This document shows, piece by piece, positions 1 through 64,000 of a DNA stretch of 64,000 nucleotides. The notes beneath the pieces were generated by a model. The model worked only from the letters and a program-made list of their open reading frames with translations. It was not told the origin of the DNA and did not search any database. A program made the position numbers and the translations under genes. Every line of letters begins with the position of its first letter. The first letter of the stretch is position 1. This stretch comes from Variovorax terrae (GTDB lineage Bacteria; Pseudomonadota; Gammaproteobacteria; Burkholderiales; Burkholderiaceae_C), in the NCBI RefSeq assembly GCF_022809125.1, contig NZ_JALGBI010000001.1, forward strand, positions 682,001-746,000. The letters are read 5' to 3'.

Positions 1-251
1 ACATGGAGGGCGCGGGCAAGGTGTTCGGCGTGGTTGCCACACTGACGGCGCTCACGAGGCCGTTCAACTACCTGGGCCTGCCGGTGCTGAGCATGCCGAT
101 CGGCCGCGACGCCAACGGCCTGCCGATGGGCGCGCAACTCATCGGCCGGCCCTTTGGTGAGGCCCGGCTGCTGGCCATGGCGCAGGCGCTGGCCGCTGAC
201 ATCGGCTGGGCGGCCAGGCCCTCGGGCTTGCCCGTGAATCAAACTCTCTGA
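1..251 (+). CDS. Amidase (amidase-signature family), C-terminal fragment cut by window edge
   Basis: Only the last 82 or so residues are present; the reading frame is open to the left edge, so the gene begins outside the window. The fragment carries the closing part of the amidase-signature fold: a segment reading FNYLGLPVLSMPIG, then GLPMGAQLIGRPFGEARLL, as at the C-terminus of GatA-like and other amidases. The catalytic Ser-Ser-Lys residues would lie upstream and cannot be checked. It ends 19 bp before the next gene on the same strand, so the two are probably co-transcribed. Substrate unknown. A true GatA is less likely, because gatB would be expected next and a hydrolase gene is found instead. 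Confidence 0.85.
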   Translation, partial: MEGAGKVFGVVATLTALTRPFNYLGLPVLSMPIGRDANGLPMGAQLIGRPFGEARLLAMAQALAADIGWAARPSGLPVNQTL

Positions 252-270
252 CACAGACAAGGCACCACAC

Positions 271-966
271 ATGACAACCCCCTGGCAATCCTATTTGAGC
301 GAGCAGGACCGCGCCGTGCTGGCGCGCGGCAAGTTCGGCCGGCGCATGGGCTTCGGCCGGCGCCCGGCGGTGGTGGTGATCGACGCCCAGAAGTACATGG
401 TGGGCGAGGCCGGCCGCGATGCCGACTGGCCCTCGAGCTGCGGCGAGGCCGGCCGCCAGGCGGTGGCCGCCATCGCCGAGGTGGTGGGCACGGCCCAGGG
501 CGCGGGCGTGCCCTGCTTCTTTACTCTGTTCGAGATCGCGCGCGACGGCTCCGACATCGGCGTCTACCGCCGCAAGCGCGACCTGCTGGACAGCGAGCAC
601 TGGTGCCTGGCCGGCAGCGAGGGCGCGCAACTGGTGCCCGAGCTGCAGCCGGCGGCGGGCGACGTGGTCTTCGTCAAGAAGAAGCCCAGCGGCTTTCACG
701 GCACGCCGCTGCTGGGCTACCTGGTGGACCGCGGCATCGACACCCTGATCGTCACCGGTGGCGCCACCAGCAACTGCGTGCGCGCCACCGTCTTCGATGC
801 CGCCTCGTGGAACTTCCGCGCGATCGTGCCGCAGGAGGCGGTGTTCGACCGCATTCCGATCTCGCACGCGGTCTCGCTGTTCGACATGGACCGGCAGTTC
901 GCAGACGTGCTGCCGCTGGCCGAGGTGACTGCCTACCTGAAGGGCCTGAAGGCGGACGCGGAGTAG
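271..966 (+). CDS. Isochorismatase-family (cysteine) hydrolase
   Basis: A 231-residue cytoplasmic hydrolase of the isochorismatase/N-carbamoylsarcosine amidase superfamily. The expected triad is visible: Asp38 in VVVIDAQ, Lys136-138 in VFVKKKPSGF, and nucleophile Cys169 in GGATSNCVRATV. The GGATSNCV motif and the Phe/Gly residues after the lysine fit the amide or carbamoyl-amide hydrolysing branch rather than true isochorismatase. It follows an amidase gene by 19 bp, which suggests a two-step amide or ureide degradation unit. Whether this serves nitrogen release from purine breakdown products, given the xanthine dehydrogenase genes next door, is inference. The gene converges on xdhB. Confidence 0.85.
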   Translation: MTTPWQSYLSEQDRAVLARGKFGRRMGFGRRPAVVVIDAQKYMVGEAGRDADWPSSCGEAGRQAVAAIAEVVGTAQGAGVPCFFTLFEIARDGSDIGVYRRKRDLLDSEHWCLAGSEGAQLVPELQPAAGDVVFVKKKPSGFHGTPLLGYLVDRGIDTLIVTGGATSNCVRATVFDAASWNFRAIVPQEAVFDRIPISHAVSLFDMDRQFADVLPLAEVTAYLKGLKADAE

Positions 967-1013
967 GGCGGCGCCGTTTGTCGCGGCACAAGGAAGCTGG
1001 CGCGGCCCGGGCC

Positions 1014-1091
1014 AGGGCCACCGCAGAACCGGCTTGGCCGGGCCGCTGGTGGCGCCCCCTTGGGGGAGGCGCCGCAGGCGCTTCGGGGGTG
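1014..1091. repeat. GC-rich intergenic repeat, family B, copy 1
   Basis: A block of about 80 bp shared with 28111-28201 (same orientation) and 41722-41806 (inverted). Common core pieces are CCACCGC, GAACCGGCTT, GGCCGCTGGTGGCGCC, a CCCCC/GGGGG dyad, and AGGCGCCGCAGGCGCTTCGG. The internal inverted repeats could fold into strong hairpins. It fills the space between the convergent ends of the hydrolase and xdhB, so it may act as a bidirectional transcript end. Confidence 0.85.
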
Positions 1092-1097
1092 TTTCAC

Positions 1098-3460
1098 TCA
1101 GGCTTTCAGGGCCTTGAGCACGTTCTCCGCCGTGGCGGGCGCGTCCATGCGCACCGGCTGGCTGCCGCCCTGTGCGGCGGCCACCGCGTCGCGGATCGCT
1201 TCCCGCACGCTCACCGCCAGCATGAACGGCGGCTCGCCCACGGCCTTGCTGCCGCCCACGTTGTCCTCGCGGTTGGGCTCGGGCCAGAGGTCGACCTTGA
1301 AGTGTTCCGGCACGTCGCCCGTGGCCGGGATCTTGTAGGTGCTGGGCGCGTGGGTGGCGAGGTAGCCCTTGTCGTTCCACACCAGCTGCTCGGTGGTGAG
1401 CCAGCCCATGCCCTGGATGAAGCCGCCTTCGATCTGGCCGATGTCCAGCGCCGGGTTGATGCTGGTGCCCACGTCGTGCAGGATGTCCACCTTGAGCACG
1501 CGGCTCTCGCCGGTCAGTGTGTCGATGGCCACTTCGCTGCAGGCCGCGCCGTAGGCGAAGTAGTAGAACGGCCGGCCGGTGAGGGTGAGCTTGTCGTAGT
1601 GGATCTTGGGCGTGCGGTAGAAGCCGTCGCTCCAGAGCTGGATGCGGTTGGCGTAGGCGGCCTGCACCACCTCGTCGAAGCTGCGCGTGGCCTTGGGGCT
1701 GGTGACGCGGCCGCCCGCGAAGCGGACGGCGCCGGCACCGCAGCCGTCCAGCCCGGCCACGAAGGCGGCCAGGTTGTCGCGCACATGGCGCGCGGCGTAC
1801 TGCGCGGCGCGGCCGTTCAGGTCGGTGCCGCTGCTGGCGGCGGTGGCCGAGGCGTTGGGCACCTTGCTGGTGTCGGCCGCGGTGGAGCGCACGCGCTCGA
1901 ACGGCACGCCCAGTTCGTCGGCCACGATCTGCGCCACCTTGGTGTTCAGGCCCTGGCCCATCTCGGTGCCGCCGTGGTTCACCTGCACGCTGCCGTCGAG
2001 GTAGACGTGCACCAGCGCGCCGGCCTGGTTGAACAGGGTGGCGGTGAAGCTGATGCCGAACTTTACCGGCGTGAGCGCGATGCCGCGCTTGATCACCGGG
2101 CTGCCGGCGTTCCAGGCCGCGATGGCCTCGCGCCGCTGCCGGTAGTGCGACGACTGCGCCAGCGTCGACAGCAGGGGCTGCAGGATGTTGTCTTCCACCT
2201 TCATCTGGTAGTGGGTGACGTTGCGTTCCTCGATGCCGTAGAGGTTGCGCAGGCGCACGTCGAACGGGTCCAGGCCCAGCGTGCGCGCGATGTCGCCGAG
2301 GATGGCCTCGATCACGATCACGCCCTGCGGCCCGCCGAAGCCGCGGAACGCGGTGTGGCTCTGCGTGTTGGTCTTGCAGCGGTAGGAGGCGATCTCCACG
2401 TCGCTCAGGAAGTAGGCGTTGTCGGCGTGGAAGATGGCGCGGTCGGCCACCGGGCCCGACAGGTCGGCCGAGAAGCCGCAGTCGGCCAGCATGGTGAGCT
2501 TGAGCGCGGTCACGAGGCCGCTGCCGTCGAAGCCCACGGTGTAGTCGTAGGCGAACGGGTGGCGCTTGCCGGTGACCATGAAGTCGTCGTCGCGGTCCAG
2601 CCGCAGCTTGACCGGGCACCTGAACTTGCGCGCCGCCAGCGTGGCCCACACGGCCAGGTGGCCGGCCTGGGTTTCCTTGCCGCCGAAGCCGCCGCCCATG
2701 CGCCGGCATTCCACCGTCACCGCGTTGTTCTCGATGCCCAGCGCATGCGCCACCCAGTGCTGGATCTCGCCCGGGTGCTGAGTGCTGGAATAGACCCACC
2801 ACTGGCCCTGCTCCAGCGGCAGCGCATAGGCCACCTGGCCTTCCAGGTAGAAGTGCTCCTGGCCGCCCACCTGCAGCTGGCCGCTCAGCCGGTGCGGCGA
2901 TTGCGCCAGGGCGGCCTCGGGCTCGCCGCGCCGCACGGTCACGGGCGGCAGCACATAGCTCTGCTTCGCGTGGGCCTCGCGCGGCGTCATCACCGGCGGT
3001 AGCGGGTCGATCTTCAGCTGCACCTGGCGCGCGGCGCGGCGCGCCTGCATCACGGTCTCGGCCACCACCAGGCCGACCACCTGGCCGATGTGCTGCACGG
3101 TGTCGCGCGCGAACACGGGCTCGTCGTGCACGAAGGTGGCAAGCATCGGGTCGCCGGGAATGTCGCCGGCCAGCACCACGCCGCGCACGCCCGGCAGGGC
3201 CAGCGCCGCGGCTGCGTTCACGCCGAGCAGGCGGCCGTGGGCCACGTTGGAGAGGATGGGCGCCGCGTGCAGCGTGCCCTTGACCTCGGGGATGTCGTCC
3301 ACATAGGTGGCGCTGCCGGCCACCTGGGCGCGCGCGCTTTCGTGCGGGCGCGAAACGCCCACTGCGCTGTCGGGCGCGGCGGGGGCCGGGCGCTGCTCGC
3401 CCGCGGCGGCGGTGCGGCCGGCGCCGCCGCCGGCGGGGGTGAATTCCTTGTCGCGCATGT

Positions 3461-3464
<4 letters not shown>
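1098..3464 (-). CDS. xdhB: Xanthine dehydrogenase, molybdenum-binding subunit
   Basis: A 788-residue large subunit of bacterial xanthine dehydrogenase, which oxidises hypoxanthine to xanthine and xanthine to urate at a molybdopterin centre. The N-terminal a/b-hammerhead domain includes GSATYVDDIPE. The Mo-domain contains FRGFGGPQ, and the C-terminal KAVGEPPFMLA holds the conserved catalytic Glu. The start MNMRDKEF was chosen because its ATG overlaps the xdhA stop by 4 bp (ATGA), the usual coupling of these subunits. An in-frame extension further upstream runs antisense-like through xdhA and was rejected. Length matches the family. No xdhC (cofactor-insertion chaperone) follows; a repeat and a convergent gene do. 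Confidence 0.96.
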
Positions 3465-4981
<1,517 letters not shown>

Positions 4982-5059
4982 GGATCTATGGGTGTTCCGT
5001 CTGCCATGGTCTGGCGTTGCCAAGAGGGTAAGGCGGGAGACCGCACCTTTTCATAAGCG

Positions 5060-5073
5060 TTGTCATATGACAA
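5060..5073. promoter_or_regulatory. Perfect 14-bp palindrome, candidate LysR operator
   Basis: TTGTCATATGACAA is a perfect inverted repeat in the 108-bp gap between divergent xdhA and the LysR gene, ending 16 bp before the regulator start. Position and symmetry fit a LysR-type autoregulatory and activation site. Assignment is by location only. Confidence 0.55.
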
Positions 5074-5089
5074 GAATGCAGGCTCAGGT

Positions 5090-6022
5090 ATGAGAGATCA
5101 AGCGCTTTTCGACAAGATAGACCTCCATCTCATAAGGGTCTTGCACACCGTGTTAACCGAACGCAGCGTTTCGCGCGCCGCCATCCGCCTCGGGATGTAC
5201 CAGCCTGCCGTGTCGGCCGCCCTCAAGCGGCTGCGCGACCTGGCTGGCGACCCCCTTCTGGTGCGTTCGGGCGCCGGCATGGTGCCCACCGATGCCGGGT
5301 TGCGCATGGTCGAGCCCGCCGCCAGCATTCTGCGCGCGGCCGAGGTGCTGTTCACCGATGCGCGCGGCTTCGAGCCCCAGAGTGCGCGCAACACCTTCCG
5401 CGTGGCCGCCAGCGACTACCTCGACCCGCTGTTCCTGCCGCAGCTGGTGTCGCAGATCAAGGCCCAGGCGCCGCTGTGCCACGTCGAGATCCACCCGCTG
5501 TCGGCCGAGTCCGACTACCAGGCGCATCTGGCGCTGGGCGAGGTGGACGTGGTGATCGGCAACTGGCTCAAGCCGCCGGACGAGCTGCACATGGGCCGGC
5601 TGTTCGGCGACGAGGTGGTGTGCCTGGTGGCCAACGACCACCCGGCCGTGCGCCGCAAGTGGGACGCTGCCTCCTGGCTGGCGGCCGAGCACATCGCGCC
5701 CACGCCCACCCACCCCGGGGCCAAGGGCGTGATCGACGACCACCTCGACTCGCTGGGCCTGCGCCGCAACATCACGGCGCGCTGCCCGCATTTCGGGCTG
5801 ATCCCGGCGATGGTGGCCTCGAGCCTGCTGGTGCTGACCACCGGGCGCCAGTACTGCGAGCGCTATGTCGAGCGTTTGCCGGTGAAAATCCTGGACTGTC
5901 CGATCGAATTCCCCCGCCTGATGTACTACCAGCTCTGGCATGAGCGCACCCATGCCTCGAATTCCGCGAAATGGTTGCGCGACCGGGTCAAGGCGGTCGC
6001 CGCGGCGCTACGAAAAGAATAG
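5090..6022 (+). CDS. LysR-family transcriptional regulator of the purine locus
   Basis: A 310-residue LTTR. The N-terminal winged helix-turn-helix spans about residues 8-66 (LIRVLHTVLTERSVSRAA, then QPAVSAALKRLRDLAGDPLLVR), followed by the periplasmic-binding-like effector domain (NTFRVAASDYLDPLFLP, DVVIGNWL). The ATG at 5090 is chosen over an upstream TTG because it gives the usual LTTR N-terminus and leaves the palindromic site outside the coding region. It is divergent from xdhAB and upstream of the transporter genes in the same direction, so it probably controls one or both. The effector may be a purine or its oxidation product; that is inference from context. Confidence 0.9.
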   Translation: MRDQALFDKIDLHLIRVLHTVLTERSVSRAAIRLGMYQPAVSAALKRLRDLAGDPLLVRSGAGMVPTDAGLRMVEPAASILRAAEVLFTDARGFEPQSARNTFRVAASDYLDPLFLPQLVSQIKAQAPLCHVEIHPLSAESDYQAHLALGEVDVVIGNWLKPPDELHMGRLFGDEVVCLVANDHPAVRRKWDAASWLAAEHIAPTPTHPGAKGVIDDHLDSLGLRRNITARCPHFGLIPAMVASSLLVLTTGRQYCERYVERLPVKILDCPIEFPRLMYYQLWHERTHASNSAKWLRDRVKAVAAALRKE

Positions 6023-6087
6023 CAACCCATGACCAGCCGACCTGGACCCCGAGCCAGTTTCATTCAAAAAAAGAGACACAACCAGGC

Positions 6088-7614
6088 ATGAGCACCCCCC
6101 GACTCCAACTGGCGCACATCACCAAGCGCTATCCGGCCGTGGTGGCCAACAGCGACGTCTCGCTGACCGTCCGGTCCGGCGAGATCCATGCCGTGCTGGG
6201 CGAGAACGGCGCTGGCAAATCGACGCTGATGAAGATCATCTACGGCTCCGTCAAGCCCGACGAAGGCAGCGTGATGTTCAACGGCGCGCCGGTGCACATC
6301 CGCAACCCGCAGGAGGCGCGCGCCCTGGGCATCAGCATGGTGTTCCAGCACTTCAGCCTGTTCGACACGCTGACCGTGGCCGAGAACGTCTGGCTCGGCC
6401 TGAGCAAGAGCCTCACGCTGGGCGAGGTGGCGCACAGCATCACCGCCAAGGCCGCCGAGTACGGCCTGGACATCGACCCGACGCGCCCGGTCCACACCCT
6501 GAGCGTGGGCGAGATGCAGCGCGTGGAGATCATCCGCGCGCTGCTGACCAACCCCAAGCTGCTGATCCTGGACGAGCCGACCTCGGTGCTCACGCCGCAG
6601 GCCGTGGAGAAGCTGTTCGTGGTGCTCAAGAAGCTCGCCTCCGAGGGCTGCAGCATCCTCTACATCAGCCACAAGCTGCACGAGATCCGCGAGCTGTGCA
6701 GCGCCTGCACCGTGCTGCGCGGCGGCAAGGTCACGGGCGTCTGCAACCCGCAGCAGGAAAGCAACGCCTCGCTCAGTCGCCTGATGATCGGCGCCGAGCC
6801 GCCGGCGCTGGAGCACCACAGCGCCCGGGCCGGCGACACCGTGCTGAGCGTGCAGTCGCTGAGCCTGGGGCGCGAATCGGCCTTCGGCGTCGATCTGGAC
6901 GGCATCTCGCTGGAGGTGCGCGCCGGCGAGGTGGTGGGCATCGCCGGGGTGTCGGGCAACGGCCAGCAGGAACTGCTGTACGCGCTGTCGGGCGAGGACC
7001 GGCGCGCTGGCGCCGCCATGATCCGCATCCAGGGCCAGGCGGCCGGGCACTTCGGCCCGGGCCGGCGGCGCGCGCTGGGCGTGCATTTCGTGCCCGAGGA
7101 GCGGCTGGGCCGCGGCGCCGTGCCCACGCTGGGGCTGGCGCACAACCTGCTGCTGACCCGCGGCAACGCGGTCGGGCGCGGCGGCTGGATCCGGGTGGGC
7201 GCGCTGGAGCGCCAGGCGGCGGACATCATCCGGCGCTTCAACGTCAAGGCCGGCGGCCCGAACGCGGCGGCGCGCTCGCTGTCGGGCGGCAACCTGCAGA
7301 AATTCATCGTCGGGCGCGAGATCGACGCCAAGCCGAAGCTGCTGATCGTCTCGCAGCCGACCTGGGGCGTGGACGTGGGCGCGGCGGCGCAGATCCGCGG
7401 CGAGATCCTGGCGCTGCGCGACGCCGGCTGCGCGGTGCTGGTGGTGAGCGAGGAGCTGGACGAGCTGTTCGAGATCAGCGACCGGCTGCACGTGATCGCC
7501 AAGGGGCGGCTGTCGCCCTCGATCCCGCGCGCCGCCGCCACGGTGACGCAGATCGGCGAATGGATGTCGGGCCTGTGGAGTGCGGCCCCTGCCGGCGAGG
7601 TGGCCCATGCTTAA
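6088..7614 (+). CDS. BMP-type nucleoside/purine ABC transporter, ATP-binding protein
   Basis: A 508-residue protein with two fused nucleotide-binding domains, as in sugar/nucleoside importers of the NupO/YufO type. Domain 1 has Walker A GENGAGKST, signature LSVGEMQRVE and Walker B LLILDEPTS. Domain 2 is degenerate, with GVSGNGQQEL in place of Walker A and LLIVSQPTWGVDVG in place of Walker B, while keeping signature LSGGNLQK. This asymmetry is normal for the family. The start at MSTPRLQL is 65 bp after the LysR stop. Its end overlaps the first permease gene by 8 bp. With the two permeases and a BMP lipoprotein it forms a complete importer. Confidence 0.93.
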   Translation: MSTPRLQLAHITKRYPAVVANSDVSLTVRSGEIHAVLGENGAGKSTLMKIIYGSVKPDEGSVMFNGAPVHIRNPQEARALGISMVFQHFSLFDTLTVAENVWLGLSKSLTLGEVAHSITAKAAEYGLDIDPTRPVHTLSVGEMQRVEIIRALLTNPKLLILDEPTSVLTPQAVEKLFVVLKKLASEGCSILYISHKLHEIRELCSACTVLRGGKVTGVCNPQQESNASLSRLMIGAEPPALEHHSARAGDTVLSVQSLSLGRESAFGVDLDGISLEVRAGEVVGIAGVSGNGQQELLYALSGEDRRAGAAMIRIQGQAAGHFGPGRRRALGVHFVPEERLGRGAVPTLGLAHNLLLTRGNAVGRGGWIRVGALERQAADIIRRFNVKAGGPNAAARSLSGGNLQKFIVGREIDAKPKLLIVSQPTWGVDVGAAAQIRGEILALRDAGCAVLVVSEELDELFEISDRLHVIAKGRLSPSIPRAAATVTQIGEWMSGLWSAAPAGEVAHA

Positions 7615-8683
7615 GCTCGAACCCCGTCCCCAGCCGTCCCGGCTCTGGAGCTTCAGCTCGCCCCTGCTGGCGCTGGCGATCACCGTGGTGCTCGGCGTGC
7701 TGCTGTTCGCCGCCCTGGGCAAGGACCCGGTCAAGGGCCTGCAGGTGTTCTTCTGGGAACCCATCAAGACGCCCTACGCCCTGGGCGAGCTGATGGTCAA
7801 GGCCACGCCGCTGCTGATCATCGCGCTGGGGCTGGCCGTGTGCTTTCGCTCCAACGTCTGGAACATCGGCGCCGAAGGCCAGTTCGTGATCGGCGCGGTG
7901 GCGGCCGGCGGCGTGGCGCTGCTGGCCGACAAGACCACCGGCGGCTGGATCGTGATCGCCGTGCTGCTGGCCGGCGTGCTCGGCGGCATGGCCTGGGCCG
8001 GCCTCACGGCGCTGCTGCGCGACCGCTTCAACGCCAACGAGATCCTGGTCAGCCTGATGCTGGTCTACGTGGCCGACATGGTGCTGAGCTACCTGGTCTA
8101 CGGCCCCTGGAAGGACCCGGCCGGCTACAACTTCCCGCAGACCAAGACCTTCGAGGCCGCCACCCAGATCCCGCGGCTGATGCAGGGCTCGCGCGTGAGC
8201 ATCGGCCTGCTGATCGGGCTGCTGGGTGCGGGCGCGCTGTGGGTGTTCCTGTTCCGCACGCGCGCCGGCTTCGCGCAGCAGGTGGGCGGGCTGGCGCCGG
8301 CGGCGGCGCGCTACGCGGGCTTCTCCTCGCGCCGCGCGCTGTGGACGGCGCTGCTGGTCTCGGGCGGCGCGGCCGGCCTGGCCGGGGCGCTCGAGGTGGC
8401 GGGCCCGATCGGCCAGCTCACGCCCTATGTGCCGGCGGGCTACGGCTTCGCCGCCATCATCGTGGCCTTTGTCGGGCGGCTGCACCCGGCGGGCATGGTG
8501 TTCTCGGCCATCCTGATGAGCATGTTCTACATCGGCGGCGAACTCGCGCAGTCGCGCCTGGGCCTGCCCAAATCCATCACCGGCGTGTTCCAGGGCCTGT
8601 TGCTGTTCACGCTGCTGGCCTGTGACACGCTGATCGCCTACCGCATCAAGTTCACCGGCGCCAGCCAGGGAGAGGTCCGCTGA
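7607..8683 (+). CDS. BMP-type ABC transporter permease 1 (NupP-like)
   Basis: A 358-residue inner-membrane permease of the BPD_transp_2 family. It has many hydrophobic helices, and the conserved block NVWNIGAEGQFVIGA is the signature of nucleoside permeases of this class. The start overlaps the ATPase gene by 8 bp and the stop overlaps the next ATG (TGATG), so translation is coupled. It pairs with the second permease to form the membrane channel. Substrate is assigned from its deaminase and xanthine dehydrogenase neighbours, not from the sequence itself. Confidence 0.92.
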   Translation: MLKLEPRPQPSRLWSFSSPLLALAITVVLGVLLFAALGKDPVKGLQVFFWEPIKTPYALGELMVKATPLLIIALGLAVCFRSNVWNIGAEGQFVIGAVAAGGVALLADKTTGGWIVIAVLLAGVLGGMAWAGLTALLRDRFNANEILVSLMLVYVADMVLSYLVYGPWKDPAGYNFPQTKTFEAATQIPRLMQGSRVSIGLLIGLLGAGALWVFLFRTRAGFAQQVGGLAPAAARYAGFSSRRALWTALLVSGGAAGLAGALEVAGPIGQLTPYVPAGYGFAAIIVAFVGRLHPAGMVFSAILMSMFYIGGELAQSRLGLPKSITGVFQGLLLFTLLACDTLIAYRIKFTGASQGEVR

Positions 8684-9603
8684 TGGAATCCTATGCACTG
8701 CTCCTCGCGGCCACGCTCAGCGCCGGCACCGTGCTGGCCATCGCGGCCCTGGGCCTGCTGATCAACGAGAAGGCCGGCATCGTCAACCTCGGCGCCGAAG
8801 GCATGATGCTGTGCGCCGCCATCGCCGGCTTTGCCACCGTGGTGCACACCGGCAACGACTGGCTGGGCTTTGCCGCCGGCATGGGCGCGGGCGCGCTGCT
8901 GGCCGCCATCTTCGGCGTGCTGGTGATCTGGCTCAACACCAACCAGTACGCCACCGGCCTGGCGCTGAGCCTGTTCGGCGCGGGTTTCTCGGCCTTTGCG
9001 GGCATCAAGTATGTGCAGGAGAAGCTGCCCGAGCGGCCGCAGTTCTCCCTGCCGCTGCTGGGCGACATCCCGCTGGCGGGGCCGGCGCTGTTCCGCCAGC
9101 ATCCGATGGTGTATTTCGGGGTGGCGCTGGCGCTGGGCCTGATCTGGTTCCTGTACCGCTCGCGCACGGGCCTGGTGCTGCGCTCGGTGGGCGAGTCGCC
9201 CGAGTCGGCCCACGCATTGGGCTACCCGGTGCGGCGCATCCGGCTGGCCGCCGTGGTGGCCGGCGGCGCGCTGTGCGGGCTGGCCGGCGCCTACATCTCG
9301 GTGATCTACACCCCGCTGTGGGTCGAAGGCATGGTGGCGGGCAAGGGCTGGATCGCGCTGGCGCTCACCACCTTCGCCACCTGGCGCCCGGCACGCGTGT
9401 TGCTTGGGGCCTACCTGTTCGGCGGTGTGACCATGCTGCAGTTCCACCTGCAGGGCATGGGGGTGGACATCCCCAGCCAGTTCCTGACCATGCTGCCCTA
9501 CCTGGCCACCATCGTGGTGCTGGCGCTGATTTCGCGCAATCCGGCGTGGATTCGCGCCAACATGCCGGCATCGCTTGGAAAACCCTTTTATCCCGGCTCA
9601 TAA
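8683..9603 (+). CDS. BMP-type ABC transporter permease 2 (NupQ-like)
   Basis: A 306-residue integral membrane permease. The conserved segment GIVNLGAEGMMLCAA parallels the corresponding block in permease 1 and is typical of the NupQ/YufQ partner. Its ATG shares the A of the previous TGA. About eight to ten hydrophobic segments are evident. The binding-protein gene follows 66 bp downstream. Confidence 0.92.
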   Translation: MESYALLLAATLSAGTVLAIAALGLLINEKAGIVNLGAEGMMLCAAIAGFATVVHTGNDWLGFAAGMGAGALLAAIFGVLVIWLNTNQYATGLALSLFGAGFSAFAGIKYVQEKLPERPQFSLPLLGDIPLAGPALFRQHPMVYFGVALALGLIWFLYRSRTGLVLRSVGESPESAHALGYPVRRIRLAAVVAGGALCGLAGAYISVIYTPLWVEGMVAGKGWIALALTTFATWRPARVLLGAYLFGGVTMLQFHLQGMGVDIPSQFLTMLPYLATIVVLALISRNPAWIRANMPASLGKPFYPGS

Positions 9604-9669
9604 TCGAAACCTTGTTTTTGTCCCGTTTTTCGTTTTTCCACTGTCGCAACCCCTATAGAAGGAAATGAC

Positions 9670-10830
9670 ATGACTGACCTGAAGAAACGTTCCCTGCTCA
9701 AAGTCGCCGCCCTGTCCGCGGTGGCTGCAGCGGCCCTCGTGGGTTGCGGCAAGAAGGAAGAGCCCGCACCCGCTCCGGCACCGGCCCCTGCCGCCGCCCC
9801 GGCGCCGGCCAAGCCCGAGCCGCTGAAGATCGCTTTCGCCTACGTCGGCCCGGTGGGCGACGGCGGCTGGACGTTTGCGCACGACAACGCGCGCAAGGCC
9901 CTGGAGAAGGAATTCGGCGACAAGATCGTGACCAGCTTCGTCGAGAAGGTGCCCGAGTCGGCCGACGCCGAGCGCGTGCTGCGCGACATGGCCGCGCAAG
10001 GCAACAAGCTGATCTTCGGCACCACTTTCGGCTACATGGAGCCCATGCTCAAGGTCGCGGCCGACAACAAGGAAGTGAAGTTCGAGCATGCCACCGGCTA
10101 CAAGACGGCCGACAACATGCGCACCTACGACAGCCGCACCTACGAGGGTGCCTACATGGCAGGCGTGGTGGCCGGCAAGATGAGCAAGAGCGGCACGCTG
10201 GGCGTGGTCGGCTCGGTGCCGATCCCCGAGGTGATCCGCAACATCAACAGCTTCACGCTGGGTGCGCAGTCGGTCAACCCCAAGGTCAAGACCAAGGTGG
10301 TCTGGGTCAATGACTGGTTCAACCCGCCCAAGGAAACCGAGGCCGCCACCGCGCTGATCAACGGCGGCGCCGACGTGCTGTTCCAGAACACCGACTCGTC
10401 CGCCGTGCTGCAGACCGCCGAGAAGATGAACAAGCGCGCCTTCGGCTGGGACAGCGACATGACCGCCTACGGCCCCAAGGCCCACCTGGCGTCGGCCGTC
10501 ATCAACTGGACCCCGTACTACATCAAGACCACCAAGGACGTGCTGGACGGCAAGTGGACCACGGGCCAGAGCTGGTGGGGCGTGAAGGAAGGCGCGATCG
10601 ACCTCGTGTCCATCGCCGCCGACGTGCCGGACGACACCAAGGCCAAGATCGCCGACATCAAGAAGGGCCTGAGCGACGGCAGCTTCGCGATCTGGAAGGG
10701 TCCGATCCTGGACAACACCGGCAAGGAAGTGGTGGCCAAGGACGCCGTGGCGGACGACAAGTTCCTGGGCGGCATCAATTTCTACGTCAAGGGTGTGGAA
10801 GGCAAGGTCCCCGGCGGCGACAAGAAGTAG
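9670..10830 (+). CDS. BMP-family ABC transporter substrate-binding lipoprotein
   Basis: A 386-residue BMP/PnrA-like solute-binding protein. A lipoprotein signal peptide ends at the lipobox LVGC (Cys26), followed by a Pro/Ala-rich tether (APAPAPAPAAAPAPA) and the BMP domain starting LKIAFAYVGPVGDGGWTFAHD. Members bind purine nucleosides or nucleobases and deliver them to the ABC permeases encoded immediately upstream. A GAAGGAAATGACATG start context gives a clear ribosome site. A paralogue lies at 13122-14210. Confidence 0.94.
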   Translation: MTDLKKRSLLKVAALSAVAAAALVGCGKKEEPAPAPAPAPAAAPAPAKPEPLKIAFAYVGPVGDGGWTFAHDNARKALEKEFGDKIVTSFVEKVPESADAERVLRDMAAQGNKLIFGTTFGYMEPMLKVAADNKEVKFEHATGYKTADNMRTYDSRTYEGAYMAGVVAGKMSKSGTLGVVGSVPIPEVIRNINSFTLGAQSVNPKVKTKVVWVNDWFNPPKETEAATALINGGADVLFQNTDSSAVLQTAEKMNKRAFGWDSDMTAYGPKAHLASAVINWTPYYIKTTKDVLDGKWTTGQSWWGVKEGAIDLVSIAADVPDDTKAKIADIKKGLSDGSFAIWKGPILDNTGKEVVAKDAVADDKFLGGINFYVKGVEGKVPGGDKK

Positions 10831-10883
10831 CGCTCGGCTACTGCGCGGCTGCCATGCGTCGTTGGGCGGTGCTCGCCATCCTC

Positions 10884-10899
10884 ATGGACCGAAGTCCAT
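10884..10899. other. Small perfect hairpin in the gap after the binding-protein gene
   Basis: ATGGAC and GTCCAT pair around a CGAA loop (a GNRA-like tetraloop closed by C-G). It sits in a 170-bp non-coding interval that shows no gene. The surrounding sequence looks like an intergenic element, but there is no second copy in this window. Confidence 0.4.
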
Positions 10900-10969
10900 T
10901 CCGGTGGCTGCGCTCCGTCCGCCTAGCCTGACAGCCGCTCGCTACGCCTCCGCTTTGTAGCATTCGACG

Positions 10970-10999
10970 AGCTGCCTCCGGGCGGCTCTTCTTGTTTTT
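10970..10999 (+). terminator. Rho-independent terminator after the ABC transporter operon
   Basis: The stem AGCTGCC/GGCGGCT with loop TCCG is followed by CTTCTTGTTTTTG. It lies directly before the Rieske oxygenase start, so some read-through or a separate downstream promoter would be needed for the following genes. Confidence 0.65.
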
Positions 11000-11003
11000 G
11001 AAG

Positions 11004-13033
<2,030 letters not shown>

Positions 13034-13057
13034 CACCCCCGGGTAAAATTCGCCTTC

Positions 13058-13090
13058 AACAGGCCGCGCCCCGGCGGCCTGTTGTCTTTC
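13058..13090 (+). terminator. Terminator hairpin after the deaminase gene
   Basis: A perfect 9-bp stem AACAGGCCG/CGGCCTGTT with an 8-nt loop, followed by GTCTTTC. The T-run is short, so it may be leaky. It separates the deaminase from the second BMP gene. Confidence 0.6.
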
Positions 13091-13121
13091 ATCCAGTTCC
13101 GGGGCCATGTAGAGGACTACC

Positions 13122-14210
13122 ATGTATAAAAACCTCGCTGCCACGCTCGTGGCCGCTTGTTGTTTATCTCCCGCTTTTTCCCAGACCCCCGAGCCCGCCA
13201 GGGCCCCGCTGAAGATCGGCTTCGTCTATGTCACGCCGATCACCGACGCCGGCTGGGTGCGCCAGCACGAGGAGGGCCGCAAGGCCGTCGAGGCGGCCCT
13301 GGGCAGCAAGGTCAAGACCACCTATGTGGAAGACGTGCCCGAGGGGGCCGACGCCGAGCGCGTGATCCGCGACCTCGCGCAGCAGGGCAACCAGCTCATC
13401 TTCACGCCCAGCTTCGGCTACATGGAGCCCACGCTCAAGGTGGCCAAGGACTTTCCCGATGTGAAGTTCGAGTCCATCACCGGCTACAAGACCGCGCCCA
13501 ATGTCTCGGTGGCCAATGCGCGCTACTACGAGGGCCGCTACCTCGCAGGCATCGCGGCCGGCCGCATGACGAAGACCAATGTGGCGGGCTACGTGGCGGG
13601 CTTTCCGATCCCCGAGGTGCTGCAGGGCATCAACGCCTTCACGCTGGGCATGCGCTCGGTGAACCCGAAGGCCTCGGTCCGGGTGGTCTGGCTCAACGCC
13701 TGGTTCGATCCGCCGCGCGAGCGCGACGCCGCCATGACGCTGTTCAACCAGAACGCGGACGTGATCGCCTTCCACACCGGCTCCACCGCCGTGATGGCCG
13801 CCGCGCAGGAGCGCGGCAAGATGGCCGTGGCTTACCACTCCGACATGCGCCGGATCGCGCCCGACGCGCAGATCGTCGCCGTCACGCACCAGTGGGGCGG
13901 CTACTACACGCAGCGGGCCCGCGCCGTGCTCGACGGCAGTTGGAAGCCCGGCAAGGTCTGGGGCGGCGTGAAGGAAGGCATGATCCGCGTCGGCGATTTC
14001 GGCTCTAGGGTGCCCGCCGCCGTGCAGGCCGAGGTGCTGGCGCGGCAGAAGGACATCGGCGCGGGCCGGCTGCACCCGTTTCACGCGACGGCGGCGGTGC
14101 GCGACAACGAAGGCCGGGTGGCCATCCCGGCCGGCAGCACGCTCGGCGACGAGCAGATTCTCAACATGAACTGGCTGGTCGAAGGGGTGCAGGGCAAGGT
14201 CACCCGCTGA
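13122..14210 (+). CDS. Second BMP-family periplasmic binding protein
   Basis: A 362-residue paralogue of the binding protein at 9670-10830. It starts with a cleavable Sec signal (cleavage near AFS-Q at residue 20) instead of a lipobox. The BMP domain begins LKIGFVYVTPITDAGW and retains the core seen in the paralogue (PEGADAERVIRDLAQQGN, SFGYMEPTLKVA). There is no second set of ATPase or permeases, so it probably shares the upstream transporter and widens its ligand range. It lies between two purine deaminase genes. Confidence 0.92.
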   Translation: MYKNLAATLVAACCLSPAFSQTPEPARAPLKIGFVYVTPITDAGWVRQHEEGRKAVEAALGSKVKTTYVEDVPEGADAERVIRDLAQQGNQLIFTPSFGYMEPTLKVAKDFPDVKFESITGYKTAPNVSVANARYYEGRYLAGIAAGRMTKTNVAGYVAGFPIPEVLQGINAFTLGMRSVNPKASVRVVWLNAWFDPPRERDAAMTLFNQNADVIAFHTGSTAVMAAAQERGKMAVAYHSDMRRIAPDAQIVAVTHQWGGYYTQRARAVLDGSWKPGKVWGGVKEGMIRVGDFGSRVPAAVQAEVLARQKDIGAGRLHPFHATAAVRDNEGRVAIPAGSTLGDEQILNMNWLVEGVQGKVTR

Positions 14211-14275
14211 CGGGCATAGCCCTTATCCGGCTGCGCATATGAGGGGCACCCCGGCCGAGAGGTAAGCTTTCGCCC

Positions 14276-15550
14276 ATGAAAGCCTACCGCGCCGCCATCC
14301 TGCGTTTTGCCGACGACCGATCCGCTCTGTATGAGGAGGACGGCCTGCTGGTCGTCGGCCCCGACGCGCAGGGCCGGCCGGTGGTGCGCGCCGTCGGGCC
14401 CTACCGCGCGCTGGCCGGCAACTTTCCCGGCGTGGCGGTCGAGCACCTGCCCGGGCGCATCATCGCGCCCGGTTTCGTGGACATGCACATCCACTACCCG
14501 CAGACCGACGTGATCGGCTCGCCCGCGCCGGGCCTGCTGCCCTGGCTCGAGCACTACACCTTCCCGCACGAGAGCCGCTTCCACGACGAGGCCTATGCCG
14601 CGGGCGTGGCGCGCTTCTTCCTCGACGAACTCGCGCGCAACGGCGTCACCACGGCGCTGGCCTTCGCCACCTCGCACCCGGCCTCCGTCCAGGCGCTGAT
14701 GAGCGAGGCGCGCGCGCGCCGGCTGCGCCTGATCACCGGCAAGGTGCTGCAGGACCGCCACTCGCCCGACGGCGTGCGCGACCAGACCGAGCAGAGCCTG
14801 CTCGACACCGAGGCCCTGATCCAGCAGTGGCACGGCGTGGACCGCCTGGGCTACGCCATCACGCCGCGCTTTGCGCCCAGCTGCAGCGAGGCCCAGCTGC
14901 GCGGCGCCGCCGCCCTGGCGGCGAAATACCCCGACGTGTGGATCCAGTCCCACGTGGCCGAGAACCTCGACGAGGTGCGCTGGGCGCGCGAGCTGTTCCC
15001 GCGCTCGCGCAGCTACCTGGCCATCTATGACGACTTCGGCCTGATGCGCGAGCGCGCGGTCTACGCCCACTGCATCCACTTCGACGACGAAGACCGCGCC
15101 CTCATGCGCGCCACCGGCACGGCGGCCGCCGTCAGCCCCACCAGCAACCTGTTCCTGGGCAGCGGCTTCTTCGACTACGCCGGCGCCGACCGCGCGGGCT
15201 TTCGCTACGGCCTGGCCAGCGACGTGGGCGGCGGCACCAGCTTCAGCCCGTTCCGCACCATGCTGGCGGCCTACTGCGTGGGCCGCGAGGGCCAGACCAA
15301 GCCCGGCCTCTCGCTCACCCCTGGCCAGCTCTGGTGGCAGCACACGGCCGGCGCGGCCCAGGCCTTGGGCCTGGAGGGCGTGGTCGGCAACCTGCAGCCC
15401 GGCTGCGAGGCCGATTTCATCGTGCTCAACCCGGCCGCCACGCCGCTGCTGGCGCGCAAGACGGGGCAGGCCGGCAGCCTCGATGAGCTGCTGTTCGGCC
15501 TGATCGTGCTGGGCGACGACCGGCTGGTCGAAAAAACCGTGATTTCATAG
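14276..15550 (+). CDS. guaD: Guanine deaminase
   Basis: A 424-residue amidohydrolase converting guanine to xanthine and ammonia. The zinc site starts with PGFVDMHIHYPQTD (His71, His73). Later ligands are in QSHVAEN, AHCIHF and ASDVGGGTSFSP, and this last Asp-containing block is diagnostic of the bacterial GuaD branch. Its product is the direct substrate of XdhAB, encoded at the left of the locus. The C-terminal stop (TAG) lies at the edge of a dyad repeat. It is 65 bp downstream of the second BMP gene on the same strand. Confidence 0.95.
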   Translation: MKAYRAAILRFADDRSALYEEDGLLVVGPDAQGRPVVRAVGPYRALAGNFPGVAVEHLPGRIIAPGFVDMHIHYPQTDVIGSPAPGLLPWLEHYTFPHESRFHDEAYAAGVARFFLDELARNGVTTALAFATSHPASVQALMSEARARRLRLITGKVLQDRHSPDGVRDQTEQSLLDTEALIQQWHGVDRLGYAITPRFAPSCSEAQLRGAAALAAKYPDVWIQSHVAENLDEVRWARELFPRSRSYLAIYDDFGLMRERAVYAHCIHFDDEDRALMRATGTAAAVSPTSNLFLGSGFFDYAGADRAGFRYGLASDVGGGTSFSPFRTMLAAYCVGREGQTKPGLSLTPGQLWWQHTAGAAQALGLEGVVGNLQPGCEADFIVLNPAATPLLARKTGQAGSLDELLFGLIVLGDDRLVEKTVIS

Positions 15551-15606
15551 AGAAAATAGCCAGATGTCCGCGTCCCGCGGTCATCGGGTGCTATCAAAAC
15601 TGTAGC
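15541..15606. repeat. Short dyad repeat, family A, between convergent genes
   Basis: A near-canonical copy: AATAGCCAGATGTCC, then CGCGGTCATCGGGTGC, then TATCAAAACTGTAGC. It supplies the TAG stop of guaD on one side and the TGA stop of the small secreted protein on the other. Two internal dyads are visible, GCTA..TAGC type and ATGxCC..GGxCAT type. Confidence 0.85.
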
Positions 15607-15893
15607 TTCTGCTGGCTCAGCTTCTTGTCACGCAGATGGCGCGCGAGGCCGCAGTAGCCGCCCTGGGCGAGGATGTCGCCTTCGAGCTTGGCGGGCAGCA
15701 GCTTCTCCTTGAGCTGCGCCGCCGCGGCGTTGCCCGAGGTCTGGCGCACGAAGCCGATGGCCTGCTCGAACCTCGACACCTCGGAGCGGCACTGGGCCTC
15801 GGATTCGGCGGGCTCCGGCCCCGCGCCCCAGGCTGGCGCACCGCACAGCGCGCCCGCCATCAGCATCCATCGCATTGCAACTGCCTGTTTCAT
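15594..15893 (-). CDS. Small secreted protein of unknown function
   Basis: 99 residues with an apparent signal peptide (hydrophobic stretch MLMAGALCGAPAWGAG, cleavage near Ala24) and a short mature region containing two cysteines (QCRSEVSRF and GYCGLARHL). A good ribosome site (GAGGTGA) lies five bases before the ATG at 15893. The final residues and the stop codon are encoded by the dyad repeat. I do not recognise a named family. Confidence 0.7.
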   Translation of the reverse strand: MKQAVAMRWMLMAGALCGAPAWGAGPEPAESEAQCRSEVSRFEQAIGFVRQTSGNAAAAQLKEKLLPAKLEGDILAQGGYCGLARHLRDKKLSQQKLQF

Positions 15894-16038
15894 GGTTCAC
15901 CTCGCTGCAGAGCCTGCAAGCATGGAGCATGCCCGTGGCAGTTTCATGATGGCGGGCGTATGACGGCCATCCGCCGGGCCGTATGCCCGGGCGGGGCGGC
16001 GGCGCCGCTTGCCTAGAATAGGGCCGAGGAGTTATTCA

Positions 16039-16605
<567 letters not shown>

Positions 16606-16779
16606 GAACGCAAACACGTTCTGAGAGGCCGGGCCCCGTTTTCATCGCGTAACCTTTGCGGCCTGAAAGGCCTTGCCGCAGGGCGGGGCGGCACCTACCA
16701 TGAAGGAAGCACGGCGCGGGCGAAGGCCGGGCGGAACGCCCCGGCTCCCGGGCCGCTGCCCAGCCTGTGAGGACACGAG

Positions 16780-17019
16780 ATGAGACAAGCGATGAACACC
16801 CCTGTGCGCCGCGTGGCCGAGCTGATGGCGATCAGCCACATCGACAACGCCGCTTTCGCGCTGGAGATCGCCACCCGGGACGAGCACCTGGCGGCGCAGC
16901 TCCACGTCGCGGGCGAGATCGACGCGGAAGCGCAGGTCCAGGAGCATGCGCGCCATGAGCGCGAACTGGCCCACCTGGAAGCCGAGCAATTCCTGTCGTA
17001 CTGCGAGAGCCGGTTCTAG
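16780..17019 (+). CDS. Small acidic protein of unknown function
   Basis: 79 residues, mostly predicted helical and rich in Glu, Ala and His (VAELMAISHID, then HARHERELAHLEAEQF). GAGGA stands six bases before the ATG. No signal peptide or membrane segment. An alternative start lies four codons on. I do not recognise the family; coding bias and the ribosome site are the only support. Confidence 0.5.
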   Translation: MRQAMNTPVRRVAELMAISHIDNAAFALEIATRDEHLAAQLHVAGEIDAEAQVQEHARHERELAHLEAEQFLSYCESRF

Positions 17020-17022
17020 GCG

Positions 17023-17955
17023 CTAGAGGCCGCGCAGGGCGGTCCGGGCCGCGGCCAGATCCCAGCCGGCCCAGCCGCAGCTCTTGAACAGCACCGGCCC
17101 CGCGCGCGCCGGGGACGGCTGACGCAGCCAGCCGCCGAGCGTGGGCAGCGCCGCGACGTCCAGCCCGGCCTGCAGCAGGTCGCCGGCCTCGTGCAGCGCA
17201 TCGCCCGTGTCCACCACGATCGTGCCCTGCGCGGCGACATGGCGGCACAGCTCGGGCCCCAGCTCCACCATCCGCGGCGTGAAGGCGCCCACCGCGCACA
17301 GGAAGCCGTCGGCGCGCGGCGCCGCGCGCAGTACCACGCCGCTGGCGGGGGTGCAGGTGACGGCCAGCGGGCAGTCGGCCAGCGCGGCATCGGCATCCTG
17401 CGTGACCCGGGCTTTGAGGCCGAGCGCGCGGGCGTGCTGCGCCAGGGCCTGGGCGCTGGCGTCGCTGCGCGAGGCGATCACCACGCGGGCCACCCCCAGC
17501 GTCTGCGCAAAGGCCTCCAGGTGCGCCCGGCCCTGCACGCCGGCCCCGACGATCAGCAGCGGGCCGCTGCGGTTCGGCGCCAGCGTTTGCGCGGCCAGCG
17601 CCGACACCGCCGCCGTGCGCCGCGCCGTGACGGTCGGGCCGTCCAGGATCAGCCGGCGCTCGCCGGTGGCCACGTCGAACACCACCACGTCGCCCTGGAT
17701 CGCCGGGCGGCCGGTGCCCGCGTTGGCCGGCGTGAAGGTGATGAGCTTGGTGATGGCGACCCGGCTGTCCAGTGCCGGCATCACGAACAGGCTGCCGCCG
17801 CCGGGCAGCGGCTGGACCCGGCGCTCGGGCACCTGCACCGAGGTGTCCTGCAGCAGGGCGGCGGTTTCGGCCACCAGGGCCGGGTAGGGCAGGCGGGCGG
17901 CGGTGGCGTCGGGGTCCAGCAGAAGCGCAGAAGTCATGGCACAGGAAGGGGTCAT
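17023..17955 (-). CDS. Ornithine cyclodeaminase-family protein, probable delta1-pyrroline-2-carboxylate reductase
   Basis: About 310 residues. An NAD(P)-binding Rossmann motif is visible in LLIVGAGVQGRAHLEAF, preceded by the family segment VAITKLITFTPAN and GRPAIQGDVVVFD. Members of this branch in beta-proteobacteria reduce cyclic imines derived from D-amino acids or hydroxyproline (Pyr2C/Pip2C) rather than deaminate ornithine. Two starts are possible (17955 and 17937), neither with a strong ribosome site. It stands alone between short unrelated genes, and its 3' end nearly abuts the small gene on the other strand. Confidence 0.82.
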   Translation of the reverse strand: MTPSCAMTSALLLDPDATAARLPYPALVAETAALLQDTSVQVPERRVQPLPGGGSLFVMPALDSRVAITKLITFTPANAGTGRPAIQGDVVVFDVATGERRLILDGPTVTARRTAAVSALAAQTLAPNRSGPLLIVGAGVQGRAHLEAFAQTLGVARVVIASRSDASAQALAQHARALGLKARVTQDADAALADCPLAVTCTPASGVVLRAAPRADGFLCAVGAFTPRMVELGPELCRHVAAQGTIVVDTGDALHEAGDLLQAGLDVAALPTLGGWLRQPSPARAGPVLFKSCGWAGWDLAAARTALRGL

Positions 17956-18055
17956 CGAGAGTCGATTTTGTCCTACACCGGAATGGGAAAAGGGCTGGTG
18001 CGGCGCCGCCGGCGGGTTCATAGTATCGAAGTCATGTTCTCGAGGAGTTCATGCC

Positions 18056-18409
18056 ATGTTGTACGACCTCATCGACAAGTGGGCCGGCACGCCGGGCGAG
18101 CGGGCGTTTCTGGCCGGGGTGCTGGCGCTGGTGGCGGGGCAGCTGGCGGGCATGTACTGGCTTTGCGATACGCAGGTGCAGCAGGCGGAGGCCCGCGAGG
18201 TGCAGCGCCACCTCGACCGCCTGGCCATCGCCGACTGCCTGGGCGCCCAGCCGCAGGCCACGTTCCGCTCCTGCCTGGAGCAGGTCAGCGCGGCCCATGA
18301 CCCGGAGGCCGCCCATGTCATCACGGCCGAGGCCGCACTGCCGGCGCCGGGCCGCCATCCGTCGAGCACCATCAGCACGCTGGTGCCGGTGACGCTGGGT
18401 TACCGCTGA
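18056..18409 (+). CDS. Small single-pass membrane protein of unknown function
   Basis: 117 residues. One hydrophobic segment at about residues 18-37 (FLAGVLALVAGQLAGMYWLC) is followed by a hydrophilic region with paired cysteines in ADCLGAQ and RSCLEQV. CGAGGAG is eight bases upstream of the ATG. A different-frame ATG five bases earlier was rejected because it gives a basic low-complexity product. Family not recognised. Confidence 0.6.
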   Translation: MLYDLIDKWAGTPGERAFLAGVLALVAGQLAGMYWLCDTQVQQAEAREVQRHLDRLAIADCLGAQPQATFRSCLEQVSAAHDPEAAHVITAEAALPAPGRHPSSTISTLVPVTLGYR

Positions 18410-18454
18410 TCGGTTGCCTGCCTTCGGCCGCGCCCGCCGTTGAATAATCGGCGG

Positions 18455-18994
18455 ATGCGTATCTTCCGTTTCCTCTTCGCCGCGCTGGTGCTGGCCGGCC
18501 TGTCCGCCTGCACCACCATGAGCCCCAGCGAGTGCAAGCTGGCCAACTGGTACGACGTGGGGCTGCGCGACGGCCTGGCGGGCGAGCCGCTGTCGCAGCT
18601 CGACAGCCGCACCAAGGACTGCGCCGAAGCCGGCGTGCCGGTGAACACCGTGCCCTACCTGCAGGGGCGCGACCAGGGGCTGCAGAGCTTCTGCCAGCTC
18701 GACAACGCGGTCAAGCTCGGGCTGGACGGCCGCAGCTACAACGGCGTGTGCCCCGCGTTCATCGACGGCGAATTCCGCCGCCGCCGCGACCTGGGCTACG
18801 AGGTGTACTCCGCGCGCGGCCAGCTGCGCAGCCTGGAGAGCCGCCGGCGCGAGCTGGAAAAGAAGCTGCGCGACGCCGCCAATGACGACGACCGCCGCAA
18901 GGCGCGCGAGGAGCTGTCCGACCTCGACCAGCGCTTTCGCCGCGCGCGCGACCGCCAGCGCGACGCCGAGTGGGCGCTGGACCGGCTGCGCTGA
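18455..18994 (+). CDS. DUF2799-type lipoprotein
   Basis: 179 residues. A lipoprotein signal peptide ends in LSAC, followed by CTTMSPSECKLANWYDVGLRDG, the hallmark opening of DUF2799 proteins. The middle repeats the W/Y-x-G-x-x-D-G pattern (YLQGRDQGLQSFC, GLDGRSYNG). The C-terminal third is a long charged helix with coiled-coil character (LESRRRELEKKL, LDQRFRRARDRQRD). Envelope-located; function unknown. Confidence 0.75.
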   Translation: MRIFRFLFAALVLAGLSACTTMSPSECKLANWYDVGLRDGLAGEPLSQLDSRTKDCAEAGVPVNTVPYLQGRDQGLQSFCQLDNAVKLGLDGRSYNGVCPAFIDGEFRRRRDLGYEVYSARGQLRSLESRRRELEKKLRDAANDDDRRKAREELSDLDQRFRRARDRQRDAEWALDRLR

Positions 18995-19037
18995 GGCCGG
19001 CGCGCAGCGCTTTTCCTTGTTTTTCTGATCTTTTGCC

Positions 19038-19754
19038 ATGAGCCGTTTTCACTACGCCATTTCCCCTGACATCTTCGAGCGCTTTCCCGGCTACGTGCGG
19101 GGCGTGGTGATCGCCCACGGCGTTCGCAACGGGCCGACGCCGCCGGAGCTGAGCGCGCTGTTGCGCGAGGCCGAAGCCTCGGTGCGCGAGCGCCTGAGCG
19201 CCGAAGCGGTGGCCGAGGCGCCGCCGATCAAGTGCTGGCGCGAGGCCTACCGCGCCTTTGGCGCCAAGCCGGCCGAGCACCGCTCCTCCATCGAGGCGAT
19301 GGCGCGGCGCGCCTTGCGCGGCGACCCGCTGCCGGCCATCAATGCGCTGGTGGACATCGGCAACATCGTCTCGCTGCGCCACCTGCTGCCGGCCGGCGCC
19401 CATGCCATCGACACCCTGCGCGGCGACATCGCGCTGCGGCTGGCCACGGGGCAGGAGCAGTTCGTGCCGTTCGGCAGCGACCAGGCCGAGTCGCCGCTGC
19501 CCGGCGAGGTGATCTTTGCCGAGGGCGACGACACGGTGCTGACGCGCCGCTGGACCTGGCGCCAGGCCAACCACACGCTGACCGAGCTCGGCACGCGCGC
19601 CATCGTCTTCAACGTGGACGGCCTGCCGCCCGCCACGCGCGCCGGCGTGCAAGCCGCCTGTGCCGACGTCGCGGCCCTGGTGCAGCGCTTTTGCGGCGGC
19701 ACGTTGCGGTGCGGGCTGCTGGCGCCCGAGTCGCCGCAGACCGCGCTGGCGTAG
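19038..19754 (+). CDS. B3/B4 domain-containing protein
   Basis: 238 residues resembling the B3/B4 tRNA-binding domain of phenylalanyl-tRNA synthetase beta, present here as a stand-alone protein. Diagnostic stretches are PPIKCWREAYRAFGAKP, PLPAINALVDIGNIVSL and GTRAIVFNVDGL. Stand-alone forms are widespread in bacteria and are thought to act on nucleic acid or in tRNA quality control, but without firm proof. Convergent with pcp. Confidence 0.78.
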   Translation: MSRFHYAISPDIFERFPGYVRGVVIAHGVRNGPTPPELSALLREAEASVRERLSAEAVAEAPPIKCWREAYRAFGAKPAEHRSSIEAMARRALRGDPLPAINALVDIGNIVSLRHLLPAGAHAIDTLRGDIALRLATGQEQFVPFGSDQAESPLPGEVIFAEGDDTVLTRRWTWRQANHTLTELGTRAIVFNVDGLPPATRAGVQAACADVAALVQRFCGGTLRCGLLAPESPQTALA

Positions 19755-19774
19755 GCGGCCGCGGACGGCCGGGC

Positions 19775-20446
19775 TCAGTCCAGCGCGCCCGCCGCCTGAA
19801 CCACGTCGATGGGCGTGGCCAGGGCACAGCGCACGGCGCCGCGCAGCCCGCGCACCAGATCGTCCAGCGCCATCGACGGGCTGCCCTGCTCTGGCAGCCA
19901 GGGCACGTGGATGAAGCCACCGCGCGTGTGGCGCAGGCCGCGCCGCGTCGCCAGCTCGTGCATCAGCCCGTAGAACACATGGTTGCAGACGAAGGTGCCC
20001 GCGGTCTGCGACACCTCGGCGTTCAGGCCGTCGCGCTGCAGCGCCAGCCGCATCGCCTTGATCGGCAGGGTGCTGAAGTACGCCGCCGGCCCGTTCGCCA
20101 CCACGGGCGTGTCCACCGGCTGGGCGGCGGCGTTGTCGGGGATGCGCGCGTCGTCGACGTTGATGGCCACCCGCTCCAGCGAGAGCGCGGCGCGGCCGCC
20201 GGCCTGGCCGACGCAGATCACCAGGGCCGGCCGGTGCTGCCGCAGCGCCGCGCGCAGCACCCGCAGGGAGGCGCCGAACACCGTGGGCAGTTGCACCGCC
20301 ACGAGGCGATGGCCGCCGACCTGCCGGCCCTGCAGCGCCTGCACGGCCAGCCAGCTCGGGTTGAGCGCCTCGCCGCCGAACGGGTCGAAGCCGGTCAGCA
20401 GCACGCGGGGCTGGTGCAAAGGGGCGGCGGGCCGGGCGGGTACCAT
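19775..20446 (-). CDS. pcp: Pyroglutamyl-peptidase I (pyrrolidone-carboxylate peptidase)
   Basis: A 223-residue cysteine peptidase of family C15, removing N-terminal pyroglutamate. N-terminal [18 protein letters not shown] is the family signature. The catalytic triad appears as Glu91 ([17 protein letters not shown]), Cys154 ([12 protein letters not shown]) and His180 ([12 protein letters not shown]). The start at 20446 (MVPARPAAP) is preferred to an upstream Met that would extend over the next promoter. Cytoplasmic. Confidence 0.93.
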
Positions 20447-20486
20447 GGAGGCACTGTACCGCAGGGCGGTCATTCAGGAGCATGGC

Positions 20487-21377
20487 ATGAAGTGGGAAGG
20501 CAACCGCGAATCGGACAATGTGGAAGACCGCCGCGATGACGGCGGCGGTGGCGGCGGCTTCTCGGGCGGCGGCCTGGGCGGGCGGCACATCGGCCTGGGC
20601 GGTATCGTGATCGCGCTGGTGGCCTCGTATTTCCTCGGCATCAACCCGATGACGGTGCTGAGCCTGCTCAGTGGCGGCGGTGGCCCGGCCCCGCAAGTGC
20701 AGCAGCAGGCGCCCGCGCACCGGCCGCCGGCCGACGACCGCATGGCCAAGTTCGTGGCCACCGTGCTGGCCGACACCGAGGACGTGTGGAAGGACGTGTT
20801 CGCGCAGAACGGCGCGACCTACCGCGACCCGAAGCTGGTGCTGTTCCGCGGCGCCACGCCCACCGCCTGCGGCCAGGGCCAGGCCGCCATGGGGCCGTTC
20901 TACTGCCCCGGCGACCAGAAGGTCTACATCGACCTCGATTTCTACCAGACGCTCAAGAACAAGCTGGGCGCGCCCGGCGAGTTCGCCCAGGCCTATGTGA
21001 TCGCGCACGAGGTCGGCCACCACGTGCAGAACCTGCTGGGCATCAGTGCCAAGATGGACCAGATGCGCGGCCGCGTGAGCCAGGCCGAGTACAACGCCCT
21101 GAGCGTGCGGCTGGAGCTGCAGGCCGACTGCCTGGCCGGCGTCTGGGCCAACCGGGCGCAGTCGGCGCGCCAGATCCTGGAGAACGGCGACATCGAGTCG
21201 GCCATGAACGCGGCCGCGCAGATCGGCGACGACGCGCTGCAGAAGAAGGCCCAGGGCTACGTGGTGCCCGAGAGCTTCACCCACGGCACCAGCGCCCAGC
21301 GCACGCGCTGGTTCAACACCGGCCTGCAGAACGGCAACATCAAGGCCTGCGACACCTTTGGCGCCAGGAATCTATAG
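20487..21377 (+). CDS. ypfJ: Putative neutral zinc metallopeptidase (YpfJ family)
   Basis: 296 residues. The N-terminus has a Gly-rich cytoplasmic lead ([14 protein letters not shown]) and one membrane helix ([17 protein letters not shown]). The zinc-peptidase core follows with HEVGHH at 174-179 and a downstream Glu-containing [11 protein letters not shown]. The length and motif order match the conserved YpfJ/KPN_02809 family, whose substrate is unknown. CAGGAG precedes the chosen ATG at 20487. The stop codon TAG is supplied by a dyad repeat. Confidence 0.9.
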
Positions 21378-21434
21378 GAAATACCGCCGACGTCCAGGTG
21401 CAGCGGTCATTGGATGCTATTGGATTGATAGCAA
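21373..21434. repeat. Short dyad repeat, family A, between convergent genes
   Basis: A diverged copy: CTATAGGAAATACCGCCGAC, then GTCC, GCGGTCATTGGATGCTATT and GATAGC. Both flanking genes stop inside it: TAG of the metallopeptidase at 21375-21377 and TAG of rfbC at 21417-21419. Confidence 0.8.
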
Positions 21435-21950
21435 TCCGGCCTGGCGGTCGCGCTCGCTGAGGATCGGTTCGCGCCCCTGCAGCGGCCAGTCGATCGCCAG
21501 CGTCGGGTCGTCCCAGCGGATGGCGCCTTCCTGGTCCGGCACATAGGGCGTGGTCAGCTGGTAGATCACGGTGCAGTCGCTGAGCGCCAGAAAGCCATGG
21601 CCGAAACCGGGCCCGATCCACAGCTGCTGGCGGTTGTGCTCGGACAGCTCGTGCGCGGTCCACCGGCCGAAGGTGGGCGAACCGGGCCGCAGGTCCACCG
21701 CCACATCCCAGATGCGGCCGCGCACCGCGCGCACCAGCTTGCCCTGCTGCCCGCCGTGCTGGAAATGGATGCCGCGCAGCACGCCCTGGCGCGAGCGGCT
21801 TTCATTGACCTGGGCCCAGTGGCCGCGCCAGCCCGTGGCGGCGGCGAAGCGGTCGGCGCGAAAGCACTCCACCACGTCGCCGCGCTCATCGGCATGGACT
21901 TGGGGCGTGAGCAGCAGAACCTCGCTCGGGTCGGTGGTTTCCAGGCGCAT
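21417..21950 (-). CDS. rfbC: dTDP-4-dehydrorhamnose 3,5-epimerase
   Basis: A 177-residue epimerase of dTDP-L-rhamnose synthesis. The cupin core includes QVNESRSRQGVLRGIHFQ (catalytic His in LRGIHFQ), GRIWDVAVDLRPGSPTFG and GPGFGHGFLAL. The rest of the pathway (rfbA, rfbB, rfbD) is absent from this window, so it is an isolated gene here. The last residues (LLSIQ) and the stop lie in the dyad repeat, which suggests the original C-terminus was altered when the repeat arrived. Confidence 0.92.
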   Translation of the reverse strand: MRLETTDPSEVLLLTPQVHADERGDVVECFRADRFAAATGWRGHWAQVNESRSRQGVLRGIHFQHGGQQGKLVRAVRGRIWDVAVDLRPGSPTFGRWTAHELSEHNRQQLWIGPGFGHGFLALSDCTVIYQLTTPYVPDQEGAIRWDDPTLAIDWPLQGREPILSERDRQAGLLSIQ

Positions 21951-22046
21951 GGGGCATTGTAAAAATGCCGTGGAGTGTGCCGGAAAAGAGGGGTGACAAC
22001 GCCGGAAAAAGGGTTTTCCCCATCCAATGCGACAATAGAGGGTTAA

Positions 22047-23495
22047 ATGACCTCATCTTTCTCCAACTTATCGCTGGCCGAACCGCTGGCGCGTGCCGTA
22101 GCCGAAATGGGCTACGAAACCATGACACCCATCCAGGCCCAGGCCATTCCGGTCGTTCTGACCGGCAAGGATGTGATGGGCGCGGCCCAGACCGGCACGG
22201 GTAAAACCGCCGCGTTCTCGCTGCCGCTGCTGCAGCGCATGCTCAAGCACGAGAACAGCTCGACCTCGCCCGCGCGCCACCCGGTGCGCGCGCTGGTGCT
22301 GCTGCCCACGCGCGAACTGGCCGACCAGGTGGCGCAGCAGATCAAGCTGTACGCCAAGTACACCAACCTGCGCAGCGCGGTGGTGTTCGGCGGCATGGAC
22401 ATGAAGCCGCAGACGCTGGAGCTGAAGAAGGGCGTCGAGGTGCTGGTGGCTACGCCGGGGCGCCTGCTGGACCACATCGAGGCCAAGAACGCGGTGCTCA
22501 ACCAGGTCGAGTACGTGGTGCTGGACGAGGCCGACCGCATGCTCGACATCGGCTTCCTGCCCGACTTGCAGCGCATCCTCAGCTACCTGCCCAAGCAGCG
22601 CACCACGCTGCTGTTCTCGGCCACCTTCTCGCCCGAGATCAAGCGCCTGGCCGGCAGCTACCTGCAGGACCCGGTGACGATCGAGGTGGCGCGGCCCAAC
22701 GAGACCGCCTCCACCGTGGAGCAGCGCTTCTACAGCGTGTCCGACGACGACAAGCGCCGCGCGCTCAAGCAGATCGTGCGCCAGCGCGGCATCACCCAGG
22801 CCTTCGTGTTCGTCAACAGCAAGCTCGGCTGCGCCCGGCTGGCGCGCTCGCTCGAGCGCGAGGGCATGAAGACCACCGCGCTGCACGGCGACAAGAGCCA
22901 GGACGAGCGGCTCAAGGCGCTCGAAGCCTTCAAGAAGGGCGAGGTCGACCTGCTGGTGGCCACCGACGTGGCCGCTCGCGGGCTGGACATCAAGGACGTG
23001 CCGGCGGTGTTCAACTTCGACATCCCGTTCAACGCCGAGGACTACGTGCACCGCATCGGCCGCACCGGCCGCGCCGGCGCCTCGGGGCTGGCGGTGAGCT
23101 TCGTGGGCGGCAGCAACGATGCCCGGCTGGTGGCCGACATCGAGAAGCTGATCAAGAAGAAGATCGAGATCGAGGCCGTGGAGTTCGAGGAAGACCGCCC
23201 GCGCGGCCGCATCAACGACGGACGCCGCGCCTGGCGCGAAGCCGGCGAGGTGGGCGATCCGCGCGACGTGCTCGATGCGCCGCGCGAATCGCGCGAGCCC
23301 CGCGAACCGCGGGCGCCGCGCCCGCTGCGGCCCGCCGCCGCGCCGCGCGATCCGTTCTTCGACCAGCCCTACCAGGCCTCGGCCAACGACGCCGCGCCGT
23401 CCTGGGAAGCCACGGCCAAATCGCCGGCCTCGCGCAGCATTTCGGCCAACATCAAGCCCAAGCGCAAGGTGGCCGCGCTGTTCAAGGCGCTGTAG
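22047..23495 (+). CDS. rhlE: DEAD-box ATP-dependent RNA helicase, RhlE type
   Basis: A 482-residue RNA helicase. Visible motifs are Q-motif TPIQAQAIP, motif I AAQTGTGKT, Ia PTRELADQVA, Ib TPGRLLDH, II VLDEADRM, III FSATF, IV FVNSK, V ATDVAARGLD and VI HRIGRTGRAG. The C-terminal tail is low-complexity and Arg/Pro-rich (ESREPREPRAPRPLRP), typical of RhlE proteins that act in ribosome assembly and RNA turnover. Divergent from rfbC. Confidence 0.95.
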   Translation: MTSSFSNLSLAEPLARAVAEMGYETMTPIQAQAIPVVLTGKDVMGAAQTGTGKTAAFSLPLLQRMLKHENSSTSPARHPVRALVLLPTRELADQVAQQIKLYAKYTNLRSAVVFGGMDMKPQTLELKKGVEVLVATPGRLLDHIEAKNAVLNQVEYVVLDEADRMLDIGFLPDLQRILSYLPKQRTTLLFSATFSPEIKRLAGSYLQDPVTIEVARPNETASTVEQRFYSVSDDDKRRALKQIVRQRGITQAFVFVNSKLGCARLARSLEREGMKTTALHGDKSQDERLKALEAFKKGEVDLLVATDVAARGLDIKDVPAVFNFDIPFNAEDYVHRIGRTGRAGASGLAVSFVGGSNDARLVADIEKLIKKKIEIEAVEFEEDRPRGRINDGRRAWREAGEVGDPRDVLDAPRESREPREPRAPRPLRPAAAPRDPFFDQPYQASANDAAPSWEATAKSPASRSISANIKPKRKVAALFKAL

Positions 23496-23498
23496 CGG

Positions 23499-23564
23499 TT
23501 TTTTTGAGCCAGATATGGCCGATGTCCGCGTCAGCGGGTCATCGGGTGCTATCGATTCAGTAGC
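23499..23564. repeat. Short dyad repeat, family A, between rhlE and apaH
   Basis: A canonical copy starting TTTTTTTGAGCCAGATATGG, with GATGTCCGCGTCAGCGGGTC, then ATCGGGTGCTATCGATTCAGT and AGC. It lies immediately after the rhlE stop and six bases before the convergent apaH stop. Confidence 0.85.
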
Positions 23565-23570
23565 AAGCCG

Positions 23571-24404
23571 TCATTCGCCTGGCGCCTGCGCCTGCTCGCA
23601 TTTCACCTGGATCAGCTCGCGCTGCGCCGGCGTGGCGCCGAGCTTCAGCGCGCTCAGGCAGCCGCCCCAGACACAGCCCGTGTCCAGCGACAGCACATCG
23701 GGCCGATCGATCCAGCCCAGCGTGGACCAGTGGCCGAACGCGACCACGTCGCCGGCCGTGCGCCGCCCCGGTACCTCGAACCACGGCATGAAGCCCGCCG
23801 GCGCGGCCTCGGCGCCGCCGGTGCTGGCCAGCTCCATCTCGCCCTGCGGCGTGCAAAAGCGCAGCCGCGTCAGCGCGTTCACGATCACGCGCAGCCGCGC
23901 CGCGCCCTGCAGCGAGTCGTCCCACTGCGCCGGCGCGTTGCCATACATCTGCGGCAGGAAGGCGCCGAGTTCGGGGCCCTGCAGCAGGGCCTCGACCTCG
24001 GCCGCCAGCGCCAGCGTGTCGGCCACGCTCCAGGCCGGCAGCACGCCCGCATGCACCATCAGCACGCCATGCGCCTGCATGGCGAGGCGCTGGCAGCGCA
24101 GCCAGTCGAGCAGGGCGGCGCGGTCGGGGGCGTGCAGCAGGCCGTCCAGCGTGTCGTGCCGCCCCGGGCGGCGCGCGCCGTGCGCCACGGCCAGCAGGTG
24201 CAGGTCGTGGTTGCCGAGCAGGCAGCGCGCGGCGGCGCCCAGGCCCGTCAGCCGGCGCAGCACGCCGGCCGAATCGGGCCCGCGGTTGACCAGGTCGCCC
24301 AGCAGGTAGATCGTGTCGCGGCTCGGGGAGAAGTCGATGGTGTCAAGCAGGCGCTGCAGGGCGCTGTCGCAGCCCTGCACGTCGCCGATCAGGTAAAGTG
24401 CCAT
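23571..24404 (-). CDS. apaH: Bis(5'-nucleosyl)-tetraphosphatase, symmetrical
   Basis: 277 residues, hydrolysing Ap4A to two ADP. The metallophosphoesterase motifs appear in order: GDVQGC, GDLVNRGPDS and LLGNHDLHLL, with later VHAG and FGHWSTLGW. Length fits the family. The start ATG at 24404 lies 24 bp from the start of the divergent CNNM/CBS gene. A much longer in-frame extension upstream is antisense to that gene and was rejected. Confidence 0.94.
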   Translation of the reverse strand: MALYLIGDVQGCDSALQRLLDTIDFSPSRDTIYLLGDLVNRGPDSAGVLRRLTGLGAAARCLLGNHDLHLLAVAHGARRPGRHDTLDGLLHAPDRAALLDWLRCQRLAMQAHGVLMVHAGVLPAWSVADTLALAAEVEALLQGPELGAFLPQMYGNAPAQWDDSLQGAARLRVIVNALTRLRFCTPQGEMELASTGGAEAAPAGFMPWFEVPGRRTAGDVVAFGHWSTLGWIDRPDVLSLDTGCVWGGCLSALKLGATPAQRELIQVKCEQAQAPGE

Positions 24405-24428
24405 GGTGTCGATTCTCACCTCTGATTG

Positions 24429-25721
24429 ATGGATGTTCTGCTCATCGTGCTGTTGACCCTGCTCAACGGCGTGTTCGCCATGTCTGAAATGGCATTGGCC
24501 GCCAGCCGCAAGGCGCGTCTCGCGGCGGTCGCCGAGGCGGGCGACAAGGGAGCCCAGTCGGCCCTCAAACTGCTGGACCAGCCGACCCAGTTCCTCTCCA
24601 CCGTGCAGATCGGCATCACCTCCATCGGCATGCTCAACGGCATCGTGGGCGAGGCCGCGTTCAGCGAGCCGGTGAGCCTGTGGCTGCAGGGCTATGGCGC
24701 CAGCGAGAAAGCGGCCGAAATCGCGGCCACGGCCATTGTGGTGACGGTGATCACCTTCACCACCATCATCTTCGGCGAGCTGGTGCCCAAGCGCATCGGC
24801 CAGCTCTATCCGGAAACGGTGGCGCGCACGGTGGCGCAGCCCATGAGCTGGCTGGCCCTGGCCGCCAAGCCCTTCGTCAAGCTGCTGTCGGCCTCGACCC
24901 AGGCCGTGCTCAAGCTGCTGCGCATCGACACCTCGGCCGGCCGCGCCGTGACCGAGGAGGAGATCGCCGCCAGCCTGGAAGAAGGCGTGGACGCCGGCCT
25001 GATCGAGCAGCACGAGCACCAGATGGTGCAGAACGTGTTCCATCTGGACGACCGCCCGCTGACCTCGCTGATGGTGCCGCGCTCCGACGTGGTGTGGCTC
25101 GACGCCTCGCATTCGGTCGAGCAAAGCCTGCGCCTGGTCGGGGCGGCCGGCGAGCAGGGCGCCCATTCCTGGTACCCGGTGTGCCGCGGCGGGCTGGATG
25201 AGGTGCTGGGCGTCATCAGCGTGGCGCGCCTGCTCGAGCTTGACGCGGCCGAGCCGGGCCGCAGCATCGAACCGCATGTGCAGCCAGCCGTGTTCGTGCC
25301 CGAGACCCTGACCGGCATGGAGTTGCTGGAGCAGTTTCGCGCCAAGTCCGGGCGCATCGTGTTCGTGGTGGACGAATATGGCGTGGTGCAGGGCCTGATG
25401 ACGCCGCGCGACCTGCTCGAGGCCATCACGGGCGAACTGCAGCCCGGTGCCCAGGCCGACGCCTGGGCCACGCAGCGCGAGGATGGCTCGTGGCTGCTCG
25501 ATGGCCTGATGCCCGTGGCCGAGCTCAAGGCGCGCCTGGACATCCGCGAGCTGCCCGAAGAGGACCGGGGCCGCTACAACACCGTGGCCGGGCTGCTGAT
25601 GGCCGTCTCGGGCCGCCTGCCCGTCACCGGCGAGCGCATCGACTGCGCGGGCTGGGTGTTCGAGGTGGTCGACCTGGACGGCAAGCGCATCGACAAGGTG
25701 CTTGCCATGCCGGCGGCTTGA
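24429..25721 (+). CDS. CNNM/CBS-domain membrane protein (hemolysin family, CorC/HlyC-like)
   Basis: 430 residues. The N-terminal CNNM (DUF21) region has about three or four helices (DVLLIVLLTLLNGVFAMSE, TTIIFGELVPKRIGQ). A cytoplasmic CBS pair follows (VPRSDVVWLDAS, IVFVVDEYGVVQGLMTPRDLLE), then a CorC_HlyC domain (DGSWLLDGLMPVAELK) at the end. Such proteins are linked to magnesium or cobalt export; the old hemolysin name is not a demonstrated activity. Divergent from apaH with only 24 bp between starts, so the promoters overlap. Confidence 0.9.
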   Translation: MDVLLIVLLTLLNGVFAMSEMALAASRKARLAAVAEAGDKGAQSALKLLDQPTQFLSTVQIGITSIGMLNGIVGEAAFSEPVSLWLQGYGASEKAAEIAATAIVVTVITFTTIIFGELVPKRIGQLYPETVARTVAQPMSWLALAAKPFVKLLSASTQAVLKLLRIDTSAGRAVTEEEIAASLEEGVDAGLIEQHEHQMVQNVFHLDDRPLTSLMVPRSDVVWLDASHSVEQSLRLVGAAGEQGAHSWYPVCRGGLDEVLGVISVARLLELDAAEPGRSIEPHVQPAVFVPETLTGMELLEQFRAKSGRIVFVVDEYGVVQGLMTPRDLLEAITGELQPGAQADAWATQREDGSWLLDGLMPVAELKARLDIRELPEEDRGRYNTVAGLLMAVSGRLPVTGERIDCAGWVFEVVDLDGKRIDKVLAMPAA

Positions 25722-25741
25722 CCGGCGGCTGTTCAGAGCGC

Positions 25742-26488
25742 CTAGAACCGGGCCAGCGCCAGGCCCAGCGTCAGCGCCAGCGAGGTGCCTGCAATCGCCG
25801 CGCCGGCCATGCGGCGCGGGTTGGTTTGCATCCACAGCAGCACGCCCGACACCGACAGCAGGATCAGGCTGCCCGCGAGCGTGTCGACGAGCAGGATCCA
25901 GGCCAGCGGCATGCCCGTGCCCTTGTGCATGTTGGTGAGCGTGCCCACGAGGCCGCTGCGGGTGGTGGTGACGCCCACCGAGTGGTTGCCGCGCCAGTAG
26001 TCGGCCTGCACCAGCGCCTGGGGTCCGCCGAAGCTGAAGACCCAGTGCTCGGGCTGCATCAGCGGCGCGTCATGCGCATGGGCGGGTGTGTCGGCCGCAG
26101 GCGAGGCGGCCTTGTCCGCCCAGGCCACGGGCCTGGCCGGCTCGATGCGCACCGCGTTGGCCGGGCCCGCGAGCCCCAGGGCGGCCTGCAGCCAGGCCTG
26201 CATCTCGGCGGCGCTGGCCGGCGCGGGCCCGGGCAACTCGATCTGGCCGTTGATGCGCTGCTGCGAGAAGGGCGGCAGCTTGAGCACCGCGCGGTGGTTC
26301 AGCCAGATGCCGCTGAAGCCGAACAGCAGCCCCAGCGCGGCGCCCCACAGGCCGATCCAGCCATGGCTCTTGCGCACCCAGCGCATGAAGGTTGGGTAGC
26401 GCTGGCCGCGGCGCGGGCGATCGGTGTGCCGCAGCCTCGGGGCGTGCGGGCGGGTGGCGGTTTCGGCGGGCATGGGTTTCGTGGTCAT
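25742..26488 (-). CDS. PepSY-associated TM-helix protein, likely Fur-regulated
   Basis: About 248 residues. PepSY_TM features are a first helix at HGWIGLWGAALGLLFGFSGI, the motif IWLNHRAVLKLP, a periplasmic part, then NMHKGTGMPLAWILLVDTLAG with the conserved H and a last pair of helices. Proteins of this kind accompany TonB-dependent siderophore receptors and may act in iron reduction or uptake. A Fur-box-like site lies about 120 bp upstream of the chosen start. That fits iron regulation, but no receptor gene is in the window. Confidence 0.8.
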   Translation of the reverse strand: MTTKPMPAETATRPHAPRLRHTDRPRRGQRYPTFMRWVRKSHGWIGLWGAALGLLFGFSGIWLNHRAVLKLPPFSQQRINGQIELPGPAPASAAEMQAWLQAALGLAGPANAVRIEPARPVAWADKAASPAADTPAHAHDAPLMQPEHWVFSFGGPQALVQADYWRGNHSVGVTTTRSGLVGTLTNMHKGTGMPLAWILLVDTLAGSLILLSVSGVLLWMQTNPRRMAGAAIAGTSLALTLGLALARF

Positions 26489-26502
26489 CGGTGCGGCTGC
26501 GC

Positions 26503-26601
26503 TCAGGGGTGGCTCCACTTGCGCAGCAGGTTGTGGTAGGTGCCCAGCAGCGTCCTGCGGGCGAGATCGTCGGCGCCGGACGGGTTTGGGGCAGTGCGGA
26601 C
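26503..26601 (-). pseudogene. Possible coding remnant between the Fur box and the PepSY gene
   Basis: A 33-codon open frame ends in ARRTLLGTYHNLLRKWSHP and stop. Codon use is strongly like the genome's coding regions (nearly every third base G or C over the last 20 codons). No start codon is present between it and the upstream in-frame stop, so it may be the tail of a lost gene whose front was deleted. Family not recognised. Confidence 0.3.
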
Positions 26602-26610
26602 TCAGGGTTT

Positions 26611-26632
26611 GTAATGATAATTATTATCAATT
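26611..26632 (-). promoter_or_regulatory. Fur-box-like operator
   Basis: The AT-rich inverted repeat AATGATAATTATTATCAATT closely matches the classical Fur consensus (repeats of GATAAT), in an otherwise GC-rich region. It sits upstream of the PepSY gene on the minus strand. Confidence 0.75.
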
Positions 26633-26881
26633 GCAATGAGATTGTCGGGTGTCAAGAGAAGGTAAAGCCACCCAGGCGGTGTTTGCGCTTCCAGGACCAG
26701 GAGGCAAAGACGCGGCGCATCGCCAGGCGCATGGGTGATCGCCATGGCGCAGGGCTCGGGTTTGTCCGGCAGGCGCCACGCAGGTTCGGGAGAGAGAGCC
26801 TTGCCCGCGTGGCTGCGCATCTGTCGGCGTTGGCCGTGAATCCTTGCAGCGCCGAGGAATGCACTGCGGTGATGCGCACAG
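26633..26881. other. Non-coding stretch with no gene recognised
   Basis: Between the Fur-like site and the tRNA-Thr terminator. Short open frames exist on both strands, but none has a ribosome site or coding-type third-base bias. Nothing further is seen. Confidence 0.5.
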
Positions 26882-26918
26882 AAAAAAGCCCCTGGCCGAG
26901 ACAGCCAGGGGCTTTTTT
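26882..26918 (-). terminator. Strong rho-independent terminator after tRNA-Thr
   Basis: A 9-bp stem GCCCCTGGC/GCCAGGGGC flanked by six A on one side and six T on the other, so it can work in both directions. On the minus strand it directly follows the tRNA gene. Confidence 0.92.
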
Positions 26919-26923
26919 GAGAG

Positions 26924-26999
26924 TGGTGCCGGAAAGAGGAGTCGAACCCCCGACCTTCGCATTACGAATGCGCTGCTCTACCAACTGAGCTATTCCGGC
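26924..26999 (-). tRNA. tRNA-Thr (anticodon CGU)
   Basis: A 76-nt cloverleaf read on the minus strand. The acceptor GCCGGAA pairs with TTCCGGC, the D-arm reads GCTCAGTTGGTAGAGC, the anticodon loop is TTCGTAA, the T-arm contains GGTTCGACTCC, and CCA is encoded. The top pair of the anticodon stem (27-43) is a G-A mismatch. Confidence 0.97.
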
Positions 27000-27042
27000 G
27001 AAGCCTCGAATTATATAGCGAAGCCGGGGCGCGAAAGCGTGC

Positions 27043-28050
27043 TCAGGTGCCCGTGTGATAGGACGTGACGCGCTCGACCTCGTTCTTCGAGCCCAGCACC
27101 ACGCTCACGCGCTCGTGCAGCTTGGACGGCTGGATGTCCAGGATGCGCTGGCGGCCGTTGGTGGCGGCGCCGCCGGCCTGCTCGATCAGCCAGCTCATGG
27201 GGTTGGCCTCGTACATCAGGCGCAGCTTGCCGGGCTTCTCGGGCTCGCGCTTGTCCCAGGGGTACATGAAGATGCCGCCGCGCGTGAGGATGCGGTGCAC
27301 GTCGGCCACCATGCTGGCGATCCAGCGCATGTTGAAGTCCTTGCCGCGCGGGCCTTCCTTGCCCTGCAGGCATTCGTCGATGTAGCGCTTCACCGGCTCG
27401 TCCCAATGCCGCATGTTGCTCATGTTGATGGCGAATTCCTTGGTGTCGGCGGGGATGCGCACGTTCTCCTGCGTCAGCACGAAGGAGCCCTGCTCGCGGT
27501 CGAGCGTGAACATGGCTACGCCGTCGCCCACGGTCAGCACCAAGGTGGTCTGCGGGCCATAGACACAGTAGCCGGCCGCCACCTGCCGGGCGCCGGGCTG
27601 CAGGAAGTCCTTTTCCTCCACGCCGGCATCGCCGTCGGGCTTCTTGAGCACGCTGAAGATGGTGCCGATGCTCACGTTCACGTCGATGTTGCTGGAGCCG
27701 TCGAGCGGATCGAACAGCAGTAGGTACTCGCCCTGCGGGTAGCGGTTGGGCACCAGGTAGATGCCTTCCATTTCCTCGGAGGCCATGGCCGCCAGGTGGC
27801 CGCCCCATTCGTTGGCCTCGATCAGCACCTCGTTGGCGATGATGTCGAGCTTCTTCTGCACTTCGCCCTGCACGTTCTCGCTGCCGGCCGTGCCCAGCAC
27901 GCCGCCGAGCGCGCCCTTGTTGACGGCCTGGCTGATGCTCTTGCAGGCGCGGGCCACCACTTCCAGCAGCAGGCGCAGCTGCGAGGGAATGAGCCCGTCG
28001 ACGCGCTGCTGTTCGACGAGGTAGCGGGTGAGGGAGATTTTTGAAGTCAT
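27043..28050 (-). CDS. fbp: Fructose-1,6-bisphosphatase, class I
   Basis: A 335-residue gluconeogenic phosphatase. Metal- and substrate-binding segments are [36 protein letters not shown] (the DPLDGSSN signature) and [37 protein letters not shown]. Length and motif order match the class I family throughout. It lies downstream of pepN on the same strand, separated by a family B repeat, and tRNA-Thr follows. Confidence 0.97.
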
Positions 28051-28110
28051 ACGATTTCCTTCTCGGACAACAGGTATTTTTTCGGTGGAGCCACAGCGTC
28101 CAGAAGTGAA

Positions 28111-28201
28111 GTGGCCCCAACCAGTGCCACCGCGGAACCGGCTTTGCCGGGCCGCTGGTGGCGCCCCCTTGAGGGGGAGGCGCCGCAGGCGCTTCGGGGG
28201 T
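28111..28201. repeat. GC-rich intergenic repeat, family B, copy 2
   Basis: Shares GCCACCGCGGAACCGGCTTT, GCCGGGCCGCTGGTGGCGCC, the C5/G5 dyad and GGCGCCGCAGGCGCTTCGGG with the copies at 1014 and 41722. It begins after the fbp start region and ends six bases before the pepN stop codon, so it lies in the transcript between pepN and fbp. Confidence 0.87.
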
Positions 28202-28206
28202 GCATC

Positions 28207-30897
28207 TTATTCAGCTAGTGCGCGAGTGACCACCTCGCGCACGTCGTTGCTCAGATCGGTCTTGGCGGCCACGCGGGCAATCGCCTCGCGCGCCGCATGG
28301 CGGTAGGGCTCGGCCAGTTTCTTCCAGCGGTCCAGCGCGCGGGCCAGGCGTGCGGCCACCTGCGGGTTGAGGGCATCGAGCTCGATCACGCGCTCGCTCC
28401 AGAACACGTAGCCTGCGGCGTCGGTGCGGTGGAAGGCGCCGGGGTTGGCGTTGCAGTAGCTGAAGATCACGCTGCGCGCGCGGTTGGGGTTGCGCAGGTT
28501 GAAGTCAGGGTGGGCCATCAGCTGGCGCACGGCGGGCAGCACGTTGCCGCCGCGGTCGGGCGCGCCGGCCTGCAGGGCGAACCACTTGTCGAGCACCAGC
28601 GCCTCGTCCTTGAACAGCGCGTGGAAGCGGGGCAGGGCCTGCGCTGCCAGCGAGTGGCCGCTGGACACCAGCGCCGACAGCGCGTTGAAGCGGTCGGTCA
28701 TGTTGCCGGCGTCCTTGAAGCGCTGGTAGGCCTTGCCGGGCCAGACGGTGTCGCCGCTCTGGCGCGCCACCAGGCACAGCTGCGTGAGCGCCAGGCCGGC
28801 CAGGGCGCGCCGTCCCGACGAGACCGGGTCGGGCTGGTAGCCGCCGGTGTCGCGGTGCGTCTCGTAGGCCCATTGCCAGTCGTCGGCCAGGGCGTGGGCG
28901 AGCTGCTCGCGCATGGCCTCGCGCACCGCGTGGATGCGCTGCGGATCGACCACGTCGAGCTGCTCGGCGATGTAGGTCTCGGCCGGCAGGGTCAGCACCA
29001 GCTCCTTGAACGCGGCGTCCAGCGTGGGATGGCGCAGCACCCCGCGCATGGCCTCGATGAAGGCCTCATCCAGCGCCAAGGTCCGCGTCCCCTGGTTATC
29101 TTCTGCTATGTATTTGATAGCGCGGTTGAGCGCCAGGCGCTGTCCGGCCTCCCAGCGGTTGAACGGGTCGCTGTCGTGCGCCAGCAGCGTGAGCAGCTGG
29201 GCGTCGGTGTAGCCGCCGTCCAGGATCACCGGGGCGCTGAAGCCGCGCAGGATCGAGGGCACGGGCTCGGCATCGATGTTCTGGAAGGTCAGCGTCTCGC
29301 TCGCCTGCGTCACCACGAAGGTGCGGTGGCCGGGCACCGGCGCCGCCTCGGTGGCCAGCTGCAGCGGCAGCTCGCGGCCGTCGGGCGCCAGCAGGCCCAG
29401 GCCCATGGGGATGACGAACGGCTCCTTGTGGGGCTGGCCCGGCGTGGGCGGGCAGCTCTGCGCCAGCGTGAGCGTGTAGGTGCGCGCCGCGGCGTCGTAG
29501 TGGCCGCTGGCCTGCAGGCGCGGCGTGCCGGCCTGGCTGTACCAGCGCTTGAACTGCGGCAGCAGCACGGCCAGCGCCGAGCCGGGGTTGGCGTCGGCGA
29601 TCGCCTGGGCGAAGTCGTCGCAGGTCACGGCGTGGCCGTCGTGGCGCTCGAAGTACAGGCTCATGCCCTTGGTGAAGCCCTCGCGGCCCACCAGGGTCTG
29701 CATCATGCGCACCACCTCGGCGCCTTTTTCGTAGACGGTGACGGTGTAGAAGTTGTTGATCTCGATGTACTGGTCGGGCCGCACCGGGTGCGCCATCGGG
29801 CCGGCGTCCTCGGGGAACTGAGCGGTGCGCAGCACGCGCACGTCCTCGATGCGCTTGACGGCGCGCGCCGAGGGCTCGCCCGCCAGGTCCTGGCTGAACT
29901 CCTGGTCGCGGAAGACCGTGAGGCCTTCCTTCAGCGAGAGCTGGAACCAGTCGCGGCAGGTCACGCGGTTGCCGGTCCAGTTGTGGAAGTACTCGTGGCC
30001 GACCACGCTCTCGATGTTGGCGTAGTCGGTGTCGGTGGCTGTGGCGGCGTTGGCCAGCACGTACTTGGTGTTGAAGATGTTCAGGCCCTTGTTCTCCATG
30101 GCGCCCATGTTGAAGTCGCTGGTGGCGACGATCATGAAGCGCTCCAGGTCGAGCGAGAGGCCGAAGCGGGCCTCGTCCCAGGCGACCGAGTGCATCAGCG
30201 AGTTCATCGCGTGCTCGGTCTTGTCGAGGTCGCCCGGGCGCACGAACACCTGCAGCAGGTGCTCCTTGCCGGCGCGCGAGGTGATGCGCTGCTCGCGCGC
30301 CACCAACTGGCCGGCCACCAGCGCGAACAGGTAGCTCGGCTTGCGGTGCGGGTCCACCCATTTGGCGAAATGCCGGCCGTCATCAAGCGCGCCCTGGTCC
30401 ACCAGGTTGCCGTTGGACAGCAGCACCGGGTAGCGCGCCTTGTCGGCGCGCAGCGTCACGCTGTAGCTGGCCATCACGTCGGGGCGATCCAGGAAGTAGG
30501 TGATGCGGCGAAAGCCCTCGGCCTCGCACTGGGTGAAGAAGGAGTCGTTGCTGACGTACAGGCCCATCAGCTTGCTGTTCTTGGCCGGGCAGCAGGTGGT
30601 GAAGATCTCGAGCTCGAACGGCTCGTGACCGTCGGGCAGGTTCTCCAGCACGAGGTGGCCGCCGTCGAGCTTGAACGAGGTGCCCTGGCCGTTCACCAGC
30701 ACGCGCGCCAGGTTGAGCTCCTCGCCGTCCAGGCGCAGGGCCTGGGTCGCCACGTCGGGGTTGCGCCGCAGCTTCATGCGGTTGAGCACGCGGGTCTTGG
30801 CGGGGTCGAGGTCGAACGTCAGGTCGACCGTATCGATCCAGAAGGCGGGCGCGGTGTAGTCCTCGCGGCGGATCACAGGGGCTTGTCCTTCACGCAT
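28207..30897 (-). CDS. pepN: Aminopeptidase N
   Basis: An 896-residue M1-family zinc aminopeptidase. The substrate-binding GAMEN is at 265-269, HEYFHNWTGNR at 301-311 supplies the zinc ligands and catalytic Glu302, and Glu324 (SLKEGL) is the third ligand. A C-terminal helical domain follows. At about residues 593-608 (KYIAEDNQGTRTLALD) the protein is encoded by a dyad repeat otherwise found between genes; the frame stays open and the site lies in the C-terminal region, away from the active site. Its start overlaps the end of the HAD phosphatase gene by 8 bp, so the two are translationally coupled. Confidence 0.96.
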   Translation of the reverse strand: MREGQAPVIRREDYTAPAFWIDTVDLTFDLDPAKTRVLNRMKLRRNPDVATQALRLDGEELNLARVLVNGQGTSFKLDGGHLVLENLPDGHEPFELEIFTTCCPAKNSKLMGLYVSNDSFFTQCEAEGFRRITYFLDRPDVMASYSVTLRADKARYPVLLSNGNLVDQGALDDGRHFAKWVDPHRKPSYLFALVAGQLVAREQRITSRAGKEHLLQVFVRPGDLDKTEHAMNSLMHSVAWDEARFGLSLDLERFMIVATSDFNMGAMENKGLNIFNTKYVLANAATATDTDYANIESVVGHEYFHNWTGNRVTCRDWFQLSLKEGLTVFRDQEFSQDLAGEPSARAVKRIEDVRVLRTAQFPEDAGPMAHPVRPDQYIEINNFYTVTVYEKGAEVVRMMQTLVGREGFTKGMSLYFERHDGHAVTCDDFAQAIADANPGSALAVLLPQFKRWYSQAGTPRLQASGHYDAAARTYTLTLAQSCPPTPGQPHKEPFVIPMGLGLLAPDGRELPLQLATEAAPVPGHRTFVVTQASETLTFQNIDAEPVPSILRGFSAPVILDGGYTDAQLLTLLAHDSDPFNRWEAGQRLALNRAIKYIAEDNQGTRTLALDEAFIEAMRGVLRHPTLDAAFKELVLTLPAETYIAEQLDVVDPQRIHAVREAMREQLAHALADDWQWAYETHRDTGGYQPDPVSSGRRALAGLALTQLCLVARQSGDTVWPGKAYQRFKDAGNMTDRFNALSALVSSGHSLAAQALPRFHALFKDEALVLDKWFALQAGAPDRGGNVLPAVRQLMAHPDFNLRNPNRARSVIFSYCNANPGAFHRTDAAGYVFWSERVIELDALNPQVAARLARALDRWKKLAEPYRHAAREAIARVAAKTDLSNDVREVVTRALAE
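29075..29121. repeat. Short dyad repeat, family A, inside pepN (in frame)
   Basis: Contains GCCAAGGTCCGCGTCCCC, TGGTTATC and GCTATGTATTTGATAGC, matching the GCTATCAAA...ATAGC arm and the GCGGAC(C/A)T arm of the other copies. About 47 bp, translated as part of PepN. Confidence 0.72.
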
Positions 30898-31558
30898 TCA
30901 GCTTCTCCAGAAATCTTGAATCCAACAGTTCGTGGTAGTTGCGCACGCTGGCCACCACGTGCGGCCCGGCCAGCTCCTGCGGGCTGTGGCTGCTGCACAC
31001 CGCCACGGCCTGCATGCCGGCGCGGCGCGCGGCCTCGATGCCGAACGGCGCGTCCTCGAACACGATGCAGTGCCGCGGCGCGGCGCCCAGGCGGCGCGCC
31101 GCCTCCAGGAAGATGGCAGGCTCGGGCTTGCCGGGCAGGCCCTCGTCGCCGCCCACCACGGTGTGGGGCGGGTTCGGCATCTTCAGGTGCGACAGGGCGA
31201 ACGCGATGTTGTGGCGGTCGCCGGCCGTGCCCACGCCGACCTTCAGGCCCTGGCCCAGCGCCTGGGCCGCGAAGGCGTTGAAGCCTGCCACCTCGGCGAA
31301 GGCCGGCGCGAACAGCTCGCGGTAGATGGCCTCCTTCTCGTGGATCAAGGCCTGGGCTTCAGCCTCATCCAGCTCGCGCCCGAACAGCTCGCGCATGCAT
31401 TCGACGCCATTGCGGCCGGTGGTGCGCCGCAGCAGCTCGCCCACCTCGATGGCGATGCCGTGGCGCCGCGTGAACTCGACCCAGCTGCGGGCATGGCAGG
31501 GCATCGAGTCGATCATGGTGCCGTCCATGTCGAAGATGAGGGCTTCGGTCTTGTGCAT
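30890..31558 (-). CDS. HAD-superfamily sugar-phosphatase-like hydrolase
   Basis: A 222-residue HAD hydrolase with catalytic Asp10 and Asp12 in IFDMDGTMIDS, a four-helix cap, the motif II Thr in VGTAGDRHN, and motifs III/IV in GKPEPAIFLEAA and CIVFEDAPFGIEAARRAGM. It resembles beta-phosphoglucomutase/YqaB-like phosphatases acting on small phosphorylated sugars. The ATG shares a base with the prfB stop (TGATG), and the 3' end overlaps pepN. Specific substrate unknown. Confidence 0.88.
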   Translation of the reverse strand: MHKTEALIFDMDGTMIDSMPCHARSWVEFTRRHGIAIEVGELLRRTTGRNGVECMRELFGRELDEAEAQALIHEKEAIYRELFAPAFAEVAGFNAFAAQALGQGLKVGVGTAGDRHNIAFALSHLKMPNPPHTVVGGDEGLPGKPEPAIFLEAARRLGAAPRHCIVFEDAPFGIEAARRAGMQAVAVCSSHSPQELAGPHVVASVRNYHELLDSRFLEKLNA

Positions 31559-32662
31559 CAGACGCCTTGCTTGAGCGAGGCTTCGATGAACACGTCGAGG
31601 TCGCCGTCCAGCACCTTCTGCGTGGCCGAGACCTCGACGTTGGTGCGCAGGTCCTTGATGCGGCTGTTGTCCAGCACGTAGCTGCGGATCTGGTGGCCCC
31701 AGCCGACATCGGTCTTGGTGTCTTCCAGCTTCTGCTGCTCTTCCATGCGCTTGCGCATCTCGTGGTCGTACAGGCGGCTGCGCAGGCGCTTCCAGGCCAC
31801 GTCGCGGTTGCTGTGCTGGCTGCGGCCGTCCTGGCACTGCACCACGATGCCGGTGGGGATGTGCGTGAGGCGCACGGCCGAATCGGTCTTGTTGATGTGC
31901 TGGCCGCCGGCGCCGCTGGCGCGGAAGGTGTCGGTGCGCACGTCGGCCGGGTTGATCTCGATCTCGATCGAGTCGTCGATCTCCGGGTAGACGAAGATGC
32001 TGGCAAAGCTGGTGTGGCGCCCGCCCGACGAATCGAACGGGCTCTTGCGCACCAGGCGGTGCACGCCGGTCTCGGTGCGCAGCAGGCCGAACGCGTACTC
32101 GCCCTCGACCTTGATGGTCGCGCCCTTGATGCCCGCGGTGTCGCCGGGCGTCTCGTCCTCGATCTGGGTCTTGAAGCCCTTGCGCTCGGCGTACTTCAGG
32201 TACTGGCGCAGCAGCATGCTGGCCCAGTCGCAGGCCTCGGTGCCGCCGGCGCCGGCCTGGATGTCGACGAAGGCGTTGAGCGGGTCGGCCGGGTTGTTGA
32301 ACATGCGGCGGAACTCGAGCGCCTCGACTTCCTTGGCCAGCTTGGCCGCGTCGGCCTCGATCGCCAGCAGGCCGGCCTCGTCGCCTTCCTCCTTGCTCAT
32401 CTCGAACAGCTCGGCGTTGTCGGCCAGCTCGCGCGTGAGGGTGGTCAGGGTGACCACCACGCCGTCGAGCGCCTTCTTCTCCTTGCCCAGCTCCTGGGCC
32501 TTCCTGGGGTCGTTCCAGACGTTGGGGTCTTCGAGCGAGGCGTTGACGGTTCTCAGCCGCTCCGACTTGGCATCGAAGTCAAAGATACCTCCGTAAATCC
32601 ACGGTCCGGGCGCTCAGGTCCGCGAGCTGGGCGCCGATCTGGTTGATGTGTTCTGCTTCCAT
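31558..32662 (-). CDS. prfB: Peptide chain release factor 2 with programmed +1 frameshift
   Basis: A 367-residue RF2 read from two frames. The first 27 codons from ATG 32662 ([15 protein letters not shown]...) end at an in-frame UGA (32581-32579). After a +1 shift the rest continues to 31558. The codon-recognition tripeptide SPF is at about 207-209 and the catalytic GGQ at about 252-254 ([12 protein letters not shown]). The total length of 1105 bases (3n+1) agrees with one skipped base. The usual partner lysS is not next; a HAD phosphatase and pepN follow in the operon. Confidence 0.96.
32579..32593 (-). promoter_or_regulatory. prfB autoregulatory frameshift site
   Basis: Read on the minus strand: CGGAGG (Shine-Dalgarno-like) followed by TATCTTTGA. 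The slippery CTT precedes TGA, the standard RF2 recoding signal. Low RF2 lets the ribosome shift +1 at CUU. Confidence 0.93.
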
Positions 32663-32777
32663 GGTGTCGTTGTCCTGGTGGAGGGGTCGGGTGGCCGGGG
32701 CCGGGCCTGGCAGGCCGATGCCGGCGGAACCCGCCATTTTCTCATGCGGGACCGGGTCCCGCCCGGCCGGCGGCGGG

Positions 32778-34439
<1,662 letters not shown>

Positions 34440-34558
34440 GACTGTCTCCTGAAGTCGTCAATCGAACGAATGACTCAATCAAAAACAGCAAAACCCGTGT
34501 GTCCGCACCCGGCTCGCGGCGGGGCTTTTTCAGGACCTGGCCCAGTATCCTGCGAAAC

Positions 34559-34581
34559 GCGCCGCCTTGCACGGGCGGCGC
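34559..34581. terminator. Perfect 8-bp GC hairpin downstream of the alpha/beta hydrolase
   Basis: GCGCCGCC/GGCGGCGC around a 7-nt loop, with GTTTCG after it on the minus strand. No real T-run, so it is a weak candidate terminator for the hydrolase gene. Confidence 0.4.
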
Positions 34582-34613
34582 GCGACGACATCGCAGGCCC
34601 CGTGAACAAGTTC

Positions 34614-35522
34614 TCAGGCCGCGTCGAGAAACCCTTCGAGCAGGCGGGCCAGCGCCTGCGGCTGGTCATGGTGCAGCATGTGGCCCGCGTCCTCGATCAG
34701 GGCGCGGCGCAGGTCGGGCACGGCGGCCAGGCGCTCGTGGAATTCGGCCAGCGAGTACTTGCCCTGCCACCACTGGTCGAGGCTGTTGTCGGAGGCCTCC
34801 ACCACCAGCGTGGGCGCGCTGATGCGGCGGTACAGCTCGAGCACTTCGTCCACCCGGAACAGCTGGGCGTTGACGATCTTGTGCGCCGCATCGCCCAGGA
34901 TCTCCCACTGGCCGCCGGCGTTGGGCCGGGCCCAGTGCCCGGCCAGCCAGTCGGCCTGGTCCTGCTTCAGGCGCGGGTTGGTCTTCATGAGGCGGCGCGC
35001 CACGCCGTCGGGCCCGTCGTAGGCCTTGAGCGCCATCTCGCCACGGTGCAGGCTCTTGAGCTCGTCGATCCAGCGCGCATAGCGCCCCGGCGCCTGCGCC
35101 GGCCGGGTGGCGGGCATGCCGAAGCCCTCGAGGTTGACCAGCCGGCGGATGCGCTCGGGCCGCACGCCGGCATAGAACATCACCACGTTGCCGCCCATGC
35201 TGTGGCCCACCAGGTCGACCGGCTGGCTGCCGGCGTAGTGGTCGAGCAGGAAGTCGAGGTCGGCCAGGTAGTCGGGGAACCAGTAGTTGTCGGTGGGGCT
35301 GCCTGCGGTCAGGCCGTAGCCGCGCCAGTCGGGCGCGATCACGTGGCGGTCGTGGCTCAGCGCATCCACCACGAACTGGTAGGAAGCCGCCACGTCCATC
35401 CAGCCGTGCACCAGGACCAGGGGCGCCTGGCCCGGCACGGGCTCGCCCCAGAGACGCACGTGGTAATCGAGGTGACGAATCGGGACAAATTCGCTGCGGG
35501 AAACTCGTTGGACTTGGTACAT
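34614..35522 (-). CDS. Alpha/beta-fold hydrolase
   Basis: A 302-residue serine hydrolase. The oxyanion-region motif is LVHGWMD, the nucleophile is Ser108 in VGHSMGG, and the histidine is in IEDAGHMLHHDQP near the C-terminus. An acid residue likely lies in the LVVEASDNSLD segment. Resembles esterases or epoxide-hydrolase-like members; substrate unknown. Its start is 25 bp from the divergent acyl-CoA synthetase start, so one promoter must lie inside the opposite gene, or the true start is further in. The N-terminus before RHLDYHVRLWG is not conserved-looking. Confidence 0.87.
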   Translation of the reverse strand: MYQVQRVSRSEFVPIRHLDYHVRLWGEPVPGQAPLVLVHGWMDVAASYQFVVDALSHDRHVIAPDWRGYGLTAGSPTDNYWFPDYLADLDFLLDHYAGSQPVDLVGHSMGGNVVMFYAGVRPERIRRLVNLEGFGMPATRPAQAPGRYARWIDELKSLHRGEMALKAYDGPDGVARRLMKTNPRLKQDQADWLAGHWARPNAGGQWEILGDAAHKIVNAQLFRVDEVLELYRRISAPTLVVEASDNSLDQWWQGKYSLAEFHERLAAVPDLRRALIEDAGHMLHHDQPQALARLLEGFLDAA

Positions 35523-35547
35523 TCAATCCATCATAAGGAGAGCCGGC

Positions 35548-37479
35548 ATGGGCGTCAGTCAAGTCAAGGACAGCCACTCGGCGCTGCACGGCGGCTTCCG
35601 CTGGCAGGTGCCCGAGACCTTCAACATCGCGCAGGTCTGCTGCACGCGCTGGGCCGAGCAGCCAGATGCTACAAAAAGAATAGCTGTTGAGCACCACGTG
35701 GCGCGGACCTCTGGCCCTTCTTATTCATTTTTTGCGTTGCAGGAGGCCGCCAACCGCCTGAGCAACCTGCTGCAGGCGCTGGGCGTCGCGCGCGGCGACC
35801 GCGTGGCCATCGTGATGCCGCAGCGCTTCGAGACGGCGGTGGCCTACATGGCGGTGTTCCAGCTCGGCGCGGTGGCGATGCCGCTGTCCATGCTGTTCGG
35901 GCCCGAGGCGCTGGAATACCGGCTGCACGACAGCGGCGCCGTGGTGGCCGTGTGCGACGAAAGCGCCATCGACAGCCTGCTGGCCGTGCGCGCGCGCTGC
36001 CCGGCGCTGCGCAAGCTCATCGGCGTGGGCGAAGCGGCCGAGCGCGCCGACCTCGAGTACGAGCTGATGGCGGCCCTGCAACTGCCGCGCTTCACCGCCG
36101 TCGACACCCGGGCCGACGAAGGCGCGGTGCTCATCTACACCAGCGGCACCACCGGCCCGCCCAAGGGTGCGCTGCTCCCGCACCGCGCGCTGATCGGCAA
36201 CCTGCCGGGCTTCGTCTGCAGCCAGAACTGGTTTGGGTTCGACCCGCAAGCCAGGGCCCAGGCTCCCGCCCCCGTGCGGGGGCGGGCGGGGGGAGGGGGC
36301 GGGCGCGGCAAGGGCAACGCCCAGTCCGCCGGGGACCGGAACACGGCCGTGTTCTGGTCCCCGGCGGACTGGGCCTGGACCGGCGGCCTGATGGACGCCC
36401 TGCTGCCCAGCCTCTACTTCGGCCGCCCCATCGTCGCCTTCAGCGGCCGCTTCAGCCCCGAGGCGGCGTTCACGCTGATGCAGCAGCACGGCGTGACCCA
36501 CACCTTCCTGTTTCCCACCGCGCTCAAGGCCATGATGAAGGCCTGCCCCGAGCCGCGGCGGCACTACCGGCTGCGGCTGCAGGCCATCATGAGCGCGGGC
36601 GAGGCCGTGGGCGACGCGGTGTTCGCCTACTGCCAGGAGCAGCTCGGCGTGACCGTCAACGAGATGTTCGGCCAGACCGAGATCAACTACATCGTCGGCA
36701 ACTGCGCCATGGAATGGGCCCCCACGCTCCCCGCTTCGCGCGGTTCGCTGCCCCCCGAGGGGGCCCAACCCGCCTTGGGGCGGCCCGGCGGCGGGTTGCC
36801 GGCGCGCCGCGCCGGCCCCGTTGGCTGGCCCGCGCGCCCCGGCAGCATGGGCCGGCCCTACCCGGGCCACCGCGTTGCCGTGATCGACGAGGAAGGCCGC
36901 GAGTGCCCCGTGGGTGTGCCCGGCGACGTGGCGCTGCACCGCTTCGACGTGCACGGCGAGCCCGACCCGATCTTCTTCCTCGGCTACTGGAACAACGACA
37001 CGGCCACGCGCAACAAATTCACCGGCGACTGGTGCCGCACCGGCGACATGGCCGTGCGCGACGCCGACGGCTACCTCTGGTACCAGGGCCGCGCCGACGA
37101 CGTGTTCAAGGCCGCCGGCTACCGCATCGGGCCCGGCGAGATCGAGAACTGCCTGGTCAAGCACCCGGCCGTGGCCAACGCCGCCGTGGTGCCCAAGCCC
37201 GACCGCGAGCGCGGTGCCGTGGTCAAGGCCTACGTCGTGCTTGCTCCTGATTTCATAGCTAGAAATGACCAGGTGATGGGGACCTCTGGCCAATTTGAAG
37301 CCAAACTCGTGGCCGAACTGCAGGCCCACGTCAAGGGCCGGCTCGCGCCCTACGAATACCCCAAGGAGATCGAGTTCATCGACGCCCTGCCCATGACCAC
37401 CACCGGCAAGGTGCAGCGCCGCGTGCTGCGGCTGCAGGAAGAGGAGCGCGCCCGCGCCGCGGCGCCCGCCAGGCCATGA
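35548..37479 (+). CDS. Acyl-CoA synthetase (AMP-forming) carrying several repeat-derived in-frame insertions
   Basis: A 643-residue AMP-binding enzyme activating a carboxylic acid to its CoA thioester. The core motifs are intact: LIYTSGTTGPPKGA (P-loop), FWSPADWAWTGG, MSAGEAVGDAVF, NEMFGQTEINYIVGN, TGDMAVRDADGYLWYQGRADDVFK, the hinge GYRIGPGEIE and the C-terminal catalytic Lys in PMTTTGKVQRR. Four extra segments interrupt it: about residues 40-63 and 565-584 (dyad repeats), 232-266 (G-rich block plus palindrome) and 390-433 (GC-rich element). Without them the length would approach the usual 530-560. The frame remains open through all four. AAGGAG precedes the ATG. Whether the product is active is uncertain. 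Confidence 0.88.
   Translation: MGVSQVKDSHSALHGGFRWQVPETFNIAQVCCTRWAEQPDATKRIAVEHHVARTSGPSYSFFALQEAANRLSNLLQALGVARGDRVAIVMPQRFETAVAYMAVFQLGAVAMPLSMLFGPEALEYRLHDSGAVVAVCDESAIDSLLAVRARCPALRKLIGVGEAAERADLEYELMAALQLPRFTAVDTRADEGAVLIYTSGTTGPPKGALLPHRALIGNLPGFVCSQNWFGFDPQARAQAPAPVRGRAGGGGGRGKGNAQSAGDRNTAVFWSPADWAWTGGLMDALLPSLYFGRPIVAFSGRFSPEAAFTLMQQHGVTHTFLFPTALKAMMKACPEPRRHYRLRLQAIMSAGEAVGDAVFAYCQEQLGVTVNEMFGQTEINYIVGNCAMEWAPTLPASRGSLPPEGAQPALGRPGGGLPARRAGPVGWPARPGSMGRPYPGHRVAVIDEEGRECPVGVPGDVALHRFDVHGEPDPIFFLGYWNNDTATRNKFTGDWCRTGDMAVRDADGYLWYQGRADDVFKAAGYRIGPGEIENCLVKHPAVANAAVVPKPDRERGAVVKAYVVLAPDFIARNDQVMGTSGQFEAKLVAELQAHVKGRLAPYEYPKEIEFIDALPMTTTGKVQRRVLRLQEEERARAAAPARP
35667..35734. repeat. Short dyad repeat, family A, inside the acyl-CoA synthetase (first copy)
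   Basis: GCTACAAAAAGAATAGCTG, then GCGCGGACCTCTGGCCC, then a T-rich end TTATTCATTTTTTGC. In frame, encoding roughly KRIAVEHHVARTSGPSYS. The T-rich tail stands out against the surrounding GC-rich codons. Confidence 0.85.
36243..36318. repeat. G-rich in-frame segment with a 10-bp hairpin
   Basis: Holds CCCGCCCCCG-TG-CGGGGGCGGG (36265-36286), a perfect hairpin, followed by runs of G and GCGGCAAGGGCAA. It encodes a low-complexity stretch rich in Ala, Arg and Gly (RAGGGGGRGKG) that the enzyme family lacks. Confidence 0.65.
36319..36374. repeat. 56-bp near-perfect palindrome
   Basis: Left arm 36319-36346 and right arm 36347-36374 are reverse complements with a single mismatched pair. The right arm encodes the conserved AVFWSPADWA motif; the left arm encodes QSAGDRNT, which is not family-like. 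The left arm therefore looks like an inverted copy of the right arm. Confidence 0.9.
36718..36846. repeat. GC-rich in-frame insertion in the acyl-CoA synthetase
   Basis: Starts GCCCCCACGCTCCCCGCTTC, includes a CCCCCCGAGGGGG dyad and GGCGGCCCGGCGGCGGGTT. It separates NCAMEW from PARPGSMGRPYPGH, which are normally adjacent in this family. TGG(G)CCC occurs at both edges, as if the target was duplicated. From memory, similar blocks occur between genes in Comamonadaceae. Confidence 0.7.
37243..37298. repeat. Short dyad repeat, family A, inside the acyl-CoA synthetase (second copy)
   Basis: GCTCCTGATTTCATAGCTAG, AAATGACC, then GGGGACCTCTGGCCAATTTG. In frame, encoding about APDFIARNDQVMGTSGQF. Near-identical in layout to the intergenic copy at 51621-51680. 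Confidence 0.85.
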
Positions 37480-37537
37480 ATCGCCGGGCCGCTCCTGCGC
37501 GAACGCCGCGCGCGGCCCGCGAGGCGGGAGTTTCTCC

Positions 37538-39094
37538 ATGAACACTACCGGCGCGCCCATCGAACTCGAACTCAAGCTGGCCGTGCGGCCGCAGGACGCC
37601 GACCGGCTGGCGGCGCATCCCCTGATCGCGCGCCATGCCGGCGGCGCGGCGCAGACGCAGCTCATGCTCGCGCATTACCTGGACACGCCCGAGCGCGCGC
37701 TGGCCGCGGCCGGCATGGCGCTGCGCCTGCGGCGCGAGGGCCGCCAATGGCGGCAGACCCTCAAGACTTCGGGCGGCGAGGCGCTGGCGCTGCGCGCGCG
37801 TGGCGAGTGGGAGCACGCTCTGCCCGCCGCGCGGCTGGACTGGGCGGCGCTGCGGCGCACCCCGCTGGCCGCGCTGCCGGCCTACGCCGGGCGCGCCGGC
37901 TGGAAGGCCCTGGCCGCGGACCTGAAGCCCGTGTTCACCACCCGCTTCCAGCGGCGCAACTGGGCGCTGGCGCTGCCCGGCGGAACGCAGGCCGTGCTGA
38001 GCCTGGACCAGGGCCACATCGCCTGCGGCCGCGGCGCGCGCCGCCGCACGGTGCCGATCTGCGAGCTGGAGCTCGAATGCCAGGCCGGCGACCCGGCGCG
38101 GCTCTGGAAATTCGCGGCCGAACTCGCCAAAGAGTGGCCGCTGATCCCGCTGGCGGCGAGCAAGGCCGAGCGCGGGCACGAGCTGGCGGCGCAGGCCCGG
38201 CCCGCGCCGCACAAGGGCAAGCCCCCCAAGCTGGCGCGCACCGGCGGCGTGCCCCAGGCGCTGGCCGCCGCGCTCGGCGCGCCACTGGCCGCGCTGCAGC
38301 ACAACCTGCGGCATCTGGACGCGGCCGACCCCGAGTTCGTGCACCAGGCGCGGGTGGCGCTGCGCCGGCTGCGCTCGGTGCTGCGCGCCTTCGGGCCGCT
38401 GCCCGGCCTCAAGGGGCTGGGCCGGCCGATCACCGGCCTGGACGCCCCCTTGCGCGCGCTCGGCCAGGTGCTGGGCGCGGCGCGCGATGCCGATGTCTTT
38501 GAACTGCAGACGCTGCCGGCCTGGCGCGAAGCCCTGCCCGCGGCCCTGGCCGGCGAGCTCGACCGCCTTGCGCCGCAGGCCGCGCAGGTGCGCCGCGAGA
38601 CCCAGGCCGCCGCCGCCGCGCTGGCGGCCTCGGCCGCCTATGGGCAGACGCTGCTGCGCGCCGAGCGGCTGGTGTTCGACGCCGCGGCGGCGCCGCACGG
38701 CGGCGGCGCGCTGGAGCCCCTGGCCCGGCGCCTGCTCGGCGCAAGCCATGAGCGCGTGTGGCGCGCGGCGCGCGGCCTGACGCGGCTGACGGCCGCGCAG
38801 CGGCACCGCCTGCGCATCGACGTCAAGCGCCTGCGCTACGGGCTCGACCTCTGGTCGTCGCTGTGGCCCGAGGCCGCGACGCGGCCCTACCGGCAGGCGC
38901 TGGCCGGGCTGCAGGACGAGCTGGGCGCCCTCAACGACGCGGCGGTGGCCGGCCAGACGCTGGCCGCGCTCGGCGCCTCTGCCGCGCTGCGCAAGGCCTG
39001 TGCCGCGCGCGAACGCAGCCTGCTGGCGCAGCGGCTGCCGCTGGCGGCCCAGACCCTGGCCGCGCTGGACCTGTGCGCCGCGCCCTGGCGCTGA
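37538..39094 (+). CDS. CYTH-CHAD domain protein (putative inorganic triphosphatase)
   Basis: 518 residues. The N-terminal CYTH domain (residues 1 to about 200) opens with the ExExK motif (Glu9, Glu11, Lys13 in IELELKL) and continues LRLRREGRQWRQTLKT. The C-terminal CHAD domain (about 240-510) shows conserved histidines in FVHQARVALRRLRSVLRAF and HRLRIDVKRLRYGLDLW. The architecture matches E. coli YgiF, a triphosphatase, and CHAD domains that bind polyphosphate. Follows the acyl-CoA synthetase by 58 bp. Confidence 0.9.
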   Translation: MNTTGAPIELELKLAVRPQDADRLAAHPLIARHAGGAAQTQLMLAHYLDTPERALAAAGMALRLRREGRQWRQTLKTSGGEALALRARGEWEHALPAARLDWAALRRTPLAALPAYAGRAGWKALAADLKPVFTTRFQRRNWALALPGGTQAVLSLDQGHIACGRGARRRTVPICELELECQAGDPARLWKFAAELAKEWPLIPLAASKAERGHELAAQARPAPHKGKPPKLARTGGVPQALAAALGAPLAALQHNLRHLDAADPEFVHQARVALRRLRSVLRAFGPLPGLKGLGRPITGLDAPLRALGQVLGAARDADVFELQTLPAWREALPAALAGELDRLAPQAAQVRRETQAAAAALAASAAYGQTLLRAERLVFDAAAAPHGGGALEPLARRLLGASHERVWRAARGLTRLTAAQRHRLRIDVKRLRYGLDLWSSLWPEAATRPYRQALAGLQDELGALNDAAVAGQTLAALGASAALRKACAARERSLLAQRLPLAAQTLAALDLCAAPWR

Positions 39095-39175
39095 GCCCAT
39101 GTCCCACTTGAGATCCGACCGCGCGAGACAGATTCACCCCTCCCTTCATCCACTCACTCCTTCATGAGGCAGGCC

Positions 39176-39823
39176 ATGACGCAACTCCGAGTCCAGAGCT
39201 TTACGGTTTCCATCGATGGCTACGGTGCCGGGCCGAACCAGGATCTCCAGAATCCGCTCGGCGTGAGAGGGCCCGAGCTGATGGAGTGGCTCTTCCACAC
39301 GCGCCTGTGGAGCCAGATGCATGGGCAAGGCGATGGCGAGACCGGGGTCGACAACGCGATGGCGGAAAAAGGCTTTGCCGGCGTGGGCGCCTGGATCCTG
39401 GGGCGCAACATGTTCGGCCCCATCCGGGGCCCGTGGCCGGACGACCACTGGAAGGGCTGGTGGGGTGAGGAGCCGCCGTACCACACGCCCGTGTTCGTGC
39501 TGACGCACCATCCGCGCCCCTCGCTGGCCATGGCGGGCGGCACGGAGTTCCACTTCGTCACCGGGGGCATCCATGCCGCGCTCGCGCAGGCCACCGCGGC
39601 GGCGAACGGCCGCGATGTGCGCCTTGGCGGCGGCGTGTCCACCATCCGCCAGTACGTGCGCGCCGGCCTGGTCGATGAACTGCATCTGGCCGTTCGGCCG
39701 GTCTGGCTCGGCACCGGCGAGTCGCTGTGGGAAGGCCTGGACATGCGGGCCCTGGGCTATGAGTGCACGGACTGCGTGGCCGGCGAGCGCGCGACCCACG
39801 TGTTCCTGCGCAAGCAGGCTTGA
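39176..39823 (+). CDS. Dihydrofolate reductase family protein (RibD C-terminal-like)
   Basis: 215 residues of the RibD C-terminal/DHFR-like reductase fold. Typical pieces are VQSFTVSIDGYGAG, GAWILGRNMFGP, VFVLTHHPRP, and the NADPH-binding DVRLGGGVSTIRQYVRAGLVDELHL near the C-terminus. These stand-alone proteins are of unknown substrate. The start at 39176 is preferred because GAGG lies six bases before it; an ATG four codons earlier lacks this. Confidence 0.85.
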   Translation: MTQLRVQSFTVSIDGYGAGPNQDLQNPLGVRGPELMEWLFHTRLWSQMHGQGDGETGVDNAMAEKGFAGVGAWILGRNMFGPIRGPWPDDHWKGWWGEEPPYHTPVFVLTHHPRPSLAMAGGTEFHFVTGGIHAALAQATAAANGRDVRLGGGVSTIRQYVRAGLVDELHLAVRPVWLGTGESLWEGLDMRALGYECTDCVAGERATHVFLRKQA

Positions 39824-39987
39824 TGCGGGATTCGGCCGGAGCCGCTGCGAGCGCCCTCGGCAAACCGTCTGGCGACGGCCTGACGCCGCTCGCGCCGCCA
39901 CCGTGCATTTCGTCGCATGGCCGATGCGGCCTTCCGTCTCCAGGGTGAAGATGCGGCCCATCTTCTTGCAACCCTCGAAAGCTGCCC

Positions 39988-40569
39988 ATGAGTCCTGCCG
40001 TTTCGCATGCCGCCTTCCTGGCCGGCCTGGCTGCCTACCTGGCCATCCGCGTCCTGTTTCAACGCCGGATGGCCGTTGCGGCCAAAGCCATTGGCAGATC
40101 CAGCCTGCGAGACCGGCTGCTCGTGTGGGCGGTCATCGCGGGGCAGATCCTCATTCCTCTGGTGTTCATGCTGACACCGTGGCTCGACGCCGCCACCTAC
40201 GAACCCCTGCTCGCAAGCTTGTGGTTCGGCATGGCCTTCACGCTGGCTGGGCTGTGGCTGTTCTGGCACTCGCATTCGGATCTGGGTGACAACTGGTCGG
40301 TCACCCTGGAGCTCAACGAGAACCATCGCCTGGTGACGCAGGGTGTCTATCGGCGCATCCGCCATCCCATGTATGCGTCGTTCTTTCTGATGAGTTTTGC
40401 GCAGGCGCTGCTGTTGAACAACGGGGTGGCCGGCGGGGCGGCGTTCGCCGCGGTGCTGCTGATGTATCTCGTGCGCGTCCCTCATGAGGAGAAGATGATG
40501 GAGGACTGTTTTGGGACGGAGTACGCGGCCTACTCCCGGCAGACGGGCCGGGTGCTGCCGCGCTTCTGA
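39988..40569 (+). CDS. Isoprenylcysteine carboxyl methyltransferase family membrane protein
   Basis: 193 residues with about five hydrophobic helices and the C-terminal ICMT/PEMT signature GVYRRIRHPMYASFFLMS followed by EEKMMEDCFGTEYAAYSRQTGR. Bacterial members are integral-membrane SAM-dependent methyltransferases of mostly unknown substrates. The 164 bp before it contain no convincing gene. Confidence 0.85.
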   Translation: MSPAVSHAAFLAGLAAYLAIRVLFQRRMAVAAKAIGRSSLRDRLLVWAVIAGQILIPLVFMLTPWLDAATYEPLLASLWFGMAFTLAGLWLFWHSHSDLGDNWSVTLELNENHRLVTQGVYRRIRHPMYASFFLMSFAQALLLNNGVAGGAAFAAVLLMYLVRVPHEEKMMEDCFGTEYAAYSRQTGRVLPRF

Positions 40570-40656
40570 CCGGCGCCCCGGCGCATTGGCCGGACGCCCG
40601 AGCGCCCATGCCCTCGATTCCGTACACTTGCAGCCTCGCAACGGAGTCCCTTTCGC

Positions 40657-41718
40657 ATGAACACCATCCAGCTCGGCCAGAGCGACCTGCATGTCACCCC
40701 CATCTGCCTCGGCACCATGACCTTCGGCGAGCAGGTGGACGAAGCCACGGCCCACGCCATTCTCGACCGCTCGCTGGAGCGCGGCGTCAACTTTCTCGAT
40801 ACCGCCGAGATGTACTCGGTGCCCACGCGCGCCGAGACCTACGGCGCCACCGAAACCATCCTCGGCCGCTGGTTCGCGAAGCGCCCCGGCGCGCGCAGCA
40901 AGCTGGTGCTGGCCACCAAGGTGGCCGGCCCCTCGCGCGGCATGCCCTGGGTGCGCGAGGGCGGCGGTATGACGGGCAAGGACATCATCGCCTCGTGCGA
41001 GGCCAGCCTCAAGCGCCTGCAGACCGACGTGATCGACCTCTACCAGATCCACTGGCCCGAGCGCCACGTGCCGGCCTTCGGCATGATGTACTACGACCCG
41101 TCCAAGGAAAAGTCGGCCACCTCCATCCATGAGCAGCTCGAAGCCCTGGGCTCGCTGGTCAAGGCCGGCAAGGTGCGCGCCATCGGCCTGTCCAACGAAA
41201 CACCCTACGGCGTGCACGAGTTCGTGCGGCTGGCCGAGGCGCATGGCCTGCCGCGCGTGGCCACGGTGCAGAACGTCTACTGCCTGATCAGCCGCGCGGC
41301 CGAGAACGCGCTGGACGAAACCATGCACCGCCTGGGCGTCTCGCTGCTGGCCTATTCGCCGCTGGGCTTCGGCCTGCTGACGGGCAAGTACGACGTCTCG
41401 GGTACCGAAGGGCCGGACGCACCCAAGGAGGCGCGCATCGCCAAGTTCGAGACGGTGCGCAAGCAGCGCTGGGGCCGCGCCGATGCGCTGCGCGCCGCGC
41501 GCCGCTACAACGCGCTGGCGCGCGAGCACGGCCTCACGCCCACGCAGATGGCGCTGGCCTTCTGCTACACCAAATGGCAGGTGGCCAGCACCATCATCGG
41601 CGTGACCTCGGTGGCGCAGCTCGACGAAGACCTGGACGCCTGGGGCACGACGCTGTCGCCCGAGCTGCTGGCCGCGATCGACGCGGTCCGCTGGGAGATC
41701 CGCGACCCGGCGGTGTAG
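40657..41718 (+). CDS. tas: Aldo/keto reductase (Tas-like)
   Basis: A 353-residue NADP(H)-dependent oxidoreductase with an (alpha/beta)8 barrel. Catalytic tetrad residues are visible: Asp48 and Tyr53 (FLDTAEMYS), Lys in LVLATKVAG and His in YQIHWPER. The insert TRAETYGATETILGRW and the segment MPWVREGGG mark the Tas subgroup. Physiological substrate unknown. A family B repeat separates it from the next gene. Confidence 0.9.
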   Translation: MNTIQLGQSDLHVTPICLGTMTFGEQVDEATAHAILDRSLERGVNFLDTAEMYSVPTRAETYGATETILGRWFAKRPGARSKLVLATKVAGPSRGMPWVREGGGMTGKDIIASCEASLKRLQTDVIDLYQIHWPERHVPAFGMMYYDPSKEKSATSIHEQLEALGSLVKAGKVRAIGLSNETPYGVHEFVRLAEAHGLPRVATVQNVYCLISRAAENALDETMHRLGVSLLAYSPLGFGLLTGKYDVSGTEGPDAPKEARIAKFETVRKQRWGRADALRAARRYNALAREHGLTPTQMALAFCYTKWQVASTIIGVTSVAQLDEDLDAWGTTLSPELLAAIDAVRWEIRDPAV

Positions 41719-41721
41719 ATG

Positions 41722-41806
41722 AAATCCCCCCGAAGCGCCTACGGCGCCTCCCCCCAAAGGGGGGCGCCACCAGCGGCCCGGCGAAGCCGGTTCCGCGGTG
41801 GCCCGC
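41722..41806. repeat. GC-rich intergenic repeat, family B, copy 3 (inverted)
   Basis: The reverse-complement orientation of the copies at 1014 and 28111: CCCCCCGAAGCGCCTACGGC, GGGGCGCCACCAGCGGCCCG, GAAGCCGGTTCCGCGGTGGC. It begins four bases after the tas stop. Confidence 0.88.
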
Positions 41807-41822
41807 GAGTGGAGACCCTGCG

Positions 41823-42314
41823 GTGAGCAAGAAAAGCCACGTTAGTGAAACGCCGGCGACGCAATTCCTGAAGACCAACAAGGTTGTGTTCACCGAGCAC
41901 CCCTACGAGTACCTGGAGCATGGCGGTGCGCAGCACAGTGCCGAGGTGCTGGGCTTCGATCCGTTCACCGTGGTCAAGACCCTGGTGATGCAGGACCAGG
42001 ATGCCAAGCCGCTGCTGGTGCTGATGCACGGCAACCGCAAGGTCTCGACCAAGAACCTGGCGCGCCAGATCGGCGCCAAGTCGGTCGAGCCCTGCCAGCC
42101 CGAGGTGGCGAACCGGCACAGCGGCTACCTGGTGGGCGGCACTTCGCCGTTCGGCACGCGCCGGCAGATGCCGGTCTACATCGAGGAAAGCATCCTGGCG
42201 CTGCCCAGGATCGCCATCAACGGCGGGCGGCGCGGCTACCTCGTGGGGATCGATCCGCAGGTCTGCTTGCAGTTGCTCGGCGCCAAGGCGGTGCACTGCG
42301 CGCTGGAAGACTGA
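41823..42314 (+). CDS. ybaK: Cys-tRNA(Pro)/Cys-tRNA(Cys) deacylase, YbaK/EbsC family
   Basis: A 163-residue editing domain that removes misacylated Cys from tRNA-Pro in trans. Family stretches are SAEVLGFDPFTVVKTLVM, GNRKVSTKNLARQIGAKSVEP and GYLVGGTSPFGTRRQMPVYIEE. The proposed start is GTG at 41823, with GGAGA about eight bases upstream; no ATG is available between the repeat and the conserved region. Confidence 0.88.
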   Translation: MSKKSHVSETPATQFLKTNKVVFTEHPYEYLEHGGAQHSAEVLGFDPFTVVKTLVMQDQDAKPLLVLMHGNRKVSTKNLARQIGAKSVEPCQPEVANRHSGYLVGGTSPFGTRRQMPVYIEESILALPRIAINGGRRGYLVGIDPQVCLQLLGAKAVHCALED

Positions 42315-42354
42315 GCGCGCGCTGGCAGAATAACGGCTCCCACAGGAGACATCG

Positions 42355-42984
42355 TTGGACTACGTCTATTCCATTCTCGCCGCCATCGCGGCCTACCTCA
42401 TCGGCTCGCTGTCGTTTGCCGTGATCGTGAGCCGCCTGATGGGCCTGAACGATCCGCGCACCTACGGCAGCAAGAACCCCGGCGCCACCAACGTGCTGCG
42501 CTCGGGCAGCAAGCCGGCGGCCGTCGTCACGCTGGTGCTGGACGCGGTCAAGGGCTGGCTGCCGGTGGCGCTGGTCAAGTGGTTCGGCCCGCCCTACGGG
42601 CTGGAGGACGGCACCCTGGCGCTGGTCGGGCTCGGCGCCTTCCTCGGCCATCTGTGGCCGGTGTTCTTCCGCTTCCAGGGCGGCAAGGGCGTGGCCACCG
42701 CGCTCGGCGTGCTGCTGGGCATCGACTGGCTGCTGGGGCTGGCGACGGCCGCGACCTGGCTGATCATCGCCTTCTTCTTCCGCTATTCGTCGCTGGCCTC
42801 GCTGGTGTCCGCCGCGTTCGCGCCGGCCTACTACCTGTTCGGCGACCGGCTGGCCTGGTACACGGAGAAGCCCATCCTGCTGGCCATCGTGGCCATGGCG
42901 CTGCTGCTGGCCTACCGCCACCGCGAGAACATCAACCGCTTGCTGCAAGGCAAGGAATCGAGACTGGGAGCCAAGGCGAAATGA
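42355..42984 (+). CDS. plsY: Glycerol-3-phosphate acyltransferase PlsY
   Basis: A 209-residue inner-membrane enzyme using acyl-phosphate to acylate glycerol-3-phosphate, the first step of phospholipid synthesis. Conserved loops are [30 protein letters not shown] and [14 protein letters not shown], between about five helices. It starts with TTG at 42355 after AGGAGA. Its stop overlaps the next ATG (ATGA). Confidence 0.94.
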
Positions 42985-43337
42985 GTGATTTTCAGCGTTT
43001 TCACGTGGGCCCGCGCCTGAGCGAGATGGCGGTGCACCACGGCACGATCTACCTCGCGGGCCAAGTGCCCGACGACAACAGCAAGGACATCCGCGGCCAG
43101 ACGGCCGAGGTGCTGGCCATGGTGGACCGCCTGCTGGCCGAGGCCGGCAGCGACAAGACGCGCCTCTTGATGGTGCAGATCTTCCTGGCCGACATGGCCG
43201 ATTTCCAGGGCATGAACGAGGTCTGGGACGCCTGGGTGGCGCCCGGCCACACGCCGCCGCGCGCCACGGTGCAGGCGCGCCTGGCCAAGCCGGACTGCCG
43301 GGTCGAGATCGTGGTGACGGCTGCCGCCCGCGGCTGA
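42981..43337 (+). CDS. RidA-family protein (YjgF/UK114-like)
   Basis: 118 residues. The RidA fold is indicated by [36 protein letters not shown] and [23 protein letters not shown], which includes the conserved Arg. Members hydrolyse reactive enamine/imine intermediates such as 2-aminoacrylate. It overlaps plsY by 4 bp and converges on the MFS gene with a six-base gap. Confidence 0.9.
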
Positions 43338-43343
43338 GCGCGG

Positions 43344-44966
43344 CTAGCGGTCGAGCAGGTAGCGCGTGACGACGGGCGGCGCGCTGCCGATGTGGAATTC
43401 GAGCTTGCGGTCGCGCAGCGCCACGTCGGCCGCCGTCACGCGGTCGAAGCGGCGCAGGTGCTCGGTCCAGGATTCGTCCACCACCTGCTCGACGTAGCGG
43501 TCGGGGTCGTTCATGTCGTTCAGCAGCGCCCAGTACAGCGCGCCCTGGCGCATGCGGCTGCGCCGGCTCTCCTGCATCAGCGCGCGGAACGCCTCGGCGT
43601 CGGCCGGGGCAACGCGGTACTCGATGGTGGTCTGCACGCGGCCGCTCTCGGGCGGCGTGTCGGCGGCGACGGGCACCTTGAACACGCGCGACGGCGTCAG
43701 GTCTTCCTCGATGCTGCGGTCAACCACCAGGCGCTGGATCAGCCACATCGCGGCCACGCCGGTGAAGGCCGAGATCACCAAGCTCGTGCTGATGCTGCTC
43801 AGGGTGGCGACCTGGCCCCAGAGCGCCGCGCCGGTGGCGGTGGCGCCCATGATGGCCATCTGGTAGATCGACATGCCGCGCGCGCGCACCCAGTCGGGCA
43901 GCGCCATCTGGGCCGACACGGTGAGCGAGTTGGCCACCGTGATCCAGGCCGTGCCCGCGAAGAACATCGCCGGCACCGCGATCCAGGCGCTGGGCGCGAA
44001 GGCCACGGTGAGCGTGGCCAGCGCCTGCAGCGCCGAGCCGCGGAACACCAGCGCTTCGTGCGGCATCCAGCGGCGCAGCCGCCCGAGCTGCAGCGCGGCC
44101 ACGATGGCGCCCAGGCCCATGGCGGCCAGCAGCAGCGTGAAGGTGCCGGCATCGCCGCCCTGCAGGCCGCGCGCCACCAGCGGCAGCAGCGCCAGCAGGG
44201 CGGTGGAATGCAGGAAGAACAGCGAGATGCGCGCCAGCACGGCCTGCATGCGGCGTGACTGCCGCACGAACTGCACGCCCACGCGGATGGCGCTGCCCAG
44301 GCGCTCGCGCCCGAGCGGGCTCTCGGTGTGCACCCGCCGCCAGCGCATCAGGACGAAGCCCGCCGCCACCGACAAGAGCGCGTTGAGCACGAACACGTAG
44401 GCGCTGCCGGCGCTGGCGATCACGGCGCCCGCCAGCAGCGGGCCGATGATGCGCGAGGCGTTCATCGCCACGCCGTTGAGCGCCAGCGCGGCCGGCAGCT
44501 GCAGCCGCGGCACCAGCTCGGGCACGATCGCCGCGAACACCGGCCAGCGCATCGCCAGGCCGATGCCGTTGGCGAAGGTGAGGGCCAGCAGCAGCGGCGC
44601 CGTCATGTGGCCGAACAGGATGGTGGCGCACAGCAGCGTGGCCACCGTGGCGACCCAGAACTGCGTGAACATGAAGTAGCGCCTGCGGTCCAGGATGTCG
44701 GCCAGCGCGCCGCTGGGCAGGCCCAGCAGCAATACCGGCAGGGTCGAGGCCGACTGCACCAGCGCCACCCACAGCGGCGAGGGCGCGAGCGAGGTCATGA
44801 GCCAGGCGGCGGCCACGTCGTTCATCCACATGCAGGTGTTGGCCGCCAGCCAGGTGGCCCAGAGCATGCGGAACACCGGCCGCTTCAGCGGGGCGAAGGC
44901 CGACAGCTCGGCAGCGTCCGGCGCCGCGGGAGCGGGCGCCGGATCGTGGGGATTTTCAACGGGCAT
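43344..44966 (-). CDS. MFS transporter (EntS-like) fused to a C-terminal ABM-like domain
   Basis: 540 residues. The first 410 or so form a 12-helix MFS exporter of the DHA3/EntS type (MFS_3), with GLPSGALADILDRRRY as the loop 2-3 motif. The last 110 or so residues (TTIEYRVAPADAEAFRALMQESRRSR, then DRYVEQVVDESWTEHLRRF) look like a dimeric alpha/beta-barrel, antibiotic-biosynthesis-monooxygenase-like domain. This fusion recurs in proteobacterial MFS_3 proteins. Substrate unknown. It is divergent from nothing; a dyad repeat lies just upstream of its start. Confidence 0.87.
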   Translation of the reverse strand: MPVENPHDPAPAPAAPDAAELSAFAPLKRPVFRMLWATWLAANTCMWMNDVAAAWLMTSLAPSPLWVALVQSASTLPVLLLGLPSGALADILDRRRYFMFTQFWVATVATLLCATILFGHMTAPLLLALTFANGIGLAMRWPVFAAIVPELVPRLQLPAALALNGVAMNASRIIGPLLAGAVIASAGSAYVFVLNALLSVAAGFVLMRWRRVHTESPLGRERLGSAIRVGVQFVRQSRRMQAVLARISLFFLHSTALLALLPLVARGLQGGDAGTFTLLLAAMGLGAIVAALQLGRLRRWMPHEALVFRGSALQALATLTVAFAPSAWIAVPAMFFAGTAWITVANSLTVSAQMALPDWVRARGMSIYQMAIMGATATGAALWGQVATLSSISTSLVISAFTGVAAMWLIQRLVVDRSIEEDLTPSRVFKVPVAADTPPESGRVQTTIEYRVAPADAEAFRALMQESRRSRMRQGALYWALLNDMNDPDRYVEQVVDESWTEHLRRFDRVTAADVALRDRKLEFHIGSAPPVVTRYLLDR

Positions 44967-44987
44967 CAGGTTCGGAGGATAGCGGAG

Positions 44988-45051
44988 GTGCTATCAAATT
45001 GAGAGCATAAAATGTCCAGCGGACGAGGACATGAGCCCCATTTTATTCAAA
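44988..45051. repeat. Short dyad repeat, family A, after the retropepsin gene
   Basis: GTGCTATCAAATTGAGAGC, AAAATGTCC, GAGGACATGAGCCCC, then TTTTATTCAAAAA. It supplies the TGA stop (45049-45047) of the aspartic protease gene and lies upstream of the MFS start. Confidence 0.82.
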
Positions 45052-45706
45052 AACGGCGGTCCAGCACCATCAGGTCGTTGTCGCGCCGCATGGTGAAGCG
45101 CGACAGGAAGCTGTTGCCCAGCAGCACGAAGGGCATGGGCTCGGGCGTGACCACCGCCTCCACCCCGTACACCTCGACGTCGTTCACGCGCACGGAGCCG
45201 AGCTGCACGCGCCAGCCCTGGGTCACGCCGTTGGCCGTGCCCATGCGCACCGGCTGGCCGGCCCGGTAGTCGAGCCCGACCCGGCCGGCCTCGGCCGCGC
45301 TCAGGCTGACCACGCTGGCGCCGGTGTCGACCATGAACTGGACGGCGCGGCCGTTGATGCTGCCCTGGGTCATGAAGTGGCCGCCGCTGCCGACCGGCAG
45401 CACGATCTTGTTGCCGCCGCCTGAGCCGCCCTTGCCGCCCACACTGACCGGCGCCTCGCCCACGCGCAGGGTCTGGCGTTTGCCGCCGATCTCCACCACG
45501 GCCAGGTCGCCGGCGGCTGACACCACCTTCACGCCCTGCACCGTGTCGCCCGGCCCGGCGGTGCGCGGCGCGCCGCCGTCCACCACCAGCAGCGCCTTGC
45601 TGCCCAGCACGCCCGTGAGCGCCACCGACTGGGCGGCGGCCGCGCCGCCGAGCAGCAGCGCCAGCACGGCCCCGCCGGACCGCAGGAGCAGGCGCAGCGG
45701 CTTCAT
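45047..45706 (-). CDS. Retropepsin-like periplasmic aspartic protease (clan AA, TIGR02281-like)
   Basis: 219 residues. Signal peptide (cleavage near AAAAQ, residue 26), an N-terminal PDZ-like/OB-like region (GVLGSKALLVVDGGAPRTAGPGDTV), then a single retropepsin domain with Asp127 in FMVDTGAS and the flap-side PFVLLGNSFLSRF. Active as a dimer in this family. The stop comes from the dyad repeat. Its start is six bases after the yajQ stop, so they share a transcript. Confidence 0.87.
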   Translation of the reverse strand: MKPLRLLLRSGGAVLALLLGGAAAAQSVALTGVLGSKALLVVDGGAPRTAGPGDTVQGVKVVSAAGDLAVVEIGGKRQTLRVGEAPVSVGGKGGSGGGNKIVLPVGSGGHFMTQGSINGRAVQFMVDTGASVVSLSAAEAGRVGLDYRAGQPVRMGTANGVTQGWRVQLGSVRVNDVEVYGVEAVVTPEPMPFVLLGNSFLSRFTMRRDNDLMVLDRRF

Positions 45707-45711
45707 GCGCC

Positions 45712-46197
45712 TCAGTCGCGGAAGTTGTTGAAGGACAGCGGCACGTCGGGCACGTCCTTCTTGATCAGCGCCATCGCGGCCTGCAGGTCGTCGCGCTTGG
45801 CGCCGGTCACGCGCACCGCGTCGCCCTGGATCGCGGCCTGCACCTTGAGCTTGCTGTCCTTGACGATGCGCGTGATCTTCTTGGCCTGCTCGGCCTCGAT
45901 GCCGTTGCGCACCTTGATGAGCTGCTTGACCTTGTCGCCGCCGATCTTCTGCACCTCGCCCTTGTCGAGGAAGCGCACGTCCACGTTGCGCTTGGCCAGC
46001 TTGCTGGTGAGGATGTCCTCCACCTGCGTGAGCTGGAACGCGGCGTCGCCGAACAGCGTGATTTCCTTGTCCTTGAGCTCGATCGCGGCCGACGTGCCCT
46101 TGAAGTCGAAGCGCGTGCCGATCTCCTTGGCGGCGTTGTCGACCGCGTTTTTGACCTCAACCAGGTTGGGCTCGCAGACGGTGTCGAAAGAAGGCAT
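45712..46197 (-). CDS. yajQ: YajQ-family nucleotide-binding protein
   Basis: 161 residues (family length). N-terminal [22 protein letters not shown] and C-terminal [13 protein letters not shown] with PLSFNNFRD are highly characteristic. Members bind cyclic di-GMP or nucleic acid and regulate transcription. GGGGGAG precedes the ATG at 46197. Divergent from murB with 46 bp between starts. Confidence 0.95.
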
Positions 46198-46243
46198 GAA
46201 AACTCCCCCGGGAATAGTTGGATGCGGATGCGACAATTCTCCC

Positions 46244-47284
46244 ATGTTCGTGGAGCAAAACGTACCCCTGCAACCCTACAACAGCTTCGGCATCGTGGCC
46301 CGGGCGCACACCCTGGTGCGCGTGCGCGACGAGGCCGACGTGCAGGCCGTGCTGGCCGATCCGCAGCTCGGGCCCGGGCGCAAGTTCGTGCTCGGCGGCG
46401 GCAGCAACATCGTGCTCACCGGCGACGTGAAGCCGGTGGTGCTCAAGGTGGAAATCCCGGGCCGGCGGCTGCTCGAGGAGACGCCGCGGGCCTGGATCGT
46501 GGAGGCCGGCGCCGGCGAGAACTGGCACGACTTCGTGGCCTGGACGCTGGAGCAGGGCTACCCGGGGCTGGAAAACCTCTCGCTGATCCCCGGCACCGTG
46601 GGCGCCGCGCCGGTGCAGAACGTGGGAGCCTACGGCGTGGAGCTGCAGGACCGCTTCGAATCGCTCGACGCGATCGACCTGGAAACCGGCCGCAGCTTCA
46701 CCCTGGATGCAGCGCAATGCGCCTTCGGCTACCGCGACTCGGTGTTCAAGCACGAAAGCGCCCGGCCCGGCGGCTACGGCCTGGCCGGCAAGGCCCTGAT
46801 CACCCGCGTGCGCTTTCGCCTGCCCCGGCCCTGGAAGCCGGTGCTGGGCTACCTCGAACTGGAGCGCCGGATGGCCGACGACGGCAACCGCGCGCCCTCG
46901 GCGCAGCAGATCCACGACTGGATCTGCGCCATCCGCCGCGCCAAGCTGCCCGATCCGCGCGTCACCGGCAACGCCGGCAGTTTCTTCAAGAACCCGACGG
47001 TCACGCCCGAGCAGTGCAGCGACATCATCGCGCGCGAGCCCAACATCGTGCACTACCCGATGCCCGACGGCACGGTCAAGCTGGCGGCCGGCTGGCTGAT
47101 CGACGCCTGCGGCTGGAAGGGCAAGTCGGTCGGCCATGCCGGCGTCTACGAGAAGCAGGCGCTGGTGCTGGTGAACCGCGGCGGCGCCACCGGCGGCGAG
47201 GTGGTGACGCTGGCCAAGGCGATCCAGACCAGCGTGTACGAGCGTTTCGGCATCCGGCTCGAGCCGGAACCGGTGGTGGTATGA
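46244..47284 (+). CDS. murB: UDP-N-acetylenolpyruvoylglucosamine reductase
   Basis: A 346-residue FAD enzyme making UDP-MurNAc for peptidoglycan. The FAD-binding [14 protein letters not shown] is present, as are the core [20 protein letters not shown], the catalytic segment FGYRDSVFK and NAGSFFKNP with the proton-donor Ser. The C-terminal [16 protein letters not shown] fits the E. coli-like long type I form. The reading frame extends upstream into yajQ, but ATG 46244 matches the family N-terminus. Confidence 0.96.
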
Positions 47285-47301
47285 CTTTTCCAGGGGGTGG
47301 C

Positions 47302-47775
47302 ATGAAACGATGTCTTCTGCCGGTGGCGCTGCTGCTGGCGTCTTGCGGCAAGGCGGGCAGCGAGCCGATCGGCGAGGTGGACACCGTCTTCAAGCTGCTC
47401 GGGCCGGACCACAAGATCGTGGTCGAGGCCTTCGACGACCCCAAGGTGGCGGGCGTGACCTGCTACGTCTCGCGCGCCCGCACCGGCGGCATCAAGGGCG
47501 CGCTCGGCCTGGCCGAGGACAAGTCCGAGGCCTCCATCGCCTGCCGCCAGACCGGGCCCGTGAGCTTCACCGGCGCGCCGCTGGAGAAGCAGGAGGAGGT
47601 GTTCACGGAGCGCATCTCGCTGGTGTTCAAGAAACTGCGCGTGGTGCGCATGGTCGACACGCGGCGCAATGCGCTGGTGTACCTGACCTATTCCGACCGG
47701 GTGATCGAGGGCTCGCCCCAGAACAGCGTCACCGCGGTGGCGCTGCCGGCAGGCGTGACGGTGCGCGTGAAGTAG
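47302..47775 (+). CDS. creA: CreA-family lipoprotein
   Basis: 157 residues. N-terminal lipoprotein signal MKRCLLPVALLLASC, then the CreA hallmark GEVDTVFKLLGPDHKIVVEAFDDPKV, GVTCYVSRARTGG and ASIACRQTGP. Function unknown in the family. AGGGGGTGG precedes the chosen ATG; an earlier ATG at 47281 overlaps the murB stop and would put extra residues before the signal. Confidence 0.88.
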   Translation: MKRCLLPVALLLASCGKAGSEPIGEVDTVFKLLGPDHKIVVEAFDDPKVAGVTCYVSRARTGGIKGALGLAEDKSEASIACRQTGPVSFTGAPLEKQEEVFTERISLVFKKLRVVRMVDTRRNALVYLTYSDRVIEGSPQNSVTAVALPAGVTVRVK

Positions 47776-47789
47776 CAGGGCGGCGCGGG

Positions 47790-47822
47790 AAAAAAAGCCG
47801 CTCCGGGGGCCGCAGCCCCGGG
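47790..47822 (-). terminator. Terminator after the SPW-repeat gene
   Basis: On the minus strand, a GC hairpin CCGGGG...CCCCGG is followed by AGCGG and seven T. A second larger hairpin (47829-47856) lies between it and the gene. Confidence 0.7.
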
Positions 47823-47874
47823 AAAGGGCGCGCCGGCCTGCCGCAGGCCCGGCGCGATGGGTGCGACGGGCGCT

Positions 47875-48237
47875 TCAGTGCGCCGGGTCATGCCACCAGG
47901 CGTTGTAGTTCTTGTCGGTCAACAGAACCCACAGGGCCAGCACCATGATGACAATGCCGGAAACCACTGCGTTGACGGTGGCGTCATGGTTCGAGCTGAA
48001 CCCCAGCAGCCAGGGGGATGCCACCATCCACAGCCCCAGCACGCTTTCGGTCCATTCTTCCCAGGCGCGCGGCACGAAGATCGCTCCGAGCGAGGCGGCG
48101 ATGAGCGCCAGGCCGACGATCACGCCGTTGGTCATCACCGTCGTGTCGGCCTGCAAGCCCAGCACCCACGGCGAAAGAACCAGCCAGATACCCAGCACAG
48201 CGTTGACCGGGTCCTGCCAATGCCTCATCTTCTTCAT
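47875..48237 (-). CDS. SPW-repeat membrane protein
   Basis: 120 residues with four hydrophobic helices and two SPW motifs, at 22-24 (LVLSPWVLGL) and 74-76 (MVASPWLLGF), each after a GxW helix start (LGIWLV, LGLWMV). This is the PF03779 arrangement; function unknown. AGGAGG stands seven bases before the ATG at 48237, a strong ribosome site. Stands alone with its own terminator. Confidence 0.9.
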   Translation of the reverse strand: MKKMRHWQDPVNAVLGIWLVLSPWVLGLQADTTVMTNGVIVGLALIAASLGAIFVPRAWEEWTESVLGLWMVASPWLLGFSSNHDATVNAVVSGIVIMVLALWVLLTDKNYNAWWHDPAH

Positions 48238-48327
48238 GGCTTTTACCTCCTGCCGCTGTATGCGAACAGTTGACGCCAGCGGCAACAGGTTGGACCCGGC
48301 GTGCGGGGCTTGGTTCCCTGCGCGGGC

Positions 48328-50003
<1,676 letters not shown>

Positions 50004-50222
50004 GGTGATCTGGCTGCTTTCCTTGCTGTGGCTCGGGGAGCGGGGCCGGCGTGCCCGAAGGCGCGGCGCCCGGCGCGCGGGGGCGCATCGCGGTTGGGTA
50101 AACCATCAATTTTAGCGCCGGCCCGCAGAGGCGCCACGGGCCTGGGCGCGCCCTTGTGGGCCGGGGCATGAATCCGATGCCGCGGGGCTTGCGTAAGACC
50201 GGGGAAGCCCGACAATCCCGCC

Positions 50223-50831
50223 ATGGTTACCGACCTCCAAGACCTTCACCTGATCGACCTGATCGATCGCATTGCCGCCCAGCGCGGCCTCGCGCCCGCG
50301 GCCTCGCGCGGCGATGCCGAGGCGGCCCTGCGCGAGCTCTACGATCTGACCAGCTCCAAGCTGTATGGCGTGGCGCTGCGCGTGGTGGGCCACCGCGACT
50401 GGGCCGAGGACGTGCTGCAGGAGGCCTACCTGAACGTCTGGCGTATCGCCGGCGACTACCGTGCCGCCCTCAGCCCGCCGCTGGCCTGGATGGGCGTGAT
50501 CGTGCGCAGCCGCGCGCTGGACTTCCTGCGCCGGCGCGCCAGCGAGCGCGCCGACGCGCACCAGGAACTGAACGAGCACATGAACGAGACCGTGGCGGGC
50601 GACACGCCCAACCCGATGGACACCACGCAGGCCAGCGAGCAGGCCTGGGCGCTGCACGAATGCCTGCGCAAGCTGGAGGCCCGGCAGCGCGAGGTGGTGA
50701 GCCTGGCCTACCTGCGCGACCTGAGCCACGGCGAGCTGGCCCAGCAGCTCAGCCTGCCGCTGGGCACGGTCAAGACCTGGATCCGGCGCGGCCTCGAGCA
50801 ACTGCGCGGCTGCATGGCGAGGTTTGCATGA
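50223..50831 (+). CDS. ECF-type RNA polymerase sigma factor
   Basis: 202 residues. Region 2 is seen in LYDLTSSKLYGVALRVVGHRDWAEDVLQEAYLNVWRIA and region 4 in LRKLEARQREVVSLAYLRDLSHGELAQQLSLPLGTVKTWIRRGLEQLR. The 4-bp overlap with a downstream membrane anti-sigma gene is the standard ECF arrangement and resembles SigK/RskA. The target regulon is not evident. Confidence 0.92.
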   Translation: MVTDLQDLHLIDLIDRIAAQRGLAPAASRGDAEAALRELYDLTSSKLYGVALRVVGHRDWAEDVLQEAYLNVWRIAGDYRAALSPPLAWMGVIVRSRALDFLRRRASERADAHQELNEHMNETVAGDTPNPMDTTQASEQAWALHECLRKLEARQREVVSLAYLRDLSHGELAQQLSLPLGTVKTWIRRGLEQLRGCMARFA

Positions 50832-51628
50832 ACCTGCACGGCAACCCCGCCTTGCTCGACCAACTGGCCGCCAGCCATGCGCTGGGCACGCTGCGCGGCG
50901 GCGCGCGCCGCCGCTTCGAGACCCTGGCGCGCCAGAGCGCCACCGTGCGCGCCAGTGCCCTGATCTGGCAGGAGCGCTTCGCTTCGATGACCGAGCTTCA
51001 GGCAGCGCAGATGCCGAGCCCGAACGTCTGGAAGCGCATCGAAAACACGCTGGCGGCGCAGCGGCAGCGCCCCGCCGGCGCCGCCGTGGTGGAGGTCGCC
51101 ATGTTCGACAAACTGCGCCGTGCTCTCGGCTGGTGGCGCGGCGCCGCAATGGCCGCCGCCCTGGCCGGCGTGGCCGCCGTGCTGGTGGGCGTGAACCTGA
51201 ACCGAGAGGTCGGCAGCCAGGCCGGCCAGCTGGCCCAGGCCGCGCAGCAGAACGCCCAGCTGGTGGCGCAGCTGCAGGCCACCCCCGACATCCAGTACGT
51301 GGCCGTGCTGGCCGACGAGCATGCGGCCGCGTCCGTGCTGGTGACCTTCGATCCGCGCAAGCAGACGCTGGTGCTCAAACGCGTGGGCGGCTACCAGGAG
51401 GCCTCGGACAAGTCGCTGCAGCTGTGGGCGCTGCCCCCGGGCAGCGGCCCGAAATCGCTGGGCGTGCTGGGCAGCGGCCCGGTGATCCGCCTGACGGCCG
51501 CGGAAGGGGCCGTGAAGGAAGCGCCTGCGCTGGCCATCAGCCTGGAGCCCAAGGGCGGCGTCCCGAGCGAGGGCGGGCCGACCGGCCCGGTGCTGTTCAA
51601 GGGCGCGCTGCTCCAGACGGCGCTATGA
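50828..51628 (+). CDS. Anti-sigma factor, RskA-like membrane protein
   Basis: 266 residues. A cytoplasmic N-terminal sigma-binding region (LLDQLAASHALGTLRGGARRRFETLA) is followed by one membrane helix (AAMAAALAGVAAVLVGV) and a periplasmic RskA C-terminal domain (SVLVTFDPRKQTLVLKRVGGY, SLQLWALPPGSGPKSLGVL). Starts inside the sigma gene stop (ATGA). The TGA stop lies in the first arm of a dyad repeat. Confidence 0.9.
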   Translation: MNLHGNPALLDQLAASHALGTLRGGARRRFETLARQSATVRASALIWQERFASMTELQAAQMPSPNVWKRIENTLAAQRQRPAGAAVVEVAMFDKLRRALGWWRGAAMAAALAGVAAVLVGVNLNREVGSQAGQLAQAAQQNAQLVAQLQATPDIQYVAVLADEHAAASVLVTFDPRKQTLVLKRVGGYQEASDKSLQLWALPPGSGPKSLGVLGSGPVIRLTAAEGAVKEAPALAISLEPKGGVPSEGGPTGPVLFKGALLQTAL

Positions 51629-51680
51629 AAATAATAGCTAGAGATGACCATGCGACAAGGACATCTGGCTCATTTCAATG
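51621..51680. repeat. Short dyad repeat, family A, after the anti-sigma gene
   Basis: GCGCTATGAAAATAATAGCT, then AGAGATGACC, AAGGACATCTGGCTCATTTC. The TGA within its left arm (CTATGA) ends the anti-sigma gene. Confidence 0.87.
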
Positions 51681-51682
51681 AG

Positions 51683-51707
51683 AAAACGGCCCTGAAGGGC
51701 CGTTTTT
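51683..51707. terminator. Bidirectional rho-independent terminator
   Basis: A 9-bp stem AAACGGCCC/GGGCCGTTT with a TGAA loop and T-run on both strands, between the convergent anti-sigma and glycine-zipper genes. Confidence 0.9.
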
Positions 51708-51723
51708 CCTGGGAAGGCTGGCT

Positions 51724-52452
51724 TCAGCGCCAGTGGCGGTAGCCGCCGCGGCCGCCATAGCCGCCGTAGTAGCCGAAGTTGAAGGACAGGCCCACGGGCG
51801 GGTAGTAGTAGGGCGCCGCCGAGTAGACCACGGGCGCCTGGTACACCACCGGGGGCTGCACGTAGGTGGTGGGCTGCACGTAGGTGGTGGGCTGCACGTA
51901 GGCCGGCTGCGGCGCATAGCCTGGCTGCACCAGGGTGTCGGCGGTCGGCGCCTGTACCGGCGGCTGGTCCGGGGCGACCGCGCCCACCGGCGTGACCTGC
52001 AGGCGCACATAGGCGCCGGGGTCTTGCGGCATCTGCACGCTGTACTGCTTGCCCGCGTATTCATAGACCACGTTGTAGGCCGTGGTGCGGTTCTCGTAGA
52101 AGGTCTGCGTCGTGCATTGCTGCACGTTCTGCACCTGGGTGCCGCCGCCTTCCACGTTGTTGCCCAGTAGCGCGCCGCCGATCATGCCCAGCATGGTGGC
52201 TGCTGCACGGCCGCCGCCCTGGCCCACGGCATTGCCCATGGCGCCGCCGGCGATCGCGCCGATGGCCGCGCCGGCGCCCGTCTTGGGCGCCTGGGTGACG
52301 ACCTGGCCGTTGTTGCAGACCTGGCGCGGCACCGCCACCTGCTGGATCACGGGCGTGCTGGAAATCACGCGGCCCATTTCCTGGGCGCTGGCGCCCGTGG
52401 CCACGCCGCCCAGGCCGGCGAGAACGGTGGTGATCAGGATGGTTTTCTTCAT
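51724..52452 (-). CDS. Glycine-zipper 2TM outer-membrane-type protein
   Basis: 242 residues. Signal peptide ending near TGASAQ, a glycine-zipper block (AGAAIGAIAGGAMGNAVGQGGGRAAATMLGMIGGALLGN) of the rickettsial 17-kDa antigen type, then a domain with YNVVYEYAGKQYSVQMPQDPG. The C-terminus is low complexity: tandem YVQPTT repeats and a Tyr/Gly-rich end. Probably anchored in the outer membrane; function unknown. The start at MKKTILI follows a good signal-peptide N-terminus. Confidence 0.83.
   Translation of the reverse strand: MKKTILITTVLAGLGGVATGASAQEMGRVISSTPVIQQVAVPRQVCNNGQVVTQAPKTGAGAAIGAIAGGAMGNAVGQGGGRAAATMLGMIGGALLGNNVEGGGTQVQNVQQCTTQTFYENRTTAYNVVYEYAGKQYSVQMPQDPGAYVRLQVTPVGAVAPDQPPVQAPTADTLVQPGYAPQPAYVQPTTYVQPTTYVQPPVVYQAPVVYSAAPYYYPPVGLSFNFGYYGGYGGRGGYRHWR
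51853..51900. repeat. 18-bp tandem repeat in the glycine-zipper gene
   Basis: The unit GGCTGCACGTAGGTGGTG occurs twice perfectly and about two-thirds of a third time; it encodes YVQPTT on the minus strand. Copy number could vary by slippage. Confidence 0.85.
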
Positions 52453-52553
52453 GTTGAGCCTCATTGGGTGACAGGCATGGTTCAAAGTCTAATCAGTCAG
52501 AGCGGTTTTGCCAGCCCAAGTTCAGTAAAGCCCGGGTAAAAGTTTGCATGGAC

Positions 52554-52907
52554 TCACGTCGCCGAGGCCCACCGGCTCCAGGCCGCCGCGTCGAAACCGA
52601 CCGTGGTCTGAGGGCCCCATTCCACCACCGGGCGCTTGATGACGCTGGGCTGGGCCAGCATCAGGGCCCGGGCGCTGGCGGCGTCCTGCACGGCGGCCTG
52701 GGTGGCCGGGTCGAGCCGGCGCCAGGTCGTGCCCTGGCGGTTGACGAGCTTTTCCCAGCCCACGCTGCCCAGCCACTGGTCGAGTTGCGGGCCGGGCACG
52801 CCCTGTTTCTTGTAGTCGTGGAACCGGTAGTCGACGCCGTGCTCCGCGAGCCAGGCGCGGGCCTTCTTGACGGTGTCGCAGTTGGGGATGCCGTAGACGG
52901 TGATCAT
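52554..52907 (-). CDS. ArsC/Spx-family thioredoxin-fold protein (YffB-like)
   Basis: 117 residues. It starts MITVYGIPNCDTVKKARAWL with a single active-site Cys, then VDYRFHDYKKQGVP and PSVIKRPVVEW, which includes the conserved Arg-Pro of the ArsC fold. The YffB branch lacks confirmed arsenate reductase activity. The ATG at 52907 is chosen from the family N-terminus. Divergent from folC, with about 100 bp between. Confidence 0.88.
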   Translation of the reverse strand: MITVYGIPNCDTVKKARAWLAEHGVDYRFHDYKKQGVPGPQLDQWLGSVGWEKLVNRQGTTWRRLDPATQAAVQDAASARALMLAQPSVIKRPVVEWGPQTTVGFDAAAWSRWASAT

Positions 52908-53005
52908 GGCCGGATGATACCGGCGCACCGCCGGGCGCCGGCACCGGGCTTTTTTGCCCCTGCGCGCCGGGCGGGAGGGCGTTCGCGGGGACAATGTGGC
53001 CCCGT

Positions 53006-54295
53006 ATGAACACACTGCAAGACTGGCTGGCCCACTGCGAGCGGCTGCACGCCAAGAACATCGACCTCGGCCTGGACCGCGTCAAGGCCGTGGCCGAGCG
53101 CATGGCGCTGCGCTTCGGCGGCACCGTGATCACCGTGGCCGGCACCAACGGCAAGGGCTCGACCTGCGCCATGCTCGAAGCCATCCTGCAGCAGGCGGGC
53201 TGGCGCACCGGGGTCTATACCTCGCCGCACCTGGTGCATTTCGAGGAGCGCTGCCGGCTCCAGGGCGAGATCGTGAAGGCGGACGACCTGGTGCCGCACT
53301 TCGCCCGCGTGGAGCAGGCCCGGGGCGAGGTCTCGCTGACCTATTTCGAGTTCTCCACGCTGGCCATCCTGAGCCTGATGGCCGCCTCCTCGCTCGATGT
53401 GGCGATCCTGGAGGTGGGCCTGGGCGGGCGGCTCGACGCGGTCAACATCATCGACGCCGACTGCGCGGTGATCACCAGCATCGCGCTCGACCACATGGAG
53501 TTTCTCGGGCCCGACCGCGAGAGCATCGGCCGCGAGAAGGCCGGCGTCATGCGCGCCGGCCGGCCGGTGGTGGTGAGCGACCCGGTGCCGCCGCAGTCGG
53601 TGCTGGACCACGCGGCGCAGCTCGGGGCCGACCTCTGGCGCATGGGCCGCGACTTCAACTTCTCGGGCGACAAGCAGCAGTGGAACTGGGCTGGCCGCGG
53701 CCGCCGCTACAGCGGCCTGGCCTACCCGGCGCTGCGCGGCGCCAACCAACTGGTCAACGCCTCGGGCGTGCTGGCGGCGCTGGAGGCGCTGCGCGACCGG
53801 GTGCCGGTGACGGCGCAGGCCGTGCGCAGCGGGCTGGCCCAGGTCGAGCTGCCGGGGCGCTTCCAGATCGTGCCGGGCCAGCCCACGCTGGTGCTGGACG
53901 TGGCGCACAACCCGCACTCGGTGGCGGCGCTGGCCGAGAACCTCGATGCGATGGGCTTCTACCCCACCACCCATGCCGTGTTCGGCGCGATGGCTGACAA
54001 GGACCTCGGCCCCATGCTGGCGCGCATCGGCCCGCAGGTGGACCGCTGGTACTTCACCGATCTGCCCACGCCGCGCGCCGAATCGGCCGCCCGCCTGCTG
54101 GCGCGCTGGCAGGCCCAGGAAACCCGTCGGGACGTGCTTGCAACTGCTTACCAGGAACCGCTGCAGGCCCTGCAGGCGGCCATCGCCGCCGCGGACCCCG
54201 CTGATAGAATTCTGGTCTTCGGATCGTTCTTCACGGTGGGCGGCGTCCTGAGGGACGGGGTACCTCGCCTCCACGCCAAACATCTGGGCCCCTGA
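53006..54295 (+). CDS. folC: Bifunctional dihydrofolate synthase/folylpolyglutamate synthase
   Basis: A 429-residue Mur-ligase-fold enzyme adding glutamate to dihydropteroate and folates. ATP loop GTNGKGST at 46-53, then YTSPHLVHFEERCR, EVGLGGRLDAVNI, ALDHMEFLG and VLDVAHNPHSV. A GTG four codons earlier is possible, but ATG 53006 fits the family. First gene of folC-dedD-cvpA-purF, the same order as in E. coli. Confidence 0.95.
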   Translation: MNTLQDWLAHCERLHAKNIDLGLDRVKAVAERMALRFGGTVITVAGTNGKGSTCAMLEAILQQAGWRTGVYTSPHLVHFEERCRLQGEIVKADDLVPHFARVEQARGEVSLTYFEFSTLAILSLMAASSLDVAILEVGLGGRLDAVNIIDADCAVITSIALDHMEFLGPDRESIGREKAGVMRAGRPVVVSDPVPPQSVLDHAAQLGADLWRMGRDFNFSGDKQQWNWAGRGRRYSGLAYPALRGANQLVNASGVLAALEALRDRVPVTAQAVRSGLAQVELPGRFQIVPGQPTLVLDVAHNPHSVAALAENLDAMGFYPTTHAVFGAMADKDLGPMLARIGPQVDRWYFTDLPTPRAESAARLLARWQAQETRRDVLATAYQEPLQALQAAIAAADPADRILVFGSFFTVGGVLRDGVPRLHAKHLGP

Positions 54296-54316
54296 GTCCA
54301 CACCAGACCACGCTTC

Positions 54317-55099
54317 ATGGCTTTCTTCAAGTTCCGCAAAGGTGGCAACGATCAGGCTGCCGCCCCCAGCCAGCCCGAAAGCATTGAGGCCATGCGCCGG
54401 CGTGCCAAGCACCGGCTGATCGGTGCGGCGGTGCTGGTGCTGCTGGGCGTGGTCGGGTTCCCGATGCTGTTCGACACGCAGCCCCGGCCGATCCCGGTGG
54501 ACATCCCGATCGAGATCCCCGACAAGGGCAAGGTCAAGCCGCTGGCGATTCCCGTTGCGCCGCCCCCGGTGGCCGCCGTCGCGCCACCGCCGGCCCGCAC
54601 CGCTTCGGCCGGCACGCCCGCGTCCAGCATTCCGGCCACGGCCAGCCTCAGCGCCAAGGAAGAGGTGGTGACGGCGAAGGCGGAGCCAAAAACAGAGCCA
54701 AAAGTGGCAGAGGTCCCTGTCGCACCGACATCTCCTGCTATCAAAAAAGAAGCAAAGCCGGAGCCCCGGCCCGAGCCCAAACCGGCCCCGAAGGCCGACG
54801 ACGGCGCCAAGGCGAAGGCCCTGCTCGAAGGCCGGGACGTCGAGAAGGCGGCCGGCGCCGACAAGGCCGAGGGCCGCTTCGTGGTGCAGGTGGGCGCGTT
54901 CGCCGACGTGGCCAAGGCGCGCGAGACCCGGCTCAAGGTGGAGAAATCGGGCCTGAAGACCTACACCCAGGTGGCGGACACCAAGGACGGCAAGCGCATC
55001 CGTGTGCGCGTGGGGCCGTTTGCCAGCAAGGCCGAGGCCGACAAGGCCGCCAGCAAGATCAAGGGGCTGGATTTACCGGCCGCGATCCTCACCTTGTAG
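54317..55099 (+). CDS. dedD: SPOR-domain cell-division protein, DedD-like
   Basis: 260 residues. Cytoplasmic N-terminus, one membrane helix (HRLIGAAVLVLLGVVGFPMLF, followed by DTQPRPIPVDIPI), a long Pro/Ala/Lys linker, and a C-terminal SPOR domain (GRFVVQVGAFADVAKARETRLKVE) that binds denuded septal peptidoglycan. Residues of about 123-146 in the linker are encoded by a family A dyad repeat, in frame; the linker should tolerate it. Position between folC and cvpA supports DedD identity. Confidence 0.9.
   Translation: MAFFKFRKGGNDQAAAPSQPESIEAMRRRAKHRLIGAAVLVLLGVVGFPMLFDTQPRPIPVDIPIEIPDKGKVKPLAIPVAPPPVAAVAPPPARTASAGTPASSIPATASLSAKEEVVTAKAEPKTEPKVAEVPVAPTSPAIKKEAKPEPRPEPKPAPKADDGAKAKALLEGRDVEKAAGADKAEGRFVVQVGAFADVAKARETRLKVEKSGLKTYTQVADTKDGKRIRVRVGPFASKAEADKAASKIKGLDLPAAILTL
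54683..54753. repeat. Short dyad repeat, family A, inside the SPOR protein gene (in frame)
   Basis: GAGCCAAAAACAGAGCCAAA, GGCAGAGGTCCCTGTCGC, GACATCTCCTGCTATCAAAA, AAGAAGC. A diverged copy with A-rich stretches unlike its surroundings; translated in the Pro/Lys-rich linker. Confidence 0.7.
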
Positions 55100-55112
55100 G
55101 GTGAGTGCCTGG

Positions 55113-55598
55113 ATGGCTGCGCTGGACTGGGTCTTCGTGGCCGTGCTGCTGGCGTCCCTGGTGCTGGGCGCCTGGCGCGGCCTGGTGTACGAGGTGATGT
55201 CGGCGCTGGGCTGGGTGGTGGCCTTCGTGCTGGCGCAGTGGTTTGCGCCCGAGGTGGCGGCCCGGCTGCCGATGGCGGGCGCGGCGGAGCCGGTCCGCTA
55301 TGCGGCGGGCTTCGTGCTGGTGTTCGTGGCGGCCGCGTTCGCCGCCGGCCTGCTGGCCTGGCTGACCAAGAAGCTGGTCGAGGCCATCGGCCTGCGCCCG
55401 GTGGACCGCACGCTGGGCGCGGCGTTCGGGCTGGTGCGTGGCGTGGTGCTGCTGCTGGCCGCCGCCGTGGTGATGAACATGACGCCGCTCAAAAGCAGCG
55501 AATGGTGGCAGGAGTCGAAGGGCGCCGAGGTGAGCACGGCGGCGCTCAAGGGTTTGAAGCCGGTATTGCCGGAAGATTTTGGAAGCTATCTTCCATGA
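55113..55598 (+). CDS. cvpA: CvpA family membrane protein
   Basis: 161 residues with four hydrophobic helices, starting LDWVFVAVLLASLVLGAWRGLVYE, the CvpA signature, and AFGLVRGVVLLLAAAVV later. Named for colicin V production in E. coli; its actual role is envelope-related. It lies directly upstream of purF, as in many proteobacteria. A GTG four codons earlier is an alternative start. Confidence 0.9.
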   Translation: MAALDWVFVAVLLASLVLGAWRGLVYEVMSALGWVVAFVLAQWFAPEVAARLPMAGAAEPVRYAAGFVLVFVAAAFAAGLLAWLTKKLVEAIGLRPVDRTLGAAFGLVRGVVLLLAAAVVMNMTPLKSSEWWQESKGAEVSTAALKGLKPVLPEDFGSYLP

Positions 55599-55608
55599 GG
55601 TTCGTTCA

Positions 55609-57111
<1,503 letters not shown>

Positions 57112-57113
57112 CC

Positions 57114-58325
57114 ATGGCCCGCCGCCCCCTGCCCGACACGCTGCACCGGGACACGCTGGCCGTGCGCGCCGCGGTCGACGCCAGCCAGTACGGCGAGAAC
57201 TCCGAGGCCCTGTACCTCACCAGCAGCTTCACGCAGCCCGACAGCGAAACGGCGGCCCGCCGCTTTGCCGGCGAAGAGGACGGCTACATCTACTCGCGCT
57301 TCACCAACCCCACCGTGGCCAGCATGGAAAAGCGCCTGGCCGCGCTGGAGGGCACTGAGGCCTGCATCGGCACCGCCAGCGGCATGAGCGCCATCCTGCT
57401 GCTGTGCATGGGCCTGCTCAAGGCGGGCGACCACGTGGTGTGCTCGCGTTCGGTGTTCGGCTCCACCCTCAAGCTGATCGGCAGCGAGTTTGGCAAGTTC
57501 GGGGTGCAGAGCAGCTTCGTTTCGCAGACCGACCTGGCCGAGTGGAAGAACGCCATGCGGCCCAACACGCGGCTGCTGTTCGCCGAGACGCCGACCAACC
57601 CGCTGACCGATGTGTGCGACATCCGAGCGCTGGCCGACATCGCGCACAACGCGGGCGCGCTGCTGGCCGTGGACAACTGCTTTTGCTCACCGGCGCTGCA
57701 GCAGCCGGCGAAGTTCGGCGCCGACATCATCATCCATTCGGGCACCAAGTACCTCGACGGCCAGGGCCGCGTGGTGGCCGGCGCGCTGTGCGCGAGCGAA
57801 AAACTGGTGCGCGAGACCTTCATTCCCGTGATGCGCAGCGCCGGCATGAGCCTGTCGCCGTTCAACGCCTGGGTCGTGCTCAAGGGCATGGAGACGCTGG
57901 GCATCCGCATGGAGGCGCAGTCGGCGCGCGCGCTGGAGCTGGCGCGCTGGCTCGAAGCGCACCCCCGGGTCGAGCGCGTCTACTATCCCGGCCTCGCCAG
58001 CCACGCGCAGCATGAACTCGCCATGGCGCAGCAATCGGGCCAGGGCGGGGCGGTGGTGTCCTTCGACGTGAAGGGCACCGACCCAGGCCAGGCGCGCAAG
58101 AACGCCTTTCACGTGATCGACTCGACGCGCCTGCTGTCTGTCACGGCCAACCTGGGCGACGTGAAGACCATCATCACCCAGCCCGCCAGCACCTCGCATG
58201 GCCGGCTGACTGAAGCCCAGCGCCAGGCCGCGGGCATCCGGCAGAACCTGGTCCGCGTGGCCGTGGGCCTGGAGCATCTTGACGACTTGAAGGCCGACCT
58301 CGCGCTCGGCCTGGACACTCTCTGA
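57114..58325 (+). CDS. metZ: O-succinylhomoserine sulfhydrylase
   Basis: A 403-residue PLP enzyme of the Cys/Met metabolism family, making homocysteine from O-succinylhomoserine and sulfide. Family signatures are LTSSFTQPDSETAARRFAGEEDGYIYSR, GTASGMSAILL, ETPTNPL and the PLP lysine in IIHSGTKYLDGQG. In beta-proteobacteria metZ regularly follows purF, which supports this over cystathionine gamma-synthase. It abuts gltX with no gap. Confidence 0.93.
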   Translation: MARRPLPDTLHRDTLAVRAAVDASQYGENSEALYLTSSFTQPDSETAARRFAGEEDGYIYSRFTNPTVASMEKRLAALEGTEACIGTASGMSAILLLCMGLLKAGDHVVCSRSVFGSTLKLIGSEFGKFGVQSSFVSQTDLAEWKNAMRPNTRLLFAETPTNPLTDVCDIRALADIAHNAGALLAVDNCFCSPALQQPAKFGADIIIHSGTKYLDGQGRVVAGALCASEKLVRETFIPVMRSAGMSLSPFNAWVVLKGMETLGIRMEAQSARALELARWLEAHPRVERVYYPGLASHAQHELAMAQQSGQGGAVVSFDVKGTDPGQARKNAFHVIDSTRLLSVTANLGDVKTIITQPASTSHGRLTEAQRQAAGIRQNLVRVAVGLEHLDDLKADLALGLDTL

Positions 58326-59711
58326 ATGACAAAAATACGCACCCGCTTCGCCCCGTCGCCGACGGGCTTCATCCATCTGGGCAACATCCGCTCGGCGCTG
58401 TACCCGTGGGCCTTTGCCCGCGCCACCGGCGGCGACTTCATCCTGCGCATCGAAGACACCGACCTGGAGCGCTCGACCCAGGCCGCGGTCGATGTGATCA
58501 TCGAAGGCATGGCCTGGCTGGGCCTGGACCACGATGAAGGCCCGTTCTACCAGATGCAGCGCATGGACCGCTACAAGGCGGTGCTGGCCGGGATGCAGGC
58601 CGCGGGCCACGTCTACCCCTGCTACATGAGCGTGGCCGAACTCGACGCGCTGCGCGAGAAGCAGATGGCTGCCAAGGAAAAACCGCGCTACGACGGCACC
58701 TGGCGGCCCGAGCCCGGCAAGACACTGCCGCCAGTGCCCGAAGGCGTCAAGCCGGTGCTGCGCTTCAAGAATCCGCAGGGCGGTGTGGTGGCCTGGGACG
58801 ACAAGGTGAAGGGCCGCATCGAGATCAGCAACGACGAACTCGACGATCTCGTGATCGCGCGGCCCGACGGCACGCCCACCTACAACTTCTGCGTGGTGGT
58901 GGACGACATCGACATGGCCATCACCCACGTCATCCGCGGCGACGACCACGTGAACAACACGCCGCGCCAGATCAACATCTTCCGGGCGCTGGGCCAGGAG
59001 CCGCCGGTGTACGCCCATCTGCCCACGGTGCTCAACGAGCAGGGCGAGAAGATGAGCAAGCGCAACGGCGCCAAGCCCGTGACGCAGTACCGTGACGAAG
59101 GCTTCCTGCCCGATGCCATGGTCAACTACCTCGCGCGCCTGGGCTGGAGCCACGGCGACGACGAGATCTTCAGCCGCGCGCAGTTTCTCGAGTGGTTCAA
59201 CCTCGACCACCTGGGCCGCAGCGCCGCGCAGTTCGACGAAGCCAAGCTGCGCTGGGTCAACGCCCAGCACCTCAAGGCGATGGCGGGCGAGGCCCTGGCG
59301 CCGCTGGTGGCGGCGCAGCTGCAACAGCGCGGCCTGGCGGCCGATGCGCGCCTGCCGGCGATCTGCGACCTGTTCAAGGACCGCTGCGAAACCACTGTGG
59401 CACTGGCCGGCTGGGCGGCGGCCTTCTACGGCGATGTGCAGGCCCGGCCCGAGGAGCAGGCGCAGCATGTGACGGACGCCGTCAAGCCCGCACTGGCGCT
59501 GCTGGCGGACAAGCTGGCCGGCTGTGAATGGGACAAGGTCGCCATTGCCGCGGCCATCAAGGATGTGCTGGCAGCCCATGGCCTGAAGATGCCGCAACTG
59601 GCCATGCCGGTGCGCGTGCTGGTCATGGGAACGGCGCAAACTCCGTCGCTGGATGCGGTGCTGGCACTGTTCACGCGCGAAATTGTGCTGAGCCGCTTGA
59701 AAGCCGTTTAA
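58326..59711 (+). CDS. gltX: Glutamyl-tRNA synthetase
   Basis: A 461-residue class I synthetase. The HIGH-type motif is HLGN at 17-20 ([15 protein letters not shown]), with [14 protein letters not shown], and the KMSKR loop is in [14 protein letters not shown]. The C-terminal anticodon-binding region is helical, as in the family. It starts on the base after the metZ stop, so it is the last gene of the folC-to-gltX run. A tRNA-Glu gene follows about 200 bp downstream. Confidence 0.96.
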
Positions 59712-59726
59712 TTTTCGCGCTATAAT
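59697..59726 (+). promoter_or_regulatory. Sigma-70 promoter for the tRNA cluster
   Basis: TTGAAA (59697-59702) and a perfect TATAAT (59721-59726) with an 18-bp spacer, overlapping the end of gltX and preceding tRNA-Ala by about 50 bp. Confidence 0.8.
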
Positions 59727-59774
59727 TCGAGGCTCAGAGATTGACGACATAGCAGAACGCTGTGACGGAAATAC

Positions 59775-59850
<76 letters not shown>

Positions 59851-59906
59851 CTGATCTCTGAGAAGGAAAGTTGCCAACCCGGTTGGCAGGGAAGTTCCAA
59901 GGTTTT

Positions 59907-59982
59907 GACCCTATCGTCTAGAGGCCTAGGACATCACCCTTTCACGGTGAGTACCGGGGTTCGAATCCCCGTAGGGTCGCCA
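59907..59982 (+). tRNA. tRNA-Glu (anticodon UUC)
   Basis: 76 nt. Acceptor GACCCTA/TAGGGTC, anticodon loop CTTTCAC, T-arm GGGGTTCGAATCCCC, discriminator G and encoded CCA. Confidence 0.98.
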
Positions 59983-60050
59983 GATTTCACCTCGGTGAAC
60001 AAGGCACAAGTCGACAGCACTTGGCTCGCAAGAGCGAACGCTGTCTACCA

Positions 60051-60127
60051 GGAGTGGTAGTTCAGTTGGTTAGAATACCGGCCTGTCACGCCGGGGGTCG
60101 CGGGTTCGAGTCCCGTCCACTCCGCCA
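60051..60127 (+). tRNA. tRNA-Asp (anticodon GUC)
   Basis: 77 nt. Acceptor GGAGTGG/CCACTCC, D-arm GTTCAGTTGGTTAGAAT, anticodon loop CTGTCAC, T-arm GCGGGTTCGAGTCCCGT, encoded CCA. Confidence 0.98.
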
Positions 60128-60132
60128 AATGT

Positions 60133-60170
60133 AAAAAAGCCGTTGATTTTCAACGGCTTTTTTCTTTTTT
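60133..60170 (+). terminator. Terminator of the tRNA cluster
   Basis: Stem AAGCCGTTGA/TCAACGGCTT with a TTT loop, preceded by A-run and followed by TTTTTTCTTTTTT. Confidence 0.95.
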
Positions 60171-60462
60171 GTCACGCAACGGGTGTCCCAAGCCGGTGTC
60201 TCATTTTTTGGGAATACGGTCTTGAAACTTGCTTCACATCTTGCAATATCACGTCACAGTGCGTGAGCAGTGCCAAGCGATTGCTCAGACGAACCAAAGG
60301 GTGCTGCCAAGCTCGGCGGTCTCTCTTTGATGGAACACGGATGCAGGCGCACCGCGAACGTCGGCTTTCGGGGCGGTTTCTGCAGTGCGACCGACTGCTA
60401 CCAGCTGCGACTGGCGCGGAAACGATCAAGCCGTACCGATTTCGATGACGGCCGCGATGTGA
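60171..60462. other. Low-GC non-coding stretch after the tRNAs
   Basis: Clearly less GC-rich than everything to its left. Short open frames on both strands lack ribosome sites and coding bias. Fragments such as GCGAACGTCGGCTTTCGGGG look like degenerate intergenic DNA. No integrase and no repeat of a tRNA 3' end is seen. Confidence 0.5.
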
Positions 60463-61689
60463 CTACTTCGGCGTGAGCCGATACAAGCCGCCCTCGTGAT
60501 CGTCCTCGATCAACCACAGTGCGCCATCCGGCGCTTGCGCGACGTCACGGACGCGAAAGCCCACCGTCCAGTGCTCGGCCGGTGTCGCGGCTGCGCCGTG
60601 CACCTCGATCCGATGCAGGGCGCGGCTGACGAGGCCGGTCGCGAACGCCGAGCCCTGCCACTGCGGAAACATCGCGCCGCTGTAGAACATCAGGTTGCCG
60701 GGCGCGAGCACAGGCGTCCAGTAGATCACGGGCTTGGCGAGGTCGGGGCGTGTGTCGGGGCTGGCGATGGGCACGCCGTCGTAGTTCACCGCATACGAGA
60801 CCAAGGGCCAACCGTAGTTCTTGCCCGGCTCGATCAGGTTGAGTTCGTCGCCGCCGCGCGGCCCGTGTTCGAGTTCCCAAAGACGGCCATCCGGCGCGAA
60901 CGCGAGGCCGTAGGGTGTGCGATGCCCCGAGGTCCAGGTCTCGGAGGGCGTCAGATTGGGGCCGTCAAAGACATAGGTGCGCACGACCGGCGCGGTCTTG
61001 GCGGCCTCCGTATCTCTGGGCGGATCGATCACCGGGACCGACCGTGCGCCGGTCTGGCCCGCCTTGGGGTTGCCGGGCGCAGGCTGGCCGTCCAGGGTCA
61101 GCCGCAGGATCTTGCCGGCCGGCTGGTTCGGGTCCTGGGCGGGGGTCATGCGCTGCCGATCACCGACCGTGAGGAAGAGAAACTTCTGGTCCGGCGAAAA
61201 GGCCACGGCAGCGCCCACCTGGCCCCCCTTGCCCTTGATCGGGTCGTGCCAGAGGGCCTTCAGGTCCTCCAGCACGGCTGTGCCGGAGCCGATCCTGAGC
61301 GTTGCGCGTGCGAGCGCCAGGCTCGAGGTGCCCGGGATCGGTCCGGGCTCCGAATAGGTCAGGTAGATCGCCCCATCGCTCGAATAGGACGGGGCCAGGT
61401 AGACGCCCAGCAGGCCGTTCTGATTCTCGTACAGCACCGGCGGCACGCCAGTGACTTCGAGCTTCTGCCCGGATGGGGTCGCGAGGAAGAGCTTGCCGAT
61501 CTTCTCGGTGATCAGCATGCGTCCGTCAGGCAGAAAGGCAATGCGCCAAGGCAGATCGAACTGCGCGACCTTCGTGAGCTTGAACGGAGGCGATGGGGTG
61601 GGGGGCAGCGTTCCGGCGTTGATCTGCGCCACCCCGGACGTTGCCCCGAAGAGCAACCAAGGGATGAGTCCGAATGTCGGGAGTTGCAT
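60463..61689 (-). CDS. PQQ-dependent sugar dehydrogenase family protein
   Basis: A 408-residue secreted six-bladed beta-propeller of the glucose/sorbosone dehydrogenase family (YliI/Asd-like). Signal peptide at the start (PTFGLIPWLLFGATSGVAQ), then LPWRIAFLPDGRMLITEKIGKL, GRLWELEHGPRGGDELNLIEPGKNYGWPLVSY and the closing DGALWLIEDDHEGGLYRL. GAGGAG six bases upstream fixes the start at 61689. Expected in the periplasm, oxidising aldose sugars with PQQ. It is the first gene after the composition change. Confidence 0.9.
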   Translation of the reverse strand: MQLPTFGLIPWLLFGATSGVAQINAGTLPPTPSPPFKLTKVAQFDLPWRIAFLPDGRMLITEKIGKLFLATPSGQKLEVTGVPPVLYENQNGLLGVYLAPSYSSDGAIYLTYSEPGPIPGTSSLALARATLRIGSGTAVLEDLKALWHDPIKGKGGQVGAAVAFSPDQKFLFLTVGDRQRMTPAQDPNQPAGKILRLTLDGQPAPGNPKAGQTGARSVPVIDPPRDTEAAKTAPVVRTYVFDGPNLTPSETWTSGHRTPYGLAFAPDGRLWELEHGPRGGDELNLIEPGKNYGWPLVSYAVNYDGVPIASPDTRPDLAKPVIYWTPVLAPGNLMFYSGAMFPQWQGSAFATGLVSRALHRIEVHGAAATPAEHWTVGFRVRDVAQAPDGALWLIEDDHEGGLYRLTPK

Positions 61690-62023
61690 GCTTGGCTCCT
61701 CAGTGGGTCGTCCGAAGAGTATCCGACGATCGTGGAAGCAGTGCCAAGCACCGGGCCATCGGTGCAACGAGGGCTGAGCCTCGCTTTCCGGGACGTCTGC
61801 CGCTTGCGTTTCTGAAAACCGGCCCTCACCAATGACAGCTTGTGGCCGGCTGTTGCCATTCGGCGCATGGGCAATTCCTTAGAACGCTTTATTGTCGTTA
61901 GCTGGCCTGGCTGGCAAGTGATGGCTCTTGACCCGGAGCGGACGTCCTCACGGCCAGCTATCCCCCTTTCTGGCCAAGGCTGACCATGACGCCAAGCGGA
62001 GTCAGCTGGCCGCAACTATGAGA
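61690..62023. other. Intergenic region with no gene recognised
   Basis: Between two minus-strand genes. Small reading frames lack start signals. It contains GACCCGGAGCGGACGTCC-type sequence and AGCTGGCC repeated at both sides of a 60-bp stretch, but no clear element. Confidence 0.5.
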
Positions 62024-62998
62024 TCAATCCGCAGTAGTGATCTTCGCGTCACGAATCAGCTTCCCAAATCGCTGATAGTCGGTCTCCAACCGCTTAGCCA
62101 TCACGTCGGGCGACCCGCCCACGGGAACATAGCCCAGTTCGCTGAACCGCACCCTTACCTCCGGCGTCTGGAGGATCTTGTTCACTTCGGTATTGATACG
62201 TCGCACGGCCGCTTGCGGAACGCCCATAGGATACAGAAGTCCGATCCACACGCTGAGATCAAAGCCCGGGACGCCGCTCTCGGCCACGGTGGGCACATCC
62301 GGCATGCCGGAGAAACGCTTCGCCGTAGAGATGGCAAGAATCTTTAGCTTGCCGGACTTCACATGAGGCATGACAGGCCCGAACGAGCTGAATGTCAAGT
62401 CTCCGCGCCCGCCCAGCATGTCAGTGACCGCTTGAGGCATGCCCTTGTAGGGAACATGCAAGAGGTCGATGCTTGCGTTTGCTTTCAGCATTTCCACGGC
62501 AAGATGACCCGAAGATCCGTTCCCAGACGACGCTGCCGTGATCTTGCCAGGATTAGCTTTCGCGAACTGAATCAACTCACGCACGCTGTTGATGTTCAGA
62601 TCGCTGCGTACCACGAGGAGCAAAGGGAGATCCGCTACCAGGCTCACCGGCTGGAAGGCCTTCTGTGCGTCATAGGGCAGTTTCAGCAAGTGGGGGTTGA
62701 TGGTGAACGGAGGGTCCGAGCCGCCGATCAAGGTGTACCCATCTGGTGCCGAGCTCGCGCCAACTTGTGCGCCGAGCACACCGCCCGCACCAGGGCGGTT
62801 GTCGATCACCACGGCCTGCCCGAGCGCCGCAGCGAGTTTGTCGCTAATAGCCCGCATGCCGTTGTCGGCGGCCGCGCCTGCCGCGAACGGCACCACCATC
62901 TTGATCTGACGATCGGGCGTCCAACTCGTCTGGGCCGGTGCGCCAGCGGCCATGCCGAATGCGGCCAGCCATACGAGGACTCGGAGAAGTGATTTCAT
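62024..62998 (-). CDS. Tripartite tricarboxylate transporter substrate-binding protein (Bug family)
   Basis: A 324-residue periplasmic solute-binding protein. Signal peptide (LRVLVWLAAFGMAAGAPAQ), then IKMVVPFAAGAAADNGMRAISDKL, VIDNRPGAGGVLGAQVGASSAPDGYTL and VPYKGMPQAVTDMLGGRGDL, all Bug hallmarks. AAGGAG lies upstream of ATG 62998. No TctA/TctB membrane partners are present, which is usual for Bug proteins in Burkholderiales. It probably binds a carboxylate handled by the CoA-transferase next door. Confidence 0.93.
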   Translation of the reverse strand: MKSLLRVLVWLAAFGMAAGAPAQTSWTPDRQIKMVVPFAAGAAADNGMRAISDKLAAALGQAVVIDNRPGAGGVLGAQVGASSAPDGYTLIGGSDPPFTINPHLLKLPYDAQKAFQPVSLVADLPLLLVVRSDLNINSVRELIQFAKANPGKITAASSGNGSSGHLAVEMLKANASIDLLHVPYKGMPQAVTDMLGGRGDLTFSSFGPVMPHVKSGKLKILAISTAKRFSGMPDVPTVAESGVPGFDLSVWIGLLYPMGVPQAAVRRINTEVNKILQTPEVRVRFSELGYVPVGGSPDVMAKRLETDYQRFGKLIRDAKITTAD

Positions 62999-63097
62999 GT
63001 AGATGTCTCCTTTAATCTTGGGTATTCGAAGGGGTTGAACGCGGTGAAAAAGGGTTGTAGGCATGTGGGCAAAGTGATGTCTAATGAGTTGTCGGAG

Positions 63098-64000
63098 TTA
63101 AAAGTACTGGGGGTTGTGCTCGCCCAGGGCGGGCGCCTCCAGCGGACTGCCGGGACGCACACCGTTGATAGTGAAGGGTAAGCCGAGGGTCTGTCGGCCC
63201 GTGACCGATGATGGGCGCAGCATGCGCAGCGATGCGACCTGAGGTGAGGCGAGTGCCTCGGGGATGGTGTTGAACCGGGTGCAGGGAATCCCTGCTGCAC
63301 GGAACATCTTTTCCCAATGCTCACGCGTGTGGGTCTTCATCACTTCGGCGATCAGCGGAACCAGCGTGGCCTTGTTGACGATACGCTGGCCATTGGTGGC
63401 ATACATGGGGTTTGCACACCATTGCGTATGGCCCAGCACTTCGGCCAATCGTGCGAACTGTGCGTCGTTGCCCACCGCCAGGCACACCATGCCGTCCTTC
63501 GCGGAGAACGCGTCGTAGGGGACCAGCAGCGGCTGGCCGTTGCCGCGCCGATGGGGTTCGCGTCCTTCATTCAGGTACCCGCTGACGTCGGCCCCGATCC
63601 AGTTAATCGCTGTTTCCAACAACGAAAGCTCGACAACGCCACCACGCCCTCCGTTCGCGTCCCGGTACCGCAGGGTGGCCAGCGCTGCGATCACCATCCA
63701 CATACCCGAGCCAAGATCGACGACCGAAGGCCCAGTACGCAGCGGCGGACCATCCGGAAGCCCGTTGACGCTGGCAAGCCCGCTATAGGCTTGCGCCAAT
63801 GGCTCGAACCCCGGATCGCGATGCATCGGGCCACTATGACCAAACGCGGCGAGATCGCAGTGGATCAGGCGCGGGAACCGTGCTACCAGGGCCGGCCCAT
63901 CCAGGCCGAGGGCGTTCAGGGCTCCCGCACGGACGTTGCTGATCACGATGTCGGCCGATTCGATCAACCGCAGCAGCGCATCGCGGCCGGAGGGCGACTT
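63098..64000 (-). CDS. CaiB/BaiF family CoA-transferase, 5' end cut by window edge
   Basis: 301 codons are present, open to the right edge; roughly the first 70-100 residues are missing. Family III CoA-transferase features are KSPSGRDALLRLIESADIVISNVRAG, then PLAQAYSGLASVNG, the conserved Asp in GPSVVDLGSGMWM, LLETAINWIGADVSGYLN and QPLLVPYDAFSAKDGMVCLAVGND. The enzyme would move CoA between carboxylic acids. It is read before the Bug-family gene on the same strand, a common catabolic pairing. Confidence 0.9.
   Translation of the reverse strand, partial: KSPSGRDALLRLIESADIVISNVRAGALNALGLDGPALVARFPRLIHCDLAAFGHSGPMHRDPGFEPLAQAYSGLASVNGLPDGPPLRTGPSVVDLGSGMWMVIAALATLRYRDANGGRGGVVELSLLETAINWIGADVSGYLNEGREPHRRGNGQPLLVPYDAFSAKDGMVCLAVGNDAQFARLAEVLGHTQWCANPMYATNGQRIVNKATLVPLIAEVMKTHTREHWEKMFRAAGIPCTRFNTIPEALASPQVASLRMLRPSSVTGRQTLGLPFTINGVRPGSPLEAPALGEHNPQYF

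Follow-up and report, generated by a model that had tools for sequence, protein, structure and literature searches.

Dispersed palindromic repeats lie in frame within an acyl-CoA synthetase gene of Variovorax terrae, probably retained by selection for an open reading frame

Within the 64,000-nucleotide stretch of Variovorax terrae DNA analysed here (the window), a single intact open reading frame of 643 aa, acs (35548-37479, + strand), contains four element-derived or element-like segments, designated sites A to D in order. The gene encodes an acyl-CoA (acetyl-CoA-like) synthetase. We consider it very probable that dispersed palindromic repeats insert widely, that selection keeps those in-frame copies that loops tolerate, and that a mirror arm of native code at site B probably arose via hairpin template switching. 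An earlier reading of the same DNA, made from sequence only, had proposed that the gene was interrupted by four repeat-type segments absent from its family, and had left two causes side by side, selection for the frame or a mechanism that places elements in multiples of three at loops.

The identification of acs is based on the open reading frame list, Pfam domains, an alignment to the solved protein 5u2a and an alignment of 200 sequences. The AMP-binding domain (PF00501; 200.2 bits against a Pfam cut-off of 29.9) and the AMP-binding_C domain (PF13193; 76 bits against 24.5) were both detected in the open frame, in line with the sequence-only reading, and by this domain content we take the product to be a member of the ANL superfamily. 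Among the best 25 of 107 NCBIfam matches, no named model reached its cut-off, the top model, NF003313, scoring 336.5 bits against a cut-off of 729, and the product is therefore called an acyl/acetyl-CoA synthetase only. The nearest named homologues are from Ramlibacter and other Comamonadaceae. Matches at E<=1e-100 were found in 15 of the 60 genomes searched, counting the 4.93-Mb genome that contains the window, and in 0 of 24 genomes from other families of the order. No Rfam family reached its gathering score in 34000-39500.

The best solved homologue of the product is 5u2a, and its alignment to the acs product breaks at aa 217-259, opposite about 8 residues in 5u2a, and at aa 386-426, opposite about 5. 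A further 12 residues near aa 567-585 have no counterpart in 5u2a, which is also about 5 residues shorter at site A. As placed by alignment to solved proteins, the segments at B and C appear to lie in loops. A further alignment joined the acs product to 80 orthologous loci and to 119 proteins from databases, a set of 200 that was assembled by similarity to the acs product and is not a random sample. In this alignment, site B is 26-29 residues long in 91 proteins and 31-99 in the remainder, and site C is 20 residues long in 57, 27-29 in 61 and 31-133 in 82, with 57 aa in the window gene. At site D, 146 of the 200 proteins have the length of the window gene and 19 are 12 residues shorter, and its 34-residue spacing at site A is found in 142. 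Based on these lengths, B and C are variable insertion sites carrying true in-frame insertions in the window gene, site D looks like an old insertion, and site A is foreign-looking sequence with little or no gain in length. An insert at C is also present in Ramlibacter tataouinensis (P0010). The claim that all four segments are absent from the family therefore survives in part: B and C are insertions, and D exceeds both 5u2a and the 19 shorter proteins, but the length at D is the common one among orthologues, A brings no unusual length, and at B and C many orthologues have inserts of their own, often different ones.

Site B (36241-36345, + strand; about aa 232-266) is an in-frame insert recognised both from the lengths in the 200-protein alignment and from a similar core that is dispersed in two of five other genomes. 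It appears to consist of a REP-like GC-rich core (about 36262-36305, with ends set by eye) followed by an inverted copy of downstream native codons. When the own genome was searched with B, the matches besides itself and its own native arm were weak, the best having an E of 8.6e-4. For B1 and B2, two types of insert found at this site, the B1 query gave 39 matches in the L014 genome and 13 in the L019 genome, most of them due to the first ~38 bases of the query, and 2, 2 and 3 in three other genomes, and B2 gave 70, 36 and 87 in three genomes; the acs copies are included in these figures, and palindromes are counted on each strand.

Across the window gene and the 80 loci, site B is empty in 52, holds B1 in 15, B2 in 3 and another insert in 11, and site C holds the forward element in 7, the reverse element in 10, both in 1 and neither in 63, these states being assigned by peptide patterns, with some rows misplaced (for example, P0002 stands in 'other' and resembles B1). 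A third repeat type is found at B in two more proteins, and a fourth, by motif, in L179, L180 and L182. A tree built without the sites has weak resolution, with 15 of its 78 inner branches starred and 31 open. On this tree, the state of B changes at least 20 times (shuffled mean 27.1, minimum 23) and that of C at least 15 times (shuffled mean 17.4, minimum 14). Since the 20 changes at B fall below the shuffled minimum, its pattern partly reflects inheritance, whereas C hardly follows the tree. The search for gap-free relatives suggested by the sequence-only reading was successful, as close relatives with empty B and C sites were found: filled and empty genes can be compared at the DNA level for L021 versus L080, L029 and L061 and for L015 versus L082, as well as at C for L036 versus L060 and L068 and at B for L022 and L026 versus L025 and L042. 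Tandem copies also occur in orthologues, such as four in P0073 and three in L046. Compared across these sequences, B and C behave as hotspots, which in relatives are either empty or occupied by differing repeats of either orientation, at times arranged in tandem.

The 3' part of the B insert and the adjacent native codons form a 28-bp inverted repeat that has no loop and is matched at 27 of 28 positions (36319-36374, + strand). Its left arm (36319-36346) belongs to the insert, and its right arm (36347-36374) is mostly native code for AVFWSPADWA. Of 94 loci given to a survey of this mirror arm, two (L019 and L183) were not located and were dropped, leaving 92, with at least 45 nt upstream in 35 and less in 57. 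The mirror arm was found in 19 of the 92, with own scores of 13-25, compared to 9 or less for the other 16 inserted loci and 10 or less for the 57 short ones. Two pairs of stretches are identical (L176/L030 and L177/L055), and the 19 loci were consequently counted as 17 distinct ones. Among the 35 loci, the same ones reach a score of 13 when any species' arm is used, indicating that the choice among these 35 did not favour the own partner. Summed over the 17 loci, insert arms scored 318 against their own native arms, whereas 20,000 reassignments, in which kinship was ignored, averaged 256.7 and reached 301 at most. The own partner ranked first in 9 of 17 loci, alone in 6 of them, and 8th in L018 and L028. 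The fit of an arm to its own partner is thus general, but not universal.

Individual codons show the same correspondence. Where the window gene and L030 differ synonymously, the arms mirror the difference, and the arm of L180, whose insert is of another kind, likewise matches a Ser codon belonging to the other type. L059 has a Leu codon in place of the native Phe codon, in agreement with its insert arm; L006 and L055 share this insert-arm triplet but retain Phe in the native code. It would seem that the arms were either remade in several lineages or have been copying each other, and both point to hairpin template switching. A fuller account of site B, which we offer tentatively and rate as possible rather than probable, is that a REP lands in the loop, a hairpin template switch writes a mirror of ~28 native bases, and the arms then stay matched through mutual exchange, by which changes in the insert could be carried over into the native code.

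Alternatively, the inserts could be kept for a hairpin role at the RNA or DNA level, such as translational pausing between subdomains or mRNA stability. The predicted RNA fold of B (36255-36378) is better than all 200 shuffles (z -6.9), and the tendency of the B arms to match their own partner across species would also suit such a role, but template switching alone can yield this matching. Moreover, the folds of C (z -0.6), A (z 0.5) and D (z 1.0) are no better than those of shuffles, which makes structure unlikely as a general reason for the inserts, and the inserts are missing in close relatives. We therefore regard a hairpin role as unlikely.

Site C contains a 78-bp dispersed element (36717-36794, + strand), read as APTLPASRGSLPPEGAQPALGRPGGG, that lies within the in-frame insert at about aa 387-426 of the product and is supported by matches in the own genome, by the occurrence of its peptide in other proteins and by the spacing in the 200-protein alignment. 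A search of the own genome returned 44 matches, comprising the element itself, 33 others at E<0.002 with 72-92% identity, and weaker ones; with 40 of 121 candidates scored, there are at least 33 further matches. Element C is a genome-wide repeat of this bacterium. The earlier description of B and C as GC-rich repeat-type elements accordingly holds for C, but for B it is incomplete, as part of that insert is native code in inverted form.

Thirty C loci were classified with a codon model: 9, counting acs, were in frame within genes, conserved housekeeping genes among them, 13 had one coding flank and 8 had none. NCBIfam names above cut-off were obtained for C-bearing genes encoding HrpA, acetoacetate-CoA ligase, RecG, RecQ, Fmt and a copper-type ATPase; a C-bearing RND permease received a name below cut-off only, and the L101 protein with a C element had no NCBIfam name at E 1e-60. 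When aligned to solved proteins, the C insert splits near-adjacent residues in RecG, Fmt, RecQ, the copper-type ATPase and the acetoacetate-CoA ligase. We also observed three C elements in tandem, ~81-82 nt apart (L095, L096 and L098; G000:C1:3129361-3129601).

A database search with the C stretch alone found 320 proteins at E<=10, with several acs orthologues among the best 120 of the 320. In 109 of 110 further proteins from these best 120, the C peptide lies at least 30 residues from both ends. Among the matches listed, the named proteins holding the C peptide come from Comamonadaceae, and the names include valine-tRNA ligase, a GlnE-type adenylyl enzyme, cobyric acid synthase, threonine synthase and glycerol kinase. 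Going by Pfam accessions, other C-peptide proteins are presumably a DNA ligase and XdhA, the xanthine dehydrogenase small subunit, and we take further ones to be MurE-like, a topoisomerase and a biotin carboxylase. The reverse-orientation stretch of the RND permease, used as a query, found 45 proteins, RND permeases first, followed by weaker matches in other architectures. The C-type insert of this permease (L090, P0232-P0248) is common to many other RND permeases, and some inserts therefore look old.

The C copies also bear on how the frame is kept. The 26 near-full matches range from 67 to 91 nt and are exactly 78 nt in 6 cases. With the six frames taken one at a time, 21-25 of the 26 are open, the frame labels being approximate because of indels. 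Of the nine in-frame copies, that in acs is read forward and the other eight in reverse; at the element centre, six of the eight use one reverse frame and two another. In 6 of the 9, the frame switches within the element via indels and the copy is still read through. This use of frames fits selection for an open overall frame, and there may be room for a preference in orientation or frame, nine copies being too few to settle it.

The other cause left standing by the sequence-only reading is a dedicated mechanism whose insertions at loops would have lengths divisible by three; a variant of it would favour one frame. All nine intragenic copies are open through the element, although this is partly so by definition under the codon-model criterion, and both the predominance of one reverse frame outside acs and the six matches of exactly 78 nt could be taken in its favour. 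Against this, the near-full matches vary in length from 67 to 91 nt, most in-frame copies switch frame internally, two reverse frames and one forward frame are in use, and 21 of the 30 C loci were not called in-frame, as expected if many are intergenic. We consider such a mechanism very improbable. That the surviving copies are in frame is sufficiently accounted for by selection for a working enzyme, and triplet counting need not be invoked.

Sites A and D belong to a second repeat. A covariance model, R1, was built from seven copies of a dyad repeat outside acs, with A and D left out of the model. R1 nevertheless finds both site A (35654-35727, + strand; a dyad copy GCTAC..ATAGC, then ..GGACCTCTGGCC, in an in-frame reading) at 40.1 bits and E 4e-10, and site D (37229-37302, + strand), a second in-frame copy, at 41.5 bits and E 1.6e-10, confirming the proposal that two of the segments match a dyad found between genes elsewhere in the window. 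The 11 strong R1 matches in the window comprise the seven model copies, A, D and two new ones, and in the own genome 150 hits were scored of 1770 candidates, the weakest having an E of 1.5e-8. The dyad is a genome-wide repeat of this bacterium, and chance is excluded for A, C and D.

Read against gene calls, 5 of the 11 window dyad hits are in frame within genes, namely xdhA, pepN, acs (two) and a gene for a SPOR-like protein. The codon classifier itself called in-frame only xdhA 4335-4408 and pepN 29062-29135 among these five, and it overlooked A and D of acs, with one flank outside the gene or with a stop. By the same classifier, 3 of 30 dyad loci fetched are in frame within a gene, 4 lie between genes on different strands, 2 have an internal stop, 14 have one coding flank and 7 have none. 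Ahead of its in-frame dyad, the product of xdhA (xanthine dehydrogenase small subunit; 3464-5050, - strand) also has a stretch, read as HVAPTLGASCASAPP, that looks like a truncated C element. The pepN copy lies in frame in the gene for aminopeptidase N, and another copy (54694-54767) is in frame within a Lys/Pro-rich linker of ORF 54296-55096, whose protein we take to be SPOR-like from its appearance. In the hrpA gene of the own genome (L088, L175), a C element in reverse orientation and a copy of the dyad are both in frame. A gene that collects several elements, as acs has collected four, is thus less exceptional than it first appeared.

Whether A and D descend from an ancestor common to other genera is a separate matter. 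Segments common to genera, which the sequence-only reading had counted as evidence against itself, are what we appear to see for D and, by motif, for A, whereas the repeat type at B and C differs between relatives. For A and D, this common ancestry is suggested by motif resemblance and mostly weak matches. The presence of the same dyad in other genera is not proven, because R1 finds just 2 sites at E<0.1 in the 80 other orthologue loci, a pattern search of the 80 loci outside acs gave 16 dyad-like places compared to 16.0 in whole-locus shuffles, and the 12, 17, 11 and 21 matches of the L013 D segment in four genomes, the acs copy counted, are mostly weak.

The segments might instead be ordinary GC-rich loop expansions produced by slippage and without any tie to mobile repeats, as could be argued from the several B and C inserts that match no recognised repeat (class 'other'). 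We hold this to be highly unlikely, given that dispersed copies exist for C, for the dyad and, in some other genomes, for B1 and B2; for A, C and D of acs, slippage is contradicted by such copies. The notion that acs is a decaying pseudogene under relaxed constraint, for which four foreign-looking segments in one ORF might speak, is scarcely credible when long invariant blocks are preserved over 50 aligned sequences, acs of the window counted, and the frame is open from match start to stop in 80 of 80 orthologue loci (563-682 aa), although these loci are the best 80 of 586 and broken genes may therefore be absent from the set. Triplet counting, a pseudogene and plain slippage were all rejected on this evidence. 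On sequence grounds, acs is an intact and probably working acyl-CoA synthetase, and selection for the frame, the first of the two causes originally proposed, is supported both by the open orthologues and by the C copies that switch frame yet are read through.

In the preferred reading of dispersed repeats filtered by selection, elements would insert fairly freely, and selection would remove most copies that break the frame or the folded core. In-frame copies in tolerant loops would persist, decay and sometimes amplify in tandem. At B, a second process would be at work, in which hairpin template switching probably copies neighbouring native codons in inverted form and helps to keep the arms matched. 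Some observations run counter to this reading. The B core is not clearly dispersed in the own genome, the B1 query has just 2-3 matches in three of the five other genomes, and the predominance of one orientation and one frame among the in-frame C copies (8 of 9 and six of eight, respectively) is not predicted by plain random insertion; with so few copies, this skew may be due to chance. As for a mobilising enzyme, the genome has one Y1 transposase match (Y1_Tnp, PF01797), with no element beside it, and in its 3.3-kb locus, examined for the arrangement of a RAYT-mobilised REP, there is no match longer than 12 nt to C, the dyad or B.

Protein-coding repeats are best known from Rickettsia. The Rickettsia palindromic elements (RPEs) are described, in the portions of PMC10969869 and PMC3733652 consulted, as dispersed palindromic repeats found in frame in unrelated genes. 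The elements of acs, and C in particular, seem to behave alike in being dispersed palindromic repeats in frame within unrelated conserved genes, the comparison being one of behaviour and not of sequence, and the parallel with RPEs drawn in the sequence-only reading is apt. Unlike RPEs, the window elements belong to another lineage, C and B are GC-rich, and different repeats occupy the same two sites across species. Passages of PMC3733652 also report GTAG/CGTC REPs within genes, many of them for DNA synthesis and repair, as well as grouped intragenic REPs that encode up to 82 aa and a site in recB that, at roughly one position, is occupied by unlike REPs in two species of Xanthomonas. The window repeats resemble these in lying within genes and in differing at one site, a likeness again in behaviour that does not assign them to that class. 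Comamonad, Acidovorax, Delftia and Polaromonas are absent from the main text of PMC3733652, and its section on intragenic REPs, in the part consulted, makes no mention of a mirror arm of native code such as that in acs.

Template switching is described in parts of PMC8794818 and PMC8604942 as making or homogenising the arms of inverted repeats, with coding sequence also affected. Unlike those cases, acs site B would join template switching to repeat insertion, in a bacterium, with one arm being native enzyme code. In Nematomorpha mitochondria, inverted repeats occur within protein-coding genes whose function is kept, according to parts of PMC6649704; there, both arms encode conserved regions, whereas acs site B pairs a native arm with an insert arm. 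Titles and the first lines of abstracts in the open-access literature gave no account of these repeats in Comamonadaceae proteins, and a text search of PMC12306157 gave nothing on such repeats. As far as these searches show, what is new is the lineage, the elements, how many kinds of repeat share one pair of sites, and an arm that is based on native code.

These observations suggest a similar habit in larger environmental genomes, in which closely related filled and empty genes exist, so that what an inserted peptide costs, where it comes from and how it folds are directly testable. That repeats of different kinds end up at one pair of sites gives an indication of how strictly insertions are filtered by protein structure, and the mirror arm, if made by template switching, would be a natural record of arm-to-arm copying in coding DNA. 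In practice, family models fail over such inserts, and alignments and trees can be led astray by them. Elsewhere in the window, we noted a pair of 63-nt repeats with 89% identity (1004-1066 and 28113-28175), possibly another dispersed repeat family, and, at 51853-51919, short direct repeats in three copies with 18 nt spacing.
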